Shown here: in pieces, positions 1-34,611 of the stretch | How positions within the stretch are numbered: the stretch's first letter is position 1 | Layout: each line of letters begins with the position of its first letter | Assembly (NCBI GenBank): GCA_031296215.1 | Contig: JARLGE010000009.1 | Span: forward strand, 1 to 34,611 | Source: Occallatibacter sp. | GTDB lineage: Bacteria > Acidobacteriota > Terriglobia > Terriglobales > Acidobacteriaceae | Direction of reading: 5' to 3' | Length of the DNA stretch: 34,611 nucleotides | Made by a program: the position numbers and the translations under genes | Notes under the pieces: generated by a model | The model's database searches: none | Seen by the model: only the letters and a program-made list of their open reading frames with translations | Told to the model about the DNA's origin: nothing

Positions 1-2
1 GC

Positions 3-245
3 ATGGCCGTTGAAGAGAAAGTGAAGCAGATCATTGTCGAGCAGTTGCAGGTGGACGAAGCCGAGGTCACGCCCGGCGCCAGCTTCCAGGAAGACCTGGG
101 CGCCGATTCGCTCGACGTGGTCGAGCTGGTGATGCAGTTCGAAGAGGCCTTCGATCTCGAGATTCCGGATGAAGACGCCGAGAAGATCAAGACCGTGAAG
201 GACGCCATCGACTACATCGAGAAAAACGCGAAAGGCAGCAAGTAA
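3..245 (+). CDS. acpP: Acyl carrier protein
   Basis: An 80-residue acidic acyl carrier protein that carries growing acyl chains on a 4'-phosphopantetheine arm during type II fatty acid synthesis in the cytoplasm. The attachment motif [10 protein letters not shown] is visible, with the modified serine at residue 36, followed by the usual acidic helix II ([17 protein letters not shown]). Length and composition match the family. The ATG sits two bases inside the window, so its ribosome binding site cannot be seen. The fabF start follows 5 bp after the stop, the classic acpP-fabF arrangement, so the two are surely co-transcribed; earlier fab genes probably lie to the left of the window. Confidence 0.97.
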
Positions 246-250
246 CCCAA

Positions 251-1498
251 GTGAATCGCCGAGTCGTCATCACCGGCCTGGGGCTGGTGTGCGGTGTGGG
301 CAACACCGCTCCCGAGGTCTGGCGGCAACTCACTGCCGGCGCCAGTGGCATGGCCCCTATTCAGGGGTTCGATACCACTGGCTTCTCCGTCACCTTCGCC
401 GCCGAGGTGAAAAACTTCGACCCGCTGAACTTTGTGGATAAGAAGGAAGCGCGCAAGATGGGGCGCTTCACCCACTACGCGTTTGCCGCTGTCCAGGAGG
501 CGATTGCGCAGGCGGACCTGAAGATTACGGACGAGATCGGCGACCGGGTTGGGGTGTTTATCGGCTCGGGCATCGGCGGGTTCGAGGTGATTGAGCGCGA
601 GCACGCCAACCTGCTGGCCGGCGGTCCGCGCAAGATCTCTCCCTTCTTCATTCCCGCGGCGATTGTGAACATGGCTGCGGGGCACATCAGCATCCGCTAC
701 GGCGCCAGGGGGCCGATTTCGGCCACGGCCACGGCCTGCGCCACTTCCGCCAACTCCATCGGCGACGCGGTGCGGATGATTGCGCACGGCGATGCCGACG
801 CGATGATTGCCGGCGGGGCCGAGGCGGCGGTGACGCCGTTGTCGGTGGGCGGGTTTGCCGCCATGCGCGCGCTCTCGCAGCGCAACGACGACCCAACGCG
901 CGCCAGCCGTCCGTTCGACAAGGACCGCGACGGATTTGTGATCGGCGAGGGCGCCGGGATTCTGATCCTGGAAGAGCTCGATTTTGCCAGGGCGCGCGGC
1001 GCGAAGATTCTGGCCGAGGTAATCGGCTACGGCATGAGCGCGGACGCCTACCACATGACGGGCATTGCGCCGGAGGGCGCGGGGGCCCAGCGCAGCATGA
1101 GAGCGGCGCTGAAGGACGCGGGGATTCGGCCGGAGGAAGTGGGCTATGTGAATGCGCACGCCACTTCAACGCCGGCTGGCGACGGCAACGAGTCGCGGGC
1201 GATCGAGGTGGTCTTCGGCGAGCACGCGATGAGCCATAAGCTGAAGGTCTCGGGCACGAAATCCATGACCGGGCATTTGCTGGGCGGCGCGGGGGGCCTG
1301 GAGGCCGGCATCAGCGTGCTAGCTCTGGTGAACCAGAAGCTGCCGCCGACCATCAACCTGGACAACGCCGACCCGGAGTGCAGGCTGGATTATGTAGCGA
1401 ACAAGGCCATCGACCACAGCTTCGACGTGGCGCTGTCGAACTCGTTCGGATTCGGCGGCATCAACGCCACGCTGATCATGCGGCGGTGGGTGGAGTAG
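251..1498 (+). CDS. fabF: Beta-ketoacyl-ACP synthase II
   Basis: A 415-residue condensing enzyme that elongates acyl-ACP with malonyl-ACP. The thiolase-fold active site is complete: nucleophile Cys163 in TATACATSANS, His303 in NAHATSTPAGD, Lys337 in GTKSMTG and His342 in TGHLLGGAGG, the same spacing as E. coli FabF. The C-terminal NSFGFGGINATL motif is present. The start is a GTG five bases after the acpP stop (MNRRVVITGLG is the usual N-terminus). No strong Shine-Dalgarno sequence is visible, so translation is probably coupled to acpP. Transcription ends at the hairpin around 1575-1608. Confidence 0.97.
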   Translation: MNRRVVITGLGLVCGVGNTAPEVWRQLTAGASGMAPIQGFDTTGFSVTFAAEVKNFDPLNFVDKKEARKMGRFTHYAFAAVQEAIAQADLKITDEIGDRVGVFIGSGIGGFEVIEREHANLLAGGPRKISPFFIPAAIVNMAAGHISIRYGARGPISATATACATSANSIGDAVRMIAHGDADAMIAGGAEAAVTPLSVGGFAAMRALSQRNDDPTRASRPFDKDRDGFVIGEGAGILILEELDFARARGAKILAEVIGYGMSADAYHMTGIAPEGAGAQRSMRAALKDAGIRPEEVGYVNAHATSTPAGDGNESRAIEVVFGEHAMSHKLKVSGTKSMTGHLLGGAGGLEAGISVLALVNQKLPPTINLDNADPECRLDYVANKAIDHSFDVALSNSFGFGGINATLIMRRWVE

Positions 1499-1510
1499 CT
1501 GGAGGATTCT

Positions 1511-1532
1511 CAGGTCTCAAAATCGAGACCTG
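1511..1532. repeat. Short intergenic palindrome, copy A
   Basis: The bases CAGGTCTC (1511-1518) and GAGACCTG (1525-1532) form a perfect 8-bp inverted repeat around a 6-base loop AAAATC, 12 bp after the fabF stop. A degenerate copy of the same element occurs at 4731-4754, also just after a stop codon. This looks like a dispersed REP-type palindrome rather than a terminator, since no T-run follows. Confidence 0.55.
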
Positions 1533-1574
1533 GGGCACCCAGCGTTGGGATGAGAAGGACGAGTCAAGAACAAA

Positions 1575-1615
1575 AACAGCGCGAATCCCGGCTGGGGCTC
1601 GCGCTGTTTTCTTTT
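1575..1615. terminator. Bidirectional rho-independent terminator between fabF and the YIP1-type gene
   Basis: AACAGCGCGA (1575-1584) pairs perfectly with TCGCGCTGTT (1599-1608), a 10-bp stem with a 14-base loop. On the plus strand it runs into TTTTCTTTT. On the minus strand the stem is followed by GTTTTTG. It lies between the convergent 3' ends of fabF (1498) and the minus-strand membrane gene (1631), so it can serve both. Confidence 0.85.
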
Positions 1616-1630
1616 GCTCTGAGATCGAAA

Positions 1631-2404
1631 TCAACCGAAGGCCGCCGCCCAGCCCACGCCGATCAGGACGATGATGGTCCACCATCCAAACACCGCAATG
1701 TAGCCCGAGCTGCGCTTGACGCCGGCCACGATCGCAATCCCCATGCCCATGAGGAATAACGACCAGATGGTGACCACATCGAGAGAGCTGGCCAGCGCAT
1801 AGACGGCCTTGTTGGTCTCCATGACGGGCAGGAATGCGCCTACGTTGGTCGGGGCAAAGTTCTTGATGTTGAATGTCTCCGGCGTGCCTCCTGCATAGAT
1901 CGCCACAATGCCCAGCAGCGATTTGAAGACAGATGGCAGGTTAGCGAAGAACCACACCGCGAAGATGGCGCCGAATTTGGCCTTGCCAGCGAAGACAAAG
2001 TTGATGGTTCCCCACAGCACGAGCGAGACGACCGCGGCAATCAGCAACACGAAGACCGGACTGGCGATAAAGACGCCCTCGGTGACGTAGAGGGAGATCT
2101 TGGCCGACATGGCCTGCGTCTCGGGGGGTGCTTTGGCCATTTGCTCCTGCTGCGCCTCGCTCATCAGCTTCATCTGATTGTCCACCACGGTCTGCATGCC
2201 GACCTTGGTCGATACCGCGGCAAAGAACAGGTAGCCGACTATGGCCATGATGAGCCACGGCATCCACCAGCTCCGGTTGCCGCGCTTGATGTCTTCGAAG
2301 GTCTTGGAGGGCGCCGAGAAGATGCTGGTGACGCGCTGGAGTTGGGACAGACCGGCAGGCCCGGGGGCTGGCTCGGCCACAGGTTGAACTTCAAGATCGC
2401 TCAT
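1631..2404 (-). CDS. YIP1-family integral membrane protein
   Basis: A 257-residue membrane protein resembling the bacterial YIP1 (PF04893-type) family common in acidobacteria; its molecular role is unknown. A hydrophilic N-terminus (about 25 residues, proline rich) leads into a conserved-looking segment, LQRVTSIFSAPSKTFEDIKR. About five hydrophobic helices follow, including WWMPWLIMAIVGYLFFA, a long ASPVFVLLIAAVVSLVLW and the C-terminal GWWTIIVLIGVGWAAAFG. The start chosen is the ATG at 2404 (MSDLEVQP), preceded by GAAAGG; an in-frame extension upstream to 2497 is arginine/proline-rich and has no family resemblance. It ends convergently with fabF and shares its terminator. Confidence 0.8.
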   Translation of the reverse strand: MSDLEVQPVAEPAPGPAGLSQLQRVTSIFSAPSKTFEDIKRGNRSWWMPWLIMAIVGYLFFAAVSTKVGMQTVVDNQMKLMSEAQQEQMAKAPPETQAMSAKISLYVTEGVFIASPVFVLLIAAVVSLVLWGTINFVFAGKAKFGAIFAVWFFANLPSVFKSLLGIVAIYAGGTPETFNIKNFAPTNVGAFLPVMETNKAVYALASSLDVVTIWSLFLMGMGIAIVAGVKRSSGYIAVFGWWTIIVLIGVGWAAAFG

Positions 2405-2551
2405 GCTTCTGCCTTTCGCAGGCCAGTTCGGCCGGGTGCATTTCTTCGGCGGAGTTTGCCAGGCCGCGGGTCGCGCGCGGTCTGCTCTCGAAGGCATGCG
2501 CGCGTTGAGCCGGTTCCGGGCAAATCCGGAGAAGAAATGGTATTGCCCGCG

Positions 2552-2582
2552 ATTGTACCCTTGATTGGTTAGGAAAACTCAA
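2552..2582 (-). promoter_or_regulatory. Weak sigma-70-like promoter candidate for the YIP1-type gene
   Basis: Read on the minus strand, TTGAGT (2577-2582) and TACAAT (2552-2557) sit in an AT-rich patch ahead of the YIP1-type gene. The 19-base spacer is longer than ideal, so this is only a candidate. Confidence 0.25.
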
Positions 2583-2623
2583 TCAATTTATGGCGGAGGC
2601 TGCGGGCGGCCGGATGCGGGGCT

Positions 2624-3835
2624 TCAGCGGCCCACGGAAGCGGTTCCGCCGAGGGTGTCGGGGTCGGGTTGGCGGGACTTCGACTGGGATTGCCCTGGCT
2701 GCGGCCGCTTCTGGTGGCCGGCGCCGGGTTGGCCGCCCGCCGTATGCGTGGATTTTGCTCGGGTCATGGGGCTCGGCGGACGGGCCGGCTCGTAGCTCTT
2801 GTAGACGGTGATGTGGAAGCAGGCCTGCTGGAACTCTTCTTCGACGTCGATCTTGCCGGCGTTCTGAAGCAGCAGTAGCCAGGTGCGCATCCAACCGATC
2901 TCCGCGCGGCTCATGCCGTTCTTGGCGATGTCGATGGTGGCGCCGGTCAGGTGGGGGCTGACGATGTCCCCTTCGGCTGCGGCGGCGTTGCCGTTCACGG
3001 CGATCAGGCGCTTCTGGTACTCGACCGTGCGGACGGCGGAGCTGACTTCGAGCGCGCCGTGGAACTGGGCAGCGTGGGCGCGGGCCAGGTCGGAGAGGAA
3101 GCGCGCGGTCCAGGGGCGGCAGTAGCGGTGGTGCTCGGGCAGGTTGCCGTTGATGGTGAGCGCGGCGGAGACGGGCACGGGGACCAGGAGCTTGCCGGCG
3201 ATGCGGTCGGAGAGATCGTCTTCGTCCTCGATGCGCTCCAGGCCATCGGCGTCGGCCTTCTCGTTCTGGCGCTCCAGCGAGGTGAGCGAGCCGCGCATGG
3301 GTGGCGGCATCGGGGTGCGCCTGCGGCTGAACGAGACGGACCGGGCGACCGGCCTGTGGCTGGGCTCAGGCTCGGTGGCTGGGGTGTCGGTTGTTACGTC
3401 TCCCTGATCGGTCGCGGCGGCGGCTTGATCTGCTTTGGCGTCGGCCTGCCCGGCTGCGGCTTGCGGCTCGGGCGCCGGAACCGGGTGAGCACTCGCCGGA
3501 CGCGGCCTGAAGGCATGGGCGGCGAGCTTGGTGCGGGTGATGCTGGCCGCATGGCGCGCGCGTGCTGCAGGATGGGTTGTGGCGCGCGGGGCAGGTTGCG
3601 GCGATGAGGAGGTTGCGAAGTGGGCTGTTTTGCGGCGAGCGGTTCGGGCGGCGCCCGTGTGCCGGGCAGCGGTGTAAGAGTTGGTGTGCCTGCGGGTGTG
3701 CGGGGTGGCCGCGGAGAAATGAACCCGGCCGGGCGGAGCGGTCGTGTCGGCCTGCGCATGCAGGGCTGGCGAACCCATGGCCGCCATGAGAAAGAGGCCA
3801 GCCTGCACAAGAACCGTGAGGGAGGTTCGGCGCAT
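2624..3835 (-). CDS. Secreted DUF5715-like protein with an M15/VanY-like core
   Basis: A 403-residue exported protein. An N-terminal signal peptide (about residues 1-28, ending ALHAQA) is followed by about 140 residues of low-complexity Ala/Pro/Thr/His/Arg sequence. The globular part covers about residues 180-350. It contains SSAVRTVEYQKRL, then SPHLTGATIDIAKNGMS, then ACFHITVYKSYE. The S-x-H-x-x-G-x-x-x-D pattern plus a later FHI histidine recalls the zinc ligands of M15 D-Ala-D-Ala peptidases, so a peptidoglycan-related role is plausible but inferred. The assignment to DUF5715 rests on memory of acidobacterial proteins with the EEFQQACFHI block. A basic, Gln/Pro-rich tail of about 50 residues ends the protein. 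No neighbour explains its role. Confidence 0.65.
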   Translation of the reverse strand: MRRTSLTVLVQAGLFLMAAMGSPALHAQADTTAPPGRVHFSAATPHTRRHTNSYTAARHTGAARTARRKTAHFATSSSPQPAPRATTHPAARARHAASITRTKLAAHAFRPRPASAHPVPAPEPQAAAGQADAKADQAAAATDQGDVTTDTPATEPEPSHRPVARSVSFSRRRTPMPPPMRGSLTSLERQNEKADADGLERIEDEDDLSDRIAGKLLVPVPVSAALTINGNLPEHHRYCRPWTARFLSDLARAHAAQFHGALEVSSAVRTVEYQKRLIAVNGNAAAAEGDIVSPHLTGATIDIAKNGMSRAEIGWMRTWLLLLQNAGKIDVEEEFQQACFHITVYKSYEPARPPSPMTRAKSTHTAGGQPGAGHQKRPQPGQSQSKSRQPDPDTLGGTASVGR

Positions 3836-3986
3836 GAGGGGGAGTGCGGAGAATTCAGAGCAATCTCAGTTTAGGCCCTGGCGCGGGGAATTCCGAGTGC
3901 CTGGGAAGGTTCGGGTGCGTCCGATAACTGGGAGGGGCGGCTGGGTTCCGGCGTGAAGTTGACGGCGGCTGAGAGGTTTGGCTGGT

Positions 3987-4018
3987 TTGAATTTGATATA
4001 TACTTTTGTTATATACTT
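3987..4018 (+). promoter_or_regulatory. vapBC promoter with direct-repeat operator candidate
   Basis: A −35-like TTGAAT (3987-3992), a 17-bp spacer and a −10-like TATATA (4010-4015) precede vapB; transcription would begin about 12 bp before its ATG. The 9-mer TATATACTT occurs twice, at 3997-4005 and 4010-4018, overlapping the spacer and −10 box. VapB-type antitoxins usually repress their own operon, so these AT-rich repeats in a GC-rich region are a plausible operator. Confidence 0.55.
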
Positions 4019-4033
4019 CTTGCGAGGTGCACC

Positions 4034-4312
4034 ATGGCGGCAAAGGCCGGAGCGAGTCCGAAAACGACGGATGCGAAGCTGTTCTGGAACGGGCGCAGCC
4101 AGGCCGTGCGCCTGCCCAAGGAGTTCCGCTTTGAGGGCGACCGAGTGCGGGTGACGCGGATGGGGGCGGGCGTGCTGCTGGAGCCTGTTCCGGAGACGAA
4201 GAAGGAAACGGTCGAGGAGTGGTTTGCACGGATCGATGCGCTCAAGGGAGATCCTCTCTTCCCCGAGGGGCGCAAACAGAATCTCGCACCCATTCGTGAG
4301 TACTTCAAGTGA
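4034..4312 (+). CDS. vapB: VapB-type AbrB/SpoVT-fold antitoxin
   Basis: A 92-residue antitoxin that should bind and neutralise the PIN-domain toxin encoded next to it and repress the operon. The N-terminal swapped-hairpin DNA-binding domain is recognisable: KLFWNGRSQAVRLPKEFRFEGDRVRV (residues about 14-39; typical pattern F-x-N-G-x-S-Q-A-V-R-L-P). The C-terminal part (TVEEWFARIDALKGDPLFPEGR) is the usual toxin-binding segment. The start chosen is the ATG at 4034, with GAGG seven bases upstream; the frame stays open upstream to 3953 but that part overlaps the promoter. Its stop overlaps the vapC start (GTGA). Confidence 0.9.
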   Translation: MAAKAGASPKTTDAKLFWNGRSQAVRLPKEFRFEGDRVRVTRMGAGVLLEPVPETKKETVEEWFARIDALKGDPLFPEGRKQNLAPIREYFK

Positions 4313-4719
4313 GCTACCTGCTCGACACGAACGTCTGCATTGCTCTGATCAACGGTTCATCTGGCAAAATTCGGGCTCGGTTTGCGCAGGCGGCGCTTCG
4401 CAATGCGCAGATTGTAACTTCTGCCATTTGTGCCCATGAACTTTGGTACGGGGTGGCTAAGAGCCAGCTGGTTTCGCGGAACGCCCGAGCGCTCGTGGAG
4501 TTTTTGAGCCGCAACTTGTCAGTCCTCGACTACTCTGAGCGGGATGCGCAGGCTGCCGGGGAGATTCGCGCGGAGCTGGAACGCCAGGGGATACGCATCG
4601 GCGAATACGACACGCTGATCGCGGGTCAGGCATTTGCGCGGAACCTGGTTCTGGTGACGGCCAATACGCGGGAGTTTGAGCGCGTGAAGGGGCTGGTGGT
4701 GGAGGATTGGACGGTGTAG
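4309..4719 (+). CDS. vapC: VapC-type PIN-domain ribonuclease toxin
   Basis: A 136-residue PIN-domain RNase, predicted Mg-dependent and active on specific structured RNAs such as tRNA or rRNA. The acidic centre is visible: Asp6 (YLLDTNVCI), Glu44 (CAHELWYG) and Asp101 (GEYDTLIAGQA). The family motif TANTREFERVKGL follows, with Asn119. The length is standard. The start is GTG at 4309, overlapping the antitoxin stop by four bases, so translation is coupled. Nothing suggests inactivation, so vapBC appears complete. A degenerate palindrome and a copy of the gyrA 3' end follow directly downstream. Confidence 0.92.
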   Translation: MSYLLDTNVCIALINGSSGKIRARFAQAALRNAQIVTSAICAHELWYGVAKSQLVSRNARALVEFLSRNLSVLDYSERDAQAAGEIRAELERQGIRIGEYDTLIAGQAFARNLVLVTANTREFERVKGLVVEDWTV

Positions 4720-4730
4720 AGCGAACCTTC

Positions 4731-4754
4731 CCAGGCCTCAAAGTCGAGACCAGG
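4731..4754. repeat. Short intergenic palindrome, copy B (degenerate)
   Basis: CCAGGCCTCAAAGTCGAGAC (4731-4750), continuing into CAGG, is a diverged copy of the palindrome at 1511-1532. It lies 11 bp after the vapC stop. Two stem positions no longer pair. It ends about 15 bp before the gyrA-like remnant. Confidence 0.45.
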
Positions 4755-4768
4755 GAAATCGTCAAGGC

Positions 4769-4835
4769 CACTGCAAGACCGTTGGCGCGTTGTCTTTCAA
4801 CTCTCCCGGCGGGATGATGACGGCGGCGGCTACTT
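4769..4835 (-). pseudogene. Degenerate second copy of the gyrA 3' end
   Basis: Read leftwards, this stretch encodes VAAAVIIPPGELKDNAPTVL followed by Q, against VAAAVIIPPEELKDDEPTLL followed by Q at the true GyrA C-terminus. By hand, 52 of 67 bases match 5457-5523, and most protein-level positions agree. The original stop is lost: CAG is followed by TGG CCT TGA. The copy begins at the stop codon of the nucleotidyltransferase gene, so that gene and its partner lie between the real gyrA end and this remnant. This looks like a scar from insertion or recombination at the gyrA 3' end. Confidence 0.8.
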
Positions 4836-5288
4836 CTTGGTCTGCTCAGCGGCTCGCAGCCTCTTTACGTCGAGAAGATCCTGGTCGCGCCCACTGGCGA
4901 GTTTGTTACGGATCAGATCGTCCCTCGAAATGACGAGCGCCGGAGTGTTTTCGTCGATGAACCCTTCCAGGCGGTGCTCCCAGGCGTCGTCGAAATCCAG
5001 TCCTGAAACCTGCTGAAGAATGTCGATTCGATCCGGCATCTGGCCCATCTGAAAGATCGTCCCGTCCATAAAATCGTTCGGCGTCATTCCAGCTATCGGA
5101 GCGCCGAACTCAGCGAGCGCTTGAAACACAGCCTGTGCATTCTCCGGGTCGGTGCGAATCCAGAGGTTGATGTCCTTCGTGGTGCGCGGCTCCAAGTGCA
5201 CACCGAAGGCGAAACCTCCAACGACCAGGTACTTAACTCTGTGGACGTTGAATGCGCGCAGAATGTCTTGAAAGTCCTTGCTCATCAT
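4830..5288 (-). CDS. Nucleotidyltransferase (AbiEii/MNT-like), probable toxin of a toxin-antitoxin pair
   Basis: A 152-residue protein of the polymerase-beta-like nucleotidyltransferase superfamily. The N-terminal signature reads YLVVGGFAFGVHLEPRTTKD, with the GG pair at residues 24-25, then Asp39-Ile-Asn41. In most relatives the last motif is D-x-D, so the second metal ligand appears replaced by Asn. The C-terminal half (RDDLIRNKLASGRDQDLLDV) matches the conserved K-x-x-S-x-R-x-x-D-x-x-D block of the family. The start chosen is ATG 5288, with AAAGGAG about ten bases upstream; 5285 is also possible. The gene overlaps the upstream 71-codon gene by 56 bp in another frame. Members transfer nucleotides to tRNA or proteins as toxins, or act in AbiE-type phage defence; the actual target is unknown. 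Confidence 0.8.
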   Translation of the reverse strand: MMSKDFQDILRAFNVHRVKYLVVGGFAFGVHLEPRTTKDINLWIRTDPENAQAVFQALAEFGAPIAGMTPNDFMDGTIFQMGQMPDRIDILQQVSGLDFDDAWEHRLEGFIDENTPALVISRDDLIRNKLASGRDQDLLDVKRLRAAEQTKK

Positions 5289-5448
5289 GGGGAGGCGCTC
5301 CTTTGAAGGCGGCTGCGAAAGCATAAGCTTCCTGACTCAATTCCGAGATGGCAATCAAGCGCGCGCCGATCGACTGGCTTTGCCAATAGCGATACGTCTC
5401 GGCCCGCTGCTCATCAAGATCAGTGACGCGGCGAAGTGTCTTGTCCAT
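5233..5448 (-). CDS. Small partner protein of the nucleotidyltransferase, probable antitoxin
   Basis: A 71-residue protein beginning MDKTLRRVTDLDEQRAETYR and ending SARIQRPQS. It resembles small proteins that commonly precede this kind of nucleotidyltransferase (an aromatic Y-R-Y-W-Q-S patch, a helical middle, and a terminal R-x-Q-R). The ATG lies 7 bp after the gyrA stop, and the Shine-Dalgarno TGAGGA overlaps that stop codon, so it may be translated from gyrA mRNA. Its last 18 codons overlap the start of the nucleotidyltransferase in a different frame, which implies coupled expression. Antitoxin function is inferred from gene order and size only. Confidence 0.6.
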   Translation of the reverse strand: MDKTLRRVTDLDEQRAETYRYWQSQSIGARLIAISELSQEAYAFAAAFKGAPPHDEQGLSRHSARIQRPQS

Positions 5449-5455
5449 GCGGTCC

Positions 5456-8269
5456 TCATTGCAACAGAGTTGGCTCGTCGTCCTTCAGTTCTTCGGGCGG
5501 AATGATTACGGCGGCGGCGACCTTGTCTTCGGGCTCGAGGTTGAGGAGGCGGACGCCCTGGGTGGCGCGGCCGGCGGCGCGGACGGTCTTGGTGTCGATG
5601 CGGATGATCTTGCCCCACTGGCTGATGACCATCAGCTCGCTGGTTTCATTCACCAGCAGGATGGAGGCGGTCTTGCCCACCTTGGGGGTGGCCTTGAGAT
5701 TGGTGACGCCCTGACCGCCGCGCGCGGTGAGGCGGTACTCGTCCACATCGGTGCGCTTGCCAAAGCCGTTCTCGGTGACGGTGAGGATGCGCTGCTGGGT
5801 GACGCAGAGCTTGTCGTCGAGGGTTTTGATGGCCTTCCAGGCGGCCTCGACCGCCTTCTCGGCGGCAGAGACGATTGCGGAATCGACAATCTTGTTGCGG
5901 CAGTCTTCCCTTGCCTGGATGAGGGCCTGCTCGGCCGCGGCTTCGGCCTGGCGCAGTGCGGAGAGCTTGTCGACGAGGCCAAGGCGCACGGCGCACTCAT
6001 CGCGCTCCCTGTCGCGCATGGCGTCGGAGTTGGTGATGGCCGCGCCGATGACGTAGTCGCCCTTCCTGAGCGAGATGCCGCGGTTGCCGCCGGCATTGCG
6101 GCCCATCGGGCGCAGGCCGATGCCGTTGCGCTCGGGGTCGTATTCCTCTTCGAAGCGGATGGCCATGCCGTCGCGGGTGGCGATGAAGATGGTCTGCTTG
6201 CCGTTGGTCAGCCCGGCGGAGACCAGGTCGTCGTCCTTGTCGATGCCGATGGCGATGATGCCGCGGGCCATGACGTTGGAGAAGTCCTTGAGCGGTGTCT
6301 TCTTGACCGTGCCGTTGCGGGTGGCGAAGAAGATGAACTTGCCCTCTTCTTCGAGATCCTTGACGGGGAGAATGGCGCGGACGTTCTCGCCGGCTTGCAG
6401 GTCGAGCAGGCTCTGCATGGATTTGCCCTTGCCGGCGGCGCCCACGTCGGGAATCTCGTAGACCTTGAGCCAGTAGACGCGGCCGGTGCTGGTGAAGCAC
6501 AGCAGATAGGCGTGCGTTGAATCGATGATGAGCTGGGCGACGAAGTCTTCCTCGCGGGTCTTCATCCCCATGCGGCCGGTGCCGCCGCGGCGCTGCTGGC
6601 GATAGATGCTGATGGGGGTGCGCTTGAGGTAGCCCTGGTGCGAGACGGTGACGGCGACCTGCTCGTCGGCGATCAGGTCTTCAAGCTGGAGTTCGGCGGA
6701 CTCGTCGACGATCTGGGTGCGGCGGGCGTCGCCGTACCTGTCGCGGACTTCCTCAAGCTCTTTGACGATGACGGCGCGCAGCTTGGTTTCGCTGGCCAGG
6801 ATCGACTCGTACTCGGCGATGCGCGCGCGCACCTGGGTCAACTCGTTGAGCAGCTCGTCGATGGAGAGCTGGGTGAGGCGGTAGAGTTGCAGTTCGAGGA
6901 TAGCGTCGATCTGGCGGAGGGTGAGGCCCTTTTCTTCGTGCGGCAGGCGCACGCGGTCGAGGGTGATGACGATCTGGCTGCCCTTGCCCCAGGCGTAGAG
7001 GTTCTCGCGAGCCTCGACGCGCGAGCCCGATCCGCGAATGATGCGGATGACCGTGTCGAGGTTGTCGAGCGCGATCTTGAGGCCTTCAAGGATGTGCTCG
7101 CGGGCGCGGTCTTTCTTGAGCAGAAAGACGGTGCGGCGCTGCACCACGTCGACGCGATGGTCGAGGAAGGCGCGGATGGCCTGATCGAGACCCAGTTCCC
7201 GCGGCTGCCCGTTGAGCACGGCAAGAAAGATCATGGAGAAGCTTTCCTGCATCGACGTGTGCTTGTAGAGCTGGTTGAGCACGATCTCGGGCTGCGCGCC
7301 GCGCTTGAGTTCGATGACGATGCGCATGCCGTCGCGATCGGATTCGTCGCGTACGTCGCTGATGTCGTCGACGATTTTGTCGTTCACCAGCTCGGCGATG
7401 CGCTCGATGAGCCTGGACTTGTTTACCTGGTAAGGAATCTCGGTGACAATGATGGCCTGCTTTTCCTTGGTCAGATTTTCCAAAGCCGTCTTGGCGCGCA
7501 TGAGGAAGCGGCCGCGGCCGGTCTTGTAGGCCTGGGGAATGCCGGACTTGCCGTAGAGAAATCCGCCGGTGGGAAAGTCGGGGCCCTGCACGTGTTTCAG
7601 AACTTCTTCGAGGCCGGCGTTGGGATCCTTGATCAGAGCGATGGCGGCGTTGACCACCTCAGTCAAGTTATGCGGAGGAATGTAGGTGGCCATGCCCACC
7701 GCAATGCCATTCGACCCGTTCACGATGAGCGTGGGAATCCTCGTGGGCAGGACGGTGGGCTCGTCGGTGGTCTCGTCGAAGTTGGCCATCATGTCGACGG
7801 TTTCCATGTCGATGTCGGCCATCATCTCTTCGGCGATGCGCTCCATGCGGCACTCGGTGTAACGGTAGGCCGCGGGCGGGTCGCCATCGACGGAGCCGAA
7901 GTTTCCCTGGCCGTCGACGAGCGGGTAGCGCAGCGACCACGGCTGGGCCATGCGCACCAGGGCGTCGTAGACCGAAGAGTCGCCATGGGGATGGTACTTC
8001 TTGAGACACTCGCCGACCACGCCGGCGCACTTCGAGTAACGCTTGTTGTGCTGCAGTCCTTCGCGGTCCATGGCGGTGAGGATGCGGCGATGTACGGGCT
8101 TGAGGCCGTCGCGTGCGTCGGGGAGCGCCCGGCCGATGATGACGGACATGGAATATGCCAGATAGGAGCGGCGCATCTCCTCTTCGATGTTCATGGGAAG
8201 GAAGTTTGTGCCGCTGGGAGGCGGCGTGGGGGGATCGAGAGGAAGCTGGGGATTCTTGTCGTCTGGCAT
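5456..8269 (-). CDS. gyrA: DNA gyrase subunit A
   Basis: A 937-residue breakage-reunion subunit of DNA gyrase, which introduces negative supercoils with GyrB. The winged-helix/tower domain carries the catalytic Tyr137 (AAYRYTECRM). The quinolone-determining region HPHGDSSVYDAL keeps Ser98 and Asp102 (E. coli Ser83, Asp87), so it looks quinolone-sensitive there. The C-terminal beta-pinwheel has the GyrA box QRRGGTG. It is longer than usual because about 70 extra, Ala/Glu/Arg-rich, probably helical residues (about 752-822) interrupt the pinwheel between GDYVIGAAI and ILTVTENGFGKRT. The ATG at 8269 has GGAAAAG upstream and a promoter candidate about 80 bp away. Its 3' end adjoins the nucleotidyltransferase module. 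Confidence 0.97.
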   Translation of the reverse strand: MPDDKNPQLPLDPPTPPPSGTNFLPMNIEEEMRRSYLAYSMSVIIGRALPDARDGLKPVHRRILTAMDREGLQHNKRYSKCAGVVGECLKKYHPHGDSSVYDALVRMAQPWSLRYPLVDGQGNFGSVDGDPPAAYRYTECRMERIAEEMMADIDMETVDMMANFDETTDEPTVLPTRIPTLIVNGSNGIAVGMATYIPPHNLTEVVNAAIALIKDPNAGLEEVLKHVQGPDFPTGGFLYGKSGIPQAYKTGRGRFLMRAKTALENLTKEKQAIIVTEIPYQVNKSRLIERIAELVNDKIVDDISDVRDESDRDGMRIVIELKRGAQPEIVLNQLYKHTSMQESFSMIFLAVLNGQPRELGLDQAIRAFLDHRVDVVQRRTVFLLKKDRAREHILEGLKIALDNLDTVIRIIRGSGSRVEARENLYAWGKGSQIVITLDRVRLPHEEKGLTLRQIDAILELQLYRLTQLSIDELLNELTQVRARIAEYESILASETKLRAVIVKELEEVRDRYGDARRTQIVDESAELQLEDLIADEQVAVTVSHQGYLKRTPISIYRQQRRGGTGRMGMKTREEDFVAQLIIDSTHAYLLCFTSTGRVYWLKVYEIPDVGAAGKGKSMQSLLDLQAGENVRAILPVKDLEEEGKFIFFATRNGTVKKTPLKDFSNVMARGIIAIGIDKDDDLVSAGLTNGKQTIFIATRDGMAIRFEEEYDPERNGIGLRPMGRNAGGNRGISLRKGDYVIGAAITNSDAMRDRERDECAVRLGLVDKLSALRQAEAAAEQALIQAREDCRNKIVDSAIVSAAEKAVEAAWKAIKTLDDKLCVTQQRILTVTENGFGKRTDVDEYRLTARGGQGVTNLKATPKVGKTASILLVNETSELMVISQWGKIIRIDTKTVRAAGRATQGVRLLNLEPEDKVAAAVIIPPEELKDDEPTLLQ

Positions 8270-8346
8270 AGGGTCTTTTCCAGCCCGCCGGGGGGCGCGA
8301 GAGAGGGTCCGGAAAAAGCGGGGCCGGGTCCGTGGGCTCGACTTCT

Positions 8347-8376
8347 ATTTTAGCGGCTTGAAGGCGGTTTCAGCAA
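8347..8376 (-). promoter_or_regulatory. Candidate gyrA promoter
   Basis: On the minus strand TTGCTG (8371-8376), an 18-bp spacer and TAAAAT (8347-8352) form a reasonable sigma-70-type promoter. It predicts a leader of about 70 bases before the gyrA ATG at 8269. The −10 box matches five of six consensus bases; the −35 box only three. Confidence 0.45.
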
Positions 8377-8455
8377 GGCGAAAAGGAACAAATAAGTCCT
8401 TCTTTTGGTTGAATTTATAGACTGTCTTCGGCGCACTTGACGGTGCTTCCGCAGC

Positions 8456-8854
8456 TCACGCGGCGCGGCGCGGCGCGGCCTTCGATTTGGCCGAGGTCCC
8501 GGCCTTCTTTTTGGCCTTGCTTTTGACTCCGCCGCTACCCGTGTTTTCGCCCAAACCGGCCAGAATCACCGGCGGCCGGTCGGGGAATTCCACCACAAGA
8601 GACAGCTTGCCACCCACGCCCTCGACATAGCTGCGCAGCGTGGAGAGATAAAGGTCTGTGCGCTTCTCGATGCGGGAAACGCCCTCCTGACCGATTTTGA
8701 GTTTCTTCGAAAGGCGCGCCTGAGTGAGTTTGCGCAGACGGCGAACCTCGCGCAGGTTCATCTCCTCTGCGATCAACTCCGCCGCGCGCTGCTCAATCCG
8801 CCGCCGGCGCTCTTCGGGCATTTCGCGGAGAATGTCCTCGAGGGAAACTGTCAT
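8456..8854 (-). CDS. XRE-family helix-turn-helix antitoxin (HigA-like)
   Basis: A 132-residue DNA-binding protein. After a helical N-terminus (MPEERRRRIEQRAAELIAEE) comes a Cro/C1-type helix-turn-helix, about residues 34-90: LREVRRLRKLTQARLSKKLK, then IGQEGVSRIEKRTDLYLSTL, then RSYVEGVGGKL. This order of domains is typical of antitoxins paired with Gp49/HigB toxins. The last 35 or so residues are Lys/Ala-rich (KSKAKKKAGTSAKSKAAPRR), an unusual basic tail that could add nonspecific DNA binding. Its ATG overlaps the stop of the toxin gene by four bases (ATGA), so it is the second gene of the operon. The frame is intact although the toxin gene is broken. Confidence 0.85.
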   Translation of the reverse strand: MTVSLEDILREMPEERRRRIEQRAAELIAEEMNLREVRRLRKLTQARLSKKLKIGQEGVSRIEKRTDLYLSTLRSYVEGVGGKLSLVVEFPDRPPVILAGLGENTGSGGVKSKAKKKAGTSAKSKAAPRRAA

Positions 8855-9267
8855 TTGCTACTCCTCTCAGCGCCAACGGTTCTCAGGTGCCTCTTGTAGC
8901 GCTCGTCGGCGACTCGTATGAGCGCTGCATAGAACCGATCCTTTGAGATGCCCGTCTTGTTTCCACCCGTGAGCAAGATGGCTCGACGCCTCGGGTCGAA
9001 GGCAAATGCGACTCGCCAGACACCGCCTTCAGCATCGACCCTTAGCTCTTTCATATTGGGAAACTCTTATCCCTTGAGCGTGTCAACGCCAGGCCGCCCA
9101 AGCGATGGACCGAATAACCGCAACTTGCCAAGTGTGCTGAAGACTGCGTCCGGAACCACTTCGGACCAGGTTCGAAACTCTGCGTAAAAGTCCTCGTGAA
9201 ACTCAACCGGCCAATTTTTGTCCGGGGCAGGTTGGCCCTGGGTCTTCCAATCCTTCGGTTGGTGCAT
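8851..9267 (-). pseudogene. RelE/HigB-type (phage Gp49-like) toxin interrupted by an in-frame stop
   Basis: Together the two halves match a full Gp49/HigB-like toxin (PF05973 type). The N-terminal half reads VEFHEDFYAEFRTWSEVV through GRPGVDTLKG; the C-terminal half reads MKELRVDAEGGVWRVAFAFD, then PRRRAILLTGGNKTG. They are in the same frame, separated by TAA (codon 67, bases 9067-9069) and the residues EFPN. In relatives the region reads LKGS-x-x-x-NMKELRF, so a serine codon seems to have become a stop by one substitution. The start chosen is ATG 9267, with GGAGGGGAG just upstream. ATG 9054 could restart a 67-residue C-terminal piece. The antitoxin downstream is intact, so the locus is probably an inactivated module or an orphan regulator. 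Confidence 0.8.
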
Positions 9268-9309
9268 AGCAAGCTCTCCCCTCCGCATCCGCTGTTCCGC
9301 GCAAAAGCA

Positions 9310-9339
9310 CAGGAACTGACTTGACAGGAACTAACTTGT
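9310..9339. repeat. Tandem 15-bp repeat upstream of the higBA-like operon
   Basis: CAGGAACTGACTTGA (9310-9324) is followed directly by CAGGAACTAACTTGT (9325-9339), 13 of 15 bases identical. It lies 43-72 bp ahead of the toxin start on the minus strand, where an operator for the HTH antitoxin would be expected. The remaining 9268-9546 shows no convincing gene; it also holds the hairpin at 9480-9546. Confidence 0.5.
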
Positions 9340-9479
9340 TCTTACATCTTGCCCTGCTTGCCGTTGCGCGCCCGCCACGGCGGGTGCGGCTGAAGAAAGG
9401 AAGGTACGACTTGAAAAGCATGCTTCAGAAGGCCTAATGTCGTCAAGTGCATTTCTCGGAACACACTGATCCTTTCCTC

Positions 9480-9546
9480 GGGGCAGGGTCCCCGGAACCG
9501 GCACTCAAAGGGCAATTGTCCGCTCAGACCCCGGGGGACCCGCCCC
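9480..9546. repeat. Long GC-rich inverted repeat next to a stop codon
   Basis: GGGGCAGGGTCCCCGG (9480-9495) pairs with CCGGGGGACCCGCCCC (9531-9546), about 15 pairs with two single-base bulges and a 35-base loop. It starts directly after the stop of the minus-strand membrane gene at 9547. It could act as a transcript-end hairpin, or be one copy of a dispersed intergenic repeat. No T-run follows. Confidence 0.55.
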
Positions 9547-10755
9547 CTACAGCAGCCCCGGCAAACTCAGCACGCAGAACACCGCCTGAAGCAGCACGAG
9601 TGCGCCGGCGGCGGCCAGGGCGAGGCGGCCCCGCGGCCCCTCGTAGGCGTCGGCAAAGACGCCGCCGATAAACGTGAGCAGGAACGGCAGCGCCCACAGC
9701 CAAGGGGCGCCCTGAGTCCCGGTCAGAACCAGCAGGAACAAAACCACCGCGCAGAGCAGCGGAGCTGTGTTGCCGAAGTAGCGGGAGCGGCGCAGGCCGA
9801 GATAGAGGACCAGAGAGGCCGCGGCGGCCAGGGTGGTGGCAGCATTCGAGAGCGTAGAGAAGAAGCGGCGGGCGGGGTCGAGCGAGACCGACAGAAAGCC
9901 CGCGGCCGAGCGGAAGACGTAGCTGAAGGCGTCTGCCGAGAAGCCGTAGCAGGCGAACACCAGCAGCAGCGCGCCGGCTGCGGCGATCAGCACCACGGGC
10001 AGCACCTGGCTCCTGCGGCCCTCGGCTACCCAGAGCATGGCCGCCAGGCCCAGCAGCGCCACTACCGGCAAGGCGGCGATGTGGGAGGTTGCGGCCAGGC
10101 CGAAGGCGGCCGTGAGCAGCACCATGCGCGAACGACCCTTCCGCCGCGGGCCCTGCATGGCGTGGGCCACGCCGATGCAGGTGTAGACGCCGCCGTAGAC
10201 GCCCAGACCGGCGAGGATCTCCAGATTGGGGGCCAGGCAGGCCTTGAGGACCGGTGGAGAAAAGCAGTAGAGGGCCAGGGCCGTATAGCCGCCCAGGTTG
10301 CCGTAGAGCCGGCGCGTGACCCACCACAGGCCCGCGCCCAACAGGCAGCCGGCGAGCAGAAACGGCAGGCGCAGCAGCAGCAGCACGTGGGTAAGCTGGT
10401 GGCGCAGCTCCCAGGTGCTGATCTCGCCGCCAGTCTGAAGAACCCGGTCCTCGGGCTTGCGGAAGCGGTCCAGGGCGCGCTCGGCCAGCAGGTTCAGCGT
10501 GAGCGGCAGGCCGGCCAAACGATAGGCAAGAATGCCGTCGTGGATGTTGCCGCAGGTGGTGTAGTAGCCGGCCAGGGCCGCGGGGTGCTCCCAGGTCTCG
10601 CGGCCGCAGCGGGCGAATTGGTAGTCGCGGTCGGTGAGGGTCTGGCGCCCGGTCAACCAGAGGCCCTGGAGGAGAAAAAGCGCCAGCAACCCCGCCGCAA
10701 TGCGCTGCGGAAGATTGAAGTGGAAGCGGCGAATCCTGCTCAACCGGAGTGTCAT
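9547..10755 (-). CDS. Multi-pass membrane protein of unknown function
   Basis: From ATG 10755 this is a 402-residue protein. An N-terminal helix (about residues 18-35, AAGLLALFLLQGLWL) is followed by an exported-looking loop, DRDYQFARCGRETWEHPAAL, with TTCGNIHDGILAYRLAG. Then come about nine hydrophobic segments, including LLLLRLPFLLAGCLLGAGLWW and the C-terminal LALAAAGALVLLQAVFCVLS. One helix followed by a large loop and many helices recalls GT-C/PMT-type glycosyltransferases, but no diagnostic catalytic motif is certain, so no function is given. The frame also opens at GTG 10833, but that start lies inside a probable retroelement relic, so 10755 is preferred. No clear Shine-Dalgarno is present at either. 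Confidence 0.65.
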   Translation of the reverse strand: MTLRLSRIRRFHFNLPQRIAAGLLALFLLQGLWLTGRQTLTDRDYQFARCGRETWEHPAALAGYYTTCGNIHDGILAYRLAGLPLTLNLLAERALDRFRKPEDRVLQTGGEISTWELRHQLTHVLLLLRLPFLLAGCLLGAGLWWVTRRLYGNLGGYTALALYCFSPPVLKACLAPNLEILAGLGVYGGVYTCIGVAHAMQGPRRKGRSRMVLLTAAFGLAATSHIAALPVVALLGLAAMLWVAEGRRSQVLPVVLIAAAGALLLVFACYGFSADAFSYVFRSAAGFLSVSLDPARRFFSTLSNAATTLAAAASLVLYLGLRRSRYFGNTAPLLCAVVLFLLVLTGTQGAPWLWALPFLLTFIGGVFADAYEGPRGRLALAAAGALVLLQAVFCVLSLPGLL

Positions 10756-10829
10756 CGCGTTCAAACGGGCCGCTTCCAGTTTAAACGGCTGAGCCAGGAA
10801 GGCCCGCGAGCCGTCGCCTCTCTTCCCTG

Positions 10830-11040
10830 CCACACCACCCGGACATGCGGGTCAGCACCGGGCGGTTCGGGAAGTTGAGGTCGGCAGAGGCGGGGTATGC
10901 CCAGCCTGTCCGCCTAGACAAGGTGCAACACCGAGTTCAAAAGCATCCCGCTGTTGCGCCACCAGCGACGGGCGTTAGCCGCCGCCTGTGCCGCCACATC
11001 GGGAGATGCTTTTCGGGCCAGCAGTTCCGGGTAGATGGTT
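10830..11040 (-). mobile_element. Probable relic of a retroelement or transposon 3' end
   Basis: Read leftwards, an open frame ends with ANARRWWRNSGMLLNSVLHL then V and TAG (10914-10916). After the stop, the same frame continues ADRLGIPRL, resembling the C-terminal Y-F-D-x-L-G-x-P-R-L ending of some mobile-element proteins. Next comes an RNA-like hairpin: CCGCCCGG pairs with CCGGGTGG (10830-10868), in a GAACCGCC...GGTGGTGTGG setting that I recall from sequences after group II intron reverse transcriptase genes. No upstream catalytic domain survives. Assignment is from memory of motifs and is tentative. Confidence 0.35.
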
Positions 11041-11338
11041 TTGGCGCGTTCCAGTGCTTGAGCTGATTCGCCCGTTGGTTCTGAGCCGCTTGCCTGGTGC
11101 GTTGAAAAAGATGTGTCCGGGAAAATGCTCCGGCTCGGCGCAAGCCTCGATCTTTTGGTTCTGGCAAAGGCCTTGCCATGCACGCCCGTTTCTTGGGCCT
11201 GAAGCGAAAGCAAAAAAGATCGCGAGTGAAGGCAACTGAGATAATCTTGGGCTGTAACCGAAGGACAAACTGGAACCGCAGGCATTTCCCGATTCCTTTA
11301 CTCCTACACGGATACCCTGAACGCATCGAGGAACGACG
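11041..11338. other. Intergenic stretch without a recognised gene
   Basis: About 300 bases between the relic and the globin-EAL gene. Short frames on both strands show no family resemblance. A −10-like GATAAT (11239-11244) might belong to the EAL gene promoter, but no matching −35 box is evident. GAGGAA just before 11339 is the probable ribosome binding site. Confidence 0.4.
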
Positions 11339-13447
11339 GTGAAAGAGTCCGCAGCGCAAGAAACGATGCCAACCCCTGAATACTTCGCGGACTTTGCCTC
11401 GTCTTATAGCGAAGAGATCGATCAACTTCTGCGTCCCTTTCATGAGCGAGTCAATGAAGCGGTTCAAGATTTTGTCGACACCTTCTACGCTCACCTAAGC
11501 AACCGGGCCGAAAGCTCGGCGATTCTGGCTCGATTGAATCCGGAAGAGCTCAAGCATCTCAAATCGAGGCAGGCGCAACATTTGCATTTTCTTCTGGCAG
11601 CCGGAACAACGCCGCAAGAGCATTTCAAACGAGCGCTTCTGGTGGGGTGGGCACACACATTGGTGGGCGTGAGCCTCCCCATGATGATGGAGGCGTATCA
11701 CCTGTATCACCGGAAAATAAAGCAATTCCTGGAATTCGCGGGTGTGGAAATCCAACAGCGGGAACGGCTAGGCGGGGCGCTCGACCAGCGTTTGCAGCTT
11801 GACATCGAGGCGCAGATTGTTAGTTACGTCCAATTCGAGGCATCGGTTGCATCGCACCTCACGGCTCTGGACGAAGCCATTCAGGAAGTGAACAACCTTG
11901 CCGATGTGTTGCGTCACGGTCTGCATGCGGTGGGAAGTTTCGACGGCATCCTGGCCTGTCTGTTCTTACGGCCCGACGCCCAGGGGCTCATGCAAATCGA
12001 GGCCGAGGGCGGGCAGGAAGGTCAGGCCTATGCCGAAGCGCTGCAAACGCAGCGCGCGCCTTTGTTCCAGATTCAAAAAGAAGCGAAAGCGGGAAGGGGG
12101 CCCGCGGGACGCGCCTGGCGCACAGGACAGATCCAGATCAACAGCTCCTATGAAAAAGAAGAGAGGATGGACCCCTGGCGCGAGGAAGCCAAGATGCGCG
12201 GGTTTCGCTCTTCGGCAGCGGTCCCTTTGCTCGATGAGTCCGGACAGGTCTTTGCCATCTTGAGCCTCTACAGCGGCTGGGCGGGATTCTTCGGCGCGGC
12301 CTCTCGCAAGGCCATGCTCCAGCACATCCAACAGGCAATGAGCCATGCCGTCTTGCGCAGTGAGCGAACAACGGTCATCTCCACAGCTCTGCGCCGGACC
12401 TATCTGCAATGTCTCGATCACGGGGCGGTACAGATGCTGTATCAGCCCATCGTCGACCTGCGCACGGGCAAGCTCGATAGTATCGAGGCTCTGGCGCGAT
12501 TGTCCTGCCCAGGACAATCGCTGATCGAGCCGGCAGCATTTTTGCCGGCGTTTGGCGACGCCGCCTTGCTGCGCCTGTTCCAACTCGGCCTGGACCAGGT
12601 CTGCCTGGACACGCGGATGTGGCGGGAGCAGAACCCGCAACTGAAACTTCCCGTGGGGCTCAATCTCCCGCCCAACGGGCTCACCCAAGAAGCCTACCGG
12701 GATAGTGTTTTTGAGGTCTTGACCCGTTGGGAACTGCCCGCCAGCATCTTGAAGTTGGAGATGTTGGAGACCAAGGAGTCGCTCGACATTGCCAAGCGCG
12801 ATTTGCGCATTGCGGAGTTTCGCCAGGCGGGCATCCAGATTGAGCAGGACGATCTGGGTTCCGGCTATAGTTCACTGCTGCGCATGGACCAGGTTCCATG
12901 CGATCGCGTGAAGATCGATCAAGCTTTGTTGCGCAGCACGCTCAACAGGCCGGTTCGAGCCCTGGTATTCATCTACCACCTGACCATGCTGGCGCACGAT
13001 TGCGGCGTTCAGGTGACAGTGGAGGGTCTGGACGACGATGGCCTGATCGAGGCTGCCGCAATCCTGGACGCGGATCATGGACAGGGCTATGCCATAGCCC
13101 ACCCGATGCCTGTTCAGGAAGTAATGCCCTGGAACCAGGCATGGTCGTTGCCGATCGATCCAGCGCGGCCCCGCACCGCCCTGGGCGCCTTGGCGGGTTA
13201 TCTGCTCTGGGATCGCAAACTTGCGATGCTGACGGATTCGCCCGATCGCGCGGCGGACTTCATCAAGGAGCCAAGCCTGGTCCATCGCTATCTGGATCAC
13301 CCTGGAAAATTCGACTCCAACCTGTCCATGATTCTGGAGCGCACTCAAATCGTTGCCTTGCGGGGGCAGAAAAGCCTCAAGTACACCCAATTGCGCCAGG
13401 AACTCATCGAACAGCTCAGCGCGACCTGGTTGCAGGAGAGAAACTGA
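11339..13447 (+). CDS. Globin-coupled GAF-EAL cyclic-di-GMP phosphodiesterase
   Basis: A 702-residue cytoplasmic sensor enzyme. Residues about 15-130 resemble a globin-coupled-sensor domain: LNPEELKHLKSRQAQHLHFL, then VGWAHTLVGVSLPMMMEAYH, with His106 in the position of the proximal haem ligand. Residues about 190-340 look like a GAF domain (AAVPLLDESGQVFAILSLYS). The EAL phosphodiesterase domain spans about 365-600: Glu383 in IEALARL, NLPPNGL, LEMLETKE, Asp504-Asp505 in QDDLGSGYSSL, KIDQALL, Glu562 in VTVEGLDDD, and GQGYAIAHPMP. The catalytic acids and lysine appear present, so activity is likely. No GGDEF domain is seen. A C-terminal helical region of about 100 residues is not recognised. 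It should hydrolyse c-di-GMP in response to O2, NO or a similar ligand (inference). The start is GTG with GAGGAA upstream. Confidence 0.82.
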   Translation: MKESAAQETMPTPEYFADFASSYSEEIDQLLRPFHERVNEAVQDFVDTFYAHLSNRAESSAILARLNPEELKHLKSRQAQHLHFLLAAGTTPQEHFKRALLVGWAHTLVGVSLPMMMEAYHLYHRKIKQFLEFAGVEIQQRERLGGALDQRLQLDIEAQIVSYVQFEASVASHLTALDEAIQEVNNLADVLRHGLHAVGSFDGILACLFLRPDAQGLMQIEAEGGQEGQAYAEALQTQRAPLFQIQKEAKAGRGPAGRAWRTGQIQINSSYEKEERMDPWREEAKMRGFRSSAAVPLLDESGQVFAILSLYSGWAGFFGAASRKAMLQHIQQAMSHAVLRSERTTVISTALRRTYLQCLDHGAVQMLYQPIVDLRTGKLDSIEALARLSCPGQSLIEPAAFLPAFGDAALLRLFQLGLDQVCLDTRMWREQNPQLKLPVGLNLPPNGLTQEAYRDSVFEVLTRWELPASILKLEMLETKESLDIAKRDLRIAEFRQAGIQIEQDDLGSGYSSLLRMDQVPCDRVKIDQALLRSTLNRPVRALVFIYHLTMLAHDCGVQVTVEGLDDDGLIEAAAILDADHGQGYAIAHPMPVQEVMPWNQAWSLPIDPARPRTALGALAGYLLWDRKLAMLTDSPDRAADFIKEPSLVHRYLDHPGKFDSNLSMILERTQIVALRGQKSLKYTQLRQELIEQLSATWLQERN

Positions 13448-13693
13448 GCGAACGCATGTTGCAAGAGGGGCGTGGATGCGATTGCCCGGCGTGGACCGCC
13501 GCGGGCCAGGGCGGGGCGGGGTGGAGTAATGAATGAGTGACGCCGCGAAAATCGGGGATCGAGGCGTGGTTCGGTTATGCTAGCGTCGCACATAACAGGG
13601 GCCCCAGGTCCGAGCGGCGAAAGCACGGAGCGGCCGCTGCACGGACGACGATCCTAGGATTGGGGGCCAAGGAGTGGCGGAGGGAAGGGCTGT

Positions 13694-14689
13694 ATGGACA
13701 CACCGGAGACGACTGCATACAACCTAACCAGGAGATGTCTTCTCGTCGGCGATGTGGTGAAGGGCGATTTCGTAAGCTCCATCCGCAAAGACTGGCTTCT
13801 CAAGCTCCGGCCCGGTTCTGGCATCGGCCTGTGGATGCAGCCTTTCCGCGGCCTCCAGGCGGAGGAAGCGCGGAATTCGATCGATCTGGTCTACCTGGAC
13901 GAGAATTGCCGCGTGATTGAAGCGGTGGAGTCCTTCCCCGCGCGGTTGGTCTCTGCTTCAAGCCCTACGGCGGCCAGCGTTCTTGCCTTGCCCTCCGACT
14001 CTATCCACTCTTCGCGGACCAGAGCGGGAGATCAGCTGATGATCGGGCCTCCGGGAATGGTGGCTCGCCAGGTGGAGCTGCTGCCGCGCGAAGCCGCCGA
14101 GTCCGGCGCGCCGGTCGTGGAGCTCGGCGCCGAAGAGCATCCGGATCGGTTCGGTGCTGGACCGCGCGCGATGAGGCCTCCCGAACGAACCCAGATTGCG
14201 GATAGCTCCCTCACCGAGGATCACAGCGGGCATGGCCAGACGAAGGAGAGGCTTTCGCTCGTGGCGGGCGCAGCGGCGCCCAAAAAGAAGAAGAACTGGC
14301 TGCAACGGCTGTTCTACGAGGACCCAAGAATCGAGCCGCGGGAGCCGGCGCCCGGGCTGACCGCATCCTTCTGGACGGTCGGCATGCCGCAGGTGTATGC
14401 CATCCGGGATCTCAACTTCACGGGCATGTATGCGGTGACCGACGAGCGCTGGTATCCAGGCACAACGCTGCGGGTGACGCTGACCATGGCGGACGCCGGG
14501 CAGCCGCAACGCAGCCGATCGATCACGTTGGCAGCCAAAGTGGTGCGCTGGGGCAACGACGGAGTTGCGTTTGAGTTTGTGCTGCAGGATCGCATCGACA
14601 GGAAGAGCAAGGAGCCCGTGCCCCAGGACCTGGTGCATTCCAGGGAACTGCGGAGCTTTCTGAAGGTCGTCGGTGCGGCCAGGCTGTGA
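13694..14689 (+). CDS. DUF192-like/PilZ two-domain protein, possible c-di-GMP effector
   Basis: A 331-residue protein in two parts. Residues about 10-120 resemble DUF192: GIGLWMQPFRGLQAEEARNS, then IDLVYLDENCRVIEAVESFP and a VLALPSDS block. Residues 120-215 are variable and probably disordered, with a KKKK patch. Residues about 220-320 resemble the PilZ domain seen in many acidobacterial proteins: IRDLNFTGMYAVTDERWYPG, then AKVVRWGNDGVAFEFV. A D-x-N-x-x-G motif is present, but the usual arginine motif (R-x-x-x-R) before it is not evident, so c-di-GMP binding is uncertain. Its position 246 bp after a c-di-GMP phosphodiesterase, same strand, supports a signalling link. The start ATG has GGAGGGAAGGG upstream. 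Confidence 0.7.
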   Translation: MDTPETTAYNLTRRCLLVGDVVKGDFVSSIRKDWLLKLRPGSGIGLWMQPFRGLQAEEARNSIDLVYLDENCRVIEAVESFPARLVSASSPTAASVLALPSDSIHSSRTRAGDQLMIGPPGMVARQVELLPREAAESGAPVVELGAEEHPDRFGAGPRAMRPPERTQIADSSLTEDHSGHGQTKERLSLVAGAAAPKKKKNWLQRLFYEDPRIEPREPAPGLTASFWTVGMPQVYAIRDLNFTGMYAVTDERWYPGTTLRVTLTMADAGQPQRSRSITLAAKVVRWGNDGVAFEFVLQDRIDRKSKEPVPQDLVHSRELRSFLKVVGAARL

Positions 14690-14749
14690 GGCGGGCCGAA
14701 AGATGCGCTGAGGCGGCCAGAGCCTGTTTCGCTCCCAGGCAAGCGGCTG

Positions 14750-15922
14750 CTACTTCTGGTCGCCTGAGGGGGCGTAGTACCCTTCGCGGGTGACGACCAC
14801 CAGGTCGTCCTTGCCGGCTTTGAGGGCGATCTTGTGGTAGCCGCCTTCCTTGTCGACGACGTCGGGGGTGTAGGTAAGCAGGTACTGGCCGCGCAGTTCC
14901 TCGGCGATCTGGGCGTAGATCTCGTCGAGCGAGTCCTTCTTCTTGGCTTCGAAATAACGGCCGCCAGTTCGGACGGCGATGCGCTCCATGATCTTTTTAC
15001 CGTCCTGGCCGGTGGCGCTGGTGGGCTCCTGGCCGCCGCGACGGCCTCCGCCGCCGGGATAGCCGCCCCCACCGCCGGGGTAACCGCCGCCTCCGCCCGG
15101 ATAACCGCCGCCGCGATGGCCGCCGGGAGAGCCGTTGCCGAAGCCGCTATTCTCCTGCTCGCCTTTGAAATAGATGGTGTAGACGACAACGTTGGCGTGG
15201 TCGGCGGCGTCGATGGCGTCGTTGAGGGTCTCCCTGCTGCCGCGGTCGGCGCCGTCGGAGAAGACGACCAGGGCCTTGCGGCCGTCCTGGGACTCCATGA
15301 TTTCGTGGCAGGCGAGGTAGATGGCGTCGTAGAGCTGGGTGCCTCCGCGGCGGCGGGACTCGGCCTCGCCTCGGTCGCTGTCGCGGGTCTCAGGGCCCTG
15401 GGAGGAATCGCCGGAGACGCGGGTGGGGCCCATGTCGTCGAGCTCGCTGTGCAGCTTTTCGCGCGCGCTGGTCAAATCGCGAAGGAGCTCGACCTCGTGG
15501 TCGAAGTGGATGAGGAAGGCCTGGTCGGCGGCGGTTCCGGCCTTGGGGTCGGCGGGAAGCATCTGGTCGACGAATTTGCCGGCGGCCCTGCGCTCGCTGT
15601 CCATGGCGGCGGTGACGCTGCGGCTGGTGTCGACCAGCAGGCCCAGGCGGAAGGGCAGGTTGCTCTGGCGGGTGAAGCTCTTGATGGTCTGAGGGCGGCC
15701 GTCTTCGGTGAGCGTGAAGTCGCCGATGCTGAGGCTGGCAACCAGGGCGCCGCGCTTGTCGCGGACGGTGACAGGGAGGACGACCTCGCGGGCCTGGATC
15801 TTGAGGGTGGCGGCGGGCTGGTCCGTACTGGACGGCGGGGCGGCCGGCTGCTGGGCGGCGGCAGACAGGCAGAGGGCGGCGAGGACCCCGAGCACAAAGG
15901 GAAAGGCGGATTGATTTCGCAT
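14750..15922 (-). CDS. Secreted VWFA-related acidobacterial-type protein
   Basis: A 390-residue exported protein. A signal peptide (MRNQSAFPFVLGVLAALCLS, cleaved near AAAQ) is followed by a beta-rich segment (VVLPVTVRDKRGALVASLSI, DFTLTEDGRPQTIKSF), then a von Willebrand factor A domain. The MIDAS motif D-T-S-R-S starts at residue 98 and FSDGAD lies later, so a metal-dependent adhesion site is likely. A Gly/Tyr/Pro-rich insert interrupts the domain (see repeat at 15051-15115). The C-terminus reads RGQYLLTYTPD...EGYYAPSGDQK, as in the acidobacterial VWFA-related family (TIGR03436-like). The start chosen is ATG 15922; GTG 15940 is an alternative. It lies 67 bp after a co-directional membrane gene. 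Confidence 0.85.
   Translation of the reverse strand: MRNQSAFPFVLGVLAALCLSAAAQQPAAPPSSTDQPAATLKIQAREVVLPVTVRDKRGALVASLSIGDFTLTEDGRPQTIKSFTRQSNLPFRLGLLVDTSRSVTAAMDSERRAAGKFVDQMLPADPKAGTAADQAFLIHFDHEVELLRDLTSAREKLHSELDDMGPTRVSGDSSQGPETRDSDRGEAESRRRGGTQLYDAIYLACHEIMESQDGRKALVVFSDGADRGSRETLNDAIDAADHANVVVYTIYFKGEQENSGFGNGSPGGHRGGGYPGGGGGYPGGGGGYPGGGGRRGGQEPTSATGQDGKKIMERIAVRTGGRYFEAKKKDSLDEIYAQIAEELRGQYLLTYTPDVVDKEGGYHKIALKAGKDDLVVVTREGYYAPSGDQK
15051..15115 (-). repeat. 24-bp tandem repeat coding for GGYPGGGG units
   Basis: Inside the VWFA-related gene the DNA repeats about two to three times a 24-bp unit encoding eight residues of the GGYPGGGG type. It gives a flexible, glycine-rich linker and is likely to vary in copy number between strains. 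Confidence 0.75.
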
Positions 15923-15989
15923 GGCGATCAAAGAGTACACTCTTTCATTCGGTTAGACGAGGGAGCGGGCGGGTTGTTGACTGGGCTGT

Positions 15990-16613
15990 TCAGGCGCGGG
16001 CGGTTGCGCGGTGGGCGACGAGGCGCCAGGCGGCGCGGAGGGACCGCCAGAGGAGCAGGCCGAACCACCAGAACCAGGCCAGGGCGGTCAATAGAGCCGG
16101 AATGGCTGATGCGTGGGCCACGAAAGGGATCAGCGCCAAAGCGGCTCCCGCCAGCGTGCAGTTGGTGATGAAGGCTCCCGGTTCCAGCCACCAACGCCGG
16201 GGCTGGATCAGCGGAAGGCCGCCGATCAGCAGCCATTGGAGAGGTATCAGGGTGCCAAATGCGGCTGCAACGGTGACGAGCTCTCGCTGCGTGTCCCTTG
16301 CAGGCCCTTGGTGCAGGATTCCGTAAAACGTCCAGGGGGCCGGACACTCAACTCCCCATCCGGACAAAGCCGCCGCCGGAAGTTCGCCCATCTGGATGAC
16401 AGTCTCCTGCGGAGGAATCGACCTCCAGAACCCGCAGGGATCAAACGTGGCCGTGTGTTCCTCCTGCCAAGCAGCCAACCGGATGGCCGTGCTCTGGGGT
16501 TGAGCCGTGCTGGGACGAAAATGCGGCCATTCCCGCGCCTCTTGCCAGACAATCAGTGGCCATGCCACCGCCAGATGGATTCCAGCCAGCAGAAGTCCGC
16601 GCCGCCAGTTCAT
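15990..16613 (-). CDS. Small membrane protein of unknown function
   Basis: A 207-residue protein from ATG 16613 (MNWRRGLLLAGIHLAVAWPL). One N-terminal helix is followed by an extracytoplasmic region of about 90 residues with two cysteines (FDPCGFWRSIPP and GVECPAPWTF). Three to four hydrophobic helices follow (VTVAAAFGTLIPLQWLLIGG, NCTLAGAALALIPFVAH, PALLTALAWFWWFGLLLWRS). The tail is short and basic. Similar proteins seem to occur in acidobacteria but no function is known to me. It is the gene upstream of the VWFA-related gene and may share a transcript. An in-frame TTG at 16661 is a less likely start. Confidence 0.6.
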   Translation of the reverse strand: MNWRRGLLLAGIHLAVAWPLIVWQEAREWPHFRPSTAQPQSTAIRLAAWQEEHTATFDPCGFWRSIPPQETVIQMGELPAAALSGWGVECPAPWTFYGILHQGPARDTQRELVTVAAAFGTLIPLQWLLIGGLPLIQPRRWWLEPGAFITNCTLAGAALALIPFVAHASAIPALLTALAWFWWFGLLLWRSLRAAWRLVAHRATARA

Positions 16614-16671
16614 GGAGAGTAGGTTACTCCGCGGCGGCACTGAATGCGAAGAAGACTTCAATACAAATGCG

Positions 16672-16724
16672 GCGAGTTAGCCTCCGCTCCGCGAAGATAG
16701 CAAGTTAGCGGGTTGGCGAGTTAG
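16672..16724. repeat. GCGAGTTAG short repeat cluster
   Basis: Three copies of GC(G/A)AGTTAG occur at 16672-16680, 16700-16708 and 16716-16724 between two minus-strand genes. The intergenic stretch 16614-16808 holds no gene. This could be an eroded microsatellite. Confidence 0.5.
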
Positions 16725-16808
16725 TGGCGGCGTGATCGAGGGCCGGGCGGGGCGTGAGAGAGCGACCGCCATGGGCGCGAGGGCAGGCACCACGGGAGAA
16801 CGAGCAGC

Positions 16809-18674
16809 CTAGTTTGCCGGGGTCAGGTCCCTGGCCCTGGCGCGCTCGGCGGCAGCATCAATGGCGCGGCCCTGGCGATCGTAGGCGACGGCCAGCTGGT
16901 TGTGGGGGTCGGCGAAGGTGGGATCGGCGGCGATGGCTTCCTGGTAGCGGGCGACGGCGTCGGCGATCTGCCCCTTGAGGAGGAGTTGATTGCCGGCATT
17001 CATGGCGAAGCTGGCTTTTTGTCGGCTGACGGCGCCGCGGGCCAGATCGGCGGCCTGGCGGCGGTATTCGGCGGCCTGGGCGCGGAGGTCTTTGACCTGG
17101 GCACGGAGCTGATCGGCCCTGGCCTGGTCGCCGGCGGCTTCTGCGGCGTCGGCGGCCGCGGTGTCTGCGCCGGCCTGCTCGGCGAGCACGCCGGCCAGCG
17201 TGACGCGGGGGCCGGGCTGGCCGGGAAGCAGCGGAATGGCCTTCTCCAGGGCCTGGCGGGCTTCGTCGAGACGGGAGTCCTGCTTGAGCGTGCTGCCCAG
17301 AATAGCCCACGCGTCGCCGTTGTCCGGGCGCAGGGCGACGGCTTTGCTGAGCTCGACAACCGCTTCGTCGAGACGGCCGATCTGCATGAAGAGAATGCCG
17401 AGGGTGTAGGGCGGGTCCTGGAGGGTGGGGTCGATCTGGCCGGCGCGGGTGAGTTCGGCGATGGCGTCGTCGACGCGATCTTTGAACTTGTATGCCATGC
17501 CCAGGTCGTAGTGAAGCTGAGAATCGTTGGGGTCGAGAGCAAGTGCGGCGTTGAAGTCGGCGATGGCCTCGTCGAAGTTGGAGAGTTGCACGTGGGCAAC
17601 GCCCTTGTCCTTCAAGACTGTGGCGTCGGGCGGGGCGGCGGCCAGGGCCTGCTGAAAGTAGGCGAGGCCGTCCTTGGCCTTGCCGGTGAGGGTGAGGGCG
17701 AGGCCGAGGTTGATCATGGCGCTCACGTTGCGGGGCTCGCGCTGAAGGGCCTGTTGGAACCAGGGAATGGCCTCCTGCTGGCGGCCGAGGCGCTGCAGGG
17801 CCATGGCCAGTTCGTTTTGCGCGCCGGGCAGGTTGGGGTTGAGCTGGATGGCCTGTTCGAGGGGTGGGACGGCGGCATCGTCCTGGCCGGCGGCCTCGAG
17901 GGTGCGGCCGTACTCGGACTGGGCCAGGGCGTTGGAGGGGGCGAGGGTGACGGCGGCTTGGAGAGAAGCCAGCGCGGCGTCGAGGTCGCGCTGCTGGCGC
18001 TGGACAATGCCGAGATGGATGCGGGCGGGGAGATAGGAGCTGTCGATGGAAAGCGCGCGCTCGAACTGGGGCTCGGCCTGCGCCCAGTTGGAGGATTGGG
18101 CGTAAAGGGAGCCGATGGCGTCGAAGACATCCGCTGTGGCTGCGCCGCGGTCTACGGCGGCTTGAAAGAGCTGGATGGCCTGGGCGGGATTGCCGGCGGC
18201 GGTGAGGGCGCGGGCATAGGCCTGGCAGAATGCGACGTCGACGGGCTGGGCGCCGGGCTGCTGCGAGGCCTGGTAGACGGCGCTGAACCGGAGGACGGCC
18301 TTGGCCGGCTCGCCTGCCGCGGCCAGGGCAACCGCGAGGTTGGATTGAAAGCCCCGATCGCCGGGCTTCTGCTTGAGCGCGAGTTCCAACTGCGGCAGGG
18401 CCTGGGCGGGCTTGTCCAGTTCGAGGAGGACTTCGCCCAGGGCTTCGTGGCCCTCGGGGATGGAGGGCGCCAGGCGGACCGCCTCGGCAAACTGCGCGCG
18501 GGCCGCTTCCAAATGGCCAGCCTGGCGCGCCGCATAGCCGGCGCGAAAGGCTGCGCTGGCCCTGGCGATGGCTGCAGCCTCGGGTGGCTTCGACGCCTGG
18601 GCCGGGAGCAGGCCGGGCGAAGCCGCCAGGGTTCCGATTTGAAGCAGAAGCAGAAGGGCGCGGCGCGAGGGCAT
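16809..18674 (-). CDS. Secreted tetratricopeptide-repeat protein
   Basis: A 621-residue protein with a signal peptide (RALLLLLQIGTLAASPGLLPAQA) followed by an almost unbroken series of 34-residue TPR units: PEGHEALGEVLLELDKPAQA, then LAVALAAAGEPAKAV, INLGLALTLTGKAKDGLAYF, YDLGMAYKFKDRVDDAIAEL and AWAILGSTLKQDSRLDEARQ, among others. Near residues 490-550 an Ala/Asp/Arg-rich helical stretch interrupts the repeats; a last unit follows (NQLLLKGQIADAVARYQEAI). TPR solenoids bind partner proteins, so a periplasmic scaffold role is expected, but no partner is proven. It starts 3 bp after the stop of the preceding TPR gene, so the two form an operon. Confidence 0.88.
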   Translation of the reverse strand: MPSRRALLLLLQIGTLAASPGLLPAQASKPPEAAAIARASAAFRAGYAARQAGHLEAARAQFAEAVRLAPSIPEGHEALGEVLLELDKPAQALPQLELALKQKPGDRGFQSNLAVALAAAGEPAKAVLRFSAVYQASQQPGAQPVDVAFCQAYARALTAAGNPAQAIQLFQAAVDRGAATADVFDAIGSLYAQSSNWAQAEPQFERALSIDSSYLPARIHLGIVQRQQRDLDAALASLQAAVTLAPSNALAQSEYGRTLEAAGQDDAAVPPLEQAIQLNPNLPGAQNELAMALQRLGRQQEAIPWFQQALQREPRNVSAMINLGLALTLTGKAKDGLAYFQQALAAAPPDATVLKDKGVAHVQLSNFDEAIADFNAALALDPNDSQLHYDLGMAYKFKDRVDDAIAELTRAGQIDPTLQDPPYTLGILFMQIGRLDEAVVELSKAVALRPDNGDAWAILGSTLKQDSRLDEARQALEKAIPLLPGQPGPRVTLAGVLAEQAGADTAAADAAEAAGDQARADQLRAQVKDLRAQAAEYRRQAADLARGAVSRQKASFAMNAGNQLLLKGQIADAVARYQEAIAADPTFADPHNQLAVAYDRQGRAIDAAAERARARDLTPAN

Positions 18675-18677
18675 GGG

Positions 18678-19733
18678 CTACTTTCCCGCGGGCTTGGGAT
18701 TGTTTTGGCGCTGAATGTCGACCACGGTCTTGAACTCGCGGTTGGCCTCGGCGAGCTGGCCGGTTGCCTTGTACGCCTTGCCCAGCAGGTTGTGGGTGAT
18801 GTAGTTGGACGGGTCCATATTTTCGGCTCGATCGAGGTAGTGGAGGGCCTGGATGGGCTGGTTGAGGTTGAGAAAGGTCTCTCCGAGCAGGATGTAGGGG
18901 CCCGTGGCGCTGGGTTCCAGCAGCACGGCGCGATCCAGGGCCTGCCGGGCCTCGTCCCATTGCCCGTTGCGCAGGTAGGCGTCGCCCAGCCGGTCATAGA
19001 GGACGCCGTTGAGCGGATTGAGCGTGCGCTCCGCTTCCAGCTCGCGAATGGCCGCTGGCAGGTCGCCGCGGGCTAGCGCCGCCTCGCCCAGAAGCTGGTG
19101 GGCGAGGGGCAGCGTGGGGTTGAGCGCGAGCGCCTTGCCTGCCTCGCCGGCGGCCTCGGCAACCAGCTCGCGGCGCAGAAAGAGGCGGGCGGCCAGCAGG
19201 TGGCTTTCGGGGGAGTCGGGCTGAAAGCCGTATTGCGCGGCAAAGGCGCGGCGGGCATCGTCGTAGCGCTTGACATCGGAGTAGCACAGGCCCAGCACAT
19301 ACTTCGGCTCGAGATTCGCTTCCTTCACCGGCGCCAGGTCTGCCGCCTCCAGCAGCGGAATCGCGTCTTGAGGCCTGCCCAGCCGATAGAGCGTCACTCC
19401 CAGCATCTCCACCGCTTCGCGGTCGGTTGCATCCTGGCTGACCGCGCCGGCCAGCGCTTTGGCGGCTTCTCCGAGCTGATCCTTCTGGTAGAAGATCATC
19501 CCCCGCAGCCGCTCCACGCCGGCAGGTTCGGGAGTTTGTGCGGCAAGCGCGTCCAGCATCGCCAGGGCCTGGGCGAGACGGCCTTTTGCTGCCAGACTCT
19601 GGGCTGTCTCAAAGGGAGTGGGGGCAGTCTGGGCCGTTTCGCCGGCCGGCTGGGTATTGCTCCGCGGGGCCTGGGCCGGTGCGGCCAGGACCAGAAATAC
19701 GGCCAGAAATGCGGGAAGAAGAGTACGCAGCAT
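18678..19733 (-). CDS. Secreted tetratricopeptide-repeat protein, first of a tandem pair
   Basis: A 351-residue protein with a signal peptide (MLRTLLPAFLAVFLVLAAPAQA) and TPR units through the rest: ALAMLDALAAQTPEPAGVER, VEMLGVTLYRLGRPQDAIPL, YVLGLCYSDVKRYDDARRAF, DRLGDAYLRNGQWDEARQAL, ILLGETFLNLNQPIQALHYL and HNLLGKAYKATGQLAEANRE. It is immediately followed by a second, longer TPR gene. Both lie downstream of the TonB-dependent receptor, from which a terminator at 19805-19837 separates them, so they probably have their own promoter within about 130 bp; none was clear. Role inferred: periplasmic or outer-membrane-associated scaffold. Confidence 0.88.
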   Translation of the reverse strand: MLRTLLPAFLAVFLVLAAPAQAPRSNTQPAGETAQTAPTPFETAQSLAAKGRLAQALAMLDALAAQTPEPAGVERLRGMIFYQKDQLGEAAKALAGAVSQDATDREAVEMLGVTLYRLGRPQDAIPLLEAADLAPVKEANLEPKYVLGLCYSDVKRYDDARRAFAAQYGFQPDSPESHLLAARLFLRRELVAEAAGEAGKALALNPTLPLAHQLLGEAALARGDLPAAIRELEAERTLNPLNGVLYDRLGDAYLRNGQWDEARQALDRAVLLEPSATGPYILLGETFLNLNQPIQALHYLDRAENMDPSNYITHNLLGKAYKATGQLAEANREFKTVVDIQRQNNPKPAGK

Positions 19734-19804
19734 GGGAAAAACCTATCTAGCAGTGTAATTCCTGGATGGCGTTCTGCTTCGAACTTCGAAGAGAGAAGGC
19801 GGGG

Positions 19805-19837
19805 CTAAACGAAAGAGGGGAGCCGAAGCTCCCCTCT
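19805..19837 (-). terminator. UUCG-loop terminator after the TonB-dependent receptor gene
   Basis: On the minus strand AGAGGGGAGC-TTCG-GCTCCCCTCT forms a perfect 10-bp stem with a UUCG tetraloop (19814-19837), followed by TTCGTTT. It lies 26 bases after the receptor stop codon at 19864. Confidence 0.85.
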
Positions 19838-19863
19838 CTGTTTGTTGCGGCTCCTCTGCGCAA

Positions 19864-22800
19864 TTAGAACCTTGCTGACAGTGAGAACTCCAGCTGACGG
19901 GGCCCCGGTCCAGGCGCCTGGCCGCTGATGTCGTAGATCGGTCCGCCGCCGCCGGAATAAACGTCACCGCCGCTCGGGTTACCCGGGTTGATGTGGTTGA
20001 ACGCGTTCTGTGCATCGACGCGGAACTTGACAGACGCACGCTCCGTGATCGCGAAGCTCTTTTGCAGCGAGAGATCCGAATTCCAGAAGTGCGGTCCAAA
20101 GTAGCTGTTGCGCTTGAGGTTGCCGATGGTGTCCAGACCCGCATCCGTGAACATACCCGCCGGCGCGGTATTGTAGAATCCCGACGTAATGGTACCGCCA
20201 GCGTTACTTTTGGTATGGAGCCCGGTTCCCAGCGTTCCACTGGCGTTAGGCTGGCATGGTGCGTCGCCCGGGATGCCGGCGCAGCCGACCCCTATCGAGA
20301 AGGGCAGGCCGCTGGAGAGGTTTGCGGTCCCAGAGATCTCAAATCCACCAATGATCAGATCCTCGATGTGATTTGCGCTGTTGAGGAATTCCTTGCCCTT
20401 GCCTATCGGAAGCGCGTAGCTGCCGTAGGCCGTCGCCGCCTGGTGGCGAACATTGCCGTCGTTTCCGTAGACCGCCGATTTGCTCCATGTGGAGAAGTTG
20501 CCGGCGAAGTCGGTGGCCGTTGCCCACTGGTAATTGCCGTTCACGTTGAGGCCGTGCCAGGTGGACTGAGCGAGGGTGATTTGCAGAGAGTTGAAGTGGG
20601 TGTTCTGGTCATCGCCCAAGTAGCTGATGCCTTGAGACCAACCGCAAGCACCAGGGAGCAGATTTGGGTCGCCGGTGGGCTGCTGGTAGACCGGATCCTG
20701 GCAGGCCTTCAACGTGCCGCCATAAAACCGCTGCAGGTAAAGTTGGTTTGAGGTAGCGCCCGAGGCATCCGGGGTGCTGGGAGCGCTCGGATCGTAGTGC
20801 AGTGCCTGTCCATTGATGCTGTATTTCGCAGGCAGGTTGATAGCGGATTCATTCGGGTTGGTGCCGTTGCCATCGCCATCGCTCAAGGTGTGCGTGCCTT
20901 TGTTTCCAACGTAGGCCACGGTGAGGGTCAGGCTGGGAGTGAGGGCGCGCTGCGCGCTGAAGTTCCAGGCGTCGAGCGTGGGGAATTGCAGCGGGTTGGG
21001 ACGCGCCTTGGTGTTGACCTGGCTGCCAGGATTCGGCAACAGGCCGTTTCCAGGCACGATCGGCGCCACATTGGCATAGGGAATCGGTCCACCGCCCGCG
21101 GGTTGGGCCGAAGCGTTAGTGTCATTGGCTGGGTTGCAACCGGGGTTATCGGCCGGGCTGCCAAGGCAGAAGGCCTGGCCGGTCGTGCTCGAGTTACTGA
21201 TGCTCTGGTTGGCGAGGACGGGTAGGTTCTGCGTGACGGTGTGTCCGAAGATGGAACCAAAGACGCCGATGTCAAAGCTGCGTCCGTAACCGGCGCGGAG
21301 GACGGTCTTGGGGGTGAGCTGGTAGGTGGCGCCCAGACGAGGCGCGAATTGCTTCTTCTTGTCCAGTTGCCAGCCCATGTTGGACTTGATGCCGCCAAAC
21401 CCTGCAACGTGCAGGTAGCCGTCGGCCATGTTCATCAGCGCGCCATTGCCCGGGCCGTTGACGGACTCCGGGAAGTAGAGTTCCCAGCGGGCGCCCAGGT
21501 TGAGGGTGAGCTTGTTGTTGAGGCGCCAAGTGTCCTGCACATAGAAGAACTCGCGCTTCTGGAACTCCTTGGCGTTGGTGGAGGCGGAGACGTAGCGGTT
21601 GAAGCTGGTCACGTCGCCCAGCGCCAAAGTGGCGAAGCCAATGCCGCCGAATTTGTCGATGTTGTCTGCCGTTGGGGCAGTGCCGAAGTTCAGCAGGCCG
21701 GTACGATCGTTGTCAGAAGGCACGCGGAGATTGCGTCCGTAGCGCAGGTCGGCGCCCAGCTTGATGGCGTGGTTGCCGATGGTCTTGGTCCAGTTGTTGA
21801 CGACCTGGAACTGGTCTTCGCGCTCGGTGAGGGGGCAATTGCAGCGGGCAACGTTGAGGCCGTCGCCGTAGACCGGCTGGGTGCTGCCGCCATAAAGGGT
21901 AGAGATAAAGAACCCAGGCGAACCGCCGGTGATTGGCTGTGCGGTATTCAGGCCCGGGATGCCGAGGTTATTGGCTTCCTGGACCGATTCGTCGTTCTTG
22001 ATGTCGATGATGTTGTAGCGCAGGTAGCCAAGGCGCACGTCGGTGATCAGCGTGGGGTTGAAGACGTAGTCGGTGCCGATGGCCAGGCTGTCGTCGGCAC
22101 TGGTGGAGTTGCCGCCGTAGCCGCCGATGCCGAAGCCGCCGCCGCCAGCCGCACCGTACATCTGGGGTCCGCCGAGAGCATCGGTCCAGCGCGTGAAGCG
22201 GACGAAACCGGTCTGCTTGTCGCTGAAGGTCTGATCGAGGCGGGCGACCCACATGTTGCTGTTGAAGACGCCCGTGCCGCTTTCATGCGAGTTGGAATCC
22301 AGGCCACTGAGGCCGCCGCCGGATTCCTGCCCGACGTAGGGCTGGAGCAGCGTGAGCAGGTTGAGCCACTGCTGGGAGACCTGCGCCATCGGAATAACGT
22401 TGCCGGGGTATGGAAGAGGTGCGCCGCTCTCAGTGGTAGGAGCGCCGATCGAATTGTTGAATATCTTGCCCTCGGGATTGCCGTCGGAGTTGCTGGGCAG
22501 GTTGGCCAGGTACTCGCTGAAGTCGCAACCTGGGATGCCGCTCGGACCGGTTGTTTTGCCGAGGCAGGTGTTGGTGAGAAGCGGTGAGGGAAGTGTGTCG
22601 GTGTCAGTGACGCCTGACTTCTGGCGCTGACCTTCATAGCCGAAGAAGAAGAACCGTTGATCTTTCTTGAGCGGTCCGCCGATGGTGCCGCCGAACTTGT
22701 TCAACAAGCCGGCAGGGAGTGGGCCGGGGGCCTGCGAATAGGGAATGCGGGCCAGGTTGGCGTTGCCGGTGCGGAAGTCGTAGGCCGTGCCGTGAATAGC

Positions 22801-23562
22801 ATTGGAGCCGGACTTGGTCTGAACGGTCTGCACGGCGGCGACAGCCTTGCCGATTTCAGCGTCGAAGTTCTGCGTGGTGATCTTGGCTTCAGTGATGGCG
22901 TCGAGCTGCGGGTTAACGACGATGATGCCCAGAATCGGGTCCTGGTTGTCGGTGCCGTCCAACTCGTAGGCCACACCGCCGAAGGCCTGTCCGTCGACCT
23001 GGATCTGGCGGGATGCCTGGGGGTTTTCATCGGCCGCGTGGGACCAGCCTAACAACTGCGCGCCGGGAAGCAGAAGCTGCAGGTTGGCGAAGTTCTGTCC
23101 CTCAATGGGCAGATCTTCCACCTGCTGCGAATCGAAGGTGGCTGCGACGTCGGCGCGGTCGGTCTTCATTAGCGGCTGCGACTCGGCGCTGACTTCGACG
23201 GTGGTCTCTGCGCCGCCCACTTCGAGGGTGGGGTCGATGCGTGGCGCGGTATCGGCCTGGACCACAACGCCCTTGGTCTCGAAGGACTTGAAGCCCTTGT
23301 TCGTCACCTTGAGGTCATAAATGTCTGGCTGGAGGTGGGAGACGGTGTAGTCGCCCGAGCCGTTGGAGATGACGGTCACGACGGTGCCCTTGGCCTCGTC
23401 CTTGACCGCGACCGTTGCGCCTGCGATGGCAGCCCCGGTCTTATCTGTCACGGTGCCGAAGATCGATCCGTAGACCGATTGCGCGGTAGCAGGCACGGTG
23501 ATGAGAAGGCTCGCGCAGACAAAGATAGCCAGCGAGAGGGTGCTACGAAACATCTTGTTCAT
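19864..23562 (-). CDS. Oar-like TonB-dependent outer-membrane receptor
   Basis: A 1232-residue outer-membrane protein. A signal peptide (MNKMFRSTLSLAIFVCASLL, ending ATAQ) precedes a carboxypeptidase-regulatory-like Ig fold (residues about 30-110: GSIFGTVTDKTGAAIAGATV, then GDYTVSHLQPDIYDLKVTNK). The plug domain follows (DSQQVEDLPIEGQNFANLQL, LDGTDNQDPI), then a long beta-barrel ending QLEFSLSARF, with the terminal Phe expected for BAM-dependent assembly. This architecture is typical of the expanded acidobacterial receptor family; substrates are mostly unknown, and oligosaccharides or other bulky ligands are likely. The ATG at 23562 has AGGAG seven to eight bases upstream; the frame is open upstream to 23751 but that part is not conserved. 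A promoter lies at 23755-23783. Confidence 0.92.
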   Translation of the reverse strand: MNKMFRSTLSLAIFVCASLLITVPATAQSVYGSIFGTVTDKTGAAIAGATVAVKDEAKGTVVTVISNGSGDYTVSHLQPDIYDLKVTNKGFKSFETKGVVVQADTAPRIDPTLEVGGAETTVEVSAESQPLMKTDRADVAATFDSQQVEDLPIEGQNFANLQLLLPGAQLLGWSHAADENPQASRQIQVDGQAFGGVAYELDGTDNQDPILGIIVVNPQLDAITEAKITTQNFDAEIGKAVAAVQTVQTKSGSNAIHGTAYDFRTGNANLARIPYSQAPGPLPAGLLNKFGGTIGGPLKKDQRFFFFGYEGQRQKSGVTDTDTLPSPLLTNTCLGKTTGPSGIPGCDFSEYLANLPSNSDGNPEGKIFNNSIGAPTTESGAPLPYPGNVIPMAQVSQQWLNLLTLLQPYVGQESGGGLSGLDSNSHESGTGVFNSNMWVARLDQTFSDKQTGFVRFTRWTDALGGPQMYGAAGGGGFGIGGYGGNSTSADDSLAIGTDYVFNPTLITDVRLGYLRYNIIDIKNDESVQEANNLGIPGLNTAQPITGGSPGFFISTLYGGSTQPVYGDGLNVARCNCPLTEREDQFQVVNNWTKTIGNHAIKLGADLRYGRNLRVPSDNDRTGLLNFGTAPTADNIDKFGGIGFATLALGDVTSFNRYVSASTNAKEFQKREFFYVQDTWRLNNKLTLNLGARWELYFPESVNGPGNGALMNMADGYLHVAGFGGIKSNMGWQLDKKKQFAPRLGATYQLTPKTVLRAGYGRSFDIGVFGSIFGHTVTQNLPVLANQSISNSSTTGQAFCLGSPADNPGCNPANDTNASAQPAGGGPIPYANVAPIVPGNGLLPNPGSQVNTKARPNPLQFPTLDAWNFSAQRALTPSLTLTVAYVGNKGTHTLSDGDGNGTNPNESAINLPAKYSINGQALHYDPSAPSTPDASGATSNQLYLQRFYGGTLKACQDPVYQQPTGDPNLLPGACGWSQGISYLGDDQNTHFNSLQITLAQSTWHGLNVNGNYQWATATDFAGNFSTWSKSAVYGNDGNVRHQAATAYGSYALPIGKGKEFLNSANHIEDLIIGGFEISGTANLSSGLPFSIGVGCAGIPGDAPCQPNASGTLGTGLHTKSNAGGTITSGFYNTAPAGMFTDAGLDTIGNLKRNSYFGPHFWNSDLSLQKSFAITERASVKFRVDAQNAFNHINPGNPSGGDVYSGGGGPIYDISGQAPGPGPRQLEFSLSARF

Positions 23563-23754
23563 GCGGTCTCCTGAAGGTGCTTCTGTTTTTATGTGCGAAC
23601 TGGTGGTAAAGCCACTTGCCGGGCAGGTTGGATCCCGCCGATCGGCATGGAAGGCTCCCCGGCCACAGCGGCAGGTCGAGCTAAATTGCCGGAGAAGCTG
23701 CTCCCCGATCACAATTAGAGGGGGGCTGAAAGGGCGTACTCCGGACCACACGCA

Positions 23755-23783
23755 ACCTTAACAAGGAGAAATCGGCCTGTCAA
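23755..23783 (-). promoter_or_regulatory. Sigma-70-type promoter of the TonB-dependent receptor gene
   Basis: On the minus strand a perfect −35 TTGACA (23778-23783), a 17-bp spacer and TAAGGT (23755-23760) form a good housekeeping promoter. It predicts a leader of about 185 bases before the ATG at 23562, long enough for post-transcriptional control. Confidence 0.65.
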
Positions 23784-23816
23784 CGGCAAAATGCTCAAAA
23801 AAGGAAGATAGGGGGA

Positions 23817-23834
23817 ACGTATCGAAGACGTATC
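23817..23834. repeat. Direct repeat ACGTATC, 11-bp spacing
   Basis: ACGTATC occurs at 23817-23823 and 23828-23834, exactly 11 bp apart, so the copies face the same side of the helix. They lie about 35-50 bp upstream of the receptor −35 box, a typical position for an activator site. Confidence 0.4.
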
Positions 23835-23997
23835 AACTGCTGGAAACCTTTACATATTTGGACAGTTCCGGTCCACAGCCCGGACGGGGCGCTCGTTTCT
23901 GAAGATAACTCCCATAAATAAAGCGATTTACTGAGATTTTCCGAACTCGAAGCGGCCTGTTTCCGGTTCAAGTCTCCCTGTCCGGTGTACGCGGTTT

Positions 23998-24030
23998 ACG
24001 TATTATCGGCACCCCGCCAACGTATTATCG
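23998..24030. repeat. Direct repeat ACGTATTATCG, 22-bp spacing
   Basis: ACGTATTATCG occurs identically at 23998-24008 and 24020-24030, 22 bp apart (two helical turns). It shares the ACGTAT core with the pair at 23817-23834 and lies further upstream of the same promoter. Confidence 0.5.
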
Positions 24031-24320
24031 AGTTCGTTTCATCCTGCCCGATGGACAGGACTTCAAGGCGGAGTTTGGCATGCGGTAAAGCGGTTGTCCG
24101 GGCCTGCTCAAAGGGGGCCTCGACAGGGCCGGCGTCTCGTCCATCCAAGCCGTCTGGAGGATGCGGGCCGCAACCGAAGGGTGAATTGAGACGGGGAGAT
24201 TGTCTGTGCGGTGGCCAGCGGCGCGCGGTTCCTGAGGGATTTTGGAAGATCGCAGCGGGGACGCGGTGCACACCGAGCCAAGAGTGGAGCCCGGCTGGAT
24301 GGCCGCTGCTTGGCGGCGGG

Positions 24321-26219
24321 TCAGCCCTTGGTTGGAAGCCGGGCGAAGTCGTCGGTCTTGAGGATCTTGCCGCCCTCTTCGAGAACGTAGAGGCGGTTGA
24401 CGTCGAGATCCTTCCAGGCGTCAGCGACGCCGGAAGGCCAGCGAATCTCCACCAGGTCGGCCTTCTTTGCGTCGCCCAGGCCGAAGTGGATGCGCAGGTC
24501 GCTGGCCGAGTAGTAGCCGTTGGAGGAGCGGACCGCTTCGATCTGGGCGAGCGGCGAGCCGGGCTTGGTGTTGAGCAAGGGGGAGCCCGTCTGGGCGACG
24601 ACTTTGACGCGGGCGCCGATGCCGGTGCGGTTGGACTTTGTGCCCACGGCGCGGATCTTGATCCAACTGCGGTTGAGGGTTGACTCACAGTGGAGGAGCT
24701 GGGGGCCGGCGTTGATGCAATTGACGACGGCGTCCAGGCGGCCGTCGTTGTCGTAGTCGCCGACGGCAAAGCCGCGGGCCGGCACGGCGGCGGTGATGCC
24801 GCTGCCGCCGAGCAGGCTGACATCTTCAAACTGGCCGTTGCGCAGGTTGCGGTAGAGGTACTTGCGCTCGGCGTAGGCGGCGTCGACCTGGGTTCCGTCG
24901 ACCTCGGGGTAGACGTGGCCGTTGGAGACCAGGATGTCGAGCCAGCCGTCGTTGTCGATGTCGAGAAAGCTGACACCCCAGCCGAGCAGGCGGGTGTTGA
25001 GGCCGAGGCCCGCCTGGTAAGTGCGGTCGTCGAAGGAGCCGTCGCCCAGGTTCAGGTAGAGGGAGTCAGTGTCTCCGGCGAAGTTGGTCTTGACGATGTC
25101 GAGCAGGCCGTCGCGGTTGTAGTCGCCGATGGAGACGCCCATGCCGGCCTGGGGTTTGCCGTCGGGCGAGTAGGCCACGCCGGCCTCGATGGCCTGGTCG
25201 CGGAAGGTGCCGTCTTTCTGGTTGACGTAGTAGGTGGCGGAAGTGGAGTCGTTGGCGACGTAGATGTTGGGCCAGCCGTTGTTGTCGAGGTCGGCGGCGG
25301 CGGCGCTCAAGGCATAGGTGCCCAGCGTGCCGATCATGCCGGCTCTCTGGCTGACGTCGGTGAAGGTGCCGTCGCCGTTGTTGTGGTAGAGCAGGTTCTT
25401 GCCGCCCTCCAGGCCGGGCGGCCCGCAGGCCACCTGGATGCCCTTGTAGGTGCAGTTGGCGTCCTCGGGCAGCGGGGCGGTCTTGACGTCGAAGTCGATG
25501 TAGTTGCCGACAAAAAGATCCAGATGGCCGTCCTTGTCGTAGTCGAGGAAGGTGCAGCCGGAGTTCCAGCGCAGGCGGTCCTGGAGCAGACCGACCGGTT
25601 TGGTGACGTCGGAGAACGTGCCGTTGCCGTTGTTGCGAAAGAGGGCGTTCTGGCCGTAGTAGCTGACGAAGAGGTCGTTCCAGCCGTCGTTGTTGTAGTC
25701 GCCCACGCAGCAGGCTTGCCCCCAGCCGGAACGGGCCAGGCCGGCCTTGAGCGTGACGTCGGTGAAGGTGCCGTCGCGATTGTTTTTGAAGAGGTGGCAG
25801 ATGGGCTCCTGGCCCTTGGGAAAACCCTCCAGACGCCAACCGTTGACGAGGAAGATGTCGACCCAGTCGTCCTGATCGTAGTCGAAAAAAGCAGCGCCGC
25901 AGCCGGTGGTTTCAAGCAGGTATTTGTTGCGATGCTCGCCGCCGAAGATGGTCTTCACGTGGAGGCCGGCTTGCTGCGCAACGTCGACGAACTGGACGCC
26001 GAGGGGCGTGCCGGTGACCGGCGAGGGCTGGCCCTTGGGCGCGGGGCGCGTGGGCGCTTCGTAGGCCTGGCGCGCGCTGACAGCGGGCTTTTGCGGCTGG
26101 GCAGACTGCGGGGCGGCGAGCGCGAGGGCCGGACGCGCCAGACGCAGGACATCTTCGAGGCTGAGGACCAGGGCGGTGCGCGCAAGCGAGCGCAGGAAGC
26201 CACGACGGGTTTGCGACAA
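24321..26219 (-). CDS. TAT-exported CRTAC1/ASPIC-UnbV family FG-GAP repeat protein
   Basis: A 632-residue exported protein. From the proposed TTG start at 26219 the N-terminus carries a twin-arginine signal (TRRGFLRSLARTALVLSLED), so it is probably folded before export. AGGAG lies nine bases upstream; the frame is open further upstream to 26363 without resemblance. The body is a series of FG-GAP/VCBS calcium-binding repeats (D-Y-D-x-D-x-x-x-D-I type: FFDYDQDDWVDIFLVNGW, VGDYNNDGWNDLFVSYYG, FLDIDNDGWLDILVSNGH, VGDYDNDGRLDAVV) that form a beta-propeller. The C-terminus is an ASPIC/UnbV domain (NRTGIGARVKVVAQTG, SSNGYYSASDLRIHFGLGDA, VEIRWPSG). Function in acidobacteria is unknown; ligand binding near the receptor is inferred. 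It lies between the glucosidase and receptor genes, all leftward. Confidence 0.87.
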   Translation of the reverse strand: MSQTRRGFLRSLARTALVLSLEDVLRLARPALALAAPQSAQPQKPAVSARQAYEAPTRPAPKGQPSPVTGTPLGVQFVDVAQQAGLHVKTIFGGEHRNKYLLETTGCGAAFFDYDQDDWVDIFLVNGWRLEGFPKGQEPICHLFKNNRDGTFTDVTLKAGLARSGWGQACCVGDYNNDGWNDLFVSYYGQNALFRNNGNGTFSDVTKPVGLLQDRLRWNSGCTFLDYDKDGHLDLFVGNYIDFDVKTAPLPEDANCTYKGIQVACGPPGLEGGKNLLYHNNGDGTFTDVSQRAGMIGTLGTYALSAAAADLDNNGWPNIYVANDSTSATYYVNQKDGTFRDQAIEAGVAYSPDGKPQAGMGVSIGDYNRDGLLDIVKTNFAGDTDSLYLNLGDGSFDDRTYQAGLGLNTRLLGWGVSFLDIDNDGWLDILVSNGHVYPEVDGTQVDAAYAERKYLYRNLRNGQFEDVSLLGGSGITAAVPARGFAVGDYDNDGRLDAVVNCINAGPQLLHCESTLNRSWIKIRAVGTKSNRTGIGARVKVVAQTGSPLLNTKPGSPLAQIEAVRSSNGYYSASDLRIHFGLGDAKKADLVEIRWPSGVADAWKDLDVNRLYVLEEGGKILKTDDFARLPTKG

Positions 26220-26378
26220 AACTGAAATCTCCTCAGGCGCGCAATCGATCTCGGCAGCAGCGCCTCGAAGGTCGAGTATAGCGGGTAGTGCGATGCGGAT
26301 GCAGCCCGGACACACCCGGCGATTCCCGCGCAAACAGGAACCGCCGGATGAGTCTTGGCGCAATTTACAGAAGGCTGC

Positions 26379-28205
26379 TTACTTGACCTGGCCGATGTAA
26401 ACGCCGAAGGCCGCGAGCTGAATCTGGCCGAGCGAGGCCGGATCGGAGCCGCCGGGCGTCTTGAGCAAGGTCTTCAGTTTGCCCGCAGCGCCCGGCACGG
26501 AGAGCGAGACCGTCTGCGGCTCGGCGGTGAAGTTGACCGAGACGACGATAGAAGGCGCGCCGGCGGCCTGGCGCATCCAGCTCAGCACTTTTGTGTTGGC
26601 GGTATCGAGCATGACGTTGTCGCCGTGGGCAAACGCCGGGTTCGTTTTCTTCAATCGGATCAGCGACTGGTACCAGGCGAAGAGCGAGTTCGGATCGCTC
26701 TCTTCGGCCTTGACATTGACGGTGGTGTACGTGGGCGGGACGGGCAGCCATGGAGCCACTCCGGCCTTGGTGAAGCCGGCGTTGGATCCCGAGTCCCACT
26801 GCATGGGCGTACGCTCGCCGTCGCGGCCCTTGTCCTTGGGCCAACCGGTCAGGCCAACCGGGTCCTTCACGTCTTCCTTGCGCGTGGGCGGCGTGGTTTT
26901 CATGCCGATCTCGTCGCCGTAGTAAAACAGCGCCGTGCCGCGGTTGGCGAACAGCATGGTCGAGATGACGCGCTGAATATCGGCGTCGTGGACGCCGTCG
27001 CCGTAGCGCGCGTCGAGGCGCGGGTTGTCGTGGTTGTCGAAAACCAGCAGCGGAATGTTGCCGTCGATTGCGGTTTCCACGTCGTTCAATTTGGCGCGGA
27101 ACTGGGCCACGTCGAGCTTGTTGATAAAGCCGACCTGCGTGTCCATGGGCAAGTGGAACTCGGGCTTGCCGAGAGGGCCGTACTGCTTGGCCAGCTCGGC
27201 GATGTTGGGCAGGTAGGTTTCGCCGATGAGCACGCGCGTGCCGGGAAACTTTGGCGAGTTGAAGGTGTCGCTGAAGGCGCGGAACTCCTGCATCACCGGA
27301 TGGGTGCCGGGCAGGTTGTTGGTGCGCGTGTCGTTCAAGGCGATGTCGCCGTAATCGTTGCGGTAGGACTTGCCGTCCTTGTCGAGCAGCACGTCCTCGT
27401 CGCGCATCTCGGGGTCTTCAAAGAGGGTGGTGATGGCATCGAAGCGGAACCCGCCCACGCCGCGCTTCAACCAGAAACCCACGATGTCCTTGAAGGCCTC
27501 GTGGATCTTCGGGTTGTCCCAGTTCACGTCGGGCTGCTGGATATAGAACTTGTGGTAGTAGTATTGGCGGGTCTTTTCGTCCCACTCCCATGCCGAATGG
27601 CCGAAGTCGGACTGCCAATTGTTGGGCGGCTCACCTTTGTCGGCCGCGGTCTGGCCCTTGCCATCGTGCCACATGTACCAGTCGCGATAAGGATTCGTGC
27701 GTGAGGAGCGCGACTGGATGAACCACTCGTGCTTGTCGGAAGTGTGGTTCATGACCATGTCCATGAGGATGCGGATATGGCGCTTGTTGGCCTCGGCGAT
27801 GAGGCGGTCGAAGTCGGCCAGGGTGCCGTACTGCGGGTCGATGTTCTTGTAGTCGGAGATGTCGTAGCCGAAGTCAACCTGCGGCGAGGGATAGACGGGA
27901 CTGAGCCAGATGGCGTCCACGCCCAGCTTCTTCAGGTAGTCGAGACGCTGGGTGATGCCGTTCAGGTCGCCGATGCCGTCGCCGTTCGAATCCTGAAAGC
28001 TGCGCGGGTAGATCTCGTAGAGGACGGCGTTCTTCCACCAGTCCTGCTCGGCGGAGTTGGCGGATTGGGCATCCGCATTGGGGAGCGGGTTGGGGGGCGC
28101 ACTTTGGCCCGCTGCCGCAGGCGCCGCAGCTTGCAGCGCCACGATGATGGAACAGCTTGCAATAAAGCTTGTGACGGTTTTCTTTGTGATTGCGGTCCAG
28201 TTCAT
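26379..28205 (-). CDS. Secreted GH13 alpha-glucosidase
   Basis: A 608-residue glycoside hydrolase family 13 enzyme, most like alpha-glucosidase/oligo-1,6-glucosidase, hydrolysing terminal alpha-linked glucose from oligosaccharides. A signal peptide (about residues 1-33, ending APAAAG) predicts export. The TIM-barrel motifs are complete: DMVMNHTSDKHEWF, nucleophile Asp256 in GGFRFDAITTLFEDP, acid/base Glu329 in VLIGETYL, and His392-Asp393 in FDNHDNPR. The early QDSNGDGIGDLNGI loop resembles the calcium-site loop of the family. The C-terminal beta domain is short (about 75 residues). Start ATG 28205 has AAGGAG seven bases upstream; the frame stays open far upstream (to 29525), but that part lies across other genes. 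It heads a leftward set with CRTAC1-type, receptor and TPR genes. Confidence 0.93.
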   Translation of the reverse strand: MNWTAITKKTVTSFIASCSIIVALQAAAPAAAGQSAPPNPLPNADAQSANSAEQDWWKNAVLYEIYPRSFQDSNGDGIGDLNGITQRLDYLKKLGVDAIWLSPVYPSPQVDFGYDISDYKNIDPQYGTLADFDRLIAEANKRHIRILMDMVMNHTSDKHEWFIQSRSSRTNPYRDWYMWHDGKGQTAADKGEPPNNWQSDFGHSAWEWDEKTRQYYYHKFYIQQPDVNWDNPKIHEAFKDIVGFWLKRGVGGFRFDAITTLFEDPEMRDEDVLLDKDGKSYRNDYGDIALNDTRTNNLPGTHPVMQEFRAFSDTFNSPKFPGTRVLIGETYLPNIAELAKQYGPLGKPEFHLPMDTQVGFINKLDVAQFRAKLNDVETAIDGNIPLLVFDNHDNPRLDARYGDGVHDADIQRVISTMLFANRGTALFYYGDEIGMKTTPPTRKEDVKDPVGLTGWPKDKGRDGERTPMQWDSGSNAGFTKAGVAPWLPVPPTYTTVNVKAEESDPNSLFAWYQSLIRLKKTNPAFAHGDNVMLDTANTKVLSWMRQAAGAPSIVVSVNFTAEPQTVSLSVPGAAGKLKTLLKTPGGSDPASLGQIQLAAFGVYIGQVK

Positions 28206-28622
28206 TGTAGCTCCTTGGTCTTGCTCCCCGGCGCTCGTAACTCCGGCAACCGGTGAAGATGAAAAGCTAACACATCGGCCAAGGGTTTGGGGATGGGCGG
28301 CAGGATGCAATCGAGGGTGAAGGATTTGTTTCAAGACGATCGGAGATGGGATGGATTTGAGATTCAGGCCCGATGCGCAGGAATCCCGCGAACCCGGAAC
28401 AGGGGGATAACGGCGCCATTTGTCTTGGTTGAAATGAGGCAGGCGGGGATGGGTGGAGCGTTGTTGGACACCAGCGAAGAGGGGTTCGCATTCGCCGCAG
28501 TTTGACCACCCGTGGTTGCGATGACCGGTTATCGGACGCCTATCACGCGCCAGCAAGGAGCCGCCAGGGCCAGTTGATGGGGCACGGTGCTTCGAACTAG
28601 ACTCGGGAGAAGAGGCAGTCCG
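28206..28622. other. Divergent intergenic region
   Basis: About 415 bases between the divergent glucosidase and rhodanese-like genes. It should carry promoters for both, but no strong −35/−10 pair was seen. Short open frames on both strands resemble nothing. The leader of the rhodanese gene holds GGGAGAAGAGG just before its ATG. Confidence 0.4.
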
Positions 28623-29129
28623 ATGAAGAGCAACTTGGCGATGCGAACGGGAATGGCTGTCGTAGTGATAGCGCTTGCTTCTATGGTTGGTCAGGCGCAG
28701 TTTGCGGCCCCGGCTCCGGGCGCTCCAGCGGCGGCTGGAAGCGCCCTCTCGATTCCGCAGGCGCAACTGCTTCAGCCCGAGGCGCTCAACCGCCTGCTCG
28801 CGGCGGCCGGGGCTGAAAAACCACTGGTGCTGCAGATCGGCTCGCACGTCCTTTTTGCTCAGGCTCATATCCCGGGAGCAGAGTACGCGGGGCCGGGTTC
28901 GCAACCGGCTGGCCTCGATGCGCTTGAGAGCAGAGTGACTTCGTTGCCGCGCACGACCTTCATCGTGCTCTATTGCGGATGCTGCCCGTGGATCCGCTGC
29001 CCCAACATCGAACCTGCGCTGACCAAGCTGAGGCAGATGGGATTCACCAACGTGAAGGCGCTCTACCTGGCGGACAACTTCGGAGCCAACTGGCGCGATA
29101 AGGGCTACGCGGTGGAGCAGGGACGCTGA
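28623..29129 (+). CDS. Secreted rhodanese-like protein with a cysteine-rich loop
   Basis: A 168-residue protein from ATG 28623 (MKSNLAMRTGMAVVVIALAS), with a signal peptide ending near VGQAQ. The mature part resembles a rhodanese (sulfurtransferase) domain: the CH2A-like segment AQAHIPGAEYAG, then VLYCGCCPWIRCPNIEPALT, where the active-site loop would be, and LRQMGFTNVKALYLADNFGANW with the terminal W of the fold. The loop carries Cys118, Cys120, Cys121 and Cys126 rather than the single Cys of ordinary rhodaneses, so metal binding or thiol exchange is possible. It precedes a TlpA-like thioredoxin by 74 bp, same strand, which supports a periplasmic redox role. The ribosome binding site is GAGG. 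Confidence 0.8.
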   Translation: MKSNLAMRTGMAVVVIALASMVGQAQFAAPAPGAPAAAGSALSIPQAQLLQPEALNRLLAAAGAEKPLVLQIGSHVLFAQAHIPGAEYAGPGSQPAGLDALESRVTSLPRTTFIVLYCGCCPWIRCPNIEPALTKLRQMGFTNVKALYLADNFGANWRDKGYAVEQGR

Positions 29130-29203
29130 CGCAGTTCCCCGCTCGTCATCCCTCCACATCACATCGAGCCCGCGATGCGAGGGAAGCGGAAAAGGCTTGA
29201 GGC

Positions 29204-29737
29204 ATGGGATCGTGGCAAATTGCAGTTCGCCGCTTGACGCTGAGCGCCTGGCTCGCCGGAATGCTTGTGGCAGGCGGCGGAACGCACCTGGCCTTTGCGG
29301 GCGAGCCGCTGGTTCACAAGCGGGCGCCCGTCTTCGTCCGGACGGGATTCCACGACCAACGGGTGGATCTTGCTGCCTATCGGGGCAAGGTTGTGCTGCT
29401 GAACTTCTGGGCCACCTGGTGCGCTCCCTGCCAGATTGAAATGCCGCGCTTCGTCGACTGGCAATCCAGGTATGGGCCGCGCGGCCTCGCCATCGTCGGC
29501 ATCTCCATGGACGACAACCCGGCAACGGCGCGCCGTCTCTCGGAAAAACTGAAGCTGAATTACCCGGTGGCGATGGGCGATGAAAAGCTGGGAGAACTCT
29601 ACGGAGGCATTCTCGGCCTCCCGGTCACGTTCCTGATCGACAGACATGGCGTTGTTCGAGCGGTGTATCGGGGTGAAGCGGATTTGAACGCAATTGAAAA
29701 GCAGCTCGAACCGCTGCTACCGCGGCCGGCGCCATGA
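29204..29737 (+). CDS. TlpA/ResA-like thiol-disulfide oxidoreductase
   Basis: A 177-residue thioredoxin-fold protein with an N-terminal signal anchor (LSAWLAGMLVAGGGTHLAFA), thus periplasmic. The redox motif is WATWCAPCQIE with Cys73 and Cys76. ISMDDNPATARRL is the insert typical of TlpA/ResA proteins, and GLPVTFLIDRHG contains the cis-Pro. It should reduce or oxidise periplasmic thiols, for example for cytochrome c maturation or the neighbouring Cys-rich rhodanese-like protein (inference). The ATG is preceded by AAGGCTTGAGGC. The gene pair with the rhodanese looks like an operon. Confidence 0.9.
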   Translation: MGSWQIAVRRLTLSAWLAGMLVAGGGTHLAFAGEPLVHKRAPVFVRTGFHDQRVDLAAYRGKVVLLNFWATWCAPCQIEMPRFVDWQSRYGPRGLAIVGISMDDNPATARRLSEKLKLNYPVAMGDEKLGELYGGILGLPVTFLIDRHGVVRAVYRGEADLNAIEKQLEPLLPRPAP

Positions 29738-29797
29738 CGCTCTACAGGTGAATCCAGCCGCCGCGGATCAGCGCCAGCGATCCTGCGCCGCGGCGGT

Positions 29798-30025
29798 CTA
29801 ATTTGCGGCCGGCATCACCGGCCTGCGCGGGTATTCGCGGGTAAAAATGGCGCGCAGCCGGGGCGCGACGGCCCCGCGCAGGCCGCGCAGAAACGCCACG
29901 CAGGACGGGCATGTCTCGATATGCGCACGCACCTGGCGGCAAGTGACCCGCTCCACGCGGCCATCGAGGTATGCGGAGAGATTGGCGAACAGATCGCAGC
30001 ATACGGCGCGGCGTTGATCGCTCAT
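29798..30025 (-). CDS. Small zinc-finger anti-sigma-like protein (orphan)
   Basis: A 75-residue soluble protein. It has the zinc-binding anti-sigma motif H-x3-C-x2-C (His35, Cys39, Cys42 in AHIETCPSC), preceded by LSAYLDGRVERVTCRQV, the normal ZAS helix of zf-HC2 proteins. It lacks a membrane segment, and no sigma factor gene lies next to it, so its partner is encoded elsewhere or it acts otherwise. The ATG at 30025 was chosen because the conserved part begins there; the frame is open upstream to 30172. No strong ribosome binding site is seen. It lies between two rightward genes on the other strand. Confidence 0.65.
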   Translation of the reverse strand: MSDQRRAVCCDLFANLSAYLDGRVERVTCRQVRAHIETCPSCVAFLRGLRGAVAPRLRAIFTREYPRRPVMPAAN

Positions 30026-30247
30026 GGGCGCGATGGCCTGGGGTGATGCCTGCAATGCAAGGAAGTCAGCGAAGGAGAGATTTGTTACAAGAAACGTGCA
30101 AATAAGCTTGCCGGGGCTCGGGGTGCAACTTTTGTGCCACTCAAGGCGGGCGGATGGCCTCACCCGAATCACCCTTTCGTGCTATTTAGTCTTTCCGGCT
30201 CACGCCCATACTCTTCGATGTATAGATGAACAGTGCACGGAGGCATC

Positions 30248-30721
30248 ATGAATCGATTCCGTTCATTCCGGATTCCGGCCCTCATTCTGCTAACGGCCGT
30301 AGCCGTATTTGGCGCCAAGGCCGCGGATCAAGACGCTGCTGCGGCTGCCCGTGCGGCGAGCGGGGCCTATGCGGTCACCTTCCACGTGAATACGCCAACC
30401 ACCATCCCAGACGGGGCGACCATCGTCTGCAAGGCCAGGATTGCGCCCAGGCTCTCGCTTTTCTCGCACCTCATTGGGCAAACGGCGGCGGCGGAGTCCC
30501 CGCAGGGATTCGCCAGGGTGGCCAACTCCTCGGCCGATTGCACGGTAGCCGTGCCTTTCGCCTTCAGCGCCGCCAACCTTCGCACCGTCGCAGCGCTGAG
30601 CTACGAGATCGAAGCCTACACCAGCGCAGGACCGGTTTTTGCGCGCACCCAGCAGGGTATCCCTCTAGCCCACCCGCCAGCCGGCGCGGCCGCCACCGTG
30701 CCCGTCGAGGTGAACTTCTAG
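30248..30721 (+). CDS. Secreted protein of unknown function
   Basis: A 157-residue protein with a clear signal peptide (MNRFRSFRIPALILLTAVAV, ending near FGAKA). The mature part is beta-rich (YAVTFHVNTPTTIPDGATIV, then CTVAVPFAFSAANLRTVAAL) with two cysteines about 47 residues apart that could form a disulfide. It resembles no family I know. Start ATG 30248 has GGAGG five bases upstream; an earlier in-frame ATG at 30233 lacks a better site. Its own promoter is probably in the 220 bases upstream. Confidence 0.65.
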   Translation: MNRFRSFRIPALILLTAVAVFGAKAADQDAAAAARAASGAYAVTFHVNTPTTIPDGATIVCKARIAPRLSLFSHLIGQTAAAESPQGFARVANSSADCTVAVPFAFSAANLRTVAALSYEIEAYTSAGPVFARTQQGIPLAHPPAGAAATVPVEVNF

Positions 30722-30929
30722 GGTCAACGGCTGAGGTTAGCTTGCCGTGGATGTCCCTGGGGCCCTCTGGTGCTCCGGGGACAAGAGACGGGCGTGATCT
30801 CCCTGTTTTTCTGGAGTCCCTTGCGAAAGCTGGAAGGCCTCAGGATGGCTCCGAACAATGGGTTGGCCGGCTGCTGGGCGTTGTGCTCCGGCAACTGGCC
30901 GAGAAGGGCCACGTTCGCCAGAGACTTAT

Positions 30930-31052
30930 TCACCTAACCTGCTGAGCCGCGCCTTCCACCCGCAGTTGGATATCGTCGGTCAACTCGCCGGCCTTGCGCC
31001 TGGCGCTTCCCACCATTTCATCGATTGTGCCGCTTACCCGGTCCTTATTCAT
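30930..31052 (-). CDS. Short CsbD-like stress protein, possibly truncated
   Basis: A 40-residue protein, MNKDRVSGTIDEMVGSARRK then AGELTDDIQLRVEGAAQQVR, matching the N-terminal two thirds of CsbD-family general stress proteins. Ordinary members run about 60 residues with a further QQVKGKxxNAWGK-like helix. Here TGA follows directly after QQVR, so a point change or frameshift may have removed the tail. The Shine-Dalgarno AGAGGTGG and ATG 31052 are intact. Neighbouring SYLF and lmo0937-type genes often belong to stress sets, which fits. Confidence 0.65.
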   Translation of the reverse strand: MNKDRVSGTIDEMVGSARRKAGELTDDIQLRVEGAAQQVR

Positions 31053-31348
31053 CGGTCCACCTCTGTGAGTCCAACATCCGTAGGGTGGTTTGGAGCGCCG
31101 GAGCACCGTTGGCTTTCCTGAATCAAAGGGCAACTTGCGCGGCGACTCACCGCTTAGCGCCCAGGATCTACATGGAGTGAGCAGTTTTGACCACTTCCGG
31201 GTAAACGGCGCGGGGTCTGGCTCCCTTCTGCGATGAGCTTTCCTGCTCAGACGGCGCATCTCCACCTGCCTAGAGTGGGAGTTACCTAGTGCGCCTCAGT
31301 GCGCGGAAAGCAAGTGACGCTGCGCATGGGTAGAAAAAGGTGAATTGC

Positions 31349-32041
31349 ATGAAGAAGATGATGACATTGGTAGCATTGCTCAGTTTGACCAGCATGGGCT
31401 GGGCGGGATCGAATCGCGAAGCAACAAACGACCGGTTGGATCATGCGGGCCGCGTGCTGCACGAGATCATGGCCGCGCCGGATAGAGGCATTCCGGAAGA
31501 GGTTCTGGAGCACGCAAAGTGCATTGCCGTAGTTCCCCACATGCTTAAGGGCGGCTTTGTCTTCGGCGCGGAGAATGGCCGCGGCGTCGCCACCTGCCGC
31601 ACCGCAAACGGTTGGAGCGCCCCGGCGTTCTTTACCATTACCGGCGGAAGCTGGGGATTGCAGATCGGCGTCGAAGGCGTGGATCTGGTCATGATCATCC
31701 AGAACGAAGAGGGGATGAAGCACTTGATCAACAGCAACTTTGAGCTGGGCGGGGACGCCTCTGCCGCGGCCGGCCCGGTTGGACGCCATGCATCGGCCGA
31801 TACCGACTGGAAGCTCAACACAGAAGTCCTCACCTACTCGCGCGCCAAAGGCCTTTTTGCCGGACTCACGCTCACCGGCGCAGCCATTCGCCGCGACGAA
31901 GACTCCACGGAAGCCACCTACGGCCACGAAGTCTCCACGCGCCACATCCTGGACGGCGGCGAAGCAGTCCCGGCCTCGGCCAACTCGTTCCTCGACGCAG
32001 TCATGAACGCCAAGGCGCAGGCCATTGCCTCCAACCAGTAA
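31349..32041 (+). CDS. SYLF (Ysc84-like) lipid-binding domain protein
   Basis: A 230-residue secreted protein from ATG 31349 (MKKMMTLVALLSLTSMGWAG). The SYLF/Ysc84 domain fills the mature part: APDRGIPEEVLEHAKCIAVV, then PHMLKGGFVFGAENGRGVAT, FFTITGGSWGLQIGVEGVDL and FELGGDASAAAGPVGRHASA, ending with YSRAKGLFAGLTLTGAAI. In eukaryotes the domain binds phosphoinositides; bacterial members are thought to bind membranes. AAAAAGG precedes the start by eight bases. A GTG at 31340 is an alternative. A strong hairpin and a 49-codon membrane gene follow. Confidence 0.88.
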   Translation: MKKMMTLVALLSLTSMGWAGSNREATNDRLDHAGRVLHEIMAAPDRGIPEEVLEHAKCIAVVPHMLKGGFVFGAENGRGVATCRTANGWSAPAFFTITGGSWGLQIGVEGVDLVMIIQNEEGMKHLINSNFELGGDASAAAGPVGRHASADTDWKLNTEVLTYSRAKGLFAGLTLTGAAIRRDEDSTEATYGHEVSTRHILDGGEAVPASANSFLDAVMNAKAQAIASNQ

Positions 32042-32057
32042 CAAAGTGTGAAAGCTC

Positions 32058-32096
32058 GCGGGCGTCCGCAAGCCACCGCGGCTTGCAGGCGCCCGC
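32058..32096 (+). other. Strong RNA hairpin between the SYLF and lmo0937-like genes
   Basis: GCGGGCG (32058-32064) pairs with CGCCCGC (32090-32096), and GCAAGCC (32068-32074) with GGCTTGC (32080-32086), around a 5-base loop with a 3-base internal mismatch. No U-run follows, so it is more likely a mRNA-stabilising or processing hairpin than a terminator. Confidence 0.55.
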
Positions 32097-32114
32097 GGCG
32101 CACGGGAGAAGAAG

Positions 32115-32264
32115 ATGCTCTGGACAATCTTCGTAGTTCTATTGGTTCTGTGGCTGTTGGGCTTCAGCCTCCACATCGGCGGCGCCCTGATTCACCTTCT
32201 GATCGTGATCGCAGTCATCGTTCTGATCGTCAACCTGATTTCCGGAGGCCGCCGCGCTCTCTGA
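32115..32264 (+). CDS. lmo0937-family small membrane protein
   Basis: A 49-residue hydrophobic protein: MLWTIFVVLLVLWLLGFSLH, then IGGALIHLLIVIAVIVLIVN, then LISGGRRAL. Two membrane helices and the W-L-L-G-x-x-x-H-I-G-G-x-x-I-H-L-L-L pattern match the lmo0937 family (DUF5670), frequent near stress genes in acidobacteria; its role is unknown. GGAGAAG lies just upstream of the ATG. It is easily missed because it is so short. It follows the SYLF gene by 73 bp, so co-transcription is likely. Confidence 0.85.
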   Translation: MLWTIFVVLLVLWLLGFSLHIGGALIHLLIVIAVIVLIVNLISGGRRAL

Positions 32265-32454
32265 ATCTATCAGGGATCGAGGGGCAAGGCCAAGGATGCA
32301 GGTTCGGGAAGCCGACCAGAAAGCCGGTCAACACCATGACACACACGCGCATGTCGGTGGCAAAAAGACCAACTGACTGCCTATCATTGCGACAGAACCC
32401 GGCCGGGAGTGAACGGGAGCCGATGGCTCCAGCCGGCCAGTTTCGATTTGCGCG

Positions 32455-33753
32455 TTGATCCGTAAAAAGCAGGCGCCCAACGCGGCCGCGTCTTCATCGC
32501 CAACCTCCCGATGGCTTCGATTACTCGCTAAATCAATCGGCCCCGGCGTCATCACCGGGGCGGCCGATGACGACCCTTCCGGCATCGCCAGCTATTCTGT
32601 TGCCGGCGCGCAGTTGGGAACCAAGCTGCTGTGGACCGCGCTGCTGACGTGGCCGCTGATGGCCTCGGTTCAAATGATGTGCGCCCGCATCGGCAAGGTG
32701 ACGGGGCAAGGCCTGGCCGGAAACTTCAAACAGCGGTTTCCACGATGGCTCCTGCTCACCTTTGTTCTTGCCCTGCTGGCCGCGAACACGATTAACATCG
32801 CGGCGGACCTGGCGGGCATGGCCGATGCGGCTGCAATGCTATCGGGGATCAATTCCCATTGGTTTGTTGTCACATTCGCAGTCCTTATTTCGTGGGCAAC
32901 GGTCCGGCTCCAATATCAGCAGATCGCGAATGTGCTCAAGTGGCTCGTCCTTGTGCTCTTTGCATACCCCGTTACTGCATTCGTGGTGGGAGCCAACTGG
33001 GGCCAAGTGCTGCGCGATACTCTGGTGCCGTCGATGCCGCACAGCAGAAGCGAATGGGCAACGCTGGTGGCGATCCTGGGCACCACAATCAGCCCGTACC
33101 TGTTCTTCTGGCAGGCGAGCGAAGAGGTTGAAGAAGAGAAGTCGGCGGGCCAAAGCACGCTTGCGCTCCGCAAGGGCGCCACGGCGGAGGAACTGGGCAT
33201 AAGAAACATCGACGTCGGCGTGGGCGCATTCTTCTCCAACATGGTCATGTTCTTCATTGTTCTCACCGCCGCTATCACACTCAACAAACACGGCATTGTG
33301 AACATCGAAACCTCCCGCCAGGCGGCCGAGGCCTTGCGGCCCTTTGCGGGCAACTTCGCCGCGACCCTGTTCACACTGGGGATTGTCGGAGTTGGGTTTC
33401 TTGCCATCCCCACACTGGCCGGATCGGCGGCATACGCCTTTGCAGAGACCCTCGGATGGCGCCAGGGCCTGAACAAGAAACTTAGGCAGGCGCGCTGGTT
33501 TTATGCTCTCATTCTGGTCTCGACCGGAGTGGGCGTCGCCCTGGACTTCATCGGCATCAACCCCGTAAAGGCGCTCTACTGGACAGCGGTCATCAACGGC
33601 CTGCTGGCCCCCTTCCTGCTGGTCGCGATTCTGATTGTGGCCGTGGACAAGAAGCTGATGCAAGGCCAGCCGAGTTCCCGCCTGGGATGGATTGTCGTGG
33701 CAATCGCCACAGTGGCCATGTTTGCCGCGGGCGTTGCGATGCTTGTTGTATAG
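32455..33753 (+). CDS. NRAMP-like divalent metal transporter
   Basis: A 432-residue inner-membrane transporter with about eleven hydrophobic segments, of the NRAMP/MntH superfamily. Helix 1 carries SIGPGVITGAADDDPSGIAS, that is DPSG where manganese/iron NRAMPs have DPGN. Helix 6 has GTTISPYLFFWQASEEVEEE, lacking the Met-Pro-His of the classic metal site. Both sites that bind Mn/Fe are therefore changed, as in the divergent NRAMP-related group, so the substrate may be another ion such as Mg2+ (inference). The start is uncertain: TTG 32455 (MIRKKQAPN) has no obvious ribosome binding site, but the conserved part begins near residue 18. It follows the lmo0937-like gene by 190 bp. Confidence 0.83.
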   Translation: MIRKKQAPNAAASSSPTSRWLRLLAKSIGPGVITGAADDDPSGIASYSVAGAQLGTKLLWTALLTWPLMASVQMMCARIGKVTGQGLAGNFKQRFPRWLLLTFVLALLAANTINIAADLAGMADAAAMLSGINSHWFVVTFAVLISWATVRLQYQQIANVLKWLVLVLFAYPVTAFVVGANWGQVLRDTLVPSMPHSRSEWATLVAILGTTISPYLFFWQASEEVEEEKSAGQSTLALRKGATAEELGIRNIDVGVGAFFSNMVMFFIVLTAAITLNKHGIVNIETSRQAAEALRPFAGNFAATLFTLGIVGVGFLAIPTLAGSAAYAFAETLGWRQGLNKKLRQARWFYALILVSTGVGVALDFIGINPVKALYWTAVINGLLAPFLLVAILIVAVDKKLMQGQPSSRLGWIVVAIATVAMFAAGVAMLVV

Positions 33754-33921
33754 ACCACTGAACCAGAAACGTTCTCGCACGGTGAGCGGTTGTGCACAGA
33801 CTCGACTGGGCATCCGTGGAAATCTGATCATGGCGCAGAGCGCCGAGTCTTTCAGTCCGCGCACCCCCGATGAGGGCAATGCAGGCGGGATCTCAAGGCA
33901 CAATCCGACAAGGAGATGAGC

Positions 33922-34611
33922 ATGCGTACCATCCGGTTTCTTCTCGCGCTTCTGATATTGGCCATTCCGGCCGCGTCTTTCGGGCAGATAAGCATTCGGG
34001 TCGCGATTGGCCCGCCTGCTCTGCCGTACTACGACCAGCCAATTTGTCCCGGTGACGGCTATCTGTGGACCCCCGGGTATTGGGCCTATGACGACAGCAT
34101 CGCGGACTACTACTGGGTGCCGGGCACATGGGTGGAGGCGCCGGAAGAGGGCTACCTCTGGACACCTGGCTACTGGGGCTGGGGCGACGGCGGGTATTAC
34201 TTCAATGAAGGCTATTGGGGACCTACCGTAGGCTTCTATGGCGGCATCAACTACGGCTTCGGCTACTACGGCGAGGGCTTTGGCGGCGGCCGTTGGGACC
34301 ACGGACACTTCTTCTACAACCGTTCCGAGAGCCACATCGATGTGACCATCAATCGCAACGTATACGACGAAAGAGTTGACCACGGCAACGCCGGCAACCG
34401 TGTCAGCTTCAATGGCGGAAAAGGCGGCAGCGAGGCGCGTCCAAACTCGCAACAAGAGGCTGCCGCGAGAGAGAGACATATCCCGGCAATCGCCGCTCAA
34501 ACTGCACATGTGCAGTCCGCGCGCGCCAACCCCGACCTGCGCGCAACTGCAAACCACGGCAAGCCGCCCATCGCAGCCACTGCAAAGCCCGGAGATTTCA
34601 ACGAACAGCAC
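33922..34611 (+). CDS. YXWGXW-repeat secreted protein (partial, 3' end outside window)
   Basis: An open frame running off the right edge (230 codons visible). A signal peptide (MRTIRFLLALLILAIPAASF, ending GQ) precedes aromatic repeats of the YXWGXW/WXXGXW type: GYLWTPGYWAYDD, YYWVPGTWVEAPEEGYLWTP, then GYWGWGDGGYYFNEGYWGPT. Then comes a Gly/Tyr/Phe-rich region (GGINYGFGYYGEGFGGGRWD) and a charged, probably disordered Ala/His/Gln-rich tail. Such proteins are abundant in acidobacteria and proteobacteria; function is unknown, probably envelope or matrix. The start is ATG 33922, with AAGGAG six bases upstream; an ATG at 33916 is in frame but directly touches the ribosome binding site. Confidence 0.8.
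   Translation, partial: MRTIRFLLALLILAIPAASFGQISIRVAIGPPALPYYDQPICPGDGYLWTPGYWAYDDSIADYYWVPGTWVEAPEEGYLWTPGYWGWGDGGYYFNEGYWGPTVGFYGGINYGFGYYGEGFGGGRWDHGHFFYNRSESHIDVTINRNVYDERVDHGNAGNRVSFNGGKGGSEARPNSQQEAAARERHIPAIAAQTAHVQSARANPDLRATANHGKPPIAATAKPGDFNEQH

Follow-up and report, generated by a model that had tools for sequence, protein, structure and literature searches.

How might an acidobacterium bring oligosaccharides across its outer membrane without a SusD protein? The window analysed here, a stretch of 34,611 nucleotides from an Occallatibacter sp. contig, raises this question through five minus-strand genes encoding a GH13 enzyme, a propeller protein, a TonB-dependent receptor and two secreted TPR proteins (Table 1). 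The first-pass annotation had likened this set to a polysaccharide-utilisation locus (PUL) that lacks SusD and had proposed that a TPR protein could take its place. The genes are where it had put them, and the likeness to a PUL is supported by the receptor, the exported glycoside hydrolase and the partner gene. We lean, with modest confidence, towards the locus being a SusD-less outer-membrane uptake system of Acidobacteriota for alpha-linked glucose oligosaccharides (of the maltodextrin, glycogen or trehalose type); the roles given to all of the locus proteins are predicted ones.

Table 1. Features of the locus, in window coordinates.
Feature	Position	Strand	Remarks
TPR1, secreted TPR protein, 621 aa	16809..18674	minus	Sec-type signal peptide by eye; Pfam TPRs over nearly the full length
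TPR2, secreted TPR superhelix, 351 aa	18678..19733	minus	Sec-type signal peptide by eye; Pfam TPRs over nearly the full length
UUCG-loop hairpin with T-rich tail, between receptor and TPR2	19814..19837	minus	Terminator-like or processing element
TonB-dependent receptor, PF25183 type, 1232 aa from ATG	19864..23562	minus	PF25183, E = 2e-158; N-terminal CarboxypepD_reg
TTGACA, -35-like, receptor promoter	23778..23783	minus	Heads a leader predicted to span about 185-190 nt
Palindrome TAAAGCGATTTA, LacI-type operator-like	23919..23930		TAAAN4TTTA
CRTAC1-A, CRTAC1-like FG-GAP propeller with UnbV_ASPIC	24321..26222	minus	Pfam PF13517 and PF07593; RRxFL Tat-type N-terminus
GH13, alpha-glucosidase-like, secreted, 608 aa	26379..28205	minus	PF00128, E = 4e-130; Sec-type signal peptide by eye

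The absence of SusD holds beyond the window. A search with the PF07980 profile, used alone among the SusD-like Pfam families, gave no match in the organism's own assembly (4.17 Mb, 88% complete) and matches in two of 199 Acidobacteriota genomes; the Bacteroides control was positive. Receptors of the PF25183 type are numerous, with 40 matches in the same assembly (fragments counted). The window receptor has outer-membrane beta-barrel homology both to PF25183 and to PF00593 (E = 7e-12). The PF07715 plug is not among its Pfam matches at E = 0.001, about 130 residues between the regulatory domain and the barrel carry no assignment, and at the same threshold it matches no NCBIfam model, that of SusC included.

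Comparison with relatives shows that the receptor, TPR2, TPR1 and CRTAC1-A are a real conserved block that recurs across genera. Receptor matches (E cut-off 1e-120) occur in 70 of 150 family genomes, and the receptor and CRTAC1 genes lie within 20 kb of each other in 34 of the 51 family genomes that have both, against 1.4 expected (the expectations here and below assume 3 Mb genomes, and neither the genome that holds the window nor a receptor fragment, a second piece in G081, is counted). Outside the family, the receptor and CRTAC1-A are no more than 20 kb apart in six of six genomes passing both cut-offs. Flanking genes were tallied in named receptor loci, the best 80 of 293; 48 of these entered the tallies after the 32 shorter than 17 kb were dropped, and they include duplicates (L209 and L211 in Terriglobus roseus; L160 and L172 from one strain). 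Loci L101-L140 (40 in all) were chosen for having receptor or CRTAC1-A matches, and some of the family genomes also contribute named loci, so that the two sets are not independent. TPR1 falls within the flank in 43 of the 48. TPR2 is missing from L172, and in other families the TPR proteins were assigned at low scores of 73-204 bits, so that their orthology is uncertain.

GH13 is the movable part. It is matched in 88 of 150 family genomes (E cut-off 1e-100) and lies within 20 kb of the receptor in ten of 57 genomes (1.6 expected). In the same-genus genome G083 it is on a different contig from CRTAC1-A and the receptor, and another genome of the genus (G144) has GH13 while the receptor and CRTAC1-A are absent at the cut-offs used. 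In a tree of GH13 sequences, with identical rows merged and with some 'elsewhere' rows from short contigs possibly mislabelled, the window copy is nested among rows whose GH13 sits elsewhere; adjacency changes 12 times, and at least six of the changes are forced by well supported branches. On the evidence of G083 and the tree, GH13 does not belong to the locus in any fixed way. The concern that the genes might be scattered in relatives is thus answered in part: the receptor, TPR and CRTAC1 genes stay together in most carriers, but GH13 does not stay with them.

The enzyme itself has the barrel (PF00128) and the catalytic triad expected of an exo-alpha-glucosidase, the latter in the segments GFRFDAI, LIGETYLP and FDNHDNPR, which we take to be the GH13 nucleophile Asp, acid Glu and stabiliser Asp motifs. 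Its closest PDB sequences are sucrose isomerases, the alpha-glucosyltransferase 6aav and alpha-glucosidases. In the alignment an Ala follows the nucleophile, as in 6aav, which hints at a preference for alpha-1,4 linkages.

What the block takes up has to be read from its neighbours. Of the 48 named loci, 18 have GH13 and 23 have at least one of four types of alpha-glucoside hydrolase; among 20 receptor loci taken from elsewhere in the own genome, one has such an enzyme (Fisher p = 0.0006). The non-GH13 families were picked for recurring here, so that the figure of 23 is partly circular, and the 20 controls come from one genome, often from short contigs, three of them giving no receptor match to the query at E = 1e-10. 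The own genome has one close GH13 copy, that of the window, so that its count of 0/20 in the controls is nearly forced and is not evidence; the controls were also chosen outside the stretches fetched for UnbV genes and therefore lack CRTAC1 by construction. The neighbours in relatives include a protein whose best profile match is an archaeal-type debranching amylo-1,6-glucosidase (E = 2e-19), a GH37 trehalase and, in G083, a GH31 gene directly behind CRTAC1-A. In other families the block is accompanied by a GH13 with a SusG_C domain, by a cyclomaltodextrinase and an MFS transporter (the latter in L245) and by a MalK-like ATPase (L242). Judged by their sequences, these enzymes point to alpha-glucosides. 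No recognised alpha-glucoside hydrolase flanks the block in the remaining 25 of the 48 named loci, and the substrate is therefore uncertain.

These 25 loci also speak for the main alternative, namely that acidobacteria use the block as a general uptake module, that it takes up something other than an alpha-glucan here and that GH13 is next to it by accident. The placement of GH13 in G083 fits this reading, as does its position near GH37, PfkB kinase or DUF2252 genes in several other relatives, and the own genome holds paralogous CRTAC1-receptor-TPR modules beside a gene with a GH38-type C-terminal domain and beside an MGH1-like hydrolase gene. Against an incidental GH13 stand the 20 of 50 genomes, from 16 genera, in which it and CRTAC1-A are no more than 20 kb apart, where 1.2 would be expected; other alpha-glucan enzymes also recur near the block, in other families too. 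We give this alternative a real but minority chance of being correct. Since the block recurs across acidobacteria, often by starch-type sugar-cutting enzymes, it is probably a sugar-uptake machine that does without SusD, on which the comparable systems of gut bacteria depend.

Whether a TPR protein stands in for SusD is a separate matter. The susD gene sits directly downstream of susC, and TPR2 has the same position relative to its receptor, directly downstream on the same strand in 60 of the 68 named loci with room (from 77 receptors of at least 1000 bits, nine without enough downstream sequence were dropped; the other three of the 80 scored below 1000 bits). TPR1 directly follows TPR2 in 36 of 57 named loci, and in the window it starts 3 bp behind it. 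This gene order favours a SusD function for TPR2, as a lid that covers the receptor and binds glycans at the surface; the protein itself argues against it. The AlphaFold model of TPR2 (pLDDT 91) is a plain TPR superhelix that best matches OGT and consensus-TPR proteins, with no SusD fold among the 50 structural matches listed, which leaves a likeness to SusD possible; beyond the N-terminus, neither Pfam nor the model places anything outside the repeats. A loose lipobox pattern occurs in two of 65 TPR2 and five of 61 TPR1 orthologues, and as it is commoner in the receptors (19 of 77) we regard these matches as noise. The lipobox scan thus found no lipid-anchored surface glycan-binding partner in TPR2, TPR1 or CRTAC1-A (0 of 37 orthologues for the last). 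The proposal that a TPR protein acts as SusD is left with its gene position, and we consider it improbable for TPR2.

CRTAC1-A is the likelier glycan handler. Its start codon is probably the GTG at 26222. Pfam finds six FG-GAP_3 stretches and seven DxDxDG-type loops can be counted by eye; a Tat-like motif is present in 33 of 37 named orthologues. Mean column identity is 67% over 33 sequences, with invariant cysteines and histidines. The best fold match is CRTAC1 itself (PDB entry 9etn; Foldseek E = 5e-30; by VIA-align Z = 38.5, r.m.s.d. 2.4 over 454 residues), followed in Foldseek by PVL-type GlcNAc-binding propeller lectins; these lectins are missing from the 50 matches listed in the second structural alignment, in which other propellers are present. 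CRTAC1-A shares its domain order and fold with the CRTAC1/ASPIC-UnbV FG-GAP proteins and differs from them in being bacterial, in its Tat-type N-terminus and in being tied to receptor and TPR genes. Aldos-2-ulose dehydratase is a propeller enzyme acting on alpha-glucan breakdown products, and we think it very improbable that CRTAC1-A is likewise a sugar-converting enzyme rather than a binder: the structural re-alignment places this dehydratase at ranks 8-10 (Z = 28.8 over 362 residues), and the invariant residues and Tat-type export would suit an enzyme, but ordinary propellers reach Z = 25-31 in the same list and there is no sequence match to the dehydratase at E up to 10. An FG-GAP protein as a conserved gene-cluster neighbour also appears in passages of PMC12758564, where a CRTAC1-family gene is flanked by hydrazine-synthase-like genes; that is another cluster with other chemistry, and a receptor is not mentioned in those passages.

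The noncoding stretches around the receptor are also conserved in part. TTGACA occurs in 66 of the 67 receptor upstream regions scanned, the window's among them (shuffle mean 9.3), and a TA at -10 spacing is invariant across 19 aligned leaders. The motif TAAAN4TTTA lies upstream of 20 of the 67 receptors (shuffle mean 1.0); the window copy, TAAAGCGATTTA, is presumably a LacI-type operator-like element. A Pfam scan of 20 window ORFs turned up no LacI gene. The own assembly has two sites with TAAANCGNTTTA; the genes on either side of the second look, from their sequences, like murA and one for a secreted Ig-like protein, so that no LacI regulon emerged. CGATAATACGT is repeated exactly, in direct orientation, at 23998 and 24020, which exceeds chance for the window; the 25 commonest words of the upstream regions do not include it. 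The ribosome-binding region of the receptor gene and a leader stem are reminiscent of a B12 box; control by a cobalamin riboswitch was rejected, with no Rfam match to that riboswitch at E up to 10 for three leaders and none at the gathering score for the window. From the leader RNAalifold recovered just one stem, of 8 pairs, whose covariation term is -0.37. As for the hairpin, an 18-mer of its core occurs once in the window and a degenerate 16-mer once in the assembly. Stems of at least eight pairs were found in 54 of 56 receptor-TPR2 gaps (mononucleotide-shuffle mean 15, largest 22); the base-pair count took hairpins preselected for such stems, so that the pairing of positions 1-8 is by construction.

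Under the favoured reading, uptake of alpha-linked glucose oligosaccharides, the exported GH13 would trim alpha-glucosides, either at the outer membrane or beyond it, the CRTAC1 propeller, exported by Tat, would bind or present the glycan and the receptor would import it with TonB energy. TPR2 and TPR1 may be periplasmic proteins that scaffold the receptor and its partners. A LacI-type repressor could switch the receptor on, and the hairpin could lower TPR levels relative to the receptor.

Such a system would resemble the SusCD PULs of Bacteroidota in its TonB-dependent receptor with an N-terminal regulatory domain, the partner directly behind it and the exported glycoside hydrolases around it. 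A PUL also groups glycoside hydrolases that act on one class of substrate; their counterparts here are GH13 in the window and the hydrolases of the 23 named loci. It differs in that neither the receptor's family matches nor the PF07980 search reveals SusCD components, in that a TPR protein, in which a lipobox is not consistently present, takes the partner's place, and in that the CRTAC1 propeller is an added core component. The carbohydrate-utilisation (CUT) loci of Proteobacteria combine a TonB-dependent receptor with carbohydrate-utilisation genes and have no SusD; they are alike in setting a SusD-less receptor beside glycoside hydrolases, whereas the conserved core here is CRTAC1 and two TPR proteins. 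The inner-membrane sugar transporter of CUT loci was not found among the 20 window ORFs scanned with Pfam; the two other families noted above have the MFS and MalK-like genes.

Acidobacteria are abundant in soils and have many TonB-dependent receptors and almost no PF07980 SusD, and an account of their glycan uptake was not found in the open literature searched. For an uptake complex that does without SusD, the conserved receptor-TPR-CRTAC1 block with its neighbouring alpha-glucan enzymes is a concrete candidate that can be tested, with cultured hosts in Terriglobus, Edaphobacter, Granulicella, Acidipila and Bryocella; it also suggests what bacterial CRTAC1 proteins may do. More tentatively, and with the odds against it, Acidobacteriota may have an unnamed glycan-uptake class of their own, with a CRTAC1 propeller, already folded when Tat exports it, catching the glycan in place of SusD and a TPR superhelix in SusD's gene position after the receptor. 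If so, the paralogous copies with GH38-type and MGH1-like hydrolases would serve other glycans, and the RNA hairpin, found in the own genome solely behind the window receptor, would set receptor-to-TPR levels.

The first-pass annotation had recognized a GH13 glucosidase, a Tat-exported propeller, a TonB-dependent receptor and two secreted TPR proteins, and gene coordinates and domain matches confirm five leftward genes of these kinds within positions 16809-28205. The start of the propeller gene, CRTAC1-A, probably lies near the GTG at 26222, where the conserved part begins, though the reading frame extends upstream. No NCBIfam model matched the receptor at E 0.001. The reported lack of SusD also stands as far as PF07980 is concerned: a profile search of the assembly with this family gave zero matches, and it was matched in two of 199 genomes across the Acidobacteriota. 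The locus is a SusD-less, PUL-like one of the Acidobacteriota, probably for alpha-glucosides, resembling PULs of the Bacteroidota type but differing in having no PF07980 SusD; no published description of such a locus was found in the literature searched (open library). Elsewhere in the window, a Protoglobin-GAF-EAL protein (11339-13447) may be an oxygen-sensing c-di-GMP phosphodiesterase.

Features of the locus and its flanking signals
Feature	Position	Strand or location	Remarks
GH13	26379-28205	leftward	Sec-type signal peptide, judged by eye
CRTAC1-A propeller	24321 to about 26222	leftward	RRxFL Tat-type motif at N-terminus, by eye
Palindrome TAAAGCGATTTA	23919-23930	upstream of receptor	contains AAANCGNTTT core
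TonB-dependent receptor	19864-23562	leftward	PF25183 match; Sec-type signal peptide, by eye
Hairpin GGGGAGC-TTCG-GCTCCCC	19814-19837	between receptor and TPR2	UUCG loop
TPR2	18678-19733	leftward	Sec-type signal peptide, by eye
TPR1	16809-18674	leftward	Sec-type signal peptide, by eye

While the observations of the annotation hold, about half of its interpretation does. It had proposed that a TPR protein could take the role of SusD, and TPR2 does hold SusD's gene position; however, a loose lipobox pattern occurs in 2/65 TPR2 and 5/61 TPR1 orthologues against 19/77 receptors, and the TPR2 model (pLDDT 91) is a plain superhelix with consensus TPR and OGT as best matches. CRTAC1-A has the highest mean column identity (67%; TPR2 54%, receptor 53% and TPR1 44%, over differing sequence sets). 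Its model (pLDDT 76) matches murine CRTAC1 with a Foldseek E of 5e-30 (Z 38.5, rmsd 2.4, 454 residues). The next Foldseek matches are PVL-type GlcNAc-binding propeller lectins; in a second structural alignment the rows after CRTAC1 are LGI1, aldos-2-ulose dehydratase and further propellers, and the 50 rows shown include no lectin. We favour CRTAC1-A as the glycan binder and TPR2 and TPR1 as periplasmic scaffolds.

From 293 named relatives of the receptor the best 80 were kept as named loci; nearly all of these come from Acidobacteriaceae or near kin, and hosts of the block (receptor, TPR2, TPR1 and CRTAC1-A) include Terriglobus roseus, Edaphobacter, Granulicella, Acidipila rosea, Bryocella elongata and Occallatibacter savannae. 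One record labelled Verrucomicrobia (L205, CAJCIP010000057.1) has an acidobacterial-looking copy, for which a binning or labelling error seems likelier than transfer. In 60 of the 68 named loci with room for it, TPR2 is the next gene behind the receptor and shares its strand; TPR1 comes directly behind TPR2 in 36 of 57. Of the named loci, 48 are 17 kb or longer; among these, TPR2 is present in 44, TPR1 in 43, CRTAC1-A in 32 and GH13 in 18. Gene calling on 40 loci, picked for having receptor or CRTAC1-A matches, gave the receptor, TPR2, TPR1 and CRTAC1-A, frequently accompanied by a second CRTAC1; the gene order varies and some loci are incomplete. A multihaem cytochrome with TPRs recurs as a neighbour in a cluster of six loci (member scanned, L108:8881-10608). 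In T. roseus DSM 18391 (NC_018014.1), a 23.6-kb stretch is present in two copies ~460 kb apart (L209 and L211; 99.996% identity), one of them shorter by one base with the receptor frame seemingly split; either the stretch was duplicated very recently or the assembly is at fault.

Among 150 genomes of the family, own included and overlapping with the named loci, orthologues above the cut-offs were found for GH13 in 88, the receptor in 70 and CRTAC1-A in 61. Excluding the window's own genome, and with chance values that assume 3 Mb genomes, 34 of the 51 genomes with both receptor and CRTAC1-A have the two within 20 kb of each other (~1.4 expected); the same holds for GH13 and CRTAC1-A in 20 of 50 (16 genera; ~1.2 expected) and for GH13 and the receptor in 10 of 57 (~1.6 expected). 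A phylum-wide draw of 297 genomes had the receptor above cut-off in 26 and CRTAC1-A in 21; the six genomes of other families with both (G156, G157, G184, G325, G406 and G421) all carry them on the same contig within 20 kb. Thirteen loci from other families were fetched (L241-L253): five (L242, L244, L245, L246 and L251) have receptor, TPR2-like, TPR1-like and CRTAC1 genes, L241 and L247 receptor, TPR2-like and CRTAC1 genes, L250 and L253 a receptor without CRTAC1 or TPR, and L249 CRTAC1 and TPR1 with the receptor absent, others being short.

Signals around the receptor recur as well. TTGACA is found upstream in 66/67 regions (shuffle mean 9.3), and all 19 aligned leaders share the TA at -10 spacing. 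The core of the palindrome is that of LacI-type operators; TAAAN4TTTA occurs in 20/67 upstream regions (shuffle mean 1.0), and in 17 of these 20 it sits 350-368 bp ahead of a fixed reference point close to the receptor start. TAAANCGNTTTA has a single further site in the assembly, and no LacI gene was among the 20 window ORFs scanned for domains. Also upstream of the receptor, CGATAATACGT is present in two exact copies (23998-24008 and 24020-24030) at a spacing of 22 bp, with 0.06 chance matches expected. Between receptor and TPR2, hairpin stems of at least 8 occur in 54/56 gaps (shuffle mean 15). The exact 18-mer is present in 29 of 265 loci, four being refetches of the same place, always shortly behind an orthologous receptor (e.g. 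L148:13653-13670 and L160:13708-13725), and its degenerate core occurs once in the own assembly. On the plain reading it is a leaky terminator or processing site; its sequence as well as its pairing is conserved, beyond a terminator's needs.

GH13 is the movable part of the locus. The co-location of receptor and CRTAC1-A and the position of TPR2 bear out the conservation of the block, but in G083, of the same genus, GH13 (74% identical) is on a different contig from CRTAC1-A and the receptor, themselves on two separate contigs; GH31 comes next after CRTAC1-A there. G144, also of this genus, has GH13 (74%), with receptor and CRTAC1-A both absent at the cut-offs used. On a GH13 tree of 90 rows, 37 of them near the block, that label needs to change 12 times (gain or loss alike), at least six changes being forced by well-supported branches, and the window GH13 sits in an eight-row group (SH-aLRT 100) whose other seven rows are located elsewhere. 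That different GH13 lineages repeatedly adjoin the block is a stronger argument for shared function than a single inherited gene order would be.

Neighbours in relatives include GH31, GH37 trehalase, GH130 and an ~880-aa protein whose best profile match is a solved archaeal-type debranching amylo-1,6-glucosidase (E 2e-19). In other families, the genes near the block are, in L244, a GH13 with a SusG_C domain, a second GH13 and the debranching-type protein, in L245 a cyclomaltodextrinase plus MFS transporter, and in L242 a MalK-like ATPase; the receptor of L250, without other block genes, has the debranching-type protein and GH37 beside it. Four types of alpha-glucoside hydrolase were considered, chosen, except for GH13, for recurring at these loci; one or more of them is found in 23/48 named loci against 1/20 loci of other receptors in the own genome, a control of one genome with often short contigs. 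The control value for GH13 alone (0/20) is nearly forced, since that genome has just one close GH13; genome-distance co-location is its fair test. The main weakness of the alpha-glucoside reading is that 25 of the 48 have none of the four types. The own genome carries paralogous CRTAC1-receptor-TPR modules on contigs C244 (L022), C152 (L024), C96 (L020) and C99 (L023). One has three consecutive CRTAC1 genes and, close by, a GH38-type C-terminal domain gene, while another adjoins an MGH1-like hydrolase; the CRTAC1-receptor-TPR module may therefore be general, with alpha-glucan as the variant represented by the window orthologue.
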